A stretch of 64,000 nt of DNA, from contig NZ_CP067087.1 of assembly GCF_016745095.1 (NCBI RefSeq), positions 2,530,501-2,594,500 of the forward strand, written 5' to 3'. Below, one piece after another: positions 1-64,000 of this stretch. Numbering within the stretch: the stretch's first letter is position 1; each line of letters begins with the position of its first letter. Both the position numbers and the translations under genes were made by a program. This DNA comes from Croceicoccus sp. YJ47 (GTDB taxonomy: Bacteria; Pseudomonadota; Alphaproteobacteria; Sphingomonadales; Sphingomonadaceae). A model generated the notes under the pieces. That model had not been told where the DNA came from. It did not search any database and was given only the letters and a program-made list of their open reading frames with translations.

Positions 1-1019
1 ACAAGACCTATCTGCAGGCGCTGCCCTATTTCGACCGGCTCGATTACTGCTCGCCGCTCTGCATGGAGCATAGCTACGTGCTGGCGATCGAGAAGCTGCT
101 CAATGTCGAGGTGCCGCAGCGGGCGCAATATCTGCGCGTGATGTTTGCCGAACTGACGCGGATTTCGAACCATCTGCTCAATATCGGCTCGCACGTCATG
201 GACGTCGGCGCGATGACGCCGAACCTGTGGGTGTTCGAACTGCGCGAAGATTGCCTCAATTTCTTCGAACGCGCGTCGGGCGCCCGCATGCACAGCGCCT
301 ATTTCCGGCCCGGCGGCGTGCATCAGGACGTCCCGCTCAAGCTGCTCACCGATATTGGCGACTGGGTCGATACGCGCCTGCCCGAACTGTTCGGCGACGC
401 GATGAGCCTCGTCATCGACAATCGCATCTTCAAGCAGCGCAACGTCGATATCGCCAAGGTTAGCAAGGAAGACGCGATCGCCTGGGGCTTTTCCGGGCCG
501 TTGATCCGCGCGGCCGGCATCGAATGGGACCTGCGCAAGTCGCAGCCCTATGATGTGTACGACCGCATGGATTTCGAGATTCCGGTGGGCACCAATTCCG
601 ATTGCTACGACCGTTTCATGGTCCGCGTCGAGGAAGTGTACCAGTCGGCGAAGATCATAAAACAGTGCATCGCCGAAATGCCGGAGGGGCCGATCGCGAC
701 GCTCGACCGCAAGGTGGCACCGCCCAAGCGCGGCGAGATGAAGCAGTCGATGGAAGCGCTCATCCACCATTTCAAGCTTTACACCGAAGGCTTTCACGTG
801 CCGGCGGGCGAGGTCTATGTCGCAACCGAAAGTCCGAAGGGCGAATTCGGCGTCTATCTGGTGAGCGATGGCAGCAACAAGCCTTATCGCTGCAAGATCA
901 GGCCGACGGCGTTCTCGCATCTTCAGGCGATGGATTTCATGTGCAAGGGGCATATGCTGCCCGACGCGACCGCCATTCTAGGCGCGATCGACGTGGTGTT
1001 CGGGGAGTGTGACCGCTAA
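1..1019 (+). CDS. nuoD: NADH-quinone oxidoreductase subunit D, 5' end missing
   Basis: This is the C-terminal part (about 339 residues) of the 49-kDa-type subunit of respiratory complex I, which forms part of the quinone-reaction site in the peripheral arm. The reading frame is already open at base 3, so the start lies outside the window. Visible family features include the segment reading [13 protein letters not shown], the run [15 protein letters not shown] and the C-terminal [20 protein letters not shown]. The TAA stop overlaps the ATG of nuoE (TAATG), which indicates translational coupling within the nuo operon. Identification is firm from sequence and neighbours. Confidence 0.97.
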
Positions 1020-1687
1020 TGGCCGACCGTTATCTCGAAGCCGACACGCCGGAACTGCGCGCGCGCTGGGGCACGTTTGCGTGGACGGACGAAAATGCGG
1101 CGAAGGCAAAGGACATCGTCGCGCGCTACCCCGACGGGCGGCAGAAATCCGCGGTGATGCCGCTGCTCGATCTCGCGCAGCGCCAGGTCGGCGCGGAAAC
1201 GCAGACGCAGGGCTGGCTGCCCATTCCGGTGATGGAATATATTGCCGCCTATCTCGACATGCCGATCATCCGGGTGGTCGAGGTCGCGACGTTCTACACC
1301 ATGTACAACCTGGCGCCGGTGGGCCGGTTCCACGTGCAGGTATGCGGCACGACGCCGTGCATGCTGCGCGGGTCGGACGATATCATCGCCGCCTGCAAGG
1401 CGCGCGGTATGGCCAAGGGGCACACGACCGAGGATGGCCTGTGGACGCTGACCGAGGTGGAGTGCATGGGCAATTGCGCGACCGCCCCCATGGTGCAGAT
1501 CAACGACGGCAATTACGAGGATCTGACGCCCGACCGGCTGAATGCGGTGCTCGACGCGCTGGCGGCCGGCGAAACGCCGAAGGAAGGCACGCAGGAACCG
1601 GGGCGCCACACCAGCGAACCGTCCGGCGGGCCGACGACCCTGCGCGAAATGGTCGATGCGAACCACGATTACCGGAGCGAATGGTGA
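1019..1687 (+). CDS. nuoE: NADH-quinone oxidoreductase subunit E (24-kDa type)
   Basis: This thioredoxin-like subunit of the complex I NADH-oxidising module carries a [2Fe-2S] cluster. The four expected cysteines are visible in CGTTPC (around residues 114-119) and CMGNC (around 155-159). At 222 residues it is longer than the roughly 165-residue E. coli protein because of an acidic, proline-rich C-terminal tail, common in alphaproteobacterial versions. Its ATG overlaps the nuoD stop, and its TGA overlaps the ATG of the small gene that follows, so the whole stretch is translationally coupled. Confidence 0.97.
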   Translation: MADRYLEADTPELRARWGTFAWTDENAAKAKDIVARYPDGRQKSAVMPLLDLAQRQVGAETQTQGWLPIPVMEYIAAYLDMPIIRVVEVATFYTMYNLAPVGRFHVQVCGTTPCMLRGSDDIIAACKARGMAKGHTTEDGLWTLTEVECMGNCATAPMVQINDGNYEDLTPDRLNAVLDALAAGETPKEGTQEPGRHTSEPSGGPTTLREMVDANHDYRSEW

Positions 1688-1863
1688 TGGCCCGCGCAAC
1701 GCAATCGGACATCCGCAATTACCGCGTCGCCGCGGTCATGTTCTTCATCGCGTCGATCGCGTTTTTCGCGGCCGGCAACGTGGCGCTTGGCGCGGTCTTC
1801 CTGGCGCTGGGCGCGGTGTTCGTCGTGCAGGGACGCGGCGTGAGCGGCAAGGGGCAAGAGTGA
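1687..1863 (+). CDS. Small membrane protein inside the nuo operon (58 aa)
   Basis: This 58-residue open frame starts at an ATG overlapping the nuoE stop (TGATG). Its own TGA overlaps the start of the next small gene. The product has a short polar N-terminus ([13 protein letters not shown]), then two closely spaced hydrophobic segments (about residues 15-30 and 32-49) and a basic glycine-rich tail. It could be a helical hairpin in the inner membrane. I recognise no family. The tight overlaps on both sides argue that it is a real gene. A role in complex I assembly or stability is only inferred from position. Confidence 0.7.
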
Positions 1864-2000
1864 TGGAGCTTGTGCCGACACTGATCGTCGCGGTCATTGC
1901 GATCGCGATTGCCTGGAAATTTCTCAAAGGCGCGCTCAAGACGCTGGCATTGCTGGCGATCCTTCTTGTCGCTGCGCTTTTCGTGCTGGGAGGGCTGTGA
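1863..2000 (+). CDS. Tiny single-pass membrane protein inside the nuo operon (45 aa)
   Basis: This 45-residue frame runs from an ATG overlapping the previous stop to a TGA that overlaps the nuoF ATG. The product is two hydrophobic stretches ([17 protein letters not shown] and [17 protein letters not shown]) separated by a short basic KGALK link, so it is almost entirely membrane-embedded. No family is recognised. It sits with its neighbour between nuoE and nuoF, two genes that are adjacent in most nuo operons. That position suggests a lineage-specific accessory of complex I, but there is no direct evidence. Confidence 0.65.
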
Positions 2001-3283
2001 TGCTCGCCGACAAGGACCGTATCTTCACCAATGTCTACGGCTTTCAGGACTGGGGCCTGAAAGCAGCGCAAGCACGCGGCGACTGGGACGATACGAAGGC
2101 GATCCTCGCCAAGGGTCAGGACGCGATCATCGACGAGATCAAGGCCAGCGGTCTGCGTGGCCGGGGCGGGGCGGGCTTTCCCACCGGGATGAAATGGTCC
2201 TTCATGCCCAAGGAATCGAAGGATGGCCGGCCGAGCTTCCTCGTCATCAATGCCGACGAATCCGAACCCGGTTCGTGCAAGGACCGCGAGATCATCCGCC
2301 ACGATCCGCACAAGCTGATCGAAGGGGCGCTGGTCGCCGGTTTCGCGATGCGCGCGCGGGCGGCCTATATCTATATCCGCGGCGAATATATCCGTGAGGC
2401 CGAAACGCTCTTCGCAGCCGTGCAGCAGGCCTATGATGCCGGGCTGGTGGGCAAGAACGCTTGCGGTTCGGGCTATGATTTCGACGTGTTCGTCCACCGC
2501 GGTGCGGGCGCGTATATCTGCGGCGAAGAAACCGCGATGATCGAAAGCCTGGAGGGCAAGAAGGGGCAACCGCGCCTGAAACCGCCGTTCCCTACCGGTG
2601 CGGGCCTGTACGGGTGCCCGACGACGGTCAACAACGTGGAATCCATCGCGGTCGCGCCGACGATCATGCGGCGCGGCGCGAACTGGTTCAACAGCTTCGG
2701 CCGCGAGAACAACAAGGGCACGAAGCTTTTCCAGATTTCGGGCCATGTCGAGAAGCCCTGCGTCGTCGAGGAATCGATGAGCATCCCGTTCAGCGAGCTG
2801 ATCGAGAAGCATTGCGGCGGGATTCGCGGCGGCTGGGACAATCTGCTGGCCGTGATTCCGGGCGGTTCGTCGGTTCCGCTCGTGCCCGCGGCGCAGATCA
2901 AGGACGCGCCGATGGATTTCGACGGGCTCAAGGAGCTGGGCTCCGGCCTCGGCACCGCGGCGGTCATCGTCATGGACAAGTCCACCGACATCGTCCGCGC
3001 GATTTCGCGGATCAGCTATTTCTACAAGCACGAGAGCTGCGGGCAGTGCACCCCCTGCCGCGAGGGGACCGGCTGGATGTGGCGGGTGATGGAACGCCTG
3101 CGCGAAGGGGACGCCGCGCCCGAAGAGATCGACATGCTGTTCGAAGTCACGAAGCAGGTCGAGGGCCACACCATCTGCGCACTGGGCGATGCGGCGGCGT
3201 GGCCGATCCAGGGGCTGATCCGTCATTTCCGGCCCGAGCTGGAGCGGCGGACCGGCGCGAACCTGCCGGAAGCGGCGGAATGA
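2000..3283 (+). CDS. nuoF: NADH-quinone oxidoreductase subunit F (51-kDa type)
   Basis: This subunit binds NADH and FMN and carries a [4Fe-4S] cluster at the entry point for electrons into complex I. The glycine-rich nucleotide/FMN motif [10 protein letters not shown] lies near residues 53-62, and the cluster ligands CGQCTPC with a downstream cysteine (HTICALGD) are in the C-terminal third. Length (427 aa) is normal. I chose the ATG at 2000, which overlaps the preceding TGA; a GTG three bases upstream is the alternative. It is followed by a 108-base gap before nuoG. Confidence 0.97.
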
Positions 3284-3297
3284 TGGCGGCATACGGT

Positions 3298-3325
3298 TTG
3301 ACAGGCGCGTCAATGTCGCTAGCAC
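3298..3325 (+). promoter_or_regulatory. Putative internal promoter ahead of nuoG
   Basis: The only sizeable gap in the nuo operon (3284-3391) holds TTGACA at 3298-3303 and TAGCAC at 3320-3325, 16 bases apart, with a transcription start expected about 60 bases ahead of the nuoG ATG. The surrounding layout (TTTGACAGG ... GCTAGC) closely matches the proposed tpiA promoter at 35203-35231. This supports a house-keeping sigma-factor promoter that would separately boost nuoG-nuoN. It is a pattern match only. Confidence 0.45.
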
Positions 3326-3391
3326 GCGCGCAACGCCCCACGGCGAACACGGGCGCGATGGCGCCGACCCAAGCAGAGAAGTATTCCCACT

Positions 3392-5398
3392 ATGCCTAAG
3401 GTTACCGTCGACGGACAGGAACTCGAGGTGCCCGCAGGGGCCACCGTGCTGCAGGCGTGCGAGCTTGCCGGCAAGGAAATCCCGCGTTTCTGCTATCACG
3501 AGCGGCTGTCCATCGCGGGCAATTGCCGCATGTGCCTGGTCGAGGTGAAGCCCGGACCGCCCAAGCCGCAGGCGAGCTGTGCGCTCCCCGCGACCGAGGG
3601 GCAGGAAATCCGCACCGACACCGAAATGGTGAAGAAGGCACGCGAAGGGGTGATGGAGTTCCTGCTCATCAATCACCCGCTCGATTGCCCGATCTGCGAT
3701 CAGGGCGGCGAATGCGATCTTCAGGACCAGTCGATGGCCTATGGCCGCGGGGCGACGCGCTATCACGAGAACAAGCGCGCCGTGACCGAGAAATACATGG
3801 GACCGTTGATCAAGACGATCATGACCCGCTGCATCCATTGCACGCGCTGTGTCCGGTTCAGCGAGGAAATCGCCGGCGTGGACGAGATCGGCGCGCTGTA
3901 TCGCGGCGAGAACATGCAGATCACGACCTATCTGGAACATGCGGCGAAGCATGAATTGTCGGCGAATGTCGTCGATCTGTGCCCGGTCGGCGCGCTGACC
4001 AGCCGGCCCTACGCCTATGAGGCGCGGCCCTGGGAATTGAAGAAGGTGCCGGGCATCGACGTGATGGACGGCGTCGGCAGCAATGTCCGCATCGACAGCC
4101 GCGGGCGCGAAGTGTTGCGCATCCTGCCGCGCGTCAACGACGACGTGAACGAGGAATGGCTGACGGACAAGGGGCGCCATGCGCTCGACGGGCTGACCCG
4201 CCGCCGGCTCGACCGGGTGTGGATCCGCCGCGACGGAAAGCTGCAGCCCGCCGACTGGAACGAGGCGTTCGGCATGATCCGCGATGCCGCACCGGGCGAC
4301 AGCATTGCCGCGGTGCACGGCGATCTCGTCGATTGCGAAACGCTTTTCGCGGCGAAAGCCTTGCTGAAGGCCATGGGTTCCTCGCTGATCGAGGGACGCC
4401 AGAACGGCATGGTCTACGACACCTCCAGCATGGCGGCGCTCAATTTCAATTCCGGCCTTTCGGGCATCGAAGAGGCCGATTGCATCCTCATCGTCGGGAG
4501 CCAGATCCGGCACGAGGCACCGCTCGTCAACACGCGCATCCGCAAGGCGGTGAAGCGCGGGGCGAAGGTGTTCATCATGGGCCCCGAATGGGAAACGACG
4601 TATCCCGTGACGTTCCTCGGCAATGATCTTGGCGGGCTGAATGACCTGTCCGGCGATCTGGCCGAGGCGATGGCGGCTGCGGAACGCCCCGCGATCATTG
4701 CGGGCGGCGCGGCATTGGCGCGTGGCGCGCTGGGCCGCTTGCTCGCGCTGGCGGGTGAGTGGAAGCTGGTCCGTGATGGCTGGAACGGGTTCAACGCGCT
4801 GCATGCGCCGGCGGCGCGGATGGGCGGGCTGATGCTCGGCTATGCGCAGGCCGGCGGGATGAAGGCGATTGCGGATGCAGCGCCCAAGGTGCTGCTGTCG
4901 CTCGGTGCCGACGAGATGGATTATGCGCCGTTCGCGGGGAGCCTGAAGGTCTATATCGGCCATCATGGCGACAAGGGCGCGCATGCGGCGGATATTATCC
5001 TGCCCGCTGCGGCCTACACCGAAAAGCACGGCACCTACGTCAATATCGAGGGGCGTGTGCAGCGTTCGGAAAAATCGGTCTTCGCGCCCGGCGACGCGCG
5101 GGAGGACTGGACCATTTTGCGCGCGCTCGCCGATGCGTTGGGCGTCAGCGTCGGCTTCGACAGCTTCGACGAATTGCGCAGCGCGATGCACCGCGAAGTG
5201 CCCTCGCTCGCGATTGACGGTCTGGCCGAATTCGGCGCGACATTGCCCGCAGGCGGCGGCGACGCATCGGGCGTGATCGACGCCTATCCGGTGAAGGATT
5301 ACTACCTCAGCAACCCGATCTGCCGCGCCAGCCCGACGATGCAGCGCTGCTCGGCCGAATTGCTCCACGGGGAAGAAGTGGCGGAGGCCGCGGAATGA
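3392..5398 (+). CDS. nuoG: NADH-quinone oxidoreductase subunit G (75-kDa type)
   Basis: This is the large iron-sulfur subunit that carries electrons through the peripheral arm of complex I. The N-terminus is a ferredoxin-like domain with cysteines in CYHE, NCRMC and SCALP. Next come the His/Cys-type ligands in [13 protein letters not shown], then RCIHCTRC and LCPVGAL for further [4Fe-4S] clusters. The remaining two thirds is the degenerate molybdopterin-oxidoreductase fold. At 668 residues it has the length usual for alphaproteobacteria. The stop overlaps the nuoH start (ATGA). Confidence 0.97.
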
Positions 5399-6534
5399 CT
5401 GCTTTCTTCGTAGATCTGGGCATGGCCTATGGCTGGGCGTGGTTTCTGGCCACGGTCATCGGCGTATTGCTGATCGCGCTGCCGTTGATGCTCGGTGTGG
5501 CGATGATCATCTACGCCGACCGGAAGATCTGGGCGGCGATTGCGTTGCGGCGCGGACCCAACGTGGTCGGTCCGTTCGGCCTGCTGCAAAGCTTTGCCGA
5601 CGGGTTGAAGGTCTTCCTTCAAGAGACGATCATTCCGTCGGCGGCGAACAAAGGGCTGTTCCTGATCGCGCCGATCATCACCTTTACCGTGGCGCTGCTG
5701 GCGTGGGCGGTCATTCCGTTCGGGCCGGAAATGGTGCTCGCCAATATCAATGTCGGCCTGCTCTATGTCCTGGCGATCAGTTCGCTGGGTGTCTACGGGG
5801 TCGTGATTTCGGGCTGGGCGTCAAACTCGAAATACCCGTTTTTCAGTGCGATGCGCGCTGCGGCTCAGATGATTTCGTATGAGGTTTCGATCGGGTTCAT
5901 CCTAATCTGCGTCATCCTCTACGCGGGCACAAGCAATCTGAACGGCATCATCCTGGCGCAGGTCGGGCACGGGTTCGGGCTGGTGAACGGGTTCGTCTTC
6001 AACATCCTGCTGTTCCCGATGTGGGTGATGTTCCTCATCTCGTCGCTCGCGGAAACGGCACGGGCGCCGTTCGACCTGACCGAGGCGGAATCGGAACTCG
6101 TCGCAGGGTATCAGACCGAATATTCGTCGATGAGCTTCGCACTCTTCTGGCTCGGTGAATATGCCAACGTGCTGCTGATGTGTGCGTTGAATGCCATCCT
6201 GTTCTTTGGCGGGTGGCTGCCGCCGCTTAATATCGATCTCATCCCGTGGTTCGACATTCCGGGCATCGTCTGGCTGCTTTTGAAAATCCTGTTCTTCTTC
6301 TTCATCTTCAGCTGGGTGAAGGCGACCGTGCCCCGTTTCCGCTACGATCAGCTGATGCGGCTTGGCTGGAAGGTGTTCCTGCCGTTGAGCCTGGTGTTCG
6401 TGGTTCTGGTTTCGGGCTGGCTCATGCTGACGCGCTATGACGGCGATGCCTATCAATCGAATTGCATGGTTGCGCGCGGCGCCATAGACGGCACGCCCGT
6501 TTCCCCGCTTTGCAGGATCGAGGACGTTCAATGA
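5395..6534 (+). CDS. nuoH: NADH-quinone oxidoreductase subunit H (membrane)
   Basis: This ND1-type membrane subunit joins the membrane and peripheral arms of complex I and contributes to the quinone channel. It is a multi-span protein of 379 residues. Visible family motifs are [17 protein letters not shown] near residue 40, the loop [29 protein letters not shown] (cited here only by its ends, residues about 218-246) and [12 protein letters not shown] near the C-terminus. Start and stop overlap nuoG and nuoI by four bases. Confidence 0.97.
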
Positions 6535-7016
6535 GTGTTGCACAGCTCGTCAAGAGCTTCACCCTCTGGGAATTCGTGAAGGCGCATGCGCTGACGCTGA
6601 AGTATTTCTTCAAGCCGAAAGCGACGATCAACTACCCCTTCGAGAAGAACCCGCTGTCGCCCCGTTTCCGCGGCGAACACGCGCTGCGCCGCTATCCCAA
6701 TGGCGAGGAACGCTGCATCGCGTGCAAGCTGTGCGAGGCGGTGTGCCCGGCACAGGCGATCACGATCGAATCGGAACCGCGCGAAGACGGCAGCCGCCGC
6801 ACGACGCGCTACGACATCGACATGACGAAGTGCATCTATTGCGGCTTCTGTCAGGAAGCCTGCCCGGTCGATGCCGTGGTCGAAGGGCCGAATTTCGAAT
6901 ATTCGACCGAAACGCGCGAGGAACTGCTCTATGACAAGGCCAAGTTGCTCGCAAACGGGGACAAGTGGGAACGCGCCATCGCCGCGAACCTTGAAGCGGA
7001 CGCCCCCTACCGCTAG
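6531..7016 (+). CDS. nuoI: NADH-quinone oxidoreductase subunit I (23-kDa, two 4Fe-4S)
   Basis: This ferredoxin-type subunit passes electrons toward the final cluster and quinone. Two complete CxxCxxCxxxC motifs are visible, [11 protein letters not shown] and [11 protein letters not shown], with the flanking proline and aspartate typical of NuoI. Length is 161 residues. The ATG overlaps the nuoH stop (ATGA). It ends in TAG at 7014-7016, showing that TAG is an ordinary stop codon in this genome, which matters for the interrupted genes near the end of the window. Confidence 0.97.
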
Positions 7017-7043
7017 GGGCGCGGCGCGGGACATGATGAAACC

Positions 7044-7661
7044 ATGATTCAGACCATAACCTTCTACCTGTTCGCGGCGCTGCTGATCCTGTCGGCGGTG
7101 TTCGTCATCATGGCGCGCAACCCGGTGCATTCGGTGCTCTGGCTGATCGTCTGCTTCTTCAACGCGGCGGCGCTCATGATCCTCATCGGGGCGGAATTCA
7201 TCGCGATGTTGCTCGTCATCGTCTATGTAGGCGCGGTCGCGGTATTGTTCCTGTTCGTGGTGATGATGCTCGATATCGATTTTGCCGAATTGCGGGCCGG
7301 TTTCGTGAAGAACTTCCCGTTCGGCATCATTCTCGCCATCGTGCTCCTGGCCGAACTCGTGCTGGGCTTCGGTGCCTATCGCGCCGGCGGGCTGGATATC
7401 GGCATGGCGGACGGCACGGCGGCGCCCATCATTGGCGAATCGAACATAGAATCGCTGGGTGCGTTGCTCTATGGCCGCTACCTCTTCCTGTTCGAGGCCG
7501 CGGGCGTCGTGCTCCTGGTGGCGATGGTCGGTGCCATCGTGCTGACCCTGCGTCAGCGCAGCGAGGTGCGCGGGCAGAACATCGCGCATCAGATCGCGCG
7601 CCGGCCCGAAGATGCTACATACAAGGCGAACCCGGAAACGGGGAAGGGAGTGCGGCTGTGA
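7044..7661 (+). CDS. nuoJ: NADH-quinone oxidoreductase subunit J (membrane)
   Basis: This ND6-type membrane subunit of complex I has 205 residues and five predicted membrane spans. The conserved third helix region is visible as [22 protein letters not shown], with the glycine that forms the pi-bulge in the [11 protein letters not shown] motif. The C-terminus is polar and basic. It begins 27 bases after nuoI, and its TGA overlaps the GTG start of nuoK. Confidence 0.96.
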
Positions 7662-7963
7662 TCGGGATCGAACATTATATCGTGATTAGCTCGATCCTGT
7701 TCGTGCTGGGCGTGCTCGGCATCTTCCTCAACCGGAAGAACATCATCGTCATCCTCATGTCGATCGAGCTCATCTTGCTCGCCGTGAACATCAATCTCGT
7801 CGCGTTCAGCGTGTTCCTCAACGACATGGTCGGACAGGTCTTCGCGATGTTCGTGCTGACCGTCGCGGCGGGCGAGGCGGCCATCGGGCTCGCCATTCTG
7901 GTCATCTATTTCCGCAGCCGTGGCACCATTGCGGTGGACGACGTCAATCGGATGAAGGGGTAA
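7658..7963 (+). CDS. nuoK: NADH-quinone oxidoreductase subunit K (membrane)
   Basis: This ND4L-type subunit has 101 residues and three membrane helices. The two buried glutamates expected for proton transfer are visible, one in [12 protein letters not shown] and one in [11 protein letters not shown]. The start is GTG (GTGATCGGG) overlapping the nuoJ stop. The length and motif match the family exactly. Confidence 0.96.
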
Positions 7964-7970
7964 GCCGGTC

Positions 7971-10037
7971 GTGTCGTCGATTTCGATCATCGTTTTCCTG
8001 CCCTTGCTGGCCGCGATCGTCGCGGGACTGGGCAATCGCGCCATCGGCAGTTTCGCGGCAAAGATCGTGACGACCGGCGCGTTGTTCGTGTCGTGCGCGC
8101 TGTCCTGGCCGATTTTCCTGACCTATCTTGGCGGCGACGTCGACGGAACGGTCGTGCCGGTGCTGAACTGGGTCCGGTCGGGCGGCATGGTGTTCGACTG
8201 GGCGCTGCGCGTCGATACGCTGACCGCGGTGATGCTGGTCGTGATCACGACCGTGTCGGCACTCGTGCATCTCTACAGCTGGGGCTACATGGATGAAGAT
8301 CCGGATCAGCCGCGCTTCTTCGCCTATCTGTCGCTGTTCACGTTTGCTATGCTGATGCTGGTGACGGCGAACAATCTGGTGCAGATGTTCTTCGGCTGGG
8401 AAGGGGTCGGGCTGGCGTCCTACCTCCTGATCGGGTTCTGGTTCCGCAAACCTTCGGCGAGTGCGGCCGCCATCAAGGCTTTCGTTGTCAACCGCGTGGG
8501 CGATCTGGGCTTCATGCTCGGGATTTTCGGGACGTTCCTGGTTTTCGGCACGGTTTCGATTCCGGAGATTCTCGCGGCCGCCCCGGGCATGGCCGGGTCC
8601 AGCATCACGTTCCTCGGCATGCGGCTCGACACGATGACGATCCTGTGCCTGCTGCTTTTCATCGGCGCGATGGGCAAGTCGGCACAGCTCGGGCTGCACA
8701 CCTGGCTTCCCGATGCGATGGAGGGGCCGACGCCGGTCTCCGCGCTCATCCACGCGGCGACCATGGTGACCGCAGGTGTGTTCATGGTGTGCCGCCTCTC
8801 GCCGATGTTCGAGGCCGCGCCGATCGCGCTCGCCGTCGTGACGGTGGTCGGTGCGCTGACCTGCATCTTTGCCGCGACGGTCGGTACAACGCAGACCGAT
8901 ATCAAGCGCGTCATCGCCTATTCGACCTGTTCGCAGCTTGGCTACATGTTCTTTGCCGCGGGCGTCGGCGCCTATGGCGCGGCGATGTTCCACCTGTTCA
9001 CCCATGCCTTCTTCAAGGCGCTGCTGTTCCTCGGCGCGGGTTCGGTCATCCACGCGATGCACCATGAGCAGGACATGCGGTACTATGGTGCGCTGCGCAA
9101 ACGCATCCCGGTGACGTTCTGGGCCATGATGGCGGGCACGCTGGCGATCACCGGTGTCGGACTTTATGCGCTTCACCTCGGCTTTGCAGGCTTCTATTCC
9201 AAGGATGCCATTCTCGAGGCGGCTTTTGCCCGCGGCACAGAGGCGTCTTATCTGGCCTTTGCGCTCGGTATCTTCGCGGCTCTGCTGACGAGCTTCTACA
9301 GCTGGCGCCTGATGTTCCTGACCTTCTGGGGCAAGCCGCGTTGGTCGCAGTCCGAACATATCCAGCATGCCGTGCACCACCATGAGCATGATCCCGACGA
9401 TCATAATCCCGCGCGTCAGGAAGATGCCGGGCACGATCCTCACGCGCCGGTAGTCACCGACGACGCGGCGGCCTACGGGACGGCGGGCTATCATCCGCAT
9501 GAAAGCCCGATCGTGATGCTGATCCCGCTCATCGTGCTGTCGCTCGGTGCGGTGTTCGCAGGGGGCGTGTTCAATCACGCCTTCATCGACAGCGAAGCGT
9601 TCTGGAACGGGAGCATCTTCTATAATGAAGGGCTGATCCATGCGCTGCACGAAACGCCGCTGTGGGTGAAATACGCGCCCTTCGTCGTGATGCTGATCGG
9701 GCTTGCCATTGCCTGGAACAACTACATCCGCAATCCGGCGGCGCCTGCCGGTTTCGTCGAGAAGTTCGGGGGTGTGTATACTTTCCTCAAGAACAAGTGG
9801 TATTTCGACGAGCTTTATAATTTCCTGTTCGTGCGCCCGGCGTTCTGGCTCGGTCGCAAGTTCTGGAAATGGGGCGATGTCGGCTTCATCGACCGGTTCG
9901 GACCCAATGGCGCCGCGCGCGTCGTGGCCGGCGGGTCCCGGCTCGCCGCCAAGGTGCAGTCTGGTTATCTCTACAGCTATGCGCTGATCATGTTGCTTGG
10001 GCTGGTCGCCGCGATCAGCTGGGCCATTGCACGCTAA
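7971..10037 (+). CDS. nuoL: NADH-quinone oxidoreductase subunit L (proton pump)
   Basis: This is the distal antiporter-like subunit of complex I, 688 residues, with the long lateral helix expected at its C-terminus. Conserved stretches include [43 protein letters not shown] (shown here as the family's [16 protein letters not shown] core) and the lysine-bearing [12 protein letters not shown]. Around residues 465-500 a polar, histidine- and aspartate-rich stretch (starting [15 protein letters not shown]) interrupts the membrane segments. The start is GTG at 7971, eight bases past the nuoK stop. Confidence 0.96.
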
Positions 10038-10058
10038 GGACGGGGCGCGACACGAATA

Positions 10059-11600
10059 ATGGACGGTTTTCCCATCCTTTCCCTCATGCTTCTGGTTCCG
10101 CTTGCCGGGGCCATCGCCTGTTTCTTCGTCAATGCGGGGACGGCGCGCGCCATTGCGCTCGCCGCGACGCTGGTAGATCTGCTGCTCGGCATCGCGCTAT
10201 GGGCAAGCTTCGATGTCGGCGGCGCGCAGTGGCAGTTCGTCGAGCGGGCCGAGCTGTTTGCGGGCTTCAGCTATGCGCTCGGCATCGATGGCATCGCGCT
10301 GATGCTCATCGTGCTGTCGGTGTTCCTGATGCCGATCTGCATCGCGGCGAGCTGGCTGTCGGTGAAAACCCGCGTGGGCGAATACATGGCCGCGTTCCTG
10401 TTGATGGAAATGCTGATGATCGGCGTTTTCGCGGCGCAGGATCTTTTCCTGTTCTACATCTTCTTCGAGGCCGGCCTGATCCCGATGTATCTGATCATCG
10501 GGGTGTGGGGCGGCGATAACCGGATCTACGCATCGTACAAATTCTTCCTCTACACGCTGCTCGGCTCCGTTCTCATGCTGATTGCGATGTTCTGGATGGC
10601 GAACGCGGCGGGTACGACCGATATTCCGACGCTGATGTCCTACGATTTCCCGGCCGGTGCGCAGACGTGGCTCTGGCTCGCGTTCTTTGCCAGCTTTGCC
10701 GTGAAGATGCCGATGTGGCCGGTGCACACCTGGCTTCCCGATGCCCACGTTCAGGCACCGACGGCGGGGTCCATCATCCTCGCCGGCGTTCTGCTCAAGA
10801 TGGGCGGCTATGGCTTCATCCGGTTTTCGCTGCCGATGTTCCCCGAGGCTTCGGCCCAGTTTGCGTGGCTGATCTTCGGGCTGTCGATGGTGGCGGTGGT
10901 CTATACCAGCCTCGTCGCGCTGGTGCAGCAGGACATGAAGAAGCTCATCGCCTATTCCTCGGTTGCGCATATGGCGATCGTGACCGGCGCGCTTTTCGCC
11001 TTCAATGTGCAGGGGCTCGAGGGGGCGATGATCCTGATGTTGAGCCACGGGCTCGTGTCGGGCGCGCTGTTCCTGTGCGTCGGGATCATCTACGACCGGC
11101 TGCATACGCGGGAGATTTCGCGCTATGGCGGGCTGGCGATCAACATGCCGCGCTATGCGCTGTTCTTCCTGCTTTTTACCATGGCGAGCATCGGCCTTCC
11201 GGGGACGAGCGGCTTTGTCGGCGAATTCCTGAGCCTTGCCGGCATGTACGAGATTTCGAGCTGGCTGGCGCTGGTGTGCACGACGGGTATTATTCTTGGG
11301 GCCGGCTACATGCTGTATCTGTACCGCCGCGTGGCGTTTGGCGAACAGGTCAATGCCGATGCCGCCGCCATGCCCGACCTCGACAAGCGCGAATGGGCCA
11401 TGCTGATTCCGCTGGCCGCCGCGACCATGTGGATGGGCATCTATCCCGAAAGTTTTCTGGCCCCGATGCGCGCCGATATCGAATGGCTGGATCAGCGGAT
11501 TTCCGCCGCTGCGCCCGCAGGGGACGCGCATCTCGCGTTGCCGAGCGCGGAGGCGCGTGCCGCCGCCATCGAAGCCGCGCATGAGGGGGGAGCGCACTGA
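10059..11600 (+). CDS. nuoM: NADH-quinone oxidoreductase subunit M (proton pump)
   Basis: This ND4-type antiporter-like subunit of complex I has 513 residues and about 14 membrane spans. Family landmarks are FYIFFEAGLIPMYLIIGVWGG with the key glutamate, MPMWPVHTWLPDAHVQAPT, and the lysine-containing VQQDMKKLIAYSSVAHM. It starts 21 bases after nuoL. Its TGA overlaps the nuoN ATG (TGATG). The C-terminal tail is alanine-rich and soluble. Confidence 0.97.
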   Translation: MDGFPILSLMLLVPLAGAIACFFVNAGTARAIALAATLVDLLLGIALWASFDVGGAQWQFVERAELFAGFSYALGIDGIALMLIVLSVFLMPICIAASWLSVKTRVGEYMAAFLLMEMLMIGVFAAQDLFLFYIFFEAGLIPMYLIIGVWGGDNRIYASYKFFLYTLLGSVLMLIAMFWMANAAGTTDIPTLMSYDFPAGAQTWLWLAFFASFAVKMPMWPVHTWLPDAHVQAPTAGSIILAGVLLKMGGYGFIRFSLPMFPEASAQFAWLIFGLSMVAVVYTSLVALVQQDMKKLIAYSSVAHMAIVTGALFAFNVQGLEGAMILMLSHGLVSGALFLCVGIIYDRLHTREISRYGGLAINMPRYALFFLLFTMASIGLPGTSGFVGEFLSLAGMYEISSWLALVCTTGIILGAGYMLYLYRRVAFGEQVNADAAAMPDLDKREWAMLIPLAAATMWMGIYPESFLAPMRADIEWLDQRISAAAPAGDAHLALPSAEARAAAIEAAHEGGAH

Positions 11601-13066
11601 TGAACGATTTCTCCCAATCCCTGCAACTGATCGCCGCCGAGGAAGTGCTTACGGTCGGCGGGCTCATCCTGTTGCTCGCCGCCGCATGGCTCGGCGATCG
11701 GTCGTCGAAGGCGATTTCGATCGCCGCGGTGGCCGTGCTCGCGATCTGTGCCTTCATCGCCGCGCCGACGTTGGGCGAAGGGCTGATGGGGCCGGAAACC
11801 GTCGCGTTTGGCGGGCAGTATACGGCCGATGCCTTTGCCGCCTTCGCGAAGCTGCTCATCTATCTGTCGGCTGCGGTGGCGCTCATGGTGGCGCCGGCAT
11901 TCTTCGAACGTCATGGGGCGATGCGTGCCGAATATCCCGTTCTGATCCTGTTTGCCGTGCTCGGCATGAACATGATGGTGGCGGCGACCGATTTCCTGAC
12001 GCTGTATATCGGTCTCGAACTCAACAGCCTTGCAGCCTATGTGCTGGCGGCGTTCCTGCGCACCGATGAACGTTCGGTAGAGGCGGGTCTGAAATATTTC
12101 ATCCTCGGTGCCCTGGCGAGCGGGATCATCCTGTTCGGGATGAGCCTCGTCTACGGCTTTGCCGGCAGCACCGATTTCGCCGCCGTGCGCTTCGTGCTGA
12201 GCGGGCCGTTGTCGACAGGTGCGTTGTTCGGGCTGATCTTCGTGCTCGCGGGGCTTGCCTTCAAGATCAGCGCCGTGCCGTTCCACATGTGGACGCCGGA
12301 CGTTTACGAAGGTGCGCCGACGCCGGTGACGACGTTCTTCGCCACCGCGCCCAAGGTGGCCGCGCTGGCGCTCACCATGCGGGTGGCGTTCGGGCCGTTC
12401 GGCGCGCAGGTCGATGCCTGGCAGCAGATCGTGATCTTCGTCGCGCTTGCGTCGATCGTGGTCGGCGCGCTGGGTGCCATCGGGCAGGGCAATATCAAGC
12501 GTATGCTGGCCTATTCGTCGATCAACAATATCGGTTTCCTGCTCATCGGTCTTGCCGCCGCGACGCCGCAGGGCGCATCGGCAATGCTCGTCTATCTCTT
12601 CATCTATGTCTTCATGTCGGTCGCAGGTTTCGTCATCGTGCTGATGATGCGCGACGCGGATGGACATGCGATCGAATCCATCGACGATTTTGCCGGGTTG
12701 TCGCGGACACGCCCAGGACTTGCATGGGCACTGCTGGCCGTGATGTTCAGCCTTGCGGGCATTCCGCCGCTGTTCGGCTTCTGGGGCAAGTTCGTCGTGT
12801 TCCAGGCTGCGGTGAATGCCGATCTCATCGTGCTGGCCGCGATCGGCATCGCGGCGAGCGTGATCGGCGCGTTCTATTATATCAAGATCGTGAAGATCGC
12901 GTTTTTCGACGAACCGGTCGATCGGGTCGCGCCCGTGACGCAGACATCGCACACGGTCATCCTTGCCGTCGCGTGTGTCGTCATCTCGCCGCTGGGCTAT
13001 CTGCTCACGCCGTGGCTGGGTTCGCTTGCCGACAAGGCGGCGCTCGCGCTGTTCCTGATTGTCTGA
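11600..13066 (+). CDS. nuoN: NADH-quinone oxidoreductase subunit N (proton pump)
   Basis: This ND2-type antiporter-like subunit is the last complex I gene of the operon, 488 residues. Recognisable segments are LYIGLELNSLAAYVLAAF with the conserved glutamate, FHMWTPDVYEGAPTPVT, and NIKRMLAYSSINNIGFLLIG with the central lysine. The reading frame runs into the next gene: its TGA (13064-13066) lies inside the proposed birA start region, so transcription probably continues into birA, coaX and RNase J. Confidence 0.97.
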   Translation: MNDFSQSLQLIAAEEVLTVGGLILLLAAAWLGDRSSKAISIAAVAVLAICAFIAAPTLGEGLMGPETVAFGGQYTADAFAAFAKLLIYLSAAVALMVAPAFFERHGAMRAEYPVLILFAVLGMNMMVAATDFLTLYIGLELNSLAAYVLAAFLRTDERSVEAGLKYFILGALASGIILFGMSLVYGFAGSTDFAAVRFVLSGPLSTGALFGLIFVLAGLAFKISAVPFHMWTPDVYEGAPTPVTTFFATAPKVAALALTMRVAFGPFGAQVDAWQQIVIFVALASIVVGALGAIGQGNIKRMLAYSSINNIGFLLIGLAAATPQGASAMLVYLFIYVFMSVAGFVIVLMMRDADGHAIESIDDFAGLSRTRPGLAWALLAVMFSLAGIPPLFGFWGKFVVFQAAVNADLIVLAAIGIAASVIGAFYYIKIVKIAFFDEPVDRVAPVTQTSHTVILAVACVVISPLGYLLTPWLGSLADKAALALFLIV

Positions 13067-13811
13067 TCGGGTCGTGCCTTCACCGATCGAGGTCGTAGCC
13101 TCGATCGGGTCGACGAATACCGAATTGCTGGCCCGTTGCGGGCGCGGGGAGACGGTTCGCGAAGGCGCATGGCTTGTCGCGGACCGGCAAACTGCGGGCC
13201 GCGGCCGGCTTGGGCGCGAATGGCATGATGGCGCCGGCAATTTCATGGGGTCGACCGTTGTCGCTTTGAACGGCGGGGATCCTGCGGCGCATACGCTGGC
13301 GCTTGTGGCGGCGCTGGCCGTGTATGAAACGATCGCCGCGGCGCTCGCCGATACGCGGCGGCTGATGCTGAAATGGCCGAATGACGTGCTGTGGGAGGGG
13401 GCGAAGATCGCCGGCATCCTGCTGGAGAGACAGGGCGACACGGTCGTCGCGGGCATCGGGGTCAATCTCGCCCGTGCGCCGCAGATTGACGGGATTGCCA
13501 CCGCCGCGCTCGCCGATATGGGTGTGCATGTCGGACGCGACGCGCTCGCACACGAGCTTGCGCACCAGTTCGGGGTATTTCTCGCGCTCTGGCGTGGGTC
13601 GGGACTGGTCGAGATCGTGTCGCGCTGGATCGCACGCGGTCCGGTGCGCGGCGCGCTTCTGTCGGCCTCCGTTCCCGGCGAGGGGGCGGTGACCGGGCGT
13701 TATGCAGGGCTAGGGCCGGACGGATCGCTGCGGCTAAGCCTTGCGGATGGCCGGGAACGCGCCATCTATGCGGGAGAAGTGGCGATGATCGCCGGCGAAG
13801 GAGATGACTGA
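13059..13811 (+). CDS. birA: Biotin-[acetyl-CoA-carboxylase] ligase, no DNA-binding domain
   Basis: This enzyme activates biotin with ATP and attaches it to the carboxyl-carrier protein of acetyl-CoA carboxylase. The biotinyl-AMP loop GRGRLGREW is near residues 47-55, and [20 protein letters not shown] near 108-127 is the family signature. At 250 residues it is the short, group I form without the N-terminal helix-turn-helix of E. coli BirA, so it should not be a repressor. The start is uncertain: TTG at 13059 overlaps nuoN by eight bases, and GTG at 13074 is the alternative. Confidence 0.92.
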
Positions 13812-13815
13812 AGCC

Positions 13816-14601
13816 ATGTTGCTGGCCGTCGATGTCGGAAATACCAATATTGTCTTTGCCGTGATCGCGGGGCGCGACGTGCGCGCCCGCTGGCGGATTG
13901 CGACCGATGTGCGGCGCACGGCGGACGAATATGCGGTATGGCTGATGCAACTGTTCGCCATCGGCGGGCTGAGCTTTGCGGATATCGACCGGATCATCGT
14001 ATCGTCGGTGGTTCCGCGCTCACGGCACAACATGACCGTGCTGGGTGAGAAATATTTCGGCACCGCACCGATCTTCGCCGGGGAAAGCGCGGATGGCTGG
14101 GGCATCGAAATCGATGTGGAGGAGCCGCGCTCGCTCGGCGCGGACAGGGCGGTCAATGCTATTGCCGCGCACGATGCCATTCCCGGCGACCTGATCGTGA
14201 TCGATTTCGGCACGGCCACCACATTTGATGTCGTCGATTTCAATGGCGCCTACAAAGGGGGCATCATCGCGCCGGGGATCAACCTGTCGCTCGACGCGCT
14301 CGTCAATGCGGCCGCAAAGCTTCCGCGCATCGCGATAGAGGGACCGAGCCAGAGCACGTCCGTCATCGTACGCAACACCGAGACGCAGATGCACATCGGC
14401 GTTTTCTGGGGCTATGTCGCCATGATGGAAGGGCTTGTCGCCAGGCTTCGGACCGAAATCGGCCGCCCGGTCAAGGTGGTCGCCACCGGCGGCCTTGCCC
14501 TGCTCTTCGATACGCACACCGATATTTTCGACGTCGTCGACGTCGACCTTACGCTCACAGGCCTTGCCATACTGGCAGAACGGGCCGGAAAGAACTTATG
14601 A
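13816..14601 (+). CDS. coaX: Type III pantothenate kinase
   Basis: This enzyme phosphorylates pantothenate in the first step of coenzyme A synthesis. Family motifs are [15 protein letters not shown] at the N-terminus (phosphate loop), [12 protein letters not shown] and [15 protein letters not shown] place the start at 13816 (MLLAVDVGN), giving 261 residues, which is normal. An ATG at 13804 would add four residues but sits directly on the Shine-Dalgarno-like AAGGAG. The stop overlaps the next ATG (ATGA). Confidence 0.95.
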
Positions 14602-16238
14602 AACCGAAAAACGAACTTCTCTTCCTCGCGCTTGGCGGATCGGGAGAGATCGGCATGAACGTCAATCTCTACGGCTGCGACGGCAAATGGCTGATGGTCG
14701 ATCTGGGAATGACCTTTTCCGATCCGGGCTATCCCGGTGTCGACCTTGTCTTTGCCGATCTCGATTTCATCGAGGAACGCCTCGACGATCTCGAGGCGAT
14801 CGTCGTCACCCACGCGCATGAGGATCACATCGGGGCGGTGCCCTATTTCGCGGCCGATCTTGGCGTGCCGATCTATGCGACCCCGTTCACGGCCGAACTC
14901 GTGCGGCTGAAGCTGGAAGAAGCCGGCATTCAGGACGAGGTCGAACTGCGCATCATCGACCATCTTGACGAATTTCAGGTCGGGCCGTTCGGAATTCGCT
15001 ACGTCCCGCTCGCCCATTCCATCGCGGAGGGCAATGCGCTGCTGATCGACACGCCTTATGGCCGCGTGTTCCATACCGGCGACTGGAAGCTCGACAGCGA
15101 TCCGCAGGTCGGCGAACCTGCCACGCCGGAGGAACTGCGCGAAATCGGGGACGATGGCGTGCTCGCGCTCGTGTGCGATTCCACCAATGTGTTCAACCCG
15201 TCGGCCTCCGGGTCCGAGGGCGAGGTGCGCAAGGCGCTCGAGGCGGAGATCGCACGTCATGCGGGCAAGCGCATCCTCGTCACGACCTTTGCATCCAATG
15301 TCGCGCGGCTTCAGACCTTGGGCCGGGTGGCGAAGGAAAGCGGGCGGACGCTATGCGTGGCGGGTCGTTCGCTCGACCGTATCATCGGCGCGGCACAGAA
15401 AAGCGGTTACCTGCTCGATTTCCCCAAGACGGTCAGCTTCGACGAGGCGATGGACATTCCGCGCGGGGAGCTGCTCATCGTGGCCACCGGCGGGCAGGGC
15501 GAACCGCGCGCCGCGCTGGGCCGGATCGCGGCGGAAAATCACCCGCTCGAACTGACCAAGGGCGACGTCGTGCTGTTCTCCAGCCGGCAGATCCCCGGCA
15601 ACGAACTGGCCATCGGCTACATCATGAATCAGCTCGCCCGGCGCGGGATCGAGATGGTCACCGACCGGCAGGAGCTCATCCACGTGTCGGGCCATCCCGG
15701 GCGTCCCGAACTGATCGAGCTGTATGGCTGGCTCAAACCCGAAATCCTCGTGCCCGTGCACGGCGAAACGCGCCACATGATGGAGCAGGCGCGGCTCGGG
15801 CTGGAGCAGGGGATCCCCCACGCCATCGATCAGCGCAACGGCGATATCGTTCGCCTCGCGCCCGGAAAGCCGCACAAGATCGGCGAAACGCAGGCCGGGC
15901 GTCTGCTGCTCGACGGGGACATCATCGTGCCGGCGGATGGCGAATCCATCGCCGCGCGGCGCAGGCTCGCGGCCAATGGGCTGGTGACTGTGGTCTTGCC
16001 GGGCAAGGGTGCAAAGGCCGCCCCCGCGATCAGCGCGGTGGGTCTCCCGCTCGACGAGGACATGGACGATTTCGTCGCCGAGGCGCAGGCCGACATCGGC
16101 AAGGCACTCGGCCGGTTGAAGGGCGGCCGCGCCAAGGATCGCTCCGCCGTTCACGAAGCGGCCCGTCTTGCCGCCCGCCGTGCCGCACGCCGCTGGTCGG
16201 GCAAGAATCCGCAGGTCGTCGTGATGACCATGGGTTGA
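14598..16238 (+). CDS. rnj: Ribonuclease J
   Basis: This is a metallo-beta-lactamase/beta-CASP ribonuclease expected to act in RNA decay and 16S rRNA 5' maturation with both endo- and 5' exonuclease activity. The zinc-binding HxHxDH is visible as [14 protein letters not shown] near residues 72-85, followed by the second histidine in VPLAHSI and the aspartate/histidine in HTGDWKLD. The beta-CASP portion holds [27 protein letters not shown] (cited by the SGHPGRPE core). Length 546 residues is typical. It is coupled to coaX. Confidence 0.94.
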
Positions 16239-16241
16239 CCG

Positions 16242-16541
16242 GTGCAACTGACGTCCGGCCTTGCGATCTATCTGCTGTTCTGGGTCATGGCGGCGTTCGT
16301 CGTCATGCCCTTCGGCATTCGCACGCATAACGAAACGGGCGAGGGCGGAATATCCGGCCAGGCAGACAGCGCGCCCGTCAATTTCCGCCCATTGCAGGTC
16401 ATCGTGCGCGCAACGCTGCTCTCGGCGGCGGTGTTCGCGCTGTTCTATGCGAATTACCGGGCGGGCTGGATCACGGTCGACGATCTCAATTTCGTTCAGC
16501 CGCCCGAGGACATCGCCGCCCGGCAATACGAGGCGGAATAG
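16242..16541 (+). CDS. DUF1467 family small membrane protein
   Basis: This 99-residue protein has two membrane segments (about residues 5-22 and 48-66) separated by a polar loop with the characteristic PFGIRTHNETGE stretch. The family is largely restricted to alphaproteobacteria and its function is unknown. The start is GTG at 16242, three bases after the RNase J stop, so it belongs to the same transcript. It ends in TAG at 16539-16541, directly abutting the TAG of the convergent gene on the minus strand. Confidence 0.85.
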   Translation: MQLTSGLAIYLLFWVMAAFVVMPFGIRTHNETGEGGISGQADSAPVNFRPLQVIVRATLLSAAVFALFYANYRAGWITVDDLNFVQPPEDIAARQYEAE

Positions 16542-19112
16542 CTATTTGCGGATCCGCTCGATCGCTTGCGCGAGCGCGACGTAAAGCTTGCCCATGTCGG
16601 ACGACAGCAGCGTGATCGACAGCGCATTGCCGTCCCGCGTCGACAGAAGGTTGCGCAGCATCGTTTCGAAATCGCGAATGTAGCGATTGACGTTCTCGCG
16701 AAATTCGGCGTCGGCCTCGTAATGGTCGTGCACCGAACGCGCCTCCCCATTGTCGAGCAGGCGAACCGCACGGCGCGTGAAAATGCCGCGCTCGCCGCGC
16801 AGATACGCCTGCCACGCGGTTTCGCTGACCTCGGCGGAGAGTACCTTGTCGATGTCGATCGCTGTCGAATGGAGCGCATCGGTAATCTGCGCGACGCGGC
16901 GGGCGAAGCCTTCGTCGCTGTCCTCTTCGGCGCGGGCGCGTGCCTCTGCGATGCGATGTTCGAGATGGGCGGTCAGCTCGTCAATGCCGCGAAGCCGCTC
17001 CTCCAGTTGCCGGGCGGCGGTCTGCGCCGCATCGGTCGCCTGCGCGAGCGTCGCATCGAGCGCGGCGACAGTCTTTCCGCCCGTCCGGTTCAGCGCGTCC
17101 TGCACCGCCGCGCCGGTCCGGGAACCGACATCTGCGGCCAGCGCCGCGACCGCCGTTGCCGAATTGCCCTCGATCTCGGCGATGGCGGACCGGTTCGCCT
17201 CGGCCAGCGCGCGCACCGCACCGTTCAGCGCCGCCTCCGCCGATGCGGTCATCGCCTCGGCATCGGCGCGGGTGCGTTCGACCATCTCGCGTAGTTCGAT
17301 GAGCTGTTCGGCGTGGTCTGCACCGCGCGCCTGCATCGTGTCGTGCAGCGCATCGATTTCGGCCATCGCGGCGCGGGTCTGCTCCCGCGTGGCGGCGACA
17401 GCCTGGCTCAGACGCTGGCCATCGTCGCCAGCCCCGCTCACCATGTCGCGCACCGAGGTCACGGTGCGGTCCATCGTTTCAAGCCGTTCCTCCGCCTGCG
17501 TCAGCGCCTGCGGCAACGTATCGCGCGAATGGCGGGCGCTGGCCTCGATCAGTTCGAGCAGCCGCGCGCTCTGTTCACGAAGCGCGCCAACCGCCGCATC
17601 CGTCCCGTTCAGCGCCTCGCGGCTGTCGCCGAGCTGCTGCGACAGCGCCGCCAGGCCTGCGGCGATCGTCGCTTCCGCGACGCGACCGCGCGCGGCGGCG
17701 TCGTCCATCCGTTCGCCATATTCGGACAGCTGCGTCGAGATATGTTCGGCATGGCGTGCCAGATCGCCGCTGGCCGCTTCGTAGCGCTGGCGGCGCGTCT
17801 CGATCTCCGCATCGAGATCGCCGAGCCGTTCGCCCAGCCGTTCGGTCATGGTGTGGCTGGCGTCCTCGGCCTGCACGATGCGTTCGGCAAGCTGTGCATC
17901 CATCGTTTCGCCGCGCCGGGCAAGGTCGTCGTGGAGGCGGCTGATCTCCGCGGACAGGGCGCGGACCCGCGCGCCCGTGGCGTCGAGTGCTTCCTGACCC
18001 GTCCCGTCGATCTTCGCGAAGAGGGCATCGGCGCCGGCGCCGATTTCGTCGAGGCGGGCGTGCCATTGCCGGCCCACGTCCTGCGCCCCTGTATCGATCG
18101 CGCCGAGCTGTTCGCGCAAGGCATCGAGCCCGCGCTGACGGCTTTCCTCGATACGTGCGCGCGCGGCGTCCAGCGCTTCCTCCAGCGCGCCACACTGGCT
18201 GCGAAGGGCGTCGATCCCTTCGCCCTGCCGGGCCCCGATGCGCTCGCGCAGCGCGGTGCTTTCGCGGTCGAGCGCGGCGAAACGGGCCGCCGTTTCCTCA
18301 CCCAGCTGCGCAAGCCGGCGCTCGAATTCGGTGAGGACAGCGCCCGCCCGGTCGTGCATCGCGTCGATCCTGATGGCGCTGGCCTCGCCAGCTTCGCCCA
18401 GCCGTTCGAACCCGGATGTCAGCCGCGCAACCTGATCGTCGGCGGTGGAGCCGGCCTGCCCGATGGAATTGGTAAGATCGCGCGTCGCATTGGTGAGGAC
18501 CGGAATCTGACCGCGCAGGTTTTCCATGTTGGTCAGCGCCTTGCGACTGGTTTCGTGCAGCGTTTCGACCCGCACGCCATTTTCGCCGATCAGCGTTTCG
18601 AGCCGGTGCGCGCTTTCCCCGATGCGATCGGTCGTCACCCGGCCCAGCGATTCGAGATCGCGCGCCTGATAGGTCAAAAATTCGCGCGCGATGCTGAGCT
18701 CGCCGTTGACGCGCACCAGCCGGTCCTCCAGCGAACGGGCCTCATCGCGCAGCAGCGCCGCGTTTTCGGCAAAGCGGCTCGCTTCCGCCTTGCTGAACCG
18801 CATGGCAACCGCCCAGCCGGTAAGGATCAGGAGCACCGGCATCGACCATGCGACGATCATCCCGGCCCATCGCGCCGCATCGCCGCCCGCCGCGGCATCG
18901 CGTTGCGCATAGACATAGAACGCCGTCCACACGGCAATCGCGACCGCTACGACGACCGGCGCGAGCCACTGGCGCGCACCGGGCGCCGCGACCTCGTGCT
19001 CCGCGGTCCAGTCCGTTTCGCTCTCGGTCCGCTCATCTGCGATGGGGGCGGTGACGGCGTGATCGGTCTGCTCGTCCGTGCCGATGGACACGATATTGCG
19101 CTGTTCTTTCAT
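16542..19112 (-). CDS. Large inner-membrane protein with extended coiled coil
   Basis: The product is 856 residues. It has a short acidic cytoplasmic start, two membrane spans (about residues 49-68 and 82-102), then some 650 residues of nearly uninterrupted alanine-, glutamate- and arginine-rich helix with heptad character. A more compact conserved-looking end follows (about 760-856, containing SETAWQAYLRGERGIFTRRAVRLLD). I do not recognise a named family. Its architecture resembles long membrane-anchored structural or tethering proteins. The ATG at 19112 was chosen over one at 19130 because the homology-like sequence begins there. It ends tail-to-tail against the DUF1467 gene. Confidence 0.8.
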   Translation of the reverse strand: MKEQRNIVSIGTDEQTDHAVTAPIADERTESETDWTAEHEVAAPGARQWLAPVVVAVAIAVWTAFYVYAQRDAAAGGDAARWAGMIVAWSMPVLLILTGWAVAMRFSKAEASRFAENAALLRDEARSLEDRLVRVNGELSIAREFLTYQARDLESLGRVTTDRIGESAHRLETLIGENGVRVETLHETSRKALTNMENLRGQIPVLTNATRDLTNSIGQAGSTADDQVARLTSGFERLGEAGEASAIRIDAMHDRAGAVLTEFERRLAQLGEETAARFAALDRESTALRERIGARQGEGIDALRSQCGALEEALDAARARIEESRQRGLDALREQLGAIDTGAQDVGRQWHARLDEIGAGADALFAKIDGTGQEALDATGARVRALSAEISRLHDDLARRGETMDAQLAERIVQAEDASHTMTERLGERLGDLDAEIETRRQRYEAASGDLARHAEHISTQLSEYGERMDDAAARGRVAEATIAAGLAALSQQLGDSREALNGTDAAVGALREQSARLLELIEASARHSRDTLPQALTQAEERLETMDRTVTSVRDMVSGAGDDGQRLSQAVAATREQTRAAMAEIDALHDTMQARGADHAEQLIELREMVERTRADAEAMTASAEAALNGAVRALAEANRSAIAEIEGNSATAVAALAADVGSRTGAAVQDALNRTGGKTVAALDATLAQATDAAQTAARQLEERLRGIDELTAHLEHRIAEARARAEEDSDEGFARRVAQITDALHSTAIDIDKVLSAEVSETAWQAYLRGERGIFTRRAVRLLDNGEARSVHDHYEADAEFRENVNRYIRDFETMLRNLLSTRDGNALSITLLSSDMGKLYVALAQAIERIRK

Positions 19113-19331
19113 GGCTGTTGCAAATAGCATGGTTCGCGTCTCGCGGAACCCTCCGTCGGTCCGCTTTTGCGCAGCTTTTGCAACCGGGCCTGGGTAAAGC
19201 GGGGTGCGCCGGCTTGCATCGGGGCGGGCTGCGATCCATGAATGGCGGCGCTTGGCGACAAGAGGAAGCACGGCGCAGGGCGCATTCTTGCCGTTCCAGC
19301 TCTTGCAATCGTATCGAATTGGGGAATTTCG

Positions 19332-20558
19332 TTGCGCATCGCTGTTCTTTCCATGCTGGAGCCTTTCGATGGCGATGGCTTGCGTCCGGGCATGTCGCGT
19401 CCGCGGGCCCGGCTTCGCGTGGGCGGACAGGCCGTGATCCGCCATCAACTCGACCTCGCGCTGGCAGCAGGTGCGCAACGCATCCTGCTCCTTGCCGATG
19501 CGGGGGAGGAGGGGGTCGATGGCGTTCTGCGCGCCGCCCGCGAACAGGGGGTCGATGCGCGCCGGATTTCGGATTCTCCCGGCCTGTGCGCGATGGTGAG
19601 CACGGCGGACGAAATATTGCTGCTGACCGATGGGCTGCTGTCGGATCCGGCGACGGCGCTCCCGATGCTCGACAAGGGGTCGATGGTTGCGACCCTGCCG
19701 ATCGAACCGGGGCTGTCGCTGGGTTTCGAAAGGTTGGATGCCGAACGCGCCTGGGCGGGGCTGCTGCTGATGCCGGGTTCGCTTTGTGAGCGCCTGCGCC
19801 AATTGCCGCGCGATTGCGACGTTGCCTCCTCCCTTCTGCGCATCGCGCTGATGGCGGGAGTCGCGACAAAGCCGGTCGACGAGGCGTGCCTTGACGATCA
19901 TCGCTGGGCGATCGTGGCGAACAATCGCATCGCACATGGGGTCGAGGCAGCGCAGCTGTCGCGCAGCCTCGAGGAGACGCGCGGCAGGACGCCGGGGCCA
20001 CGCCTCGCGGCCATGGCCGTGCGGCGGTTCAGCGCGAGTTTCCTCGAAACCGACCGCTCGCCGGTCCTCCTCTGGTATGCGGCGCTGGCGGTCCTGCTCG
20101 TGGCGGGCGGGGTGACGGCTTTTGTCTCTGTGTGGAGCGGGCTGCTTCTGTTTGCCTTCGCTTGGCTCGCCGGGCGCGGTGCACTCGTTCTCGAAGAGGC
20201 GGTGCGGCAGGGCCGGATCGGGATGACCGCGCGAAGCCGCATGTGGCGCGGCGCGGCGTCGCTGTTCGATGTCATGCTGGTCGTTGCGCTCGGTTTTGCC
20301 CTGACCGATGGCGACTGGGCACGGTTGGGGGGCTGGTACCTTGCCTTCGTGCTTGTGGCGACGGTCGCGATCGGTGAGTTTCAGGCGGAACCGGAACGGG
20401 TGCGGGTGTGGCTCGCCGACCGTTTCATGCTGTGCGTGGCGCTTGCCCTGTTCGCCTATACAGGGATGCTGGCGCCGTTTGCCATGGTGCTTTCGGCGCT
20501 GGTGCTCGGCGCATGGGCGGTGGTTGCGCGCGGCGGCGGAAACGGGCGGCGCGGCTGA
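19332..20558 (+). CDS. Nucleotidyltransferase-like protein with C-terminal membrane domain
   Basis: This protein of about 408 residues appears to have two parts. The first resembles sugar-nucleotide or MobA-like nucleotidyltransferases: PRARLRVGGQAVIRHQLDLAL followed by ILLLADAG. The second half contains about five membrane spans between roughly residues 240 and 400. The start is uncertain: TTG at 19332 (LRIAVLS) or ATG at 19353. No enzyme assignment is justified. A fused cytoplasmic transferase acting on a lipid-linked substrate is a possibility. It is divergent from the coiled-coil gene and convergent with the gltA operon. Confidence 0.7.
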   Translation: MRIAVLSMLEPFDGDGLRPGMSRPRARLRVGGQAVIRHQLDLALAAGAQRILLLADAGEEGVDGVLRAAREQGVDARRISDSPGLCAMVSTADEILLLTDGLLSDPATALPMLDKGSMVATLPIEPGLSLGFERLDAERAWAGLLLMPGSLCERLRQLPRDCDVASSLLRIALMAGVATKPVDEACLDDHRWAIVANNRIAHGVEAAQLSRSLEETRGRTPGPRLAAMAVRRFSASFLETDRSPVLLWYAALAVLLVAGGVTAFVSVWSGLLLFAFAWLAGRGALVLEEAVRQGRIGMTARSRMWRGAASLFDVMLVVALGFALTDGDWARLGGWYLAFVLVATVAIGEFQAEPERVRVWLADRFMLCVALALFAYTGMLAPFAMVLSALVLGAWAVVARGGGNGRRG

Positions 20559-20564
20559 CCAACC

Positions 20565-20597
20565 AAAAAAAGGGCGAAGGCACGGCCTTCACCCTTT
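20565..20597 (-). terminator. Rho-independent terminator of the gltX-gltA operon
   Basis: Bases 20569-20597 form a near-perfect hairpin, 13 pairs with one G-U in the RNA and a three-base loop. On the minus strand it is followed by a run of Ts. It lies 21 bases past the stop of the small membrane gene on the minus strand and just beyond the stop of the convergent plus-strand gene, so it may serve both directions. Confidence 0.85.
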
Positions 20598-20617
20598 CCG
20601 GTTCGTTCAAATCGCAG

Positions 20618-20821
20618 TCAACGGCGCGGTGTGCGCCTGCGCGTCAGCCAGAGCAGCACAAGCCCGACCGCGATGGCGATCGCGCCATAAGCCGCCCAGC
20701 TTTCCTGCCCCAGCATGAAGCTTTCCGCCGGCCACATCACGAGGCCGAGCCCCTGAAGCGTCCACAGCCCGCCGACGAGAACGAGGGCGGTGCCGAACAC
20801 CTGCATGATGATGCGCAACAC
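20618..20821 (-). CDS. Small membrane protein downstream of gltA (67 aa)
   Basis: This 67-residue protein has two hydrophobic segments (about residues 4-30 and 42-60) and a basic C-terminus (WLTRRRTPRR). It starts with GTG twelve bases after the gltA stop, with an AAGGAGA ribosome site in between, and ends just before a strong terminator. It is therefore the last gene of the gltX-gltA transcript. No family is recognised; function unknown. Confidence 0.7.
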   Translation of the reverse strand: MLRIIMQVFGTALVLVGGLWTLQGLGLVMWPAESFMLGQESWAAYGAIAIAVGLVLLWLTRRRTPRR

Positions 20822-20833
20822 CGCCCGTTCTCC

Positions 20834-22120
20834 TTAACGCTTGTCGACGGGAACGTAGTCGCGCTGCGCCGGGCCGGTATAGAGCTGACGCGGGCGGCCG
20901 ATACGCTGTGCGGGATCGGAGATCATCTCGTTCCATTGCGCGACCCAGCCCACCGTGCGGGCGAGTGCGAACAGCGCGGTGAACATCGTCGTCGGGAACC
21001 CGATCGCGGAGAGGATCACGCCGGAATAGAAATCGACATTGGGGAAGAGCTTCTTCTCGACGAAATAATCGTCGTTCAATGCCATTTCCTCAAGCTGCAA
21101 GGCCACTTCGAACACCGGGTCGGAGACGTTCAGCGATTCGAACACCTCGCGCACGGTCTTCTGCATGACGGTCGCGCGCGGGTCGTAGTTTTTGTACACG
21201 CGGTGGCCGAAACCCATCAGGCGGAACGGATCGTCCTTGTTCTTGGCACGGGCGATATATTCGGGAATCTTGTCCGGCGTGCCGATTTCGTGGAGCATGT
21301 TGAGCGCGGCTTCGTTCGCGCCGCCATGCGCCGGACCCCACAGACACGCGATGCCGGCCGCGATGCAGGCGAAGGGGTTCGCGCCCGACGACCCGGCCAG
21401 ACGCACGGTCGAGGTCGATGCGTTCTGTTCATGGTCGGCGTGCAGGATGAAGATACGGTCGAGCGCGCGCTCCACGACCGGGTTCACCTCGTATTGCTCG
21501 GCTGGAACGCCGAAGGTCATGCGCAGGAAATTGCCGGTGTAGGACAGCGAATTGTCGGGCTGCATGAAAGGCTGACCGATGGCGTATTTGTACGCCATGG
21601 CCGCGATCGTCGGCATCTTCGCGATCAGGCGGTGCGAGCTGATCTTGCGATGTTCCGGGTCGGAAATGTCGGTGCTGTCATGATAGAATGCGGACAATGC
21701 GCCGACCGCGCCGCACATGATCGCCATCGGGTGCGCATCGCGGCGGAAACCCTGATAGAACTGGCGCAGCTGATCGTGCAGCATGGTGTGGCGCGTGATG
21801 GTGTAGGTGAAATCGTCGAGCTCGTCCGCGCTCGGCAATTCGCCGTTGAGCAGCAGGTGCGCGACTTCCATGAAGCTGGAATGTTCGGCAAGCTGACCGA
21901 TGGGGTAGCCGCGGTGCAGGAGCACGCCTTCCTCGCCATCGATATAGGTGAGCGCGGAATCGCAGCTCGCCGTCGAGGTGAAGCCCGGATCGTATGTGAA
22001 CATGCCGGTATTGGCGTAAAGCTTGCGGATGTCGACGACATCGGGACCGAGCGTGCCGCTCTTGATCTCGAAATCGTGCGTATCGCCCTTGGCGTTCAGT
22101 GTCGCGTTAGTGTCGCCCAC
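20834..22120 (-). CDS. gltA: Citrate synthase
   Basis: This enzyme condenses acetyl-CoA and oxaloacetate in the first step of the TCA cycle. The catalytic histidines are visible in [12 protein letters not shown] and [15 protein letters not shown], and the substrate-binding region in [17 protein letters not shown]. At 428 residues, with an N-terminal small beta domain, it is the Gram-negative hexameric type. It begins at GTG with a strong AAGGAGA site, 13-19 bases after gltX. Confidence 0.98.
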
Positions 22121-22139
22121 TTGTGTTCTCCTTCATCAA

Positions 22140-23645
22140 TCAACGGTTGGTATCGGTCTGCCCTGCGGCGGGGGCCTGCGCGGCGATACGCGCCAGGCTC
22201 TCCTCGCGGCCGAGCAGGACCAGAACATCGAAAATTCCCGGCGAAACCGCCTGCCCGGTCAACGCCGCACGCAAAGGTTGCGCGATCTTGCCAAGACCAA
22301 GCGCGCGCTCCTCCGCCATCTGCTTCAGATTGGCTTCAAGGCTTTCGCTTGTCCAGACATCTGCCGCAAGCAGCCTTTCATGCGCGTCGGCAAGAAGCTG
22401 CCGCGCATCGTCGGTGAGCAGGTTGGCGGCCTTCTCGTCCATGGGGAGCGGACGGTTGCGGAACAGGAACAGCGCGCCTTGGGCCAGCTCGTCGAGGTTC
22501 TTGGCCCGCGCCTTGAGCGACGGCATCGCCTGGATGAGCAGGTCGCGGTCGCGCCCTGCGTCGAAACCCGCGTCCAGTGCGGCGATACGGGGGGCGGTAA
22601 GATCGGCGAGCCTGCCGTCATCCGCCTCGCGCATGTAATGGCCGTTCAGATTGGCGAGCTTCTTCGTGTCGAAGCGGGACGCGCTTCTGCCGACGCCCGA
22701 CAGATCGAACAAAGCGATCGCCTCGTCCCGGTCGATAATCTCGCGATCGCCATAACCCCAGCCGAGACGCAGCAGATAATTCGACACCGCTTCGGGAAGA
22801 AGGCCCATCTCGTCGCGATAGGCATCGACGCCCATCGCGCCGTGCCGTTTCGACAGCTTAGCGCCGTCCGCCCCGTGGATGAGCGGGATATGTGCATAGA
22901 TCGGTTCCGCCCATTCGCCGGTGATCGCGTTCATCGCGTGAATGATCGGCAATTGGCGAAAGGCGTTGTTCAAATGATCGTCGCCGCGGATCACGTGGGT
23001 GACGCCCATGTCATGATCGTCGACCACCACGGCCAGCATGTAGGTCGGCGTGCCGTCGGACCGCAGCAGCACGTAATCGTCGATCTCGGAATTGCGGACC
23101 TTCACGCGGCCCTGCACCGCGTCGTCGATGATGCTTTCGCCCTGTTCCGGCGTTTTCAGCCGCACGACATAGGGCGCATCCGCCGGCGCATCGGCGGGAT
23201 CCCGGTCACGCCAGCGGCCATCGTAACGCAGCGGCTTCTTCGCCGCGCGCTGCTCGGCGCGCATCTGTTCGAGCTCTTCGGCCGTGGCATAGCATTTGTA
23301 CGCGTGCCCTGCATCGAGCAGACGGTTGGCGACGGCGACGTGGCGTTCGGCCCGCTGCGACTGAAACACGGGCGGGTCGTCGTAATCGAGGCCGAGCCAG
23401 TCCAGCCCGTCCAGAATCGCGTCGATCGCCTCCTCGGTCGAACGGGCGCGGTCGGTATCCTCGATCCGGAGCAGCGCGCGGCCGCCGTGATGGCGCGCGA
23501 AAAGCCAGTTGAACAGCGCGGTCCGTGCGCCGCCGATATGCAGGAAACCGGTGGGCGAAGGCGCAAATCGGGTGACCACCGGGCGCTTGGTCTCGGGCGT
23601 GTCCGCCGGACTGTCGGTGGAGCCTGTAACGCTGCCGCTTGCCAT
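22140..23645 (-). CDS. gltX: Glutamyl-tRNA synthetase
   Basis: This is a class I aminoacyl-tRNA synthetase that charges tRNA-Glu. The HIGH signature appears as [21 protein letters not shown] and the KMSKS counterpart as GAKLSKRHG. The anticodon-binding C-terminal half is intact. At 501 residues it is slightly longer than E. coli GltX because of a polar N-terminal extension of about 25 residues ([18 protein letters not shown]) before the conserved [10 protein letters not shown]. It is divergent from comEC with only 28 bases between starts. Confidence 0.97.
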
Positions 23646-23673
23646 CTGGTGCCGCTTCCTATCCAATAATCCC

Positions 23674-25944
23674 ATGGTCGCGCCGCAATTTCCGAAACCC
23701 GACGCCTTCGATGGGCGATCCGGCATCCCGATTGCGGGCGAACCGGATGGCGCGCCGCATGCCGCGGGGCCATCGTCTTCGCGTTTGCGGCAATGGGGCA
23801 AGCGCGGCAGTTTGTCCAGCCTGCTGAACCGCGTCGAAGCCTTTCTGAACGCGCGGCCGTTCGAGCGTATGCCATGGCTCGCGGTGGCGATGCTGGCGGG
23901 AATCGGGGCCTGGTTCGTTTTGCCGGGCGCGGCGGAATGGCTGCTCGCGCTCGGCATTTGCGGGGTGATCGCCGGGGTTGTGGCCACGCACGCCCCCGAT
24001 GGTTCGCATGCTTTGGTGCGCAGTGCGGCAATCGGGCTGGCGACGATGTTTGCCGTCGGGCTCGCGCTCATCTGGGCGCGGTCCGAACTTGTCGGGACGC
24101 AGCCCATCGGCGGGCCGGTCGTGGCGCCGATCACGGCAACCGTGCTGGAGCGCGAGGAGCAGCCTTCGCGCAATCGCGTGCGGCTGCTGATCGCGACGCG
24201 CGACCCGCGGGAGGAGCGGACGATCCGCGCGCGCATCAATATCAAGGCGGAGGATGACCGCCCTTTCCTGAGGGAAGGCGCCAATATCGCGGTGCGCGCA
24301 CGGCTGACCCCGCCGACGCATCCGGTGTTGCCGGGCGCTTACGATTTCGCGCGGGTCGCATGGTTCGATGGGGTGGCAGCCACGGGATCGGCGCTCGACC
24401 CGCCGCGCCTGCTCACGCCGGGGGAGGGCGGGGATGCCGCCAGTGAAGCCGAAAAGGGCGCAGGGCTGGGTGCGTGGCGCCGCGATCTCGCCCGTCATGT
24501 GCGTGAAAGGTTGAGCACGGTCGCCGGTATCGACCCCGCCGCCGTCGCCATCGGCGCCACGCTGGCGAGCGGCGACCGCGGCGCCATCGACGAGATCAGC
24601 GCGCAGGCGATGCGCGATGCCGGGCTCGCGCATTTGCTTTCGATCAGCGGCCTGCACGTCGGGGCGGTGGTGGCGATCGCCTGGTTCGTGGTGATGCGGA
24701 TCGGCGGGCTGTTTCCCGCGGTCGCGTTGCGCTGGCGGCTGCCGATCCTGGCGGGGGCCGTGGGGGCGGGGGCGGCGCTCGGCTACACCTTGCTCACCGG
24801 TGCTGCGTTGCCGACGATCCGTGCGTGCATCGCGTCGTTTCTCGTCCTGTTCGCGCTGTCGATCGGGCGGCAGGCGCTTTCCCTGCGCCTGATCGCGATT
24901 GCGGCGATGACGATCATGTTCTTCTGGCCGGAGGCGGTGGTCGGCCCGTCCTTTCAATTCAGCTTTGCCGCCGTGGTCGCCATCGTCGCCTTCCACAACA
25001 GCGCGGGAATGCAGGATTTCCTCGCCCGGCGCGAAGAGGGGCGCGGGTGGTGGAGGCCGGTCGTGGCTCTCTTCCTGACGGGATTGGTGGTCGAGGCATG
25101 CCTGTCGCCGCTCGTCCTCTTTCACTTTCATCGCACCGGGGTGTTCGGGCCGTTCGCCAATCTGGTCGCAATTCCGCTGACGACCGCGCTGGTGATGCCG
25201 TTGCTCGGCCTGTCGCTCACGCTCGACCTCATAGGCTTGGGCGGCCCGGTGTGGATGGCAACGGGGTGGGCGCTGCAGGCGCTGATCGAAATTGCGTTCC
25301 TCGCTTCCGGCTCGGAAAATTCGGTGATCCTGCGGGCGCAGCCGCCGTTATGGTCCATCCTTCTCTTTGCCGCGGGGTTTTTCTGGTGTGCGCTGTGGTC
25401 GGGGGGCATCCGATTGTACGGGTTGATTCCGATGGGCACGGGCGTCGTCATGCTGGCGATGCAGCCCGCGCCCGATCTCATGATCGCGGCGGAAGGCCGG
25501 CATGTCGCCATCGCGGACGAGGGCGGACGGATCTACCTGTTACGCGACCGCGCCGGGTTTACGCGCGATGCGCTGCTCGAACAGGCGGGTGTCGATCCGG
25601 ACGTCGGCAACTACGCCAAGCTCAGGGATATTCCCGGGGCGGAATGCAACCGGGCCTTTTGCCGGTTCGAAATGCGACAACGGCGCATCATGGTGTCGCA
25701 GCGCCGGGCGACCGTCGATTACAGGGCGATGGTCACGGCATGTGCGGACAGCGATATCGTGATCGCCGAATGGAAACTGCCCGGCGCATGCAGGCCGCGC
25801 ATCTTGAAGGCGGATCGTGCCCTGCTTACGCGCAGGGGCGGCATGACCTACGATTTCGAGAGCGGGGCGATCGCCTATGCCCGAAATCCTCGCGATGGGC
25901 ATGGGTGGCGCCGGAGCGGGGCAGCGGCACAGGCGATGAAATGA
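23674..25944 (+). CDS. comEC: ComEC/Rec2-family DNA-uptake channel
   Basis: This is a polytopic inner-membrane protein of 756 residues, the ComEC family thought to pass single-stranded DNA into the cytoplasm during natural transformation. An N-terminal DUF4131-like soluble segment precedes the competence core, which shows the motif [14 protein letters not shown] near residues 318-331, then helices such as [26 protein letters not shown]. The C-terminal part has a periplasmic domain lacking an obvious metal-binding beta-lactamase motif. Whether the organism is competent cannot be told from this gene alone. Confidence 0.9.
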
Positions 25945-25977
25945 CGCAGGCGCCTTTCTCGGCTTAACGACTTCCTC

Positions 25978-26655
25978 TTAGTGATACCGCCGCAGGAGCC
26001 CGGCAAGGCGCCCTTGCACCTGCACATCGCGAGCGTCGTAAACCTGCGCCTCATACGCTGCGTTTGCAGGATCAAGCCTGACCTTTCCGGCATCGCGGTG
26101 CAGATATTTCAATGTCGCTTCCACACCATGCACAAGTGCGACGATAATCTCCCCATCGCGCGCCTCTTCGGTGCGGCGGACAAGCGCGAAATCGCCATCG
26201 AAGATCCCGGCCTCGATCATGGAATCGCCCGACACTTCGAGCGCATAATGCTCACCCGCACCGAGCAATGCGGCCGGCACGGGCAGCATCTGCTGATCCT
26301 CCAGCGCCTCGATCGGCATGCCGGCGGCAATCCGGCCATGCAGCGGGATCTCGACGACATCATTCGCGGGTGCAGGCGTGCCACCCTTGCGGTTCAGGGA
26401 TACGACGGTTCCAGGCTCTTCCTTCGAGGCGGCGCCGGCACGATCGGTCTGGCGTATCACCTCGAGTGCGCGGGCGCGGTTGGGGAGGCGGCGGATGAAG
26501 CCACGCTCTTCCAATGCGGAAATGAGCCGATGCACACCCGATTTCGACTTCAGGTCGATGGCGTCCTTCATCTCCTCAAATGAGGGGGAGATCCCGGTTT
26601 CGTCGAGCCGATCCTGAATAAACACCAGCAATTCATGCTGCTTGCGCGTGAGCAT
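25978..26655 (-). CDS. lexA: LexA repressor of the SOS response
   Basis: LexA is a 225-residue transcriptional repressor that cleaves itself when RecA is activated by DNA damage. The N-terminal winged helix covers about residues 1-65 ([20 protein letters not shown]). The cleavage site is Ala111-Gly112 in RIAAGMP, the catalytic serine is Ser145 in VSGDSMIE and the lysine is Lys183 in ATLKYLHR. A LexA box lies 36 bases upstream, indicating self-regulation. It sits downstream of the trp-moa genes but has its own promoter region. Confidence 0.97.
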
Positions 26656-26690
26656 TGGTTCGTTCCTCCTGTTCTACGAAATCAATCCGT

Positions 26691-26705
26691 GAACGAATAA
26701 GGAAC
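26691..26705 (-). promoter_or_regulatory. LexA (SOS) box of the lexA promoter
   Basis: On the plus strand the sequence is GAAC, seven bases, GAAC; on the minus strand, in the direction of lexA, GTTC-N7-GTTC. This is the direct-repeat operator established for alphaproteobacterial LexA and differs from the E. coli palindrome. Its place 36 bases before the lexA ATG fits autoregulation. Confidence 0.85.
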
Positions 26706-26741
26706 AGTTAGGCAACAAACGGAACGCCGTCAATCGCCCTT

Positions 26742-27929
26742 CTAACCATATAGGCGAAAAATAGACACTTCGGCTCCATTTTGGATGCTTTTTGCGTGTG
26801 CCGGACGAATGATCAACGCATCCGCCATGGCCAAGGGAGCGATCGCGCCACTATCCTGGAGCCGCAGCGGTTCGGCCGCGCCGTCGCGAATGCGCGCGCG
26901 AATGAATTCCGCTCTTTTCCCCGTCGGTCCGAGCGAACCGCGTATCGGCATCACCTGCCGGGTGGGGAGGGGGGCGGTGCAGCCATTCATCGCGCGGATC
27001 AGGGGCAGGGCAAACAGAAACGCCGTGACGAAGCAGGAAACCGGATTGCCCGGCAGGCCGAGGACGATCTGCCGTTCCCGGCGTGCGACCATCACCGGCT
27101 TGCCCGGCTTCATCGCCACGCGCCAGAATGCGAGTTCCGCACCGATCGATTCCAGCGTCGGCCGGATCAGATCGTGATCCCCGACCGATGCGCCCCCGCT
27201 GGTAATCACCAGATCGGCATCGTCCGCCGCTCCGAACGCGGTGATGAGCGCCTCGCGCTCGTCCCCAATGGGTCCGCGGCGCGTCACATCGCAGGGCAGT
27301 TCGCCACACATCGCGGCCAGCATCGGCCCGTTGCTGGCCGGCAAATCACCCGGACCGAGCGGTTCGCCCGGCGCGCGCAATTCATCGCCGCAATCGATGA
27401 TGGTCACGCGCGGGCGGCGGCGCACCGGCACCGTGCCATGCCCCCCGCCAATCGCGAGCGCGAGCGCGGCCGGGCTCAACCGCGCGCCAGCGTCCAGAAG
27501 AACCGCATCTTCCGTAAAATCCAGCCCGCGCGGCCGGATATGGCGGGCAAGCGGATCGGGCGGCGTTCCTTCGAAATGCAGCGTATCACCATCGCGGCGG
27601 CATTCTTCCTGCACCAGCACCGCATCCGCGCCCGGCGGGACGATGGCGCCGGTCGAAATGCGCACCGCATGGCCCGCGTCGATGTCGCCGGCAAAGGGAT
27701 GGCTTACCGCGCTTTCCCCGATAATGGTCCACGGGCCGGGCATGTCGGCGGCTCGCACCGCCCACCCGTCCATCGCCGAAAGCGGGTCCGACGGCTGTGT
27801 CCTTTGCGCAAGGAGCGGGGCGGCGAGATAGCGCCCGGCGGCGGCCTCGACGGCAATCGTCTCGCCCTGTGTCGGCGCGGCCATGGCGAGGAGCCTTCGC
27901 TGCGCCTCTTCGAGGTCGAGCAACGGCAT
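26742..27929 (-). CDS. moeA: Molybdopterin molybdenumtransferase
   Basis: This enzyme inserts molybdate into adenylated molybdopterin to complete the molybdenum cofactor. Motifs include DRPLSAMDGWAVR-like DPLSAMDGWAVR near residue 50, IVPPGADAVLVQEE, and the MPT-binding VITSGGASVGDHDLIRP. It is 395 residues, of normal size with a C-terminal MoeA domain IV. The ATG at 27929 overlaps the moaC stop (TGATG). It is unusual, though seen in sphingomonads, to find it at the end of a tryptophan operon. Confidence 0.95.
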   Translation of the reverse strand: MPLLDLEEAQRRLLAMAAPTQGETIAVEAAAGRYLAAPLLAQRTQPSDPLSAMDGWAVRAADMPGPWTIIGESAVSHPFAGDIDAGHAVRISTGAIVPPGADAVLVQEECRRDGDTLHFEGTPPDPLARHIRPRGLDFTEDAVLLDAGARLSPAALALAIGGGHGTVPVRRRPRVTIIDCGDELRAPGEPLGPGDLPASNGPMLAAMCGELPCDVTRRGPIGDEREALITAFGAADDADLVITSGGASVGDHDLIRPTLESIGAELAFWRVAMKPGKPVMVARRERQIVLGLPGNPVSCFVTAFLFALPLIRAMNGCTAPLPTRQVMPIRGSLGPTGKRAEFIRARIRDGAAEPLRLQDSGAIAPLAMADALIIRPAHAKSIQNGAEVSIFRLYG

Positions 27930-28420
27930 CACGGTTCGAAATCCTCGAACCCTTCGGCTCGCCAGCGACCCGATTTGCCGCCATCCTTCGCGATCAGCCG
28001 GACCGCGTCGATGACCATGCCCTTGTCGATGGCCTTTGCCATGTCGTAGATTGTCATCAATGCGACACAGCATGCTGTAATCGCTTCCATTTCAATGCCG
28101 GTTTTCGCAAAGATGGAGGCCGTTGCCGTCACGCGCAGGGCATCGCTTTCCCATGCGAAATCGACCTGCACGGAATCAAGGCCGAGCGGATGACACAGCG
28201 GGATAAGGTCGCCCGTGCGTTTTGCCGCCATGATGCCCGCGATCCGCGCGGTGGCAAGCACATCGCCCTTCTTGACCGTGCCTTGCCGGATCGCATCGCG
28301 CGCCTCTGCCGACATGACGATCCGGCCCGATGCGGTTGCAACCCGGCGGGTCACCGGCTTGGCGCCGACATCGACCATGCGGGCATTGCCCTCGGCATCG
28401 AGATGGGTGAGCCCGCTCAT
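27929..28420 (-). CDS. moaC: Cyclic pyranopterin monophosphate synthase
   Basis: This enzyme makes cyclic pyranopterin monophosphate in the first stage of molybdenum cofactor synthesis. The 163-residue sequence shows the conserved [14 protein letters not shown] start, [16 protein letters not shown] with the active-site histidine and lysine context, and [20 protein letters not shown], all family hallmarks. Its ATG overlaps the trpC stop by four bases, and its stop overlaps moeA. Confidence 0.96.
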
Positions 28421-29205
28421 CCGTGGAGCAGGCGCCGGGTCGCACCCTCCACGTCGTCTTGCCGCATGAGGCTTTCGCCGACGAGGAAACAGCGCACGCC
28501 GCTCTGCGCGAGACGCTCGCAATCGGCGTGGGTCGCGATGCCGCTTTCCCCGACGAGCAACGCATCGGCCGGGGCGAGGGCAGCCAGTCGTTCGGTCACG
28601 CCAAGATCGGTCACAAAACTGCGCAGATCGCGATTGTTCACGCCCAACAATCGCGAGCGCAGCCGCAGCGCGCGCTCCATCTCGTCCTCGTCATGCACCT
28701 CGATCAGGACATCCATGCCGCGTTCGAGGGCGGCGGCCTCGATCTCCGCCATCTGCCCGTCGTCGAGCGCGGCGACGATGATCAGGATCGCATCGGCCCC
28801 CATGGCCCGCGCCTCTGCCACCTGCCACGGATCGACCATGAAATCCTTGCGCAGCACGGGGAGGGAGCAGGCCTGCCGCGCAGCAACGAGATAGTCGGCG
28901 TGCCCCTGAAAATAGGTTTCGTCGGTCAGCACGGACAGACAGCTCGCGCCCCCGGCGGCATAATCGCGCGCATGGGATTCGGGGTCGAAATCCTGTCTTA
29001 TCAAGCCCTTGGACGGGGAAGCGCGTTTGATTTCGGCGATGAGGCCGAACCCGTCGCGCGCCGCTTCGCGCAGACGGCTTTCGAAGCCGCGCACAGGTTC
29101 CCGCCCCCGCGCCGCGAGGTCGAGCGCATCGATCGCGCTTTCCTTCTTGCGCTGGGCAAGCTGCGCCCGGGTATTATCGCAGATTTCGATGAGCTTGTTC
29201 GTCAT
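28417..29205 (-). CDS. trpC: Indole-3-glycerol-phosphate synthase
   Basis: This TIM-barrel enzyme closes the indole ring in tryptophan synthesis. Visible active-site stretches are [15 protein letters not shown] (residues about 56-70), [34 protein letters not shown] and [13 protein letters not shown]. At 262 residues it is monofunctional, not fused to TrpF. The gene overlaps trpD and moaC by four bases each. Confidence 0.97.
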
Positions 29206-30164
29206 TTGACCGTGTCGATCCAGCAATTGAGGAGCGCGTTCGCCAGCCCCTTGTCGATGGTTTCGCCCGCTTCCTCCGCCCCTGCGCCGAGGTCGCCGAC
29301 CATGCCCGCAATCCACAAAGCGGCGCCAGCGTTCAGCACGACCGCATCGCGATAGGCGCCCTTTTCGCCCATGACCAGCCGCCGGAGCGCGTCGGCGTTA
29401 TACACCGCATCGCCGCCGCGAATGGCATCGAGCGGATGGGTCGGCAGGCCGGCATCGGCAGGCGTCAGCGTGTCCGGCACATCCATGCCGATCGTCGCAA
29501 CCCGGCTCGGCCCGGCGATCGACAATTCGTCGAGCCCCTCCATCCCCGAAACGATCAGCGCACGCTCCGTGCCGAGCAGGCGCATCGCATCGGCATAGGT
29601 GGGCACGAATTCCGGCCGCGCGACGCCGATCAATTGCCGCCGCACGCCCGCCGGATTGGCGAGCGGACCGATGAGGTTGAAGATCGTGCGGCGGCCCAGT
29701 TCGCGGCGAATGGGGGCAATCCGGGCGAGCGCGGGATGGTGGGCCTGCGCAAACAGGAACGCGATGCCGAGGTCGGGCAGCGTGGCTTCGGCGCGGTGCC
29801 CCGCCCGCGCGAGGTCGAGGCCCAATGTTTCCAGCGTATCGGCACCGCCCGCCTTGCTCGACGCGGCGCGGTTGCCATGTTTCGCCACCGGCACACCCGC
29901 CGCCGCCACGACCAGCGCCACCGCCGTCGACACGTTCAGGCTGTGTTGCCCATCGCCGCCGGTGCCGCAAACGTCGATGGCCCCCTCGACCGCGGCGACC
30001 GGCAGCATCCGTTCGCGCATGGCGGTGGCGGCGCCCGCGATTTCCTCCGCCGTTTCGCCCCGCTCGGCCAGCATGACGAGCGTGTCGGCAATGTCGGTGT
30101 CCGGCATCAACCCGTCGAGCATCCGCCCGAACAGTTCACTCGTTTCGAGGAGCGAGAGCGTCAT
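29202..30164 (-). CDS. trpD: Anthranilate phosphoribosyltransferase
   Basis: This enzyme joins anthranilate to PRPP in tryptophan synthesis. The PRPP-binding motif is [17 protein letters not shown] near residues 77-93, followed by [20 protein letters not shown] and [11 protein letters not shown]. The 320-residue length is typical for the stand-alone enzyme. Start and stop overlap trpG and trpC (ATGA). Confidence 0.97.
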
Positions 30165-30772
30165 CCCGTCACCCTTGCCGGCACGGTCGCCGCAATGCCG
30201 CACATGCGCAGGAAATTAGCGAGCAGGGCATGGCCGTTTTCGGTCGCGATGCTTTCGGGATGAAACTGCACGCCATGGATGGGCAGGTCGCGGTGGCGAA
30301 ATCCCATCGCGTGGATGCCGTCCTGTTCGGGCCGCGGGGTCCATGCGTTCACGACGAGGCAGTCCGGCACGTCCTCCACCACGAGGCTGTGGTAACGGGT
30401 CGCGATGAAGGGCGAGGGCAGCCCGGCAAAGACGCCGTCCGCGTGATGCGTCACCGGCGATGTCTTGCCATGCATCAAGCCGCCGCGCACCACCGTGCCG
30501 CCGAAATGCTGACCGATCGCCTGATGGCCGAGGCACACGCCGAGCAGCGGGCGCCCCGCATCGGCGCATGCCGCGACGAGATCGAGGCTCACCCCCGCCT
30601 CGTTCGGGGTGCACGGGCCGGGGGAGAGGAGGAAGCCGGACGCCCCGCTTGCCATCGCACCGGCGGCGGTGATGGCGTCGTTGCGCACGACCTCGACCTC
30701 GCCGCCCATCTCCATCAAATAATGGACGAGGTTCCAGGTGAAGCTGTCGTAATTGTCGATGACGAGGATCAT
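30161..30772 (-). CDS. trpG: Anthranilate synthase glutamine amidotransferase subunit
   Basis: This class I glutamine amidotransferase supplies ammonia to TrpE. It starts [18 protein letters not shown]. The catalytic cysteine lies in [12 protein letters not shown], and the histidine-glutamate pair in [13 protein letters not shown]. At 203 residues it is the separate subunit form. Its ATG overlaps the stop of the DUF2233 gene, so the usual trpE-trpG adjacency is split by that insert. Confidence 0.97.
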
Positions 30773-31539
30773 GGCTCTGCCTTTGCGGAGTTGCGCACTG
30801 CGATCAAGGGGCCAAGCGGCGGGGCGGCATCCATTCGTTCGCCCGCAGGGTCCCACAATCCCGAAACCGCCCCATCGAGATAGAGCGCATCGGGTGTTTT
30901 TGCGACATCGCGAAAGAACCGGGCGAAGCGGTAGAAGGACACCATGTCGTCGCTGATCACGAAATGGGCGTTTCCGTCCGCATCGACGCCCACACCGTTG
31001 CGAAAGTGGCGGGAGGGTCCGTTTTCGCTGAAATCCGGATGCAGCTTGCCGGCGATCACCAGCATCGGCCCCGATTGCGTGGCGATCCGCGGCCTGGGGC
31101 TGCGCGCCGCATAATCCGCCGTGGTCGCCACGTGCCATCCCGCATCGTCGGCATAGAACACGCCATTGGGAGCCATGTGAAAATTGCCCGGCCCCGCATT
31201 GCGGTTGAGCGGGACGCGCTCCTCGCCATCGGTGACGAAAAGGCCGATGGGGCGCAGATCCTCGCCATACATGCCCGCATTCATGGCAAAGGCGATCGTG
31301 CCCGCCACATCGCCCAGAAGATCGCGCAGCGCCCCGAACCGTTCGAGCGGACGGCCATCCGCGCCGTCGAGATAGAGCGCAATTTCGTGCCGTTCGGGAT
31401 CGGCGATGCAATGGGTGAAGCGCTGGCCCTCGAACCGTTCGGTCCGGCATGGGGGTGCGGTCTGTTCGGGTGCGTCCTGCCCCCCGCATGCGGACAGCGC
31501 GATCAGGACCGTGACAATGCCGAGCCTTGCGGCGGTCAC
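30769..31539 (-). CDS. DUF2233 / phosphodiester-glycosidase-family lipoprotein within the trp operon
   Basis: This 256-residue protein begins at a GTG overlapping the trpE stop (GTGA) and ends overlapping trpG (ATGA). The N-terminus is a lipoprotein signal: a hydrophobic stretch ending LIALSAC at the lipobox cysteine, so export and lipidation are expected. The body carries family-like segments [47 protein letters not shown] and [12 protein letters not shown] of the NAGPA/DUF2233 group. Members are linked to cleaving sugar phosphodiesters, but the substrate here is unknown. Nothing visible ties it to tryptophan synthesis. Confidence 0.85.
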
Positions 31540-33061
31540 TGCCCGTAGTCCGGCTCTCCCGCCATGCGGACCGCTTCGCGCGCCGCGGCGAACAGCGCGC
31601 CCGATTTCGCCTCGCATTCGCGCTGTTCGGCGGCGGGGTCGCTGTCGGCGACAATGCCGGCGCCGGCCTGCACGTGCATGGTCCCGTCCTTCACCACGGC
31701 GGTGCGCAGCACGATGCAGCTGTCGACCGAGCCATCCGGCGCGAAATAGCCGACCCCGCCCGCATAGGCGCCGCGCGTTTCCGGCTCCAGCTCCGCGATG
31801 ATCTGACACGCGCGGACCTTGGGCGCACCGCTTACCGTGCCGGCCGGAAACCCCGCGAACAGCGCATCGACCGCGTCGTGCCTTGCATCCAGCCTGCCGA
31901 CCACGTTCGATACGATATGCATCACGTGGGAGTAATTCTCGACCGCGTAGCTGTCGGTCACCTCCACCGTTCCGGCTCGCGCCACGCGGCCCACGTCGTT
32001 GCGCCCGAGGTCGAGCAGCATGAGATGCTCGGCCCGTTCTTTCGGATCGGCGAGCAGTTCGGCGCGGTTGGCGGCATCGCGCTGCGGCGTGTCGCCGCGC
32101 GGGCGGGTTCCGGCAATCCTAGGATCGTGACCTCGCCGTCGCGGACCCGCACGAGGATTTCCGGGCTGGACCCGGTAAGCGCAAAGCCGGGAAGGTCGAG
32201 GAAATAGAGAAAGGGCGAGGGGTTGATCCGCCGCAATGCGCGATAGAGCGCCAGCGGCGGCAGTTCGAACGGCGTCGTGAAACGCTGCGCCAGAACGACC
32301 TGAAAAATATCGCCGGCGGTGATGTACTCCTTCGCCCGGAGCGCCATGTCCCGATAGGTTTCGGCGGGCACGCAGGGCGTCGCCGCGATCTCGGGATGGA
32401 ACGGCTCGGCATCGCTGCGGGGAAGGCGGGCACCTGCAAGCCGTGCTAGGCAGGTTTCCACCCGTTCCACCGCGACGGCGACGGCATCGTCCGCCGCATC
32501 GCCTGCCCACACCGGCGCGATGCAGAACACCGCATCCATCAAGCTGTCGAACACGAGCAGGACCGTCGGCCGCACGAACAGCATGTCGGGCAGGTCGAGC
32601 GGATTGGGTGCGGGCCGGCTTACCGTTTCGACAAGGCCGATGGTTTCATACCCGAAATACCCGACGAGGCAGGCAAGCGCCGGGGGCAAGTCGTCCGGCA
32701 TGTCGAACGTGCATTCGGCCACCAGCGAGCGCAGGCTGTCGAGCGGGCCTGTGTCCATCGCGGCGAAACCGTCGCGATCCCGCCGCCAGTCGCGATTGAT
32801 TTCGGCGCCGGTCCCCTTCGCGCGAAAGACGAGATCGGGGTCCAGCCCGATGAGGCTGTAGCGCCCGCGTATTTCCCCGCCTTCCACCGATTCGAGCAGG
32901 AAATCGCCGCGCTCCGCCTGCATCAGCTTGACCGCGGCGCCCACCGGAGTTTCGCAATCGGCGATGATGCGGCGCCAGACCACGCCGGATTTTCCCGCCC
33001 GCAAATTGTCGCGCGCCCGTTCGTCGTGATCCCGCCCGTTGCTCGTTCCTGCCGCCACCAT
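31536..33061 (-). pseudogene. trpE: Anthranilate synthase component I, interrupted by a one-base frameshift
   Basis: TrpE makes anthranilate from chorismate with TrpG. The first 313 codons (33061 to 32123) read a normal TrpE N-terminus up to VRVRDGEVTI. The correct continuation, IAGTRPRGDTPQRD, resumes at 32117 in a different frame and runs to the stop at 31536. Between the two parts five bases (CTAGG on the minus strand) stand where the conserved Arg-Pro of the RPIAGTRPRG motif needs six. A repaired product would be about 508 residues, the normal length. Read literally, the frame stops at 31958 and the chorismate-binding core is lost. The rest of the operon is intact, so this is either a sequence error or a very recent mutation. 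Confidence 0.9.
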
Positions 33062-33065
33062 CGGA

Positions 33066-34994
33066 TCAGCGCGACCCGGCGAGCTGTTCGCGCACGGCGG
33101 CGATGACGTTGTCGTTGCGGCGGATATCGCGCGAATTGCGGATCGCGCGGTTGAGCTGCTCGGCATATTCGTTGCCGCGCAATGTCGCGAGTTCCCCGCG
33201 CGTGGATTCGATCAGCGGATCGTCCGCGTCCAGTTCCGGCGTTTCGATATCGTCGAGCGCCACGATGAACCAGCCGCCATTTTGCGGCGCCTCGATCCGC
33301 TTTTCCGATCCCTCGGCCATGGTGAACATCAGCGCGAGCGGCGGCGGCACCTGCTGTCCGCTCGCCATAAGCTGACGGCGCGACAGGCTGATCGGGTTGG
33401 GCGGCGGCACGTTCTGATCGAGCGCGGCGAGCGCCTGCGCCAGCGTCTTGCCGCCCTTCATCGCCTTCAGGACGTTGTCGGCGGCGCGCCTGGCCGCGAT
33501 ATTGCCCTGCTCCCGGCGATAATCGTTGCGCAGCGTCGGGCGTAGCTCGGCAAAGGCGGGCGGGGCGGACCGGGTGATCTTGCCGGGGGCGAAGATGATG
33601 TAGGTTTCGCCATTGGCGCCGGCGGCGATCTGCGGATCGCTCGTGGCGTCCATGGCGTAGATCGTCGGCACGACGCGCGCGACATCGGCGGGAAGTTCGG
33701 CCTCGCTTTGATAAAGCGTGCCGTCTTCGAGCACCGGCCCGGTGGTCTGCACCTCGGCGCCCAGCATGCGCGCAACCTCGGCAAGGCTGGCGCCGGACGA
33801 CAGCCGCTCTTCCACCTCGGCGGCGCGATTGGCGAGCGCTTCGCGGCGCTTACCCTGCACGATCGCCTGTTCCAGCTCACCGCGAACGGAGGCGAGGCTG
33901 CGGTCCTCGGTCCGGTCGACGCCGTCCAGCCGCAGCACGTACCAGCCCAGCGGCCCGCGCACCGGCCCGACGAGCGCGCCGCGCTGCGCCTCGTAAGCGG
34001 CCTGCGCGACGGCGGGGGAGGCGGAGGAGGCGAGCGCGGCCCGGCTTTCGGGGGCGATCTGCGTCGTGCCGAGGCCAGCCTGGCTTGCCGCGGCGGCGAG
34101 CGTGGCGCCGCCATTGACCGATTGGACGATCGCATTGGCGGCGGCTTCGGTCGGCAGGACGAGCTGCGTCAGCGTGCGCCGTTCGCTGCCGCGATATTGG
34201 GCCGCGTTCTCGCGATAGCGCGCCGCGATTTCCGCCTCGCTCGCGGTGATCTCGCCCAGCCCTTCGGCGTTCAGCACGGCATAGCGGATCGTGCGCCGTT
34301 CGGGCAGCAGGTAATCGGCGCGGTTCTCGGCCAGAAATTCCTTCAGCGTTGCATCGGAAACCTCGGCATCGCCGGCAAAGGCGATCGCGGGCAGAAGCGC
34401 GATCGAACCCTTGCGTGTTTCGTTCAGCATGCCGGCATAGCGTTCGGCCAGGATGCGGGGCGATTCCGTGCCCACCGTAGTTGCCGACAGCATCATGCGC
34501 GCGACCAGCCCGTTTTCGACATCCTTGCGCAGCATCGAATCGGAAATCCCGGCCCCTTGCAGCGCCTGGCGATAGGCCTGTTCGTTGAAATTGCCGTCCG
34601 CGCCCTGAAACGCGGGGATCTGCGTCAATTCGCTCCCGATGAGCGAATCGCCGATGCGCACGCCGGCCTGACGCCCGAAATCGTAGAGCGCGGCCCGCGC
34701 GATGAGCTGATCCAGGATTTCGTCCACCGCCCCTGTGGATAGAAATTCGTCGAGCGAAAGTTCCGGGTTCTGCTGCCGCGCCGCTTCATAGGCGCTGGTG
34801 ATCGCGCCGCGCAGATCGGCGGTCGTGATCCGTTCGTCGCCGACGGTCGCGGCCCGTTCGGTCCCCGCAACGCCGCCAAAACCGAAGCCTGTGACATCCG
34901 CGCTGGCAAAGGCGAGCGCGATGAGCCCGACAAAGGCGAGAACGAGCGCCAGGCCGATCCTGGACTGGAATATCTTGCGAAAACCCTGGATCAT
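33066..34994 (-). CDS. PpiD/SurA-like periplasmic folding factor
   Basis: The product is 642 residues with one N-terminal membrane anchor (about 11-31) followed by a SurA_N-type helical domain and a PPIC-type peptidyl-prolyl isomerase region near the centre (RRTLTQLVLPTEAAANAIV onward, with GPVRGPLGWYVLRLDGV). It is expected to help newly exported proteins fold at the periplasmic face of the inner membrane. Similar genes stand ahead of trpE in related bacteria. The trpE ATG begins four bases beyond its stop, so it leads the trp transcript. Confidence 0.88.
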   Translation of the reverse strand: MIQGFRKIFQSRIGLALVLAFVGLIALAFASADVTGFGFGGVAGTERAATVGDERITTADLRGAITSAYEAARQQNPELSLDEFLSTGAVDEILDQLIARAALYDFGRQAGVRIGDSLIGSELTQIPAFQGADGNFNEQAYRQALQGAGISDSMLRKDVENGLVARMMLSATTVGTESPRILAERYAGMLNETRKGSIALLPAIAFAGDAEVSDATLKEFLAENRADYLLPERRTIRYAVLNAEGLGEITASEAEIAARYRENAAQYRGSERRTLTQLVLPTEAAANAIVQSVNGGATLAAAASQAGLGTTQIAPESRAALASSASPAVAQAAYEAQRGALVGPVRGPLGWYVLRLDGVDRTEDRSLASVRGELEQAIVQGKRREALANRAAEVEERLSSGASLAEVARMLGAEVQTTGPVLEDGTLYQSEAELPADVARVVPTIYAMDATSDPQIAAGANGETYIIFAPGKITRSAPPAFAELRPTLRNDYRREQGNIAARRAADNVLKAMKGGKTLAQALAALDQNVPPPNPISLSRRQLMASGQQVPPPLALMFTMAEGSEKRIEAPQNGGWFIVALDDIETPELDADDPLIESTRGELATLRGNEYAEQLNRAIRNSRDIRRNDNVIAAVREQLAGSR

Positions 34995-35046
34995 GAAGAG
35001 ACAGCCTGCCTGTTATTTCCGTGTGCCTTTATGTCGCGCGCCAACA

Positions 35047-35074
35047 GGCCCGCGAAAAAAGGCCCGCGAAAAAA
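35047..35074. repeat. Tandem 14-bp repeat, two copies
   Basis: GGCCCGCGAAAAAA occurs twice back to back between the divergent ppiD and tpiA starts, the second copy followed by GG. Its function is unknown; it could be simple slippage. Confidence 0.8.
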
Positions 35075-35202
35075 GGATCGCGATCGAACACGCGCCTTAG
35101 ACGGGGATGCGCGCCGTCGCAATACATCAGGCGCCATTCGCGGGCCGAATTGTCCGGTGGCGACCTGTCCCATGACGGGGCGCATCCGGACGCGTCGCGG
35201 CT

Positions 35203-35231
35203 TTGACAGGAACCCTCGCTTGGGCTAGCGG
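35203..35231 (+). promoter_or_regulatory. Putative tpiA promoter
   Basis: TTGACA at 35203-35208 and TAGCGG at 35226-35231 are 17 bases apart, with a start site expected about 35 bases ahead of tpiA. The element shares TTTGACAGG and GCTAGC with the proposed promoter before nuoG. No experiment supports it, but location and spacing are right. Confidence 0.6.
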
Positions 35232-35272
35232 CGCTCGGCTTGCTTTTTACGGAATATCTCAAAGAAAGAGAC

Positions 35273-36016
35273 ATGATGTCCCAGCGCCCCTACATCGTCG
35301 GCAACTGGAAGATGAACGGCATGCGGGCCGCGTTGTCCGAAGCGCGCGCCATCGACCGCGCCGCACAGCGTCTCCCCAAGGTGGAGGTGGCCATCGCGCC
35401 GCCCGCCACGCTGATCGCCGCCATGCGCGAGACGGTCGAGTTCGTCGGCGTCGGCGCGCAGAACTGTCATTATAGCGACAAGGGCGCCCACACGGGCGAC
35501 ATCGCGGCAACCATGCTGCGCGAGGCCGGCAGCGACTTCGTGATCGTAGGCCATTCCGAACGCCGCGCCGACCACGGCGAAAGCGACGCCGACGTGAAGG
35601 GCAAGGCCGAGGCGGCGCAGGCCGCCGGCATGGGCGTGATCGTGTGCGTCGGCGAAAGCGAGGCGCAGCGCGATTCGGGCGATGCGGAAAGCGTCGTCGC
35701 GGCGCAGCTTGCCGCCTCGCTGCCCGGCGAGGCGGAGCGGCTTTCGGTGGCCTATGAGCCGGTGTGGGCCATCGGGACCGGGCGCACGCCGTCCGTGGAC
35801 GATATTGCCGCCATGCACGCACGGCTGCGCACCGTGCTGACCGAAAAATATGGCGAGAAGGGCGAAAAGGTCCGCATCCTGTACGGCGGTTCGGTCAAGG
35901 GCGAAAACGCCGCCGAACTGCTCGCCGTGGCCGAGGTCGGCGGCGCGCTGGTCGGCGGGGCGAGTCTTTCGGTAGACGGATTCGTGCCGATCATCTCCGC
36001 CGCGGTCGAGCTTTGA
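35273..36016 (+). CDS. tpiA: Triosephosphate isomerase
   Basis: This enzyme interconverts dihydroxyacetone phosphate and glyceraldehyde 3-phosphate in glycolysis and gluconeogenesis. Active-site features are IVGNWKMNG (lysine) near residues 8-16, VIVGHSERR (histidine) and VAYEPVWAIGTGRT (glutamate plus loop 6), with the phosphate-binding YGGSVKGENAAEL near the end. It has 247 residues. Two ATGs, 35273 and 35276, follow an AAAGAAAGAG ribosome site, and I kept the first. Confidence 0.97.
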   Translation: MMSQRPYIVGNWKMNGMRAALSEARAIDRAAQRLPKVEVAIAPPATLIAAMRETVEFVGVGAQNCHYSDKGAHTGDIAATMLREAGSDFVIVGHSERRADHGESDADVKGKAEAAQAAGMGVIVCVGESEAQRDSGDAESVVAAQLAASLPGEAERLSVAYEPVWAIGTGRTPSVDDIAAMHARLRTVLTEKYGEKGEKVRILYGGSVKGENAAELLAVAEVGGALVGGASLSVDGFVPIISAAVEL

Positions 36017-36115
36017 TCCGCACGCCGCCGGTTGCACCTTCGCACCCGAGGGGGTAAGGGCGGCGCCAATGGCACGACGTGCCCCGTTCGTGGATGACAG
36101 GTTGATCGAAATCCG

Positions 36116-36484
36116 ATGACGCTATTTTTCTTTCTGACGATCGTGCAGGCTCTGGTCGGTGCGGCTCTTGTGGGGGTCATCCTCATGCAGCGCAGCGAAG
36201 GCGGCGGGCTGGGCGTGGGCGGCAGTCCGTCGGGCCTCATGTCGGCGCGCGGCGCGGCCGATTTCCTGACGCGGGCGACGGCGATCCTTGCGGTGCTGTT
36301 CGTGGTGCTTTCGATCATTCTGGCGGCCGTTTCGGTGGAGGCGACCTCGGTCAGCTCCGTCGATACCTCGCTCGATCGCTCGCTGCCCTCGGCGCCTGCG
36401 GATCCCCTTGGCGGAGCGGGCGCGGCGCCTGCGGCCGAACCGGCGCCTGCGCCGGCGAACGACGATCCGCTGGCGGGTCAGTAA
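36116..36484 (+). CDS. secG: Preprotein translocase subunit SecG
   Basis: This is the small accessory subunit of the SecYEG channel, 122 residues. Two membrane segments (about 3-23 and 56-76) flank the conserved loop with LMQRSEGGGLGVGGSPSGLM. The C-terminal tail is alanine- and proline-rich and low in complexity, as is common in alphaproteobacteria. It lies between tpiA and pyrG, a frequent arrangement in this class. Confidence 0.95.
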   Translation: MTLFFFLTIVQALVGAALVGVILMQRSEGGGLGVGGSPSGLMSARGAADFLTRATAILAVLFVVLSIILAAVSVEATSVSSVDTSLDRSLPSAPADPLGGAGAAPAAEPAPAPANDDPLAGQ

Positions 36485-36605
36485 TTCCATCCGGGCGGGC
36501 GGGCGCGGACATTCGCGCTTTCCCGCATCTTCATCGACGAAACCGCGACCCTGCCGCAGCGAAGGCTTGCGGCGGGGCCGCGCATTGCAGTAAGGGCCAA
36601 ATCCC

Positions 36606-38237
<1,632 letters not shown>

Positions 38238-38582
38238 TGCGCGATTCGCGCGTGGGTTGGACAGTCTAATCTCTTAAGAAACTATACTGTCTGCTCTTCG
38301 TGATTTTACGAAATGCAGCGCAATCATTATTTTAGCGGTAGCAGTCCTAAAATGGGGCAGCGCCGACGTTCGACTTGAACACACCCCGATTTTTGTGGTG
38401 AAGGCACGCTTGGATCGCGTTCGGAGGTTACTGTCTTTCTGCGACCCGGACAGTGATTTTCGGATGCGATGCGGCGGTTACGTCGCGGGGGCGGGCTTCG
38501 GTCCGTCCCCCTATCGCGACAAAAGCCGGCAAGCGCATGGACCTGTCCGATACCCGCCCCGTGATTGACGTTTCCTGACATG
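38238..38582. other. Intergenic region with paired ACTGTC/GACAGT inverted repeats
   Basis: No convincing gene is present in these 345 bases, part of which is clearly more AT-rich than its surroundings. The hexamer pair GACAGT (38260-38265) and ACTGTC (38286-38291) forms one inverted repeat. ACTGTC (38430-38435) and GACAGT (38449-38454) form a second with opposite order. A binding site, a small structured RNA or a remnant of an inserted sequence are all possible; none can be shown here. Confidence 0.5.
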
Positions 38583-38621
38583 AAAAAGGGCGCAATCGGT
38601 CTGCCCGACTGCGCCCTTCGC
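38581..38621 (-). terminator. Rho-independent terminator of the hsp20 gene
   Basis: A nine-pair perfect stem (AAGGGCGCA with TGCGCCCTT) encloses a second four-pair stem after one mismatch. On the minus strand it runs into CCCTTTTT. It lies about 30 bases beyond the hsp20 stop. Confidence 0.88.
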
Positions 38622-38650
38622 AATGCCTCATACCGGCAGGCCTGTGACGA

Positions 38651-39145
38651 TCAGGCCGCGCGCGTGTCGTCCGCCTCGTCGACGAGCGACAGCGTGCTTT
38701 CGGAGCCGCTCGCGCCACGCCCGTCGTCGTCGCCGATGGCGATCTTTTTCGGCTTCATGGCTTCGGGCACTTCGCGTTCGAGATCGATGACGAGCAGGCC
38801 GTCCCGCATCTGCGCATTCTTGACCAGCACGAAATCGGCCAGTTCGAAGCGGCGCTCGAACCCGCGCTGCGCGATGCCGACATGCAGGAATTCGCCGGTA
38901 TCGGTGTCCTCGGCCTTCTTCCCCGCCACGGTCAGCAGGTTCTGCTGCGCGGTGATCTCGATGTCATCGCGCCGGAAGCCTACCACCGCCAGCGTGATGC
39001 GATAGCTGTCCTCGCTGCGGCGTTCGATGTTGAAGGGGGGGTAGTTGTCCCCGCTGCTCTGCCGTCCATTGTTTTCGAGCAGGTCGAAAAGCCGGTCGAA
39101 CCCGACAGTGGTGCGGCGATAGGGGCTGAAATCAAAACGGTTCAT
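38651..39145 (-). CDS. Small heat-shock protein, Hsp20/IbpA family
   Basis: This is a 164-residue alpha-crystallin-type chaperone that should hold unfolded proteins. The sequence opens MNRFDFSPYRRTTVGFDRLF, as in IbpA, and carries YPPFNIERRSEDSYRITLAVVGF and the crystallin core ending LADFVLVKNAQMRDGLLVIDLEREVPE (cited by its ends). The start at 39145 follows a clear GGAGG site. The polar acidic tail is longer than in E. coli IbpA. I saw no convincing heat-shock sigma promoter upstream. Confidence 0.93.
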   Translation of the reverse strand: MNRFDFSPYRRTTVGFDRLFDLLENNGRQSSGDNYPPFNIERRSEDSYRITLAVVGFRRDDIEITAQQNLLTVAGKKAEDTDTGEFLHVGIAQRGFERRFELADFVLVKNAQMRDGLLVIDLEREVPEAMKPKKIAIGDDDGRGASGSESTLSLVDEADDTRAA

Positions 39146-39337
39146 CTTGCAAATCCTCCAATAGAAGCAATTCACGGCAGCGTTGCGAAACCCATTGTGG
39201 CGTCACGCGTTCTGCCCATACTTGCCATCCACCCGTTTGGCGTGCGACGGCTGAACATAATCTAGGAAAGCCGGATCCGGTTTCAAGCCTGAACCATGAT
39301 TGACGAGATGCGTGAAAACGCGAGACAGGAAATGACG

Positions 39338-39613
39338 ATGAACGACAACCGCGCCGCGCCCAAGGTCGAGCTTTATACCAAGTTCGGCTGCCCCTATTGC
39401 CACCGCGCGATTGACCTTTTTCAGAAGAAAGATGTCGCGTTCACCGAATATGACATCACGACCGACACGGAAAAGCGCGACGAGATGCGCAGCCGCAAGC
39501 CGGACGCGCGCACCGTCCCGCAGATCTTCATCGACGATCAGGCGATTGGCGGATCGGACGATCTCATGGCGCTCGACCGCGCGGGCAAGCTGGATACGAT
39601 GCTGGGGCGCTGA
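39338..39613 (+). CDS. grxC: Glutaredoxin 3
   Basis: This is a 91-residue dithiol glutaredoxin. The redox motif is CPYC in YTKFGCPYCHRAIDL near residues 15-29, with the glutathione-binding TVPQIFIDDQAIGGSDDL downstream. I chose the ATG at 39338 because AGGAA lies six bases ahead; earlier ATGs at 39332 and 39296 lack a good site. The stop TGA is followed immediately by the ATG of the next gene, so grxC, the amidohydrolase and DUF1178 form an operon. Confidence 0.96.
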   Translation: MNDNRAAPKVELYTKFGCPYCHRAIDLFQKKDVAFTEYDITTDTEKRDEMRSRKPDARTVPQIFIDDQAIGGSDDLMALDRAGKLDTMLGR

Positions 39614-40441
39614 ATGACGCGCATCGCGCTCTATCAGGCGACTACGGGGATCGATCCGGCGCGGAACGCCGCCGATCTCGTCGATGCGGTACGCGGCGCG
39701 GCGAACGGCGGCGCGCAAATGCTGTTCACCCCGGAGATGAGCGGCCTGCTGGATCGGGACCGCAAGCGTGCTGCCGCCCGCATCGCGGCGGAAGATGCCG
39801 ACCGCGTCCTGTCCGAGGTGCGCGGTGCCGCCCGCGAGGAAGGGCTGTGGGTGGCGCTCGGTTCGCTGGCGGTCAGGCGCGAGGATGGCCGGTGGGCCAA
39901 TCGCGCCTTCGTCATCGACCCGGATGGGGAAATCGTCGCGCGTTATGACAAGATCCACATGTTCGACGTCGATCTCGACAGCGGCGAAAGCTGGCGCGAA
40001 TCCAATGCCTATGCGCCGGGCGAACAGGCGGTGTATTGCGAAACGCCGGTCGGGCGGCTGGGCCTTGCCATTTGTTACGACATGCGGTTTCCGGCGCTGT
40101 TCGGCGCTCTGGGCAACGCGCGCTGCGACGTGATCAGCGTGCCGGCGGCCTTTACCGTGCCCACCGGGAAGGCGCATTGGCACACCTTGCTGCGGGCTCG
40201 TGCGATCGAGGCTTCGGCTTTCATAATCGCGGCGGCGCAGGTGGGCGAGCACGAGGACGGGCGCGCGACATTTGGCCATAGCCTGGTGATCGACCCGTGG
40301 GGCGAGGTCCTGCTCGACATGGGCGACGCGGGGCCGGGGGTGGGCTTTGCCGAAATCGACCCCGACCGCGTCGCCACCGTGCGCAGGCAATTGCCGAGCC
40401 TTGCCAATCGGCGGGAATTCCATCATCCGCCAGCGGCATGA
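39614..40441 (+). CDS. Carbon-nitrogen hydrolase (nitrilase superfamily, Nit1-like)
   Basis: This is a 275-residue amidohydrolase with the Glu-Lys-Cys triad of the nitrilase superfamily: glutamate in LFTPEMSGL, lysine in YDKIHMFDVDL, and cysteine in LAICYDMRFPALF. The closest pattern is the Nit1/Nit2-type group that includes deaminated-glutathione amidase, a repair activity. Its place next to grxC fits a glutathione link, but the substrate is inference. It overlaps the next gene by four bases. Confidence 0.9.
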   Translation: MTRIALYQATTGIDPARNAADLVDAVRGAANGGAQMLFTPEMSGLLDRDRKRAAARIAAEDADRVLSEVRGAAREEGLWVALGSLAVRREDGRWANRAFVIDPDGEIVARYDKIHMFDVDLDSGESWRESNAYAPGEQAVYCETPVGRLGLAICYDMRFPALFGALGNARCDVISVPAAFTVPTGKAHWHTLLRARAIEASAFIIAAAQVGEHEDGRATFGHSLVIDPWGEVLLDMGDAGPGVGFAEIDPDRVATVRRQLPSLANRREFHHPPAA

Positions 40442-40959
40442 TTGTCTTCGATCTCTGCTGTCAATCGGCCGACCATCGGTTCGAGGCCTGGTTCCGTTCC
40501 TCCGCCGATTTCGAGCGGCAGAAGCGCGACGGCTTGCTGATGTGCCCGCAATGCGGAAGCGCCGACGTTGAAAAGGCGGTAATGGCGCCGGCCGTGGGCC
40601 GCAAGGGCAACCGCGATTCCGGGGCGCCGTCTGTCCATACACCGCAGGGCGAAGGCGCTGCGCCCGTGCCTTCGACGGCGTCGGCTGCGGGGGCGGAGCG
40701 GGGCGCGGCGGCGGGCCTGCCCGAGGCGGTAAAGACCGCGCTCGTGCAGCTTGCCGATCTTCAGAAGCGCGTGATCGAGAAATCGCGCTGGGTCGGGCGC
40801 AGCTTTGCCGAGGAAGCCCGCGCCATCCATTATGGCGAAAAGGATGCCGAGCCGATCTATGGCGAGGCCAGCCCCGAGGAAAGCCGCGCCCTCGCCGATG
40901 AAGGGGTCGAAGTCGCGCCCTTGCTGTTTCCCGTGGCGCCGCCCGACAAATTGAACTGA
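40438..40959 (+). CDS. DUF1178 family protein
   Basis: This 173-residue protein begins MIVFDLCCQSADHRFEAWF. An early Cys pair and CPQCGS (about residues 36-41) form a likely zinc-ribbon, as is typical for DUF1178. A middle linker rich in Ala and Gly leads to a conserved helical end (VGRSFAEEARAIHYGE). Function is unknown. The family often lies beside glutaredoxin and amidohydrolase genes, as it does here. Confidence 0.88.
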   Translation: MIVFDLCCQSADHRFEAWFRSSADFERQKRDGLLMCPQCGSADVEKAVMAPAVGRKGNRDSGAPSVHTPQGEGAAPVPSTASAAGAERGAAAGLPEAVKTALVQLADLQKRVIEKSRWVGRSFAEEARAIHYGEKDAEPIYGEASPEESRALADEGVEVAPLLFPVAPPDKLN

Positions 40960-41015
40960 AACCTCCGGCAAGCCGATTGTCATTCCCGGCGCCGGCGGCT
41001 AAACCCGCCGACGGC

Positions 41016-41092
41016 GCGCCCGTAGCTCAGCAGGATAGAGCACCAGATTCCTAATCTGGGGGCCATGGGTTCGAATCCCGTCGGGCGCACCA
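41016..41092 (+). tRNA. tRNA-Arg (anticodon CCT)
   Basis: A complete 77-base cloverleaf: acceptor GCGCCCG/CGGGCGC, D arm with GCTC...GAGC, anticodon stem CCAGA/TCTGG around loop TTCCTAA (anticodon CCT), T arm ATGGG/CCCGT with TTCGAAT, and encoded ACCA. The 3' 45 bases are the left attachment site of the mobile element, which leaves the tRNA intact. Confidence 0.97.
41048..41092 (+). repeat. attL: attL (45-bp direct repeat, tRNA 3' end)
   Basis: Identical over 45 bases to 50909-50953. It starts within the anticodon loop of tRNA-Arg and ends with the encoded CCA. Bases beyond both ends differ between the two copies. Confidence 0.93.
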
Positions 41093-41152
41093 AACTTTCC
41101 GCTGTATTATTAAATGGTTAGACGATTTAGGGCCGTTCATCGGTGCCGTTCT

Positions 41153-41241
41153 CGTGTTGCATTCGTGTTGCACGGCGTTCCCCTGTTTTCCGCCATTTAC
41201 GCCAGAGACTCGGCGGCTCCATGCAACACGGATGGAACACG
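41153..41241. promoter_or_regulatory. Left-end integrase arm-type repeats
   Basis: CGTGTTGCA occurs at 41153-41161 and 41164-41172. Its reverse complement TGCAACACG is at 41222-41230, directly followed by GATGGAACACG. The last 20-base block recurs with one mismatch at the right end (50850-50869). Repeats of this kind near attachment sites are typical arm-type binding sites for tyrosine integrases. The rest of 41093-41375 holds no gene that I can support. Confidence 0.6.
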
Positions 41242-41375
41242 TGCTACCAACTCTCTGGGCTTCAATAAGCTCGATCGTTCTGAGCAGATAATTTACTCAC
41301 AAATTTACCTTGTGTGCTTGAAAAAATGGCGAGAGAAACCCGTTCCGACAAGATTTTGTATTGGGGACAGGAAAG

Positions 41376-43352
41376 ATGAAATTAGTCGCTGCGACCGTGA
41401 AAAACTTCCGATCGGTTGAGGACAGCGAGCAATTCACGCTCGACGAAATCGCCTGTTTAGTAGGCAAGAATGAAGCGGGTAAGTCTGCGATATTGCAGGC
41501 GCTCGCGGGCGTGAATCCTCATCCGGCAGCGCCGTTCGAGTACAACAAAGAGCGAGACTATCCTAGGCGGCACCTCACCAAGTATGACGAAAGGCACGAA
41601 GGTGGTGCGGCCCCTGTCGCTATCACCGAGTGGAGCGTTAGCGACGAAGCGAAAGCACTTATTACCGATGAATTCGGTGAAGATGCCGTTATGGAAGGCA
41701 CTTTGACGATAACTTCGGGGTACGGCGGGAAATCGATTTGGACTATGCCAATTAACCGAGAGGCTGCGGTCGAGCATATACTGACTAGTTCAAATCTCTC
41801 TGCCTCTGAACTCGCCCAAGCGCGCGCGGCGGTGGCGAAGAGCACAAAAAACGACCAAGCGAAGGCGTTAAGGGAGATTGAAGGGGCGTCGGAAAAGTTG
41901 GCCGCGCTTGCCGCCAAGCTCGATTCTTTCTCTGGCGACGTCTTGGCGCGAGTCCGCTCTCTTTGGGAGCCTCTGATCCCCCGCTTCATGTATTTCTCGA
42001 ACTACGATCGCATGGCGGGGGAAGTGCAAATCGAGCAGCTTCAAGACAGAAACCAGATGACGCAGCTCCGCAGCGACGAGCGGCGGTCTCTTGAACTGTT
42101 CCAGGATTTTCTTTCATTCGCAGGAACATCAGTAAGTGAAATTATCGCGGCGAAGACCTACGAGACCTTCAATGCGCGCCTGAAAGCCGCGTCTAACACC
42201 GTGACGGACGAAATCTTCGAATACTGGACGCAAAACCCTTTCCTATCCGTCGAGGTGACGGTTGGCTCAGCAAAACCAGGCGACCCCCCGCCACTGAATA
42301 GTGGTACGATCGCACGAGCGCGCGTCTACAATAGCATCCACCGGGTTGATGTGCCATTCTCAGAGCGAAGCGCGGGTTTCGTGTGGTTCTTCTCATTTCT
42401 CGTTAAGTTCGCGCAGGTGAAAGATGACGAAGTTCCAGTCATACTCCTGCTTGATGAGCCGGGGCTGACACTGCACGGCAAAGCTCAGGCCGACCTGCTA
42501 CGGTTCTTTCGAGAAAAGCTGGCCCCCCATCATCAGTTAATCTACTCAACTCATTCGCCGTTCATGGTTGACCCAGAGAGGCTTACGTCTGCTCGAATAG
42601 TCGAAGACGCTGCCTACCTTGCTCGAGGAAACAAGTTTGAGACGCAAGGTACAAAGGTCAGAGACGATGTCCTAGGAAAAGATCCCGATACGGTCTTTCC
42701 CCTTCAGGGGGCCCTCGGTTACGAGATTACCCAGACACTTTTCGTCGGTAAGCATACCCTGCTGGTCGAAGGGCCCAGTGATGTTCTTTATCTACAGGCT
42801 CTGTCCGCCGCCCTAAAACGGAAGGGGAGGACCGGCCTTGATCCTCGTTGGACTATGTGCCCCACCGGAGGGATCGGCAACATCAAACCATTCGTTTCTC
42901 TATTTAAGGGATCTGAGATGAATATTGCCGTTCTCGCTGACTACGCATCGGGGCAGAAAAAACTAATCGAGAGTCTTCGCAGCTCGACAATTCTCGAGAC
43001 CGGGTCGGTTGTTACCTTGAATGAGGCTACTGGGAAAGCTGAGGCTGACGTCGAAGACCTACTGGACCCTGATCTTTTTGTCGATTTGGTGAATGCCACG
43101 TATTCTCTCACAGGAGATAACAGGCTTACCGCTGAAACATTAGATGTAGCCCACCCATCAGAGCGTTTAGTGCAAAAGGCAGAAGCTTACTTCCGCACAT
43201 TGCCGGACACGATCCCAACCTATGACCATTACTCGCCATCCGAGTGGCTCCTCATTCACCCTAATATTCTGGATGAAAGCGCCGGATGCGAAGCGACACT
43301 GGCAAAAGCGGAACCACTGTTCACAAGGCTTAACGGATTGCTGAAGGTTTGA
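41376..43352 (+). CDS. OLD-family ATPase with C-terminal Toprim domain (probable defence protein)
   Basis: This 658-residue protein combines an ABC/SMC-type ATPase and a Toprim nuclease-like domain, the architecture of class 1 OLD (overcoming lysogenisation defect) proteins. Walker A is GKNEAGKS at about residues 30-37. Walker B is VILLLDEPGLTLHG near 356, followed by the histidine switch in LIYSTHSPFMV. The Toprim region starts near 460 with TLLVEGPSDVLYL and has LADYASG where the family usually has a DxD-type acidic site. The start is ATG at 41376 behind AGGAAAG. Codon use is more AT-rich than the host genes. An anti-phage role is family-based inference. Confidence 0.85.
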   Translation: MKLVAATVKNFRSVEDSEQFTLDEIACLVGKNEAGKSAILQALAGVNPHPAAPFEYNKERDYPRRHLTKYDERHEGGAAPVAITEWSVSDEAKALITDEFGEDAVMEGTLTITSGYGGKSIWTMPINREAAVEHILTSSNLSASELAQARAAVAKSTKNDQAKALREIEGASEKLAALAAKLDSFSGDVLARVRSLWEPLIPRFMYFSNYDRMAGEVQIEQLQDRNQMTQLRSDERRSLELFQDFLSFAGTSVSEIIAAKTYETFNARLKAASNTVTDEIFEYWTQNPFLSVEVTVGSAKPGDPPPLNSGTIARARVYNSIHRVDVPFSERSAGFVWFFSFLVKFAQVKDDEVPVILLLDEPGLTLHGKAQADLLRFFREKLAPHHQLIYSTHSPFMVDPERLTSARIVEDAAYLARGNKFETQGTKVRDDVLGKDPDTVFPLQGALGYEITQTLFVGKHTLLVEGPSDVLYLQALSAALKRKGRTGLDPRWTMCPTGGIGNIKPFVSLFKGSEMNIAVLADYASGQKKLIESLRSSTILETGSVVTLNEATGKAEADVEDLLDPDLFVDLVNATYSLTGDNRLTAETLDVAHPSERLVQKAEAYFRTLPDTIPTYDHYSPSEWLLIHPNILDESAGCEATLAKAEPLFTRLNGLLKV

Positions 43353-43430
43353 TTGCTTGCGCTCAAAGACCCGGAAAGCTTGTCGTTCGCCGGATACGCT
43401 GGTTTAGTTCGCAGCACTCAGGCTCTGTGT

Positions 43431-43459
43431 GGGGCGGCGGAAAATGAAACCGCCGCCCC
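43431..43459. terminator. Strong hairpin between the convergent OLD and capsid genes
   Basis: A perfect ten-pair GC stem (GGGGCGGCGG with CCGCCGCCCC) has a nine-base loop. There is no long T run on either side, so it is a likely but not classical terminator. It lies 24 bases past the capsid stop on the minus strand. Confidence 0.6.
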
Positions 43460-43482
43460 TTAGACGCCCTCACGTCTAACTA

Positions 43483-44721
43483 TTATGCGGCGATCTTTTG
43501 CACACGGATTGCGTTAGGATCGAGCACACCGCCGCCGACACGCTTTGTCGCGTAGAAGAGTACGTAGGGCTTGGCGGTGTAGGGGTCGCGCAGGATGCGA
43601 ACGCCGATGCGGTCGTTGATGAGATAGCCGCGGGCGAAGTCACCGAACGCGATCGGGGTTGCCCCGGCCGCCACATTGGGCATGTTCTCATCGATCGTTA
43701 CCGGGCTGCCTAGTAGGGTCGAAGGCTGGTCCGCCATGAAGGCCTCGCGCCAAAGGAAATTGCCTTGGCCGTCCTTCAATTTCGCGACGCGAGCTGCCGT
43801 CGTACTGTTCATCAGCCAATTGGCACCCTGCCGATAAGGCGTGGCCAGCGCATATTTCAGGTCGACCAGCCCGTCAGCCGTTACGTCGGACGCTGCACCG
43901 CTATTAGTTGCGCCGATCTCACCACCGGGGTGAGCAGCGGGCTGATCGGCAGCCGCTACGCCGCCAGGAAGGTATTGGAGAAAACCCAAGGGCTTATTAA
44001 CGCCGTCGCCGGAAACAAAGGCAATTCCTTCTTGGCGCGAAAACTCGTCGCTGAGTTCGGTCGCGATCCATTCTTCGAAATTCAGCTGCGCGTCATCGAT
44101 AAGCCGCTGCGTTGCGGCAGGCTGCGCGTAGATTTCACCGGTCGGAAATGTCAGGGGCGAGAGGCCGGTCGTGCCGGTCTGGGGGCGGTTGGCCGTCTCC
44201 CCGACCCAGCCCGAACCCCATTGCTCATTGCTCCACAGCGTCGAATATCCGTTCACGCCGGTCGTCACCACCTGTGACAAGCCGCGCATAGGCGAAAGAT
44301 GGCTTTGCGCCTTGCGAACCTTGCGGTCCCATTCGACCGGTGCGAGAAAGCCGCCTGCGCTGTTATCGCCTTCCGACATGGCTGCGCGGATCGCCGCCCG
44401 CTCGCCGGTGCCGTTAAGCTCGACCAAGGCCGCTTCTGCTTCAGCTGCGCCGCGCTGCACGTAACTGGCGAAGGTCTGGCGATAGGCGGGATCGGTTGCC
44501 AATCCATCGCTGTTTGTCGAGCCGTTCACCCGCGAAGCCACGCCTTGCACGGCCTGCTCATCAAGAGCCGCCTCGATACGGTCCTGCCGCTCGTCGTACT
44601 TGTTGCGAAAGGCGACGAATGCGTCAGCAAGCTGCGCGATACTCGCGGGCTTCGGATCGGCTTCAGCACGGACGGCGAGCAGGCCGTGATGGGCGCGAGG
44701 ATATTGGAAAGGCTGAAGCAT
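43483..44721 (-). CDS. HK97-fold major capsid protein
   Basis: This is a phage major capsid protein of 412 residues. The first 100-plus residues are helical and charged, like the delta scaffold domain of HK97 gp5. The body then follows the family pattern: GGFLAPVEWDRKV, VGETANRPQTGTTGLSPLTF, IYAQPAATQRLIDDAQLNFEEWIATELSDEF (cited by its ends), SGDGVNKPLGFL, and the C-terminal AFGDFARGYLINDRIGVRILRDPY. A CAGGAACC site precedes the ATG at 44721. No capsid protease, portal or terminase gene is nearby, so particle assembly would need a helper phage. Confidence 0.92.
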   Translation of the reverse strand: MLQPFQYPRAHHGLLAVRAEADPKPASIAQLADAFVAFRNKYDERQDRIEAALDEQAVQGVASRVNGSTNSDGLATDPAYRQTFASYVQRGAAEAEAALVELNGTGERAAIRAAMSEGDNSAGGFLAPVEWDRKVRKAQSHLSPMRGLSQVVTTGVNGYSTLWSNEQWGSGWVGETANRPQTGTTGLSPLTFPTGEIYAQPAATQRLIDDAQLNFEEWIATELSDEFSRQEGIAFVSGDGVNKPLGFLQYLPGGVAAADQPAAHPGGEIGATNSGAASDVTADGLVDLKYALATPYRQGANWLMNSTTAARVAKLKDGQGNFLWREAFMADQPSTLLGSPVTIDENMPNVAAGATPIAFGDFARGYLINDRIGVRILRDPYTAKPYVLFYATKRVGGGVLDPNAIRVQKIAA

Positions 44722-44795
44722 TTGGACGGTTCCTGTTAACTGATTACAGGCTCCAGATGGCACAGGCGTTTTGGGAAAAACCCGGTTTACGCCAA

Positions 44796-45179
44796 CTATT
44801 TTGCAGCGGCGCGAAGGTGGCGTCGGTATCGTTCCGCCAGTTGCGCTGCCACCGCCTGTAACGTTTGGCGATCGTCGATTTGCCATTGTCGTTCAGGCAA
44901 GTGCCGTCCGCCTCGGCATTCCAATCGGCGCACGCGTTCTGCCACGATCAAGCTTGCTGTATCGATTTCTGCATCTCGTGCGAGTGTAGCCACCGGTGTT
45001 AGGTGATCAGGGTTTAGCAATTCGATGAGTAGATCCGCCGGGTCGGTGTCGACATAACGAATTGCCTCCGCCGCCACCTCGCGTGCGAGACGCTGCGCTC
45101 GCTGCGATACCGACCCTTCGCCGTGGGCTGCCTGGACAACAGCCGCCCGCTCGATGGCTGGCCTCCGGGGGCGAGCCAT
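44796..45179 (-). CDS. Hypothetical protein, satellite element
   Basis: This 127-residue charged helical protein begins MARPRRPAIERAAVV. It contains EVAAEAIRYVDTDPADLLIELLNPDHLTPV in its middle (quoted in part) and an arginine-rich end. It is not recognised. It lies upstream of the capsid gene in the same direction with a 74-base gap. The start is chosen by codon pattern; longer in-frame starts overlap the upstream gene. Confidence 0.55.
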   Translation of the reverse strand: MARPRRPAIERAAVVQAAHGEGSVSQRAQRLAREVAAEAIRYVDTDPADLLIELLNPDHLTPVATLARDAEIDTASLIVAERVRRLECRGGRHLPERQWQIDDRQTLQAVAAQLAERYRRHLRAAAK

Positions 45180-45211
45180 CGCATAGACGCCAAGCAGGCC
45201 GGGTGGCAGTC

Positions 45212-45451
45212 TCAATGCTGCGTTCCCATTGCCTGCCGCTCCATCGTATCGGTCGCGTCCCGCATCCATTCGACAGCCGCGATCGGATCGCCGTGCAATT
45301 TAGTGGCGAGGTTATGGGTGGCGTAAATCGAGGCAATCAGCGCATCGATCGGCGCAACGCCGCGTTCGATAAGCTTTTCGTGAAGCGAGCCGTGCAGTTT
45401 CTGCGCCATCTCGATTACAGGCTGGATGCGTTCAAACTCATCATTTGTCAT
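45212..45451 (-). CDS. Hypothetical protein, satellite element (79 aa)
   Basis: This small acidic helical protein starts MTNDEFERIQPVIEMAQKLH and continues with ALIASIYATHNLATKLHGDP. No family is recognised. It reads in the same direction as the capsid and replication genes and is preceded by a gap containing a hairpin. Its low-ambiguity ATG and sensible composition suggest a real gene. Confidence 0.6.
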   Translation of the reverse strand: MTNDEFERIQPVIEMAQKLHGSLHEKLIERGVAPIDALIASIYATHNLATKLHGDPIAAVEWMRDATDTMERQAMGTQH

Positions 45452-45602
45452 GGGTTAGATCCTTCGGTGCAGGTCAGCCCCTACGGGGCTGCATTGAACT
45501 TTTTATTCTGAAACTGCTTTCGGTGAAAATGGTGGGCAGCGAGTGGTCATGGTGGGATGGCCCTCCAAAGTTTTGACCGGGGGGTGCCGTCGATGGATCG
45601 TC
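45452..45602. other. Non-coding gap with hairpin in the satellite element
   Basis: Between the replication gene and the capsid-side genes there is no supportable gene. CAGCCCC/GGGGCTG with a three-base loop (45475-45491) forms a strong hairpin that may end the replication transcript. A GC-rich stretch with six consecutive Gs lies near 45580. A packaging site would have to be somewhere in the element, and this gap is a candidate, but I see no proof. Confidence 0.4.
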
Positions 45603-47687
45603 TCATCTGACGGGGCCTGTTTTGCCCTGAACCTGTGCAGCAGTTTGGGCCGGGCTTTCAGCATTGTCAGCAGGTGCGGCGGGCCTACTGGCCGCGCCTG
45701 ATTGATACGTAGTATCTATAGGGTGTATTACGCGGTTGATTCCTGCGGGTCTCCGGTCGTTTGCGGAACGTGTTTCCGGAGCGTTTCCGGTTACGTTTCC
45801 GGTTTTCCGGAGACCGAATATATCCTTCCCTTCGGCGGTGTCGCGCCAAAGAAATCCACGCTCAATTTCACCTATGCGGAACAGCCGATCCATAGCCGCG
45901 ACGAGCCGATCTTTCTTCAATCCTTTGGCCTCTGCCATCGTGGCGAAGATCTTCGGAGCATAGTTCGCACCGACCTTTTCAGACACGTGCCGCCGCTCGG
46001 AAGTCCGCTGTGCCAAGCAGCGAAGGAAGGCTTCATTCTCGCTGTTGGCTCTCGATACCTCGGCCAGTTCTTTGCGCGTATCGGGGGGCAGATCGCTATC
46101 CAGAACATAGGCCCAATCGTGCCAGCGGAAGCGCACCGCTTCGCCTTTGCGGGTGTAATTCGCTTTGCCTACGGTTAGTATGCGAGCGTCAGGATCAGCG
46201 ATAAATCCTTCGCTGTCCCGTTCGTGGTCGATGGTTATTTGCGATCGAACGGCATTCAGCCAGGCGGTCGAGCCTGAGTAGCTGTCCCCGCTCTTGTTGG
46301 GGTGGCCGATTAGAACAATGGCTGCGCCCGTCTCACCGGCCAAGCGGTTCAGCAGGTTCACGAACTGCGTTACCTCACCGCGGTCGTTCTCGTTGCCCGT
46401 GAATAGGTGCGCCACGTTGTCCAGAAAAACGAGCTTGCTGCCGGTTGTCCCGATCATCTTTACCAAGCGGTGATAGGTAGGCGTAGGGCGCAGTATCCCG
46501 TCCTGCCCGAACGTCGATAAGGCATTATCCAGTTCGCCGCGAAGGCTTATCAGATGCAGCCGATCGGCAAGGCTGTCCATTGGAAGCTCCAACGCTGCGC
46601 AGATATGTTCCTGCCGCCAATGGAGTTCTTCCGGCGGGTCTTCGCAGGTTAGATAGATTGTTGCGCAGGGCTGAACCGTGAGGCCAAGGCAGGAGATACC
46701 GCCGGCGGCTGCCGTTGCGAATTGCTGTCCGCTAAGGCTTTTGCCTGCGCTGCCCACACCGGTGTAAAGAGTAACCTCCCCTGCCGGCGCAGCGTGCTCG
46801 ATGGCAAAGGCTTTTTTGTGAGCCCGTTTACCCGCCAGGTCGATCAGGTCGAGTGTGTGAAAAGGCTGGCCCGCGTCCGTTGCCTTGTCGACCAGCTTGC
46901 GCAGATCCTCTGACGTTCCGGTCCAATCAAGAATGTCGCCTTTCGAGGGCAGGCCCGGCAGTTCGATGATATGGGCGGTGCCCTCAGCCAGTTCGATCGC
47001 CTCTTTGGCATCTGCAGCCTGCTTAACGCCCGTCGCGTCATTATCGGGCAGGATGTAGACCGTTCGGCCCTTCACATAGGCGCTGAACTCGAAACCCTTC
47101 CAATCCTTGTGCGAGGTTGCAAGCAAGCCCCAGCTGGCCAGCTTGTCCGCCTTGGCCTCGCCCTCCGCCATGTAGATCGGCATATCGCGGTTGGCCGTGA
47201 CAAGATCGGGAAGGCGGTAGGGAACGCGATCCTCACCTTGCCCAAGCTGCCACCCCCCGTTGTCATCGGGGCGATCGAACTTGAAAATCTTCTCACGGCC
47301 ATCATCGCCAGGTTCGATACGGTGTTTGCGATAGGCGATGGCCCCGCCGCTGGTTTTGAAGTTGAATGTCGCGACGATTCGCTGCCCCTTGCGTAGGGGC
47401 ACAGCATGGTCGCGCGCAGCCTCAGCTTTCGCGATCGGCGGGTGCCATGGGATATTATCGTTCTTCGAAAGCCGCTCCTGCAGGAAACCATCGGCGCGCA
47501 AGCGGTCTTTCTCGGCAAGCGGGTCGGCACCATTGAAGCAATGGACAAGGCACCCGTCGGGGGCGCTGGGTTCGACCTTGATAGCTACACCCCGGTCCCT
47601 GGCACTATGCCCGATGGCAGGAATGAGAGCCTGCCCACCGGTCACTGTGCCGCCATAGTGGCGAGCGATTGCACGAAGGTCAGTCAT
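45603..47687 (-). CDS. Toprim plus RecA-like helicase replication protein
   Basis: This is a 694-residue primase/helicase-type protein. An N-terminal segment and a DnaG-like Toprim domain come first, with IYMAEGEAKADKL at about 170-182 and YILPDNDATG at about 210-219 supplying the acidic residues. A RecA/RepA-like ATPase domain follows, with Walker A GVGSAGKS near 308 and Walker B KLVFLDNVAH near 416. The C-terminus has a helical region and a disordered alanine-rich tail. It would drive autonomous replication of the element. The ATG at 47687 overlaps the stop of the preceding small gene. Confidence 0.88.
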   Translation of the reverse strand: MTDLRAIARHYGGTVTGGQALIPAIGHSARDRGVAIKVEPSAPDGCLVHCFNGADPLAEKDRLRADGFLQERLSKNDNIPWHPPIAKAEAARDHAVPLRKGQRIVATFNFKTSGGAIAYRKHRIEPGDDGREKIFKFDRPDDNGGWQLGQGEDRVPYRLPDLVTANRDMPIYMAEGEAKADKLASWGLLATSHKDWKGFEFSAYVKGRTVYILPDNDATGVKQAADAKEAIELAEGTAHIIELPGLPSKGDILDWTGTSEDLRKLVDKATDAGQPFHTLDLIDLAGKRAHKKAFAIEHAAPAGEVTLYTGVGSAGKSLSGQQFATAAAGGISCLGLTVQPCATIYLTCEDPPEELHWRQEHICAALELPMDSLADRLHLISLRGELDNALSTFGQDGILRPTPTYHRLVKMIGTTGSKLVFLDNVAHLFTGNENDRGEVTQFVNLLNRLAGETGAAIVLIGHPNKSGDSYSGSTAWLNAVRSQITIDHERDSEGFIADPDARILTVGKANYTRKGEAVRFRWHDWAYVLDSDLPPDTRKELAEVSRANSENEAFLRCLAQRTSERRHVSEKVGANYAPKIFATMAEAKGLKKDRLVAAMDRLFRIGEIERGFLWRDTAEGKDIFGLRKTGNVTGNAPETRSANDRRPAGINRVIHPIDTTYQSGAASRPAAPADNAESPAQTAAQVQGKTGPVR

Positions 47688-47911
47688 GCCGCGGCCCTCC
47701 GCTTGCAATCACGATGGATCAGTATGGGCAGGCCCCGGCGGATGGCGGGCTGCATCAAAGCCTCCATGACTAAAGCCACCGAACCGGATTCCGTGCGGTC
47801 AGGACCGTTGAAACCCGCTCCGACAAACCGGCCAATGAAACCGTCACCATGGGGTGACGGCTCAATTAGCCATGCGCGGCAGGGGAGGTTCGGAAACTCA
47901 ATCACCATCAT
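47684..47911 (-). CDS. Hypothetical protein, satellite element (75 aa)
   Basis: This 75-residue protein begins MMVIEFPNLPCRAWLIEPSP and ends in a basic HRDCKRRAAA. It overlaps the replication gene (ATGA) and the gene before it, so it is part of a coupled operon. Function unknown. Confidence 0.6.
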   Translation of the reverse strand: MMVIEFPNLPCRAWLIEPSPHGDGFIGRFVGAGFNGPDRTESGSVALVMEALMQPAIRRGLPILIHRDCKRRAAA

Positions 47912-48240
47912 CAGCGATCCTCCCCACCGGGATCGCTGAACGGACAACCGGGTCCACGATCGAAGCTGTGACCATATCCGCGGGGGTCGTCTTCGGTTGC
48001 TACGTCCCCGCCAGCGTCGGAGATTGCACAGCCCGGTCCATGCTCGGTGCTAACGGTGACACGCGGCGAAAACATGAAATCGTCTTCAAGGTCCGTCGCG
48101 TCTTCAAGGTCAGGGTCGCCGTCGATCTCGTCCAGCTCATCGATCGCGCGTTGCAGCATGCTGTCGATGACGGATCGGGGTGCATGATCTATGCCAAGCA
48201 TATAGGACAGCGTGGGCGGCAGTTTGATCTGGTCGATCAT
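47911..48240 (-). CDS. Hypothetical acidic protein, satellite element (109 aa)
   Basis: A strongly acidic protein starting MIDQIKLPPTLSYMLGIDHA, with a centre rich in Asp and Glu and two GPGC motifs in its second half (GPGCAISD and GPGCPFSD). The low charge resembles phage DNA-mimic or anti-restriction proteins, but nothing specific is recognised. It overlaps its neighbours by 1-4 bases. Confidence 0.6.
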   Translation of the reverse strand: MIDQIKLPPTLSYMLGIDHAPRSVIDSMLQRAIDELDEIDGDPDLEDATDLEDDFMFSPRVTVSTEHGPGCAISDAGGDVATEDDPRGYGHSFDRGPGCPFSDPGGEDR

Positions 48241-48470
48241 GGTTGCACCCCCTTCGCTGCCTTGTGAGCGGCGACGAACGTCTGATCGAGTTCGCCCAGC
48301 TTCAGCAACACGTTATGGCAGAGCACACCAATCGCCGAGAAAGCGTCGGACTCCCGCTCGTCTATCGCTTCCGAACCGCACAGAATTTCGGTGGTATGTT
48401 CGATGCGTTTGAGGTCGATAGACAATTCTTCGAATGCCAGGACGGCATCCCATAGGTTGAGGTCGCTCAT
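48237..48470 (-). CDS. Hypothetical protein, satellite element (77 aa)
   Basis: This 77-residue helical protein begins MSDLNLWDAVLAFEELSIDL. Its start overlaps the previous gene and its stop overlaps the next, both by four bases. No family recognised. Confidence 0.6.
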   Translation of the reverse strand: MSDLNLWDAVLAFEELSIDLKRIEHTTEILCGSEAIDERESDAFSAIGVLCHNVLLKLGELDQTFVAAHKAAKGVQP

Positions 48471-48766
48471 AGTGACGCCTCCGTCTCGTCTTGGAGGGGC
48501 CAGCGGTTTACCATGCGAAGCCCGCCAGCGTAGCCGCGCGCCTGCTTGTAGGTGGCGTAGGTCTCCGGGGTGTGCGCCGGGTGTTCCGGCTCCACGGTGA
48601 CCTGAAACATGCCGCCAATGTCACGAATGACGACGCGGTGCCGGGGATCGGTGAATGCGGAAAGCACTGGCTTTTTCGCGCGGGTGGCGGTAGCTTCTTT
48701 GGCGTTGGTCTCAAACAACACTTTCGAAGCCCCTGCGCCGCTGGCGTGGGGGTTTTTCGTTTCCAT
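48467..48766 (-). CDS. Hypothetical protein, satellite element (99 aa)
   Basis: This 99-residue protein has a basic first half and a compact second half (VVIRDIGGMFQVTVEPEHPA, then a helical YATYKQARGYAGGL). It begins at ATG 48766, overlapping the AlpA-like stop (TGATG), with GTG at 48769 as alternative. It is the first gene downstream of the regulator in the minus-strand operon. Function unknown. Confidence 0.6.
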   Translation of the reverse strand: METKNPHASGAGASKVLFETNAKEATATRAKKPVLSAFTDPRHRVVIRDIGGMFQVTVEPEHPAHTPETYATYKQARGYAGGLRMVNRWPLQDETEASL

Positions 48767-48942
48767 CACACGCCCTCCGAACTGAAAGCGCGCTCCAGCT
48801 CGCTCTTTCGGAAATACAGCTTCCGCCCTTTGCGGATGCAGGGGAGGAGTCCCTTTTCCGCCATGTGATAAACTGCGCGGGGGGTTTCCCCGATATAATC
48901 AGCTGCCGCCTTGGCGCCACCTAGAAGATCATTTGAAAGCAT
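48766..48942 (-). CDS. AlpA/excisionase-like DNA-binding protein (58 aa)
   Basis: This is a 58-residue winged helix-turn-helix of the HTH_17/AlpA type: GGAKAAADYIGETPRAVYHM is the helix-turn-helix, and LLPCIRKGRKLYFRKSELERAF the wing with the final helix. In P4-like satellites such proteins act in excision or activation of the element. I chose ATG 48942; a longer reading from 49128 would run through the palindromic control region and is unlikely. It is the first gene of the leftward operon. Confidence 0.8.
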   Translation of the reverse strand: MLSNDLLGGAKAAADYIGETPRAVYHMAEKGLLPCIRKGRKLYFRKSELERAFSSEGV

Positions 48943-48978
48943 TTGAATAGACTCCTGCAATTCCGTAGTGTCACACGT

Positions 48979-49003
48979 TGAAACGTTGCTATGCAATGTT
49001 TCA
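48979..49003. promoter_or_regulatory. 25-bp palindrome in the divergent control region
   Basis: The arms TGAAACGTTGC and GCAATGTTTCA match in 10 of 11 positions as inverted repeats around TAT. It lies 37 bases upstream of the AlpA-like start and between the two divergent operons, so it is a likely operator for one of the two regulators. Confidence 0.7.
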
Positions 49004-49009
49004 CAGGTA

Positions 49010-49036
49010 ATCCGTAACGGATCTTTAACCGCTACG
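49010..49036. promoter_or_regulatory. Second palindromic operator cluster
   Basis: ATCCGT-A-ACGGAT (49010-49022) is a perfect inverted repeat. An overlapping longer one pairs CGTAACGG (49013-49020) with CCGCTACG (49029-49036) with one mismatch. Both lie just ahead of the rightward regulator gene. Confidence 0.6.
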
Positions 49037-49071
49037 CAATACAGCTTTGCAAACTTTCTTAGGAGACCGTC

Positions 49072-49722
49072 TTGCTCGGTGTCGATCTTCCCTTCGCTGA
49101 AATGGCTAAGATACTTGCGGCTATTCATGAAATTGATTCATCGAAAATCACCGCCTTTCATTCGAGAATGAAAAACCTGCATCGGTTAGGATTTCCAAAC
49201 GAGCTTAAAACCGTAAAGGGAAGGCCCACGATTTACTCGCCGTATCAGCAACTTGAAATGGGCTTAGCGGTCGAAATGATTGAACTCGGTTTGCCGCCCG
49301 AGAAAATAGTTTCGCTTTGTCGTAAAAATCAAATGGCTATAGCGGCCGCTGGTGCCTTTGCAGCCCGCTCTTTGCTTGAATTCAAAAATGGATTTCAGGA
49401 CGGGGAGGGTCAGAATCCGCGAAGCTATTTCATTCTGTTTGACCCGAATGCACTAGCAGACATGAAGAATAATAACTTCGATGTAGATATGGAGCTCTTT
49501 ATATATGCAGACGAGAAGACCATCGCAAAACACGTTGTCACCAATACGACTGGCGGAAGCTCGCGACTTTCGGCAGTAAACATCACAAGTTTTCTGGATC
49601 TGCTAGCCCCGACTTATGCAAAATATCCCGGCGAATTTCGTAGGTATCTGGAAGCAATCAACGAAAAATCGCAAGAGATTTGCGATGTAGAGCTCAGAAA
49701 GCTTGAAGATGGCGATTCGTAA
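49072..49722 (+). CDS. MerR-like regulator of the satellite element
   Basis: This 216-residue protein starts at TTG, six bases after an AGGAG site. Its N-terminal third has a winged-helix look with GRPTIYSPYQQLEMGLAVEMI and LGLPPEKIVSLC, resembling the DNA-binding half of MerR-type proteins. The rest is unlike known effector domains. It faces the AlpA-like gene across the palindromes and overlaps the integrase start by 14 bases, so it is the likely lysogeny-type switch. It is more AT-rich than host genes. The assignment is structural guesswork. Confidence 0.65.
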   Translation: MLGVDLPFAEMAKILAAIHEIDSSKITAFHSRMKNLHRLGFPNELKTVKGRPTIYSPYQQLEMGLAVEMIELGLPPEKIVSLCRKNQMAIAAAGAFAARSLLEFKNGFQDGEGQNPRSYFILFDPNALADMKNNNFDVDMELFIYADEKTIAKHVVTNTTGGSSRLSAVNITSFLDLLAPTYAKYPGEFRRYLEAINEKSQEICDVELRKLEDGDS

Positions 49723-50848
49723 GCGCCAGTGGACGACACCGAAGGGCGAGGCGAAACAAGCTTGGCTGGTCGATTATCGCGACACTGCCGGGAAGCGCCG
49801 GTTTAAGCAATTCACTCGCAAGAAAGAGGCTGAGGCGTGGTTCACGCAAGCGGGCTGGGAAGTCTCAAAGGGCGTCCATACCGCTGACAGCCAGAGCGTG
49901 ACGGTCGCCGCCGCTGCCGACCTTTGGATTGCGAAGGCAGAAGGCGAATGCAGGGAGCGCGGGACAGTCCAACAATACCGGCAGCTCGCAAACCTCCATA
50001 TCGTGCCGCTATTGGGTCTCGAACGGCTTTCCCGGCTATCTCAGCCGCGCGTGGAAGCTTACCGGGACGAACTGTTGAAAACGCGCTCGAAGGCAATGGC
50101 GGGCAAGGCCGTGCGTGCATTGTCCAGCATACTGAATGAAGCGCAGCGGCGAGGGCTGGTTGCGCAGAACGTCGCGCGCGAGGTCAAAGTCATTCGGTCT
50201 TCGCGCGAAAAGGTAAAGATCACGATCCCGACGCGTGATGAACTGAAAGCATTGCTCAATCATGCGGATGATGATTTCCGCCCGCTCGTGATGACTGCTG
50301 TTTTCACAGGTTTGCGCGCATCCGAATTGCGGGGGTTGCGCTGGTCGGACTTGGACCTGAAAGCAGGCTCTATCACCGTAACGCAGCGCGCCGATAAGTT
50401 CGGCCAGATAGGTGCGCCCAAGTCAGAGGCGGGCCACCGGACAGTTCCAATACCGCCCGCGCTTGTTACCGAACTGAAGGCATGGAAGCTGCGATCCCCG
50501 AAAGGTGATATGGGTTTGACGTTCCCCAATACGCGCGGCGGGGTGCAGAATTATGAGCATATGCTTCGTCGCAAGTTCTTCCCCCTTCAAATCGCTGCCG
50601 GGGTTTGCGACGTGTCTGGATCGAACGACGAGGGCGAACCTATCTTGAAGGCCCGCTACGGCTTTCATGCCCTGCGCCATGCCGCCGCGAGCGCATGGAT
50701 AAAGCAGCGCATCGACTTGAAGCGCTTGCAGGTCTGGATGGGCCATTCGTCAATTCAGATTACGCTCGACACCTATGGTCATCTCCTGGCCGACGCCTCC
50801 GGCGATGCAGCCTTGATCGCTGCAACAGAGGCTGAGTTGCTTGGCTAG
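49709..50848 (+). CDS. int: Tyrosine integrase
   Basis: This 379-residue phage-type tyrosine recombinase is expected to integrate and excise the element at tRNA-Arg(CCT). The N-terminus is an arm/SAM-like DNA-binding part. Catalytic residues are Arg near 203 in TGLRASELRGLRW, His-x-x-Arg in FHALRHAAASAW near 319-324, His in WMGHSS near 345, and the nucleophile Tyr356 in LDTYGHLL. The ATG at 49709 lies inside the end of the regulator gene. It ends in TAG, 60 bases before attR. Confidence 0.96.
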   Translation: MAIRKRQWTTPKGEAKQAWLVDYRDTAGKRRFKQFTRKKEAEAWFTQAGWEVSKGVHTADSQSVTVAAAADLWIAKAEGECRERGTVQQYRQLANLHIVPLLGLERLSRLSQPRVEAYRDELLKTRSKAMAGKAVRALSSILNEAQRRGLVAQNVAREVKVIRSSREKVKITIPTRDELKALLNHADDDFRPLVMTAVFTGLRASELRGLRWSDLDLKAGSITVTQRADKFGQIGAPKSEAGHRTVPIPPALVTELKAWKLRSPKGDMGLTFPNTRGGVQNYEHMLRRKFFPLQIAAGVCDVSGSNDEGEPILKARYGFHALRHAAASAWIKQRIDLKRLQVWMGHSSIQITLDTYGHLLADASGDAALIAATEAELLG

Positions 50849-50849
50849 A

Positions 50850-50869
50850 TGCAACATGGATGGAACACG
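50850..50869 (+). promoter_or_regulatory. Right-end integrase arm-type repeat
   Basis: TGCAACATG followed by GATGGAACACG, directly after the integrase stop, repeats 41222-41241 with one mismatch. This is a likely integrase or excisionase binding site. Confidence 0.6.
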
Positions 50870-50908
50870 AGGCAGGAAAGCCCTGCATTTTGGCGACCTA
50901 TCGTAAGC

Positions 50909-50953
50909 TTCCTAATCTGGGGGCCATGGGTTCGAATCCCGTCGGGCGCACCA
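50909..50953 (+). repeat. attR: attR (45-bp direct repeat of the tRNA-Arg 3' half)
   Basis: Exact copy of 41048-41092. It lacks the tRNA 5' half, so it is not a functional tRNA. Bases 50954-51081, up to the end of the transporter gene, show no gene. Confidence 0.93.
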
Positions 50954-51081
50954 GCTTTTGCTTACTCCCTGCCATCAGGCGACGCCTGCTCGTAATCCTC
51001 CGCGCTTACGGGGGGGCTCCGTTCCGCCGGTTGGCCGATCTTTTACCTTTTGACGCGACCGACCTCCGCCTTCGCCCGTCG

Positions 51082-52635
51082 TCAGGCCGCGTGTGGATGG
51101 CGGTTGCCCCCATCGCCGGGCACCGCGCTTTTGACGCGCAGCATGGAAAGCGCCGCCACGCCCAACGCACCTGCTGCAAAAAGCATGGTCCAGATCGGTT
51201 CACCGGGGAACAGCGTGTTCATTATCGTGCCCATGACCGTCGCCACCAGCAATTGCGGGACGACGATGAAAATATTGAACAATCCCATGTAGATGCCGAG
51301 CTTCGCCTGCGGAAGGTTGGATGCAAGAATGGCGTAGGGCATGGCAAGAATACTGGCCCAGGCAATGCCGATGCCGATTTCCGCCAGAAGAAGCACGCCC
51401 GCATCGCGAATCAGAAAGAACGCCAGGAATCCCGCAGAGCCGAGCAGCAGGCAGATCATGTGCGTCATGACCTGTCCGAACCGGCGGCTCATCCAAGGGA
51501 GCAGGGTCAGGGCGGCGACCGCGGCCACGCCGTTGTAGAGCGTGAAGAGCACGTTTACCCAGTTTGCCCCCTCGTTATAGGCGGCGCTGGCCGGATCGGT
51601 GCTGCCAAAGACATATTGCGTGACGACGGGCGTGGTGTTGATCCACATGATGAAAAGCGCGGACCAGCTGAAGAATTGCGCGAGGGCGAGGCGCTTCATG
51701 ACATCCGGCATTCCCGCAAAATCGCCCACGATGCTGGACAGCATGTTGGCCGTGCGGCCCCGCCGGATGAGCGCGATCGCGATCGCGCTCAGAATGCCAT
51801 ACGCGGCGAGGAGCGCGCCTAGCAGCAGCGTCTCCTTGCCCAGATCGAGGGCGCTCACCACGAACAATACGATCACGCCCGCCACGATCCAGAGAGCCGC
51901 GCCCCCATAGGATTTCCGGGCGAGCGCGCCGACCTGCTCGCCCGTGTCGATCCCGGCGGGGGCGCTTGCGAAACCGGCCTGCTCCTCGGGGCTGTATTCC
52001 CGGGTGGTGAGGGTGGTCCACAGCACGGCGAGGACGAGCGCCGCCGCACCGAACCAGAAGCTCAGCCGGACCGTATCGGGGAGCATCCCCGGCGCGGCGA
52101 CGTTCGATATGCCGAACTGTTCGAGCAGCCAGGGAAAGATCGATCCGACCACCGCGCCCGCGCCGATGAAGGCGGTCTGCACCGAATAGCCCGCGCTATG
52201 CTGATCCGTGCGCAGCATGTCGCCGACGAAAGCGCGAAACGGCTCCATCGAGATGTTGAGCGACGCGTCGAGCACCCACAGCATGCCCGCCGCGAACAGA
52301 AGCGGCGCGCCAAAGCCGGGGCTCAGCGGCATGAGCAGCAGGGCGATGGCGGCAAACAACGCCCCGGTCAGGAAATAGGGGCGACGACGACCGAGCCGGT
52401 TCCACGTCCGGTCCGACAGATGGCCGATGATCGGTTGCACGATCAGCCCGGTGAGCGGCGCCGCGATCCAGAGCGCGGGCAGCGCATCCATGCTCGCGCC
52501 CAATGTCTGGAAAACGCGGCTCATATTCGCGTTCTGCAGCGCAAAGCCAATCTGAATCCCGAAAAAGCCGAAGCTGATATTGAACAGGCCCCAGAAACTC
52601 TGACGCGGTTTTTCGGTGCGGGTGGCGCTCGTCAT
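51082..52635 (-). CDS. MFS sugar transporter (SLC45/MelB-like, probable maltose/maltooligosaccharide)
   Basis: This 517-residue inner-membrane carrier has 12 predicted spans. The N-terminus reads SFWGLFNISFGFFGIQIGFALQNANMSRVFQ, quoted only by these ends, and the motif IGHLSDRTWNRLGRRRPYFLTG in the first cytoplasmic loop marks the SLC45/GPH sugar-symporter group. In Caulobacter- and sphingomonad-type maltose loci such carriers move maltose or maltodextrin into the cytoplasm. It lies behind the LacI gene on the same strand (105-base gap). Confidence 0.88.
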   Translation of the reverse strand: MTSATRTEKPRQSFWGLFNISFGFFGIQIGFALQNANMSRVFQTLGASMDALPALWIAAPLTGLIVQPIIGHLSDRTWNRLGRRRPYFLTGALFAAIALLLMPLSPGFGAPLLFAAGMLWVLDASLNISMEPFRAFVGDMLRTDQHSAGYSVQTAFIGAGAVVGSIFPWLLEQFGISNVAAPGMLPDTVRLSFWFGAAALVLAVLWTTLTTREYSPEEQAGFASAPAGIDTGEQVGALARKSYGGAALWIVAGVIVLFVVSALDLGKETLLLGALLAAYGILSAIAIALIRRGRTANMLSSIVGDFAGMPDVMKRLALAQFFSWSALFIMWINTTPVVTQYVFGSTDPASAAYNEGANWVNVLFTLYNGVAAVAALTLLPWMSRRFGQVMTHMICLLLGSAGFLAFFLIRDAGVLLLAEIGIGIAWASILAMPYAILASNLPQAKLGIYMGLFNIFIVVPQLLVATVMGTIMNTLFPGEPIWTMLFAAGALGVAALSMLRVKSAVPGDGGNRHPHAA

Positions 52636-52740
52636 CGGCAATATCCTCATCCGTGTCCGGCAGGTCTTCATGCCCACGCGCAACGCCCCATCGCTCGCAC
52701 GAAGCGGCAATGGCAACAAGGCTGCATACGAATGTGAGGG

Positions 52741-53784
52741 TCAGGCCGCGCGGTGCCCGCTCGACCCCCGGACGACGAGCCGGGCGGGAAGCTTGCGCGG
52801 GGGCAGGTCGCGCCCCTCGATCTGCGCGAGCAGGGCTTCGACGAGTGCGCGGCCGGCACCCGAAATATCCTGCATCATGGTGGTGAGCGGCGGCGTGGTG
52901 AGGGAGGCCGCCGGAATATCGTCGAAGCCGACCACAGCGACCGCCTCCGGCACCGCGATATTCGCCTCGGCCAGTGCGCGCATCGCGCCGATCGCGATCA
53001 GGTCGCTGGCCGCGAAGATCGCGTCAAAGGCATGCCCGCTCGCGATGAGAGCGCGCGTGGCGGCATGGCCCGCCTCCTCGGTGGTGATCGCATCGAATTG
53101 CAGCGACGGTTCGCACGCGATGTCCCGTGCGCGCAGGGCGTTGCAAAAGCCGCGATAGCGCCCTTCGAATTCGGGATAATGTTCGTCCGCATGACCGAGA
53201 AAGGCGATGCGTCGCCGGCCCTTCGCCATCAGATGTTCGGCCGCCAGTTGCCCCGCAGCCTGATTGTCGGTCCCCACGGTCAATCCGCTCGCATCGCTCG
53301 ACACCGAACCCCAGCGCGCGAAATGCGTGCCCTGCCGCTCCAGCTGATCGAGCCGTTCGCGATAGAGCGTGTAATCGCCATAGCCCAGCAGGATCAGCCC
53401 GTCGGCGCGGTGGCTGTCCTGATACCGCACGTGCCAGTCGTCCTCCATCCTCTGAAACGAGATGAGGAGGTCCAGCCCGCGATCGGCGCAGGCACGGGTG
53501 ATGGACCCCAGCATCGCGAGAAAGAACGGATTGATCATGCTTTCATCGGGGGTGGGATCCTCGAAAAAGAGCAGCGCGATGGTGTTGGAGCGTTGCGAAC
53601 GCAGCGAGCTCGCATTCTTGTCGACGGTATAGTTGAGTTCTGCGGCGATCGCCTCGATCCGGGCGCGGGTCTGCGCGCTCACCGACTTGTCCCCGCGCAG
53701 CGCCCGGCTGACGGTGGGCTGTGACACGCCCGCGCGATAGGCGATGTCGAAACTCGTCGGCCTGCCGCTCGGCGCGCGTCCCAA
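52741..53784 (-). CDS. LacI-family transcriptional regulator of the starch locus
   Basis: This 347-residue regulator has the LacI helix-turn-helix at the very N-terminus (PTSFDIAYRAGVSQPTVSRALRGDKSV) and a periplasmic-binding-protein-like effector domain containing GLILLGYGDY, FARWGSVSSDASGLTVGTDN (in part) and VGFDDIPAASLTTPPLTTM. The best start is TTG at 53784 with GGAG seven bases ahead; a longer frame to 54081 lacks protein-like sequence. Divergent from the TonB receptor, it should repress or activate the locus in response to a maltodextrin-type sugar. Confidence 0.9.
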   Translation of the reverse strand: MGRAPSGRPTSFDIAYRAGVSQPTVSRALRGDKSVSAQTRARIEAIAAELNYTVDKNASSLRSQRSNTIALLFFEDPTPDESMINPFFLAMLGSITRACADRGLDLLISFQRMEDDWHVRYQDSHRADGLILLGYGDYTLYRERLDQLERQGTHFARWGSVSSDASGLTVGTDNQAAGQLAAEHLMAKGRRRIAFLGHADEHYPEFEGRYRGFCNALRARDIACEPSLQFDAITTEEAGHAATRALIASGHAFDAIFAASDLIAIGAMRALAEANIAVPEAVAVVGFDDIPAASLTTPPLTTMMQDISGAGRALVEALLAQIEGRDLPPRKLPARLVVRGSSGHRAA

Positions 53785-54074
53785 AACCGTTCTCCCCCGC
53801 GCCTCCAAAGCGCCTTGTTCCCAATGGCAAAACGCTACTCCGTCCGTGCGGGCTTGGCAATGTGGCGGCGGGCGGTGCGGGCGCCTGCCCCGTCCGCCTC
53901 TCCGCAAACGGCCCGTCGAGGAGCCACATACGTATGCTGTCTTCCGCATGGGGCAGGACGCGGCGTATCGGTCATGGCCATGGCGGTGAACCGGAAAACC
54001 GGACCCATCCGCCGGATTGAGGCAACACGACAATTGGACGGCCAACGTGGCCAGTTCCGGAGAGGGCATAACCG
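53785..54074. promoter_or_regulatory. Divergent control region with candidate LacI operator
   Basis: The 290 bases between the LacI regulator and the receptor gene hold no gene. CATACGTATG at 53927-53936 is a perfect palindrome with a central CpG, the general form of LacI-family operators, about midway between the two starts. No convincing promoter boxes were found. Confidence 0.4.
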
Positions 54075-56858
54075 ATGGCATTTCGCGAGGCGCTTCGCAG
54101 CGGCATCAGCATTTCCGCAATCACCGCCACCCTGGCCTTTGCCGGGGGCGCGATGCCGGGCACGGCATTCGCGCAGACGACGCAGCCCGCAACGCCCGAG
54201 GTCACGGACGAAGCCCGCCCCGTCACCGATCCCGACAAGACCGGGGACAATGTGATCGTCGTCACCGGTTTTCGTGCCAGCCTCGAAACCGCGGTCGCGG
54301 AAAAGAAACTCTCCGACCAGATCGTGGAATCGATCACGGCGGAGGACATTGGCAAGCTTCCGGATGCGTCGATCGGCGAATCGATCGCGCGTCTTCCCGG
54401 CCTTGCGGCACAAAGGCTGAACGGCCGCGCCAATGTCGTGGCGATCCGCGGTTTCGGCCCGGATTTCTCGCAAACGCTGCTCAACGGCTAGGAACAGACC
54501 ACGACGAGCGACAACCGCTCGGTCGAACTGGACCAGTATCCGTCCGAGATCGTCAACCAGGTCGTCGTCTACAAATCGCCGACCGCGAGCCTTGTCGGTC
54601 AGGGTCTGGTCGGGACGATCGACATCCGTACCATTCGCCCGCTCGAAACCGGAAAGCAGATCATCGCCATCGGTGCGCGCGGATCGTGGGCCGACATCGG
54701 TGCGCTCAACGCCGGGTCGAAGGAGCTGGGCTACCGCGTCAACGGAACCTTCGTGGATCAGTTCGCGGACGATACGCTCGGTGTCTCGGTCGCGGCATCC
54801 TATGTGGACGAGCCTTATCAGATCCAGGAATTCAATGCCTGGGGCTATGCCGGGACGCAGGTGAATGGTGAGGATGCGGCGGTCATCGGCGGGTCGAAAT
54901 CCTATGTGACCTCGACCCGGCTCAAGCGCCTCGGCATCAACGGCACGGTGCAGTGGCAGCCCGTGCCCGAACTCACGCTTACGCTCGATGCGTTCTACTC
55001 GAACTTCGACGATGACCAGACCAAGCGCGGCATCGAGCTTCCGCTTGCCTTCGGTGCGCCGACGCGCTTCGATCCGGCTGGTTTCACGGTCGAGGACGGG
55101 CTCGTCACATCGGGGCAGTTCAACAATGTCCGCGGCGTGATCCGCAACGACATTTTTCAGCGCAAGGCCGATCTTTACTCTGGCGGTTTCAACGCCCTTT
55201 GGGATGACGAAAACGGGTTCAGCGCGTTCTTCGACTTCGGCTATTCGCGCACCGACCGTAACGAGTTGAGCCTCGAAAGCTATTCGGGGACGGGGTTCAA
55301 CGGTCCGGCCACCGGACGCGGTTCGGCGGCGAAGATCACCTTTGCCTCCGGCGATACGGGAACCGTGTTCAATCCCTCGCTCGATTACAGCGACCCCGAC
55401 CGCATTTTCCTGACCGACCCGCTCGGCTGGGGCGGGGGCGTCGTGCCGCAGGCCGGCTACTCCAACAATCGCATCATCGAAGACGAATTGTTCCAGTTCC
55501 GCGGCGAGGTGAAGAAGGAGTTCGACGCCGGCTTCCTGAAGAGCGTGCAGCTCGGCGCGAACTATACCAAGCGGGAAAAGGGCCTGACCCCGGACGAAGC
55601 GTTCGTGCGTCTTCCGGGCGGGGCGACCGAGGTGGCGATCCCCTCGCAATTCCTGCTGCGTGCGACCGATCTCACCTATCTCGGGCTCGGTCCCATCGTG
55701 AGCTACGATCCGCGCGACCTCATTGCCGCGGGCGTCCTCGCGCTCGAACCGCGGGTCACGACCGGGCCGAATGCCGCCAATGACGTGCTCAGCAAGAGCT
55801 ACACCGTCAACGAGGATCTCGTGACCCTCTACGCGCAGGCCAATATCGAGCAGGCGCTGGATATCGGCATCCTGACCGGCAATGTCGGCGTGCAGGGCAT
55901 CAACACGAAGCAGGAATCGACCGGCTTCATCTTCCCGGCGAGCGGACCGCAGATCACGACGCGGGGGGCCGATTACTGGGACGTGTTGCCGAGCGCGAAC
56001 CTCTCGCTCCGGCTCGACAGCGACTGGGTGGTCCGCGTCGCCGCCGCGCGTGAGATCATGCGCCCCCGGCTCGACGACATGCGCCTCTCGATCGCCTATG
56101 GCATCGACAATTCGGTGCCGGGCGGGCTGATCCGCGGCAATGGCGGCAATCCGTCCCTGCGCCCCTATCGCGCCAATGCGGTCGATTTCAACGTCGAGAA
56201 ATATTTCGGGACCGGCGGCGTCGTCGCGCTTCAGCTGTTCTACAAGGACATCGAAAGCTACGTCTTCAACGGGCGTTTCGCGTTCGATTATTCGGACTTC
56301 CCGCCGCCCACGGGGATCGAGGCCTATCCCGGCCTGTCGACCGACGGCACGCTGGAGGCGCCGACCAACACGGGCGGGGGCGATCTCTATGGTGCGGAAC
56401 TCGCCGTCACGCTGCCCTTCGACACGCTGTCCGACACGTTGCGCGGGTTCGGCGTCACCGGCGGCGCAAGCTATACGAAAACCGGGATCGAGGATGCGGA
56501 CGGGAACGAGACGCTCATCCCCGGCTATTCCAAATGGGTGGTGAACGGCACGGCCTATTTCGAGCGGGCGGGCTTCAACACCCGGCTCAGCGCGCGGTAT
56601 CGTTCGGAGTTTCTCGGCGATTTCACCGGATTTGGCGGTTCGCCCGTGCGCCGCACCGCGAAGGCCGAGACGATCATCGACGGACAGATCGGCTATGATT
56701 TTCAGCCCGGCAGCACGTTCGAGGGGCTCTCCCTCTACCTCCAGGGTCAGAACCTCACCGATCAGCCGTTCGTGTCCACCGGGGCGCAGTCCAACCAGGT
56801 CGTCGATTATCAGCTTTACGGGCGCCGCTTCCTCGCCGGCTTCACCTACAAGTTCTGA
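54075..56858 (+). pseudogene. TonB-dependent receptor for maltooligosaccharides, interrupted by in-frame TAG
   Basis: This is an outer-membrane receptor of 927 codon positions with a signal peptide (to about residue 35, AQTTQ), plug domain and 22-strand-type barrel ending in LAGFTYKF with terminal phenylalanine. The plug has VIVVTGFRASLETAVAEKKL, DIGKLPDASIGESIARLPG and NGRANVVAIRGFGPDF. At codon 139 (54489-54491) a TAG stands in LLNG-stop-EQTTTSDNRSVELDQYPSEI, where relatives have an arginine. The frame is open on both sides. Read literally, only a 138-residue fragment would be made. TAG is a normal stop elsewhere here, so the gene is broken or the sequence is wrong. Confidence 0.9.
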
Positions 56859-56946
56859 TGCAGGCCGGTGGGGGCGCAGCGATCATCGCAACGCGCGCTC
56901 CCCCGCCGGCCGGACCGTGTGAAGGGGACGAGGGAGGACCAAGGCC

Positions 56947-58485
56947 GTGATGCAGGACGATGGCGCAACGCGACCGCTCAAAATCGGGATCGCGGGGGGC
57001 GGGACGGCCGGGTGGATGGCCGCCGCCGCCCTTGCAAAGCTCACCGGGTGCGAGGTCGTGCTGATCGAATCGGAGGCGATCGGCACGGTCGGCGTCGGCG
57101 AGGCGACCATCCCGCAGATCCGGCTGTTCAATCGCGGGCTGGGCATCGACGAGGCCGAGTTCCTGCGCGAGACGAAGGGCACGTTCAAGCTCGGCATTGC
57201 GTTCGACGGCTGGCGGCGCGACGGCGAAAGCTACATGCATGCATTCGGCCATGTCGGGCGCGGGGCGGGATTGCTGCCGTTTCATCAGCTCTGGCTGCGC
57301 GGCCGCGAACTGGGCGTGGCGAAGGATCTTTCCGCCTATGCGCTCAACGACAGGGCGGCGCGCGCGGGAAAGATGCAGATGGCGCCGGGTGGCGGAGCCG
57401 CCGACATGCCGTGGGCCTATCATTTCGATGCCTCGCTCTACGCCGGTTTCCTGCGCCGTTTTGCCGAAACGCACGGGGCGGAGCGTATCGAAGGGCGGAT
57501 TGTCTCGGTCGAACGCGATCGCGAAAGCGGGGCGATCCGCGCGCTCACTCTCGATGCGGAGCGGCGGGTGGAGGCGGATTTCTTCCTCGACTGCACCGGT
57601 TTTCGCGCGCTGCTCAAGGACGAGACGACCCGCGACGATTTCGCCGACTGGAGCCACTGGCTCCCGTGCGACCGCGCGGTGGCGGTGCCCAGCGCGGCGG
57701 CGGATGCAATCGTGCCCTACACCCGCGCGACGGCCCGTGCTGCGGGGTGGCAATGGCGCATCCCGTTGCAGCACCGGACCGGCAACGGGCTGGTCTATTG
57801 CAGCGAATTCCTGTCGGAGGGAGAGGCGGAAGCGGTCCTGCTCGCCCATCTCGACGGCGCGCCGATCGGGGCTGCCAACCATCTGCGTTTCACGACCGGG
57901 ATGCGGACGGCGCCATGGCAGGGCAATTGCCTCGCGCTGGGCCTCGCGGCGGGTTTTCTCGAGCCGCTGGAATCGACGAGCATCCATTTGATACAGTCGG
58001 GCATCGCGCGCTTTCTCGCCATGCTGCCCCGCCGCGACGCGCCCGCCGCGATGGCGGAGGAGTTCAACCGGCAGGCACGGTTCGAGTGGGAAAGCATCCG
58101 CGATTTCCTCATTCTCCACTACGCCGCCAATGCGCGTGAGGGGCAGCCGTTCTGGGATCGTTGCCGCGCGATGACGCTCCCCGACGGGCTCGCTGCGCGG
58201 CTCGCGCTGTTTCGCGCCACCGGCTTTGTCCGGCGCGAGCATGACGAGCTGTTTACCGAGCCGGGCTGGATACAGGTGCTCATCGGGCAGGGAATCGTCC
58301 CGCGCGCGACCCACCCCAATGCCGATGCGCTCGCGCCGCACGTGCTGGCCCGCATGTTGCACGAAATGGCGGGGGGCATTGCGTCGCTCGTCGATACCAT
58401 GCCGACCCACGTCGAAACCTTGCGCGAATTTTGCGCATCGCCATCCACGCCCCGATCTGCCGCCATGATGGAGACAGCCCGATGA
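56947..58485 (+). CDS. Flavin-dependent halogenase-like protein (tryptophan halogenase family)
   Basis: This 512-residue protein begins with a flavin-binding GGGTAGWMAA near residues 17-26. The lysine expected to hold hypohalous acid is Lys81 in FKLGIAFDGW, and GWQWRIPLQHRTG near 266-278 is the WxWxI family motif. Despite the family name, members within TonB-receptor carbohydrate loci of sphingomonads and Caulobacter have no shown tryptophan activity, and the substrate is unknown. The start is GTG 56947 (GGAGG nine bases ahead) or ATG 56950. The stop overlaps the amylase ATG (ATGA). Confidence 0.88.
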   Translation: MMQDDGATRPLKIGIAGGGTAGWMAAAALAKLTGCEVVLIESEAIGTVGVGEATIPQIRLFNRGLGIDEAEFLRETKGTFKLGIAFDGWRRDGESYMHAFGHVGRGAGLLPFHQLWLRGRELGVAKDLSAYALNDRAARAGKMQMAPGGGAADMPWAYHFDASLYAGFLRRFAETHGAERIEGRIVSVERDRESGAIRALTLDAERRVEADFFLDCTGFRALLKDETTRDDFADWSHWLPCDRAVAVPSAAADAIVPYTRATARAAGWQWRIPLQHRTGNGLVYCSEFLSEGEAEAVLLAHLDGAPIGAANHLRFTTGMRTAPWQGNCLALGLAAGFLEPLESTSIHLIQSGIARFLAMLPRRDAPAAMAEEFNRQARFEWESIRDFLILHYAANAREGQPFWDRCRAMTLPDGLAARLALFRATGFVRREHDELFTEPGWIQVLIGQGIVPRATHPNADALAPHVLARMLHEMAGGIASLVDTMPTHVETLREFCASPSTPRSAAMMETAR

Positions 58486-60323
58486 AACGCTTCGCCCTGA
58501 TCGCCGCCGCCCTGATGGCGGGCGTGCCTGCGATTGCCATGCCCGCATCTGCCCAAACCGCCGTTGCCCAACCGGCGCCCGAACGCTTTCGCGAGCGCGG
58601 GGTGGAGGATGAAATCATCTATTTCGTCCTGCCCGACCGGTTTGCAAATGGCGACACCGCGAATGACCGCGGCGGCTATCCGGCGGACCGGATGCGCAGC
58701 GGGTATGACCCGGCGCACAAGGGGTTCTACCACGGCGGCGACCTTGAAGGTCTGACCGAAAAGCTCGACTATATTCAGGGGATGGGCGTCACCGCGATCT
58801 GGTTCGCACCGATTTTCAAGAACAAGCCGGTGCAGGGCGAGCCCGGCGATCCGGAAAGTTTCAGCGCGGGCTACCACGGGTACTGGGTTACCGATTTCAC
58901 GCAGGTCGATCCGCATTTCGGGACCAACGCGGATTTCGAAGCGTTCGTCGCGGCGGCGCATGCACGCGGGATGAAGGTCTACATGGACATCATCGCCAAT
59001 CACACCGCCGACGTCATCCGCTTTGCCGAGGATGAATACGCCTATCGCAGCAAGGGGGACTACCCCTATTCCACGCGCGGCGGTCCCGGCGGCCCGGCCA
59101 TCAACAAAGGGTTCGATCCCGCCGATCCGAGTGCGGAAAACTGGGCGCGGCTGACCGATCCGGGCTTTGCCTACACCCCCGTCGTGCCGGAGGCGGAGCG
59201 CCATGCGAAGGTGCCTGCCTGGCTCAACGATCCGATCTATTATCACAATCGCGGTGACACGTTCTGGACCGGGGAGAGCAGCGTCGATGGCGATTTTGTC
59301 GGACTCGACGATCTGTTCACCGAGCATCCGCGCGTGGTCGAGGGGATGATCGCGATTTTCGGCGACTGGATCGACCGGTACGGGATCGACGGGTTCCGCA
59401 TCGACACGGCAAAACACGTGAATCCCGAATTCTGGCAGGCCTTCGTGCCCGCCATGCTCGCCCGTGCGGAGGCGCGGGGCATCCCCAACTTCCACATTTT
59501 CGGGGAGATCGCGTATGACACGCCGGATGCCGTCACCGCCGCGCGGGTCATGGCGGAGGCCGATCTGCCCTACGCGCTCGACATGGGGTTCGCGAAGGCG
59601 GCGCAGCTTGTCGCGAGCGGCTAGGAAAGCCCTGCCGTGATGGCGGAATTCCTCATGCAGGATGTGATCTATCCCGGCGGGGCGGTCACGGCGACCGGCC
59701 TGCCGACGTTCCTTGGCAATCATGATTTCGGGCGCTTCTCGATGTTCCTGCGCGATTACGCCGAAACCGGCGACCGCGCCGAATTGCTCGCCCGGACAAA
59801 GCTCGGCCATGTGATGATGTTCGCGCTGCGCGGCGTGCCGACGGTCTATTACGGGGACGAGCAGGGCTTCATCTCCGACGGCAATGACCAGCTCGCGCGT
59901 GAGGACATGTTCGAAAGCCGGGTCGATGCCTATAACGACAATGCCCTGCTCGGCACCGATGCGACCACGGCGCAGGCGAATTTCGATACAGGGCACCCGC
60001 TGTACCGCCTCATCCGCGAATTGTCGGCGATGCGCACCGGCTCGCCGGCGCTGCGGCGCGGGCTGAGCACCGTGCGCGGTTTCGACCACGAGGGGCCGGG
60101 CCTGCTCGCGGTGGAGCGATACGATGCGGCGAGCGGGAGCCGCGTGCTCGCCGCGTTCAACACGTCTGCCGAGCCGATCACGCGCGACATCGCGGTGGAT
60201 TACGATGCCCGCGCGCTGACCCCGCTTGCGGGCGAATGTCCGGCGGCCGTCACCGCCCCGGGCAGCGTGCGGCTGACCATCCCGGCGTTCGGCTGGGCCG
60301 TGTGCGAACTGGAGGCCGGGTGA
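58482..60323 (+). pseudogene. Periplasmic GH13 alpha-amylase, interrupted by in-frame TAG
   Basis: This is an alpha-amylase of 613 codon positions with a signal peptide (cleavage after ASA near residue 25). GH13 regions are clear: YHGYWVTDF, MDIIANHTAD, GFRIDTAKHV with nucleophile Asp308, FHIFGEI with acid/base Glu342, and FLGNHDFGRF with Asp415. A TAG at codon 381 (59622-59624) lies between Glu342 and Asp415 with the same frame open on both sides, so a literal product would be 380 residues without the third catalytic acid. The stop overlaps the next ATG. A repaired enzyme would cleave imported maltodextrins in the periplasm. Confidence 0.9.
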
Positions 60324-61936
60324 TGGCAGACGTCGGCACGCACGAACCCATGGCGCAGACCGACGCCGCCATCGAATGGTGGCGCGGCGCCGCGATCTAC
60401 CAGATTTATCCGCGCAGCTTCATGGATGCGAACGGCGACGGGATCGGCGATCTTCCGGGGATTACCAGCCGGATGGAGCATATCGCCTCGCTCGGTGTCG
60501 ATGCGATCTGGATCTCGCCCTTCTTCACCAGCCCGATGAAGGATTTCGGCTATGACGTCGCGGATTACCGGGACGTCGACCCGATCTTCGGGACGCTTGC
60601 GGATTTCGATGCGCTCGTCGCGCGCGCGCATGCGCTGGGGCTCAAGGTGCTGATCGATCAGGTGTATTCCCACACCTCGGACGAACATCCCTGGTTCGTG
60701 GAGAGCCGGAAGAGCCGCGATAATCCGCGCAGCGACTGGTACGTGTGGGCCGATGCGAAGCCCGACGGAACGCCGCCGTCCAACTGGCAATCGGTGTTCG
60801 GCGGCCCGGCCTGGACTTGGGATGCGCGGCGGGGGCAATATTACCTGCACAATTTTTTGAGCTGTCAGCCGCAGCTCAACGGCCATAATCCCGCCGTGCA
60901 GGACGCAATTCTGGACGTGATGCGGTTCTGGCTCGATCGCGGTGTCGACGGGTTTCGCATCGACGCACTCAATTTCGCGATGCACGACCCTGCATTGCGC
61001 GACAATCCGCCGGCCCCGCCGACCGACCGCCCGCGCACGCGCCCCTTCGATTTTCAGCGCAAGATCCACAACATGTCGCATCCCGACATTCCCGGATTCA
61101 TCGAACGGATCCGCGCCGTCACCGACGCCTATGACGCGATCTTTACCGTCGCGGAGGTCGGCGGCGACGAGGCCGAGGCGGAGATGAAAGCCTTTACGCA
61201 GGGCGATGGGCGGCTGAACTCCGCCTATGGTTTCAACTTCCTCTATGCCGATCGCCTGACGCCCGGCCTTGTCTGTGCCGCGCTGGCCGAATGGCCGGAG
61301 ACGGGCGGGACGGGCTGGCCGAGCTGGGCGTTCGAAAATCACGATGCGCCGCGCGCCGTGTCACGCTGGTGCGCGCCGGAACACCGTGAGCGGTTCGCCC
61401 GGATGAAGATGGCGCTGCTCGCGTCGCTACGCGGCAATATCATCCTTTATCAGGGCGAGGAACTGGGCCTCACGCAGGTCGATATTCCCTTCGACCAGTT
61501 GCAGGATCCCGAGGCGATCGCGAACTGGCCGCTGACCCTGTCGCGCGATGGCGCGCGCACGCCGATGCCGTGGCATGGCGAAGCGGGCGGCGGGTTCGGC
61601 GCCGATACGCCCTGGCTCCCCCTCGGCCAGGAGAACCTCCAAAGGTCCGTCGCGCAACAGGATGCGGACCCTGCCTCGCTCCTCGCTCTGACCCGCGAAC
61701 TCATCGCATTGCGCAAATCATCGCCCGCGTTGCGGCATGGCGGCGCGGCCTGCAAAGCGATGGGCGCGCTGCTCCGGCTCGAACGCTCTTCGGGCGGGGA
61801 ACGGGTGGTGTGCCTGTTCAACATGTCGCCCGACACACTCGACAATATTCCCATTCCCCAAGGAGAAACCCTATGCAGCGTCAATTCGGTCAAGGACAGC
61901 CTTGGGCCCTATGCCGCGGTCATGGTGCGGGCATGA
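60323..61936 (+). CDS. GH13 alpha-glucosidase
   Basis: This is a cytoplasmic-type alpha-glucosidase of 537 residues (no signal peptide visible) that should release glucose from maltose and short maltodextrins. Family motifs are AIYQIYPRSFMDANGDGIGDLPGI, DQVYSHTSDEHPWF, GVDGFRIDALNFAMHD with the nucleophile, FTVAEVGGDE with the acid/base, and FENHDAPRAVSRW. It starts in TGATG overlap with the amylase gene and overlaps the GH97 gene at its end. Confidence 0.94.
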   Translation: MADVGTHEPMAQTDAAIEWWRGAAIYQIYPRSFMDANGDGIGDLPGITSRMEHIASLGVDAIWISPFFTSPMKDFGYDVADYRDVDPIFGTLADFDALVARAHALGLKVLIDQVYSHTSDEHPWFVESRKSRDNPRSDWYVWADAKPDGTPPSNWQSVFGGPAWTWDARRGQYYLHNFLSCQPQLNGHNPAVQDAILDVMRFWLDRGVDGFRIDALNFAMHDPALRDNPPAPPTDRPRTRPFDFQRKIHNMSHPDIPGFIERIRAVTDAYDAIFTVAEVGGDEAEAEMKAFTQGDGRLNSAYGFNFLYADRLTPGLVCAALAEWPETGGTGWPSWAFENHDAPRAVSRWCAPEHRERFARMKMALLASLRGNIILYQGEELGLTQVDIPFDQLQDPEAIANWPLTLSRDGARTPMPWHGEAGGGFGADTPWLPLGQENLQRSVAQQDADPASLLALTRELIALRKSSPALRHGGAACKAMGALLRLERSSGGERVVCLFNMSPDTLDNIPIPQGETLCSVNSVKDSLGPYAAVMVRA

Positions 61937-63996
61937 TGCGCGCCGCTTTGAAGGCGGCGGTAGGCGTGCTGCTCGCGTCGAGTGCGGTGCCGGCCTTTGC
62001 GGGCGACGTCACCTCGCCGGACGGGCGCACAGTCGTGACGCTCGACGTGGATGGGGATGGCGTTGCGTTTTACCGGGTGACGCGCGATGGAAAGCCGCTC
62101 ATCGCCGATAGCGACCTTGGCTTCCTGTTCACCGACGCGGAACCGATGCGCCGCAATTTCACGGTCGAGGCCGAAACGCGCGCCACCCACGACGAAAATT
62201 GGGAGCAGCCGTGGGGCGAACGCCGCTTCGTGCGCGACCATCATAACGAGCTTTCGGTCACCTTCCGCGAGGCGCGCGACACCAGCACGCGTGCCTTGAC
62301 CGTGCGGATGCGCGTGTTCGACGACGGCATCGGTTTTCGCTACGAATTTCCCGAAAGCGCCGACATGCCGGTCGCGAACATTGCCGAGGAGCTGACCGAA
62401 TTCGCCATCGCACCCGAGGCGGCGGCGGATGGCAAGGCGTGGTGGATCCCCGGCGGCGACTTCAACCGCTACGAATATCTCTACAACGAAACGCCGATCG
62501 AGGAGGTCGGCATCGCGCACACGCCGATCACCATGCGGCTTGCGGACGGAACGCATCTGTCGTTTCACGAGGCGGCGCTGGTCGATTATTCGGGCATGTG
62601 GCTGCGCAGGATGGAAGGCTCGCGGTTTCGCGCCATGCTTGCCCCGTCGAGCCGCGGCGCCAAGGTCGTGCGCGAGGGCGCCTTCACCACCCCCTGGCGC
62701 ACCATCCGCATCAGCGACGGGCCGGCGGGCTTGGTGGAAAGCGACCTGGAACTGAACCTCAACGAACCGAACACGCTCGGCGACGTAAGCTGGGTCGAGC
62801 CGGGCAAATATATCGGCATCTGGTGGGGCATGATCTCCAACCGATGGACCTGGGCGTCGGGCGAACGGCATGGCGCCACGACCGAACGCACGAAGCGATA
62901 CATCGACTTCGCCGCCGAGCATGGCTTTCGCGGCGTGCTCGTCGAAGGGTGGAACGTGGGGTGGGACGGCAACTGGTTCGGCAACGGCCGCGACTACAGC
63001 TTTACCGAGGCCTATCCCGATTTCGACCTCAAGGCCGTTACCGATTACGCGCGGAAAAAAGGCGTGCGCCTCATCGGCCATCACGAAACGGGCGGCAATA
63101 TCAAGGTGTACGAGGATCAGCTCGCCGCCGCGATGAAGCTTTACGGCGATCTCGGCGTGGATTGGGTGAAGACGGGTTACGTCGCCGACGCGGGCGGGAT
63201 CACGTCGTGCAACGCCGATATTGCCGATCCGTGCGTCGGCGATGCCGAGGTCTTCGAATGGCACGACGGACAGCGGCAGGTGCAACATCACCTGCGCGTG
63301 CTGCAGGAAGCGGCGAAGAACCATGTCGCGGTGAATGCGCACGAACCGGTCAAGGATACGGGCCTGCGTCGCACCTATCCCAACTGGGTCGCGCGCGAAG
63401 GGGCGCGGGGGCAGGAATATAATGCATGGGCGCCCTTTGCCAACGGGCCGGACCATGAACCGACGCTCGTCTATACGCGCCTGCTGTCCGGTCCGATGGA
63501 TTACACGCCCGGCGTGCTCGGCCTCGTCGGGGATCAGGATTATCCGATCGCGAGCACTCTGGCGAAACAGCTTGGCCTCTACCTCGCGATCTATTCCCCG
63601 ATCCAGATGGCGGCGGATTTCCCCGAAAGCCTGGCCGCCCATCCGCGCGAACTCGCATTCATCAAGGCCGTGCCTGCCGACTGGTCCGAAAGCCGGCTGA
63701 TCGCGGGTGCGGTGGGCGATTATGCCATTTTCGCGCGCAAGGACCGCGCGAGCGAGGATTGGTATGTCGGCGGCGTCAACGACGCGACCGAGCGTAACCT
63801 GACACTCGATTTCGACTTCCTCGAAGAGGGCCGCACCTATACCGCGAAGGTGTGGAAGGACGGGCCCAATGCCACCTATCTGACAGAGAGGCGGCACGAC
63901 ATCGCCTATGATACGGTGACGGTGCGCAAGGGTGACAGCTACGCCGTGCGGCTGGCGCCGGGTGGCGGGCTGGCGATGCAGCTCGTGCCGCGTTGA
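61933..63996 (+). CDS. GH97 alpha-glucosidase (SusB-like), exported
   Basis: This 687-residue glycoside hydrolase has a signal peptide (ALKAAVGVLLASSAVPAFAGD). The N-terminal beta-sandwich (DVTSPDGRTVVTLDV) and the catalytic barrel (GWDGNWFGN, RLIGHHETGGNIKVYEDQL, VDWVKTGYV, VNAHEPVKDTGLRRTYPN, REGARGQEYNAW) match GH97. Glutamates in HEP and in EGARGQE are at the places used by the inverting SusB branch, so alpha-glucosidase action on starch fragments is expected. The stop is at 63996, four bases before the window end. ATG 61933 overlaps the preceding stop; ATG 61936 is the alternative. Confidence 0.93.
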   Translation: MMRAALKAAVGVLLASSAVPAFAGDVTSPDGRTVVTLDVDGDGVAFYRVTRDGKPLIADSDLGFLFTDAEPMRRNFTVEAETRATHDENWEQPWGERRFVRDHHNELSVTFREARDTSTRALTVRMRVFDDGIGFRYEFPESADMPVANIAEELTEFAIAPEAAADGKAWWIPGGDFNRYEYLYNETPIEEVGIAHTPITMRLADGTHLSFHEAALVDYSGMWLRRMEGSRFRAMLAPSSRGAKVVREGAFTTPWRTIRISDGPAGLVESDLELNLNEPNTLGDVSWVEPGKYIGIWWGMISNRWTWASGERHGATTERTKRYIDFAAEHGFRGVLVEGWNVGWDGNWFGNGRDYSFTEAYPDFDLKAVTDYARKKGVRLIGHHETGGNIKVYEDQLAAAMKLYGDLGVDWVKTGYVADAGGITSCNADIADPCVGDAEVFEWHDGQRQVQHHLRVLQEAAKNHVAVNAHEPVKDTGLRRTYPNWVAREGARGQEYNAWAPFANGPDHEPTLVYTRLLSGPMDYTPGVLGLVGDQDYPIASTLAKQLGLYLAIYSPIQMAADFPESLAAHPRELAFIKAVPADWSESRLIAGAVGDYAIFARKDRASEDWYVGGVNDATERNLTLDFDFLEEGRTYTAKVWKDGPNATYLTERRHDIAYDTVTVRKGDSYAVRLAPGGGLAMQLVPR

Positions 63997-64000
63997 GCGT

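Follow-up and report, generated by a model that had tools for sequence, protein, structure and literature searches.

A putative family of PICI-like satellites in Alphaproteobacteria with a lone HK97-type capsid gene and a buffered genome length

Results

A tRNA-sited element with a single head gene

The window analyzed here, a 64,000-nucleotide stretch of the Croceicoccus sp. YJ47 genome (contig NZ_CP067087.1, positions 2530501-2594500), contains a 9,861-bp element that is inserted in a tRNA-Arg(CCT) gene, carries a gene for an HK97-type major capsid protein (MCP), and has a lower G+C content inside (Table 1). Its borders are marked by 48-bp direct repeats that are 98% identical; the left copy covers the 3' portion of the tRNA-Arg(CCT) gene, which is intact. 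When joined, the flanks of the element align without a break to a genome of the same genus (locus L241, genome G002; 88% identity over 2.8 kb), which represents the empty site; at six other loci compared with the joined flanks, the alignment stops at the tRNA end or 8 bases past it.

Table 1 Features of the element and its borders, in window positions
Feature	Position	Strand	Basis
tRNA-Arg(CCT), integration target, intact copy	41016..41092	+	ARAGORN
attL, 48-bp direct repeat	41045..41092	.	Repeat search; empty site
Cargo: OLD-type AAA ATPase with TOPRIM, likely anti-phage nuclease	41361..43352	+	PF13175, PF20469; PADLOC
Lone HK97-type MCP, 412 aa	43483..44721	-	Pfam, PHROG, NCBIfam; tree; dN/dS
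o127, all-helical small protein, upstream of satellite MCPs	44796..45179	-	Alignment, start analysis, AlphaFold
o79, three-helix small protein, family marker	45212..45451	-	HMM, AlphaFold
Primase/helicase-type replication protein	45603..47708	-	AAA_25, weak Toprim_3; PHROG 239 primase/helicase
Four small ORFs: o87, o109, o77, o100	47684..48769	-	ORF calls
HTH_17/Cox-like excisionase or regulator	48766..49128	-	PF12728 (E=1e-8), weak Phage_Cox; phrog_66 (E=4e-5)
216-aa ORF upstream of integrase	49072..49722	+	ORF call; Pfam and PHROG searched
Tyrosine integrase	49703..50848	+	PF00589 (E=1.5e-19)
attR, partial tRNA-Arg copy	50906..50953	.	Repeat search

Leftward from the integrase side, the gene order is HTH_17/Cox-like gene, four small ORFs, primase/helicase, o79, o127, and MCP, with the OLD-type AAA-TOPRIM gene standing last before attL on the opposite strand. 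In PADLOC, this cargo gene matched Old (E=7e-24) and also AriA and GajA. The Phage_AlpA profile was absent from the matches of the HTH_17/Cox-like gene; HTH_17 is counted among the excisionase/AlpA-type regulators of PICIs in the available text of PMC10111431. Between the integration and replication zones, where PICIs of the Gram-negative type have a Bro network gene, lie the four small ORFs, none of which had a Pfam match; a Bro-N antirepressor gene is present in one relative (L054, see below). Relatives share o109 and the beginning of o100, and o87 recurs in another element of the same genome (L044). The o127 frame is open up to position 45269 (o157 when so read), with the conserved start at 45179.

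The MCP gene is an unbroken frame matching PF05065 (residues 123-409 on profile positions 1-279 of 280, E=4e-77), PHROG 10 'major head protein' (E=1e-74), and TIGR01554 (residues 30-407 on profile positions 29-382 of 385, E=4e-103). The combined coverage of PF05065 and TIGR01554 indicates that the protein has a delta-type region at its N terminus as well as its C-terminal domain, in agreement with the original prediction of a complete capsid protein. The ORF caller placed the start at an in-frame ATG further upstream, at 44886, yet 44721 is the likelier start since the longer frame overlaps the next gene. The MCP aligns over its full length with phage MCPs (46% identity over residues 2-411 with L094 and 44% over 1-412 with L095), and the best solved relative of the family is the RcGTA MCP Rcc01687 (6tb9; profile positions 27-410 of 411, E=1.8e-96). 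Nine sequences were retrieved at E<=0.01 in this profile search of PDB chains, none of them named Ccm or phi12 CP.

Among the 12 predicted genes of the element, Pfam matched no portal, protease, or terminase family, and the same result was obtained with PHROGs (searched for ten genes), NCBIfam (seven genes), and our own HMMs for portal, TerL, and ClpP-like protease. Matches of the element genes likewise included no tail or lysis families, our own HMMs detected no TerS in the element, and no cos or pac site was recognized. Genome-wide, PF04860-type portals were located at 757772, 959931, 2029476, and 2980941, all outside the window, and the other three PF05065 MCPs at 759435, 962163, and 2983298. 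The HK97-fold capsid homologue (fold inferred from profile matches) therefore stands alone, as had been proposed.

The element is thus a discrete unit between att sites with its own integrase, HTH_17 regulator, and primase, and with few late genes in place of a full virion and lysis set. The MCP is accompanied neither by the gene set of cf-PICIs (portal, protease, connectors, and TerL) nor by that of a complete prophage or GTA (portal, TerL, protease, and tail module). By its predicted gene content, the element is a PICI-like phage satellite and not a prophage remnant, and the initial reading of the locus as a satellite was supported by its integrase, att repeats, regulator, and replication protein and by the absence of portal, protease, and terminase matches.

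A family of elements marked by o79 and o127

Small genes o79 and o127, upstream of the MCP, mark a family of such satellites in Alphaproteobacteria. An initial scan of genome contigs and a single-sequence scan of viral records with o79 detected no relative; alignment-based searches did. The o79 search matched 7 of 397 family genomes, counting that of the window, and 7 of 396 order genomes were matched with o127. The o127 match in G584 (E=3e-4, with four internal stops) has no MCP or o127 match in its region (L077) and was taken as chance. MCP alignment searches contributed 80 of 81 genome relatives and the best 80 of 561 viral relatives. When scored on 178 loci (17,018 ORFs), our own HMMs identified o79 in 26 loci and o127 in 19, six and four of which, respectively, are re-fetched copies. 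Over the stretch covered at each locus, no portal or TerL was detected by these HMMs in any of the 26 o79 loci or 19 o127 loci, and none of 127 loci with both portal and TerL carried o79 or o127 (counted with the MCP on the plus strand). Hosts among the matches listed were Altericroceibacterium, Stakelama, Pontixanthobacter, Tsuneonella, Qipengyuania, Sphingomonas, and Sphingopyxis, with family members present in the type strains of Stakelama pacifica and Altericroceibacterium xinjiangense; relatives of the MCP clade without o79 were found, again among the matches listed, in Devosia, Rhizobium, Aliihoeflea, and Enterovirga.

Neither o79 nor o127 matched any of 50,697 phage records, nor o127 any plasmid record; both genes do occur in IMG/VR contigs (L054, L161, L162, and L238). 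AlphaFold models of the two proteins were small and helical (pLDDT 88.5 for o127 and 91.9 for o79), and a fold search at E<=0.001 returned no match for either. We considered o127 as a TerS or a protease and rejected both, as it has no PHROG or NCBIfam match, no Pfam match above cut-off, and no fold match at E<=0.001; in several relatives, moreover, o127 occurs together with a TerS.

Of the 22 distinct o79/o127 elements, 13 carry a TerS gene, which lies upstream of o79 in 12 of them; it is of the P27 type (PF05119) in L039 and matches phrog_5601 in L064 and L076, the rest being detected by our own HMMs. The satellite order is hence TerS-o79-(o127)-MCP, compared with TerS-TerL-portal-protease-MCP in phages. 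A 5.1-kb IMG/VR fragment (L162, 2046-5033) reads TerS-o79-ClpP-like protease-MCP, neither TerL nor portal standing in the interval from TerS to MCP, and on this gene order looks like an intermediate. One further element (L085) has a weak, 71-aa match to the ClpP profile (E=6e-5), which we read as chance or a remnant. Cargo varies across the family, with an OLD-type gene in the window element, tape-measure genes in others, and DRT-type (Drt6/Drt4-like) reverse transcriptases in L063 (3468-5087) and L076 (11468-13099) that are 64% identical in different genera.

The capsid gene is maintained by selection and forms its own branch

We next evaluated whether the MCP frame is conserved among relatives. 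It is open (>=330 aa) in 21 of the 22 distinct elements, which are not all independent given that the L238 MCP is identical to that of L075. Nei-Gojobori dN/dS was calculated for seven MCP pairs and ranged from 0.049 (L074/L075) to 0.27, with intermediate values of 0.12 (L091/L153), 0.14, and 0.18; the window MCP gave about 0.13 with L039 and 0.14 with L054, dS being near saturation in both pairs. The satellite MCP is under purifying selection; the original prediction had concluded that there is selection from the full reading frame. That prediction would have been undermined by decaying homologues in sister elements: the open frames speak against general decay, but one sister does carry a frameshifted MCP. 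In this element, from Sphingomonas sediminicola (L098), MCP and integrase are each split into two frames (regions 2484-3748 and 9995-11205).

A tree was built from 79 MCPs (21 satellite, 13 candidate, and 45 phage rows, the last being every third of 134), leaving out six re-fetched copies and MCP frames <330 aa, including both L098 pieces. In this quick tree, computed without bootstrap, a single branch (SH-aLRT 97) unites 18 satellite MCPs and contains none of the 45 sampled phage rows. A wider branch of 25 rows adds six portal-less elements and L160, which is labelled phage and is itself a satellite flanked by phage genes. Three elements (L062, L063, and L065) have kept o79/o127 next to MCPs of other lineages, which makes more than one acquisition of the MCP probable; on the tree, its acquisition takes two changes, one of them forced by starred branches.

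Within its own genome, the window MCP is 44% identical to that of prophage L042 and 46% to that of L043 over 303 aa, with no value reported for L044. Since the own-genome MCPs are at most 46% identical and other satellites provide the nearest MCPs, a recent rearrangement with a resident prophage, the other outcome named in advance as fatal to the prediction, is rejected.

Element length is buffered

Element length was defined as the att-to-att distance between tRNA 3'-end repeats, or from the 13-bp core in L054, and was obtained for 21 of 28 elements. Twenty of these fall between 9,839 and 11,309 bp (mean 10,561, SD 431), the outlier being a 16.5-kb candidate of the MCP clade without o79 (L088). 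Att repeats were not found for L074, L080, L158, L159, L160, L161, and L238, several of which are contig fragments, and these were excluded from the length test. Nine tRNA types are represented among the 19 tRNA-sited elements in the test, and integrases and cargo differ between elements, so that unlike genes add up to the same total length.

When each element is split at the MCP start, the two arms have SDs of 2,051 and 1,858 bp, and their sum one of 431 bp (n=20). The arms compensate each other (r=-0.98, p ~1e-5), with none of 100,000 permutations as tight, in a test that treats related elements as points though they are not independent. The pattern persisted within one architecture alone (n=16, r=-0.90, same p) and after thinning of two near relatives (n=14, p=2e-5). 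As 14-16-bp repeats account for 7 of the 20 att pairs and the L054 core has only 13 bp, we estimated how often such repeats arise by chance: in random 100-nt segments, repeats of at least 14 bp were found in 24 of 720 cases and of at least 13 bp in 55 of 720. Restricting the test to longer repeats gave r=-0.97 and p=6e-5 at >=17 bp (n=12), p=5e-4 at >=18 bp (n=9), and r=-0.82 and p=0.02 at >=20 bp (n=7).

A fixed-size container accounts for this buffering, as could four-unit concatemers in a full head. The buffered genome length suggests, from genome data, that small capsids are built with the satellite MCP. A search by title and abstract start, mostly of open literature, returned nothing about such a family in Alphaproteobacteria or about buffered element lengths. 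What is new here is the length buffering; a lone MCP in a satellite was already known.

Several satellites carry a tape-measure gene

Tape-measure genes lie downstream of the MCP, adjoining it or within about 1.1 kb, in seven elements (L065, L074, L075, L080, L086, L158, and L160), and were called from Pfam and PHROGs in five and by similarity in L065 and L075. They encode 460-808 aa (median 659, n=7), shorter than those of phages (median 872, n=47; Mann-Whitney p=0.003), although the comparison phages are not known helpers and the ranges overlap: the largest downstream frame at 92 phage loci has a median of 910.5 aa, and 31 of these frames are <=808 aa. Near the tape-measure and MCP genes, we also observed proteins of about 220-280 aa (L065, 12427-13086; L086, 13320-14105; L158, 7324-8157; L160, 7589-8356), with no Pfam match for L086, L158, and L160 and no PHROG match for L065 and L158. 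These possibly form one divergent family, the L065 and L039 versions being 30% identical.

Candidate helpers and other elements

The window's genome holds, at 2.98 Mb, a prophage (L042) that encodes TerL, portal, a ClpP-like head protease, and an HK97 MCP and shares several features with the satellites. The 44% identity with the window MCP extends over nearly full length, its TerS is 38% identical to that of L039, another of its genes is 52% identical to a DUF6950 gene of L039, and its tape measure is 34% identical to that of L074. Based on these similarities, prophages of the L042 type would be the likeliest type of helper. Co-residence with such a prophage gave no signal: among 10 satellite genomes, only that of the window had a phage-type ClpP protease (at a chosen threshold of E<1e-20), versus 14 of 298 family genomes. 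A packaging site shared with resident prophages was likewise rejected, as DNA matches to L042 and L043 are <=42 bp and the longest lies inside the MCP.

Two IMG/VR contigs place satellites next to interrupted phage head genes. In the first (L054, 1-11643), the satellite sits inside a phage ClpP-like head-protease gene, with 13-bp core repeats at 272 and 10111; the joined flanks restore one open frame followed by the phage MCP, which is related to that of the satellite. In the second (L160, 481-1614), a phage portal gene is cut at around residue 343 of about 425 and followed by a satellite with MCP and tape measure, the other end of which is beyond the contig.

The Croceicoccus genome holds a further element (L044, G000:C1:749000-768000) with integrase, gp6-type connector, portal, MCP, TerL, HNH, and primase genes, a gene content laid out as in capsid-forming PICIs. 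The primases of L044 and the window element are 54% identical at the protein level and 86.6% at the DNA level over 342 bp, the DNA identity indicating that modules have been exchanged. This long DNA match lies within the primase gene, and a packaging site shared with L044 was rejected as well. An isolated weak portal match (E=1e-10) was also seen at G000:C1:2029476-2030174, with a tRNA-Phe nearby and no PF05065 MCP within the 16 kb examined.

Discussion

A possible role for the satellite capsid protein

From genome comparison, we consider it probable, though well short of certain, that a small head is built or redirected by the satellite MCP with the portal, protease, motor, and tail of a helper. 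The late cassette o79-o127-MCP occupies the place of TerL-portal-protease-MCP in phages. Upon infection by, or induction of, an alphaproteobacterial siphophage with an HK97-type MCP and a ClpP-like head protease, the satellite would replicate and produce its MCP, which would assemble into a small shell at the portals of the helper, either by itself or together with helper MCP like the Ccm of SaPIbov5. The helper protease would then mature this shell, the helper TerL would load it with DNA, and a helper tail would be attached. In relatives with a TerS, the satellite would also pick the DNA to be packaged, and where it has a tape-measure gene, it may determine the length of the tail. A fixed head volume would hold genomes near 10.6 kb. 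With head capacity taken as proportional to T^1.5 and as 40 kb at T=7, roughly 11 kb would fit in a T=3 head and roughly 17 kb in one of T=4. Small heads would exclude the helper genome and thereby suppress the helper, and the OLD-type cargo may shield the cell further.

A more specific version is possible, but we hold it tentatively and on the whole doubt it. The family would carry only the measuring parts of a virion, i.e., TerS for DNA, MCP for head size, and in some members a tape measure for tail length, with a T=3-class head of about 10.6 kb and with o79-o127, in the place of the lost TerL, portal, and protease, as a purpose-built adaptor joining the foreign shell to the helper portal, motor, and protease.

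Alternative explanations

Length could also be fixed without a small head if several satellite units were packed as concatemers in unmodified, full-size helper heads, the MCP then serving interference or another use. PICMIs package concatemers, and 4 x 10.56 kb is close to a common siphophage genome length, so that four units of about 10.6 kb would fill a 42-kb head. Yet the same arithmetic predicts further size classes, at about 14 kb for three units and 21 kb for two, whereas 20 of the 21 measured elements belong to one class, and it leaves the near-universal open MCP frame, the purifying selection, and the recurring tape-measure genes unexplained. Packing of this kind is reported for EcCICFT073 of E. 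coli: the available portions of PMC6092414 and PMC6893505 describe this PICI, which has a capsid gene, as having only phage-sized packaged DNA, and that of PMC10111431 reports PICI capsid genes as unneeded for transfer. We regard concatemers as an unlikely explanation, though as the chief rival of the small head. If, alternatively, the MCP were only a poison or decoy, it would co-assemble with helper MCP and ruin helper heads without yielding useful small capsids. Ccm expressed by itself lowers the phi12 titre 10^3- to 10^4-fold (PMC5052747, in the text available), and a defensive role would sit well with the OLD-type gene of the window element and the DRT-type reverse transcriptases of two sisters; the buffered length and the TerS and tape-measure genes of sisters point instead to particle building, which makes a purely toxic MCP improbable.

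Two further scenarios deny the MCP a specific role. It could be a passing capture, kept as a backup with little function, taken by recombination from the late genes in which a helper-embedded element inserts. Such PICIs have been proposed, in what is available of PMC10111431, to take up late genes close to where they insert; L054 and L160 do adjoin interrupted phage head genes, and L162 keeps a ClpP-like protease. However, the satellite MCPs form a separate branch, their o79/o127 partners are kept across several genera, and dN/dS is low, leaving this account very improbable. We give hardly any credence to the element being a degraded prophage stripped of its portal, protease, terminase, and tail genes: most matched genes are phage-like in origin and the MCP and integrase of L098 have decayed, but a similar layout and length, with open frames, recur in many species at nine tRNA types. 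This family-wide conservation contradicts decay as a general account, and the lack of matches to tail or lysis families in the window element also argues against it.

Comparison with known satellites and capsids

A lone MCP in a satellite cannot be regarded as new, since SaPIbov5 (Ccm), PmCI172, EcCICFT073, and most reference GN-PICIs offer precedents in the portions of the sources available. As in the cos SaPI SaPIbov5, for which no protease is identified, the window element has a lone HK97-type capsid protein with a delta domain. Whereas the window MCP aligns with phage MCPs along its full length, Ccm is 24% identical to the CP of its helper, has a shorter delta domain, and is restricted to pentamers: in the accessible text of PMC8569155 and PMC5052747, it sits at the pentamers of T=4 heads, and according to the former it is unable to form shells alone. 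cf-PICIs likewise have a capsid gene of their own, but next to the MCP they encode a protease, a portal, connectors, and the two terminase subunits (PMC10690885, in the part available); in none of 26 o79 loci was a portal or TerL detected. Helper-embedded PICIs insert in late genes, with an attB in a CLP_protease gene (PMC10111431, available text), and L054, with its 13-bp core in a phage ClpP-like protease gene, resembles these, unlike the window element and 19 measured relatives (L088 included), which reside at tRNA genes and not in prophages. The satellite MCP is related to Rcc01687 of RcGTA. GTAs differ in having a complete head and tail cluster and in packaging host DNA.

A close parallel is with GN-PICIs such as EcCICFT073, PmCI172, and 11capE, which are small and combine an integrase, an excisionase-like regulator, and a replication gene with a late zone that often includes an MCP. 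The present family differs in its alphaproteobacterial hosts, its o79-o127 pair, the tape-measure genes of some members, and the variation of its integrases and replication proteins, and it is buffered near 10.6 kb, compared with a range of 10-20 kb for GN-PICIs. As far as the available text of the sources goes, 21 of 29 reference GN-PICIs carry an MCP gene that is reported as not needed for helper-assisted transfer (PMC10111431), and PmCI172 combines an MCP homologue with small heads, seen in a P. multocida system where a genetic test was impossible (PMC6092414, PMC6893505). The purpose of the GN-PICI capsid gene is thus unsettled, and this family provides a natural test case: its MCP is kept, has its own branch, and is tied to o79/o127 in genomes buffered at about 10.6 kb, as though a container dictated their length, and the recurring tape-measure genes raise the question of whether satellites also re-measure the tail.
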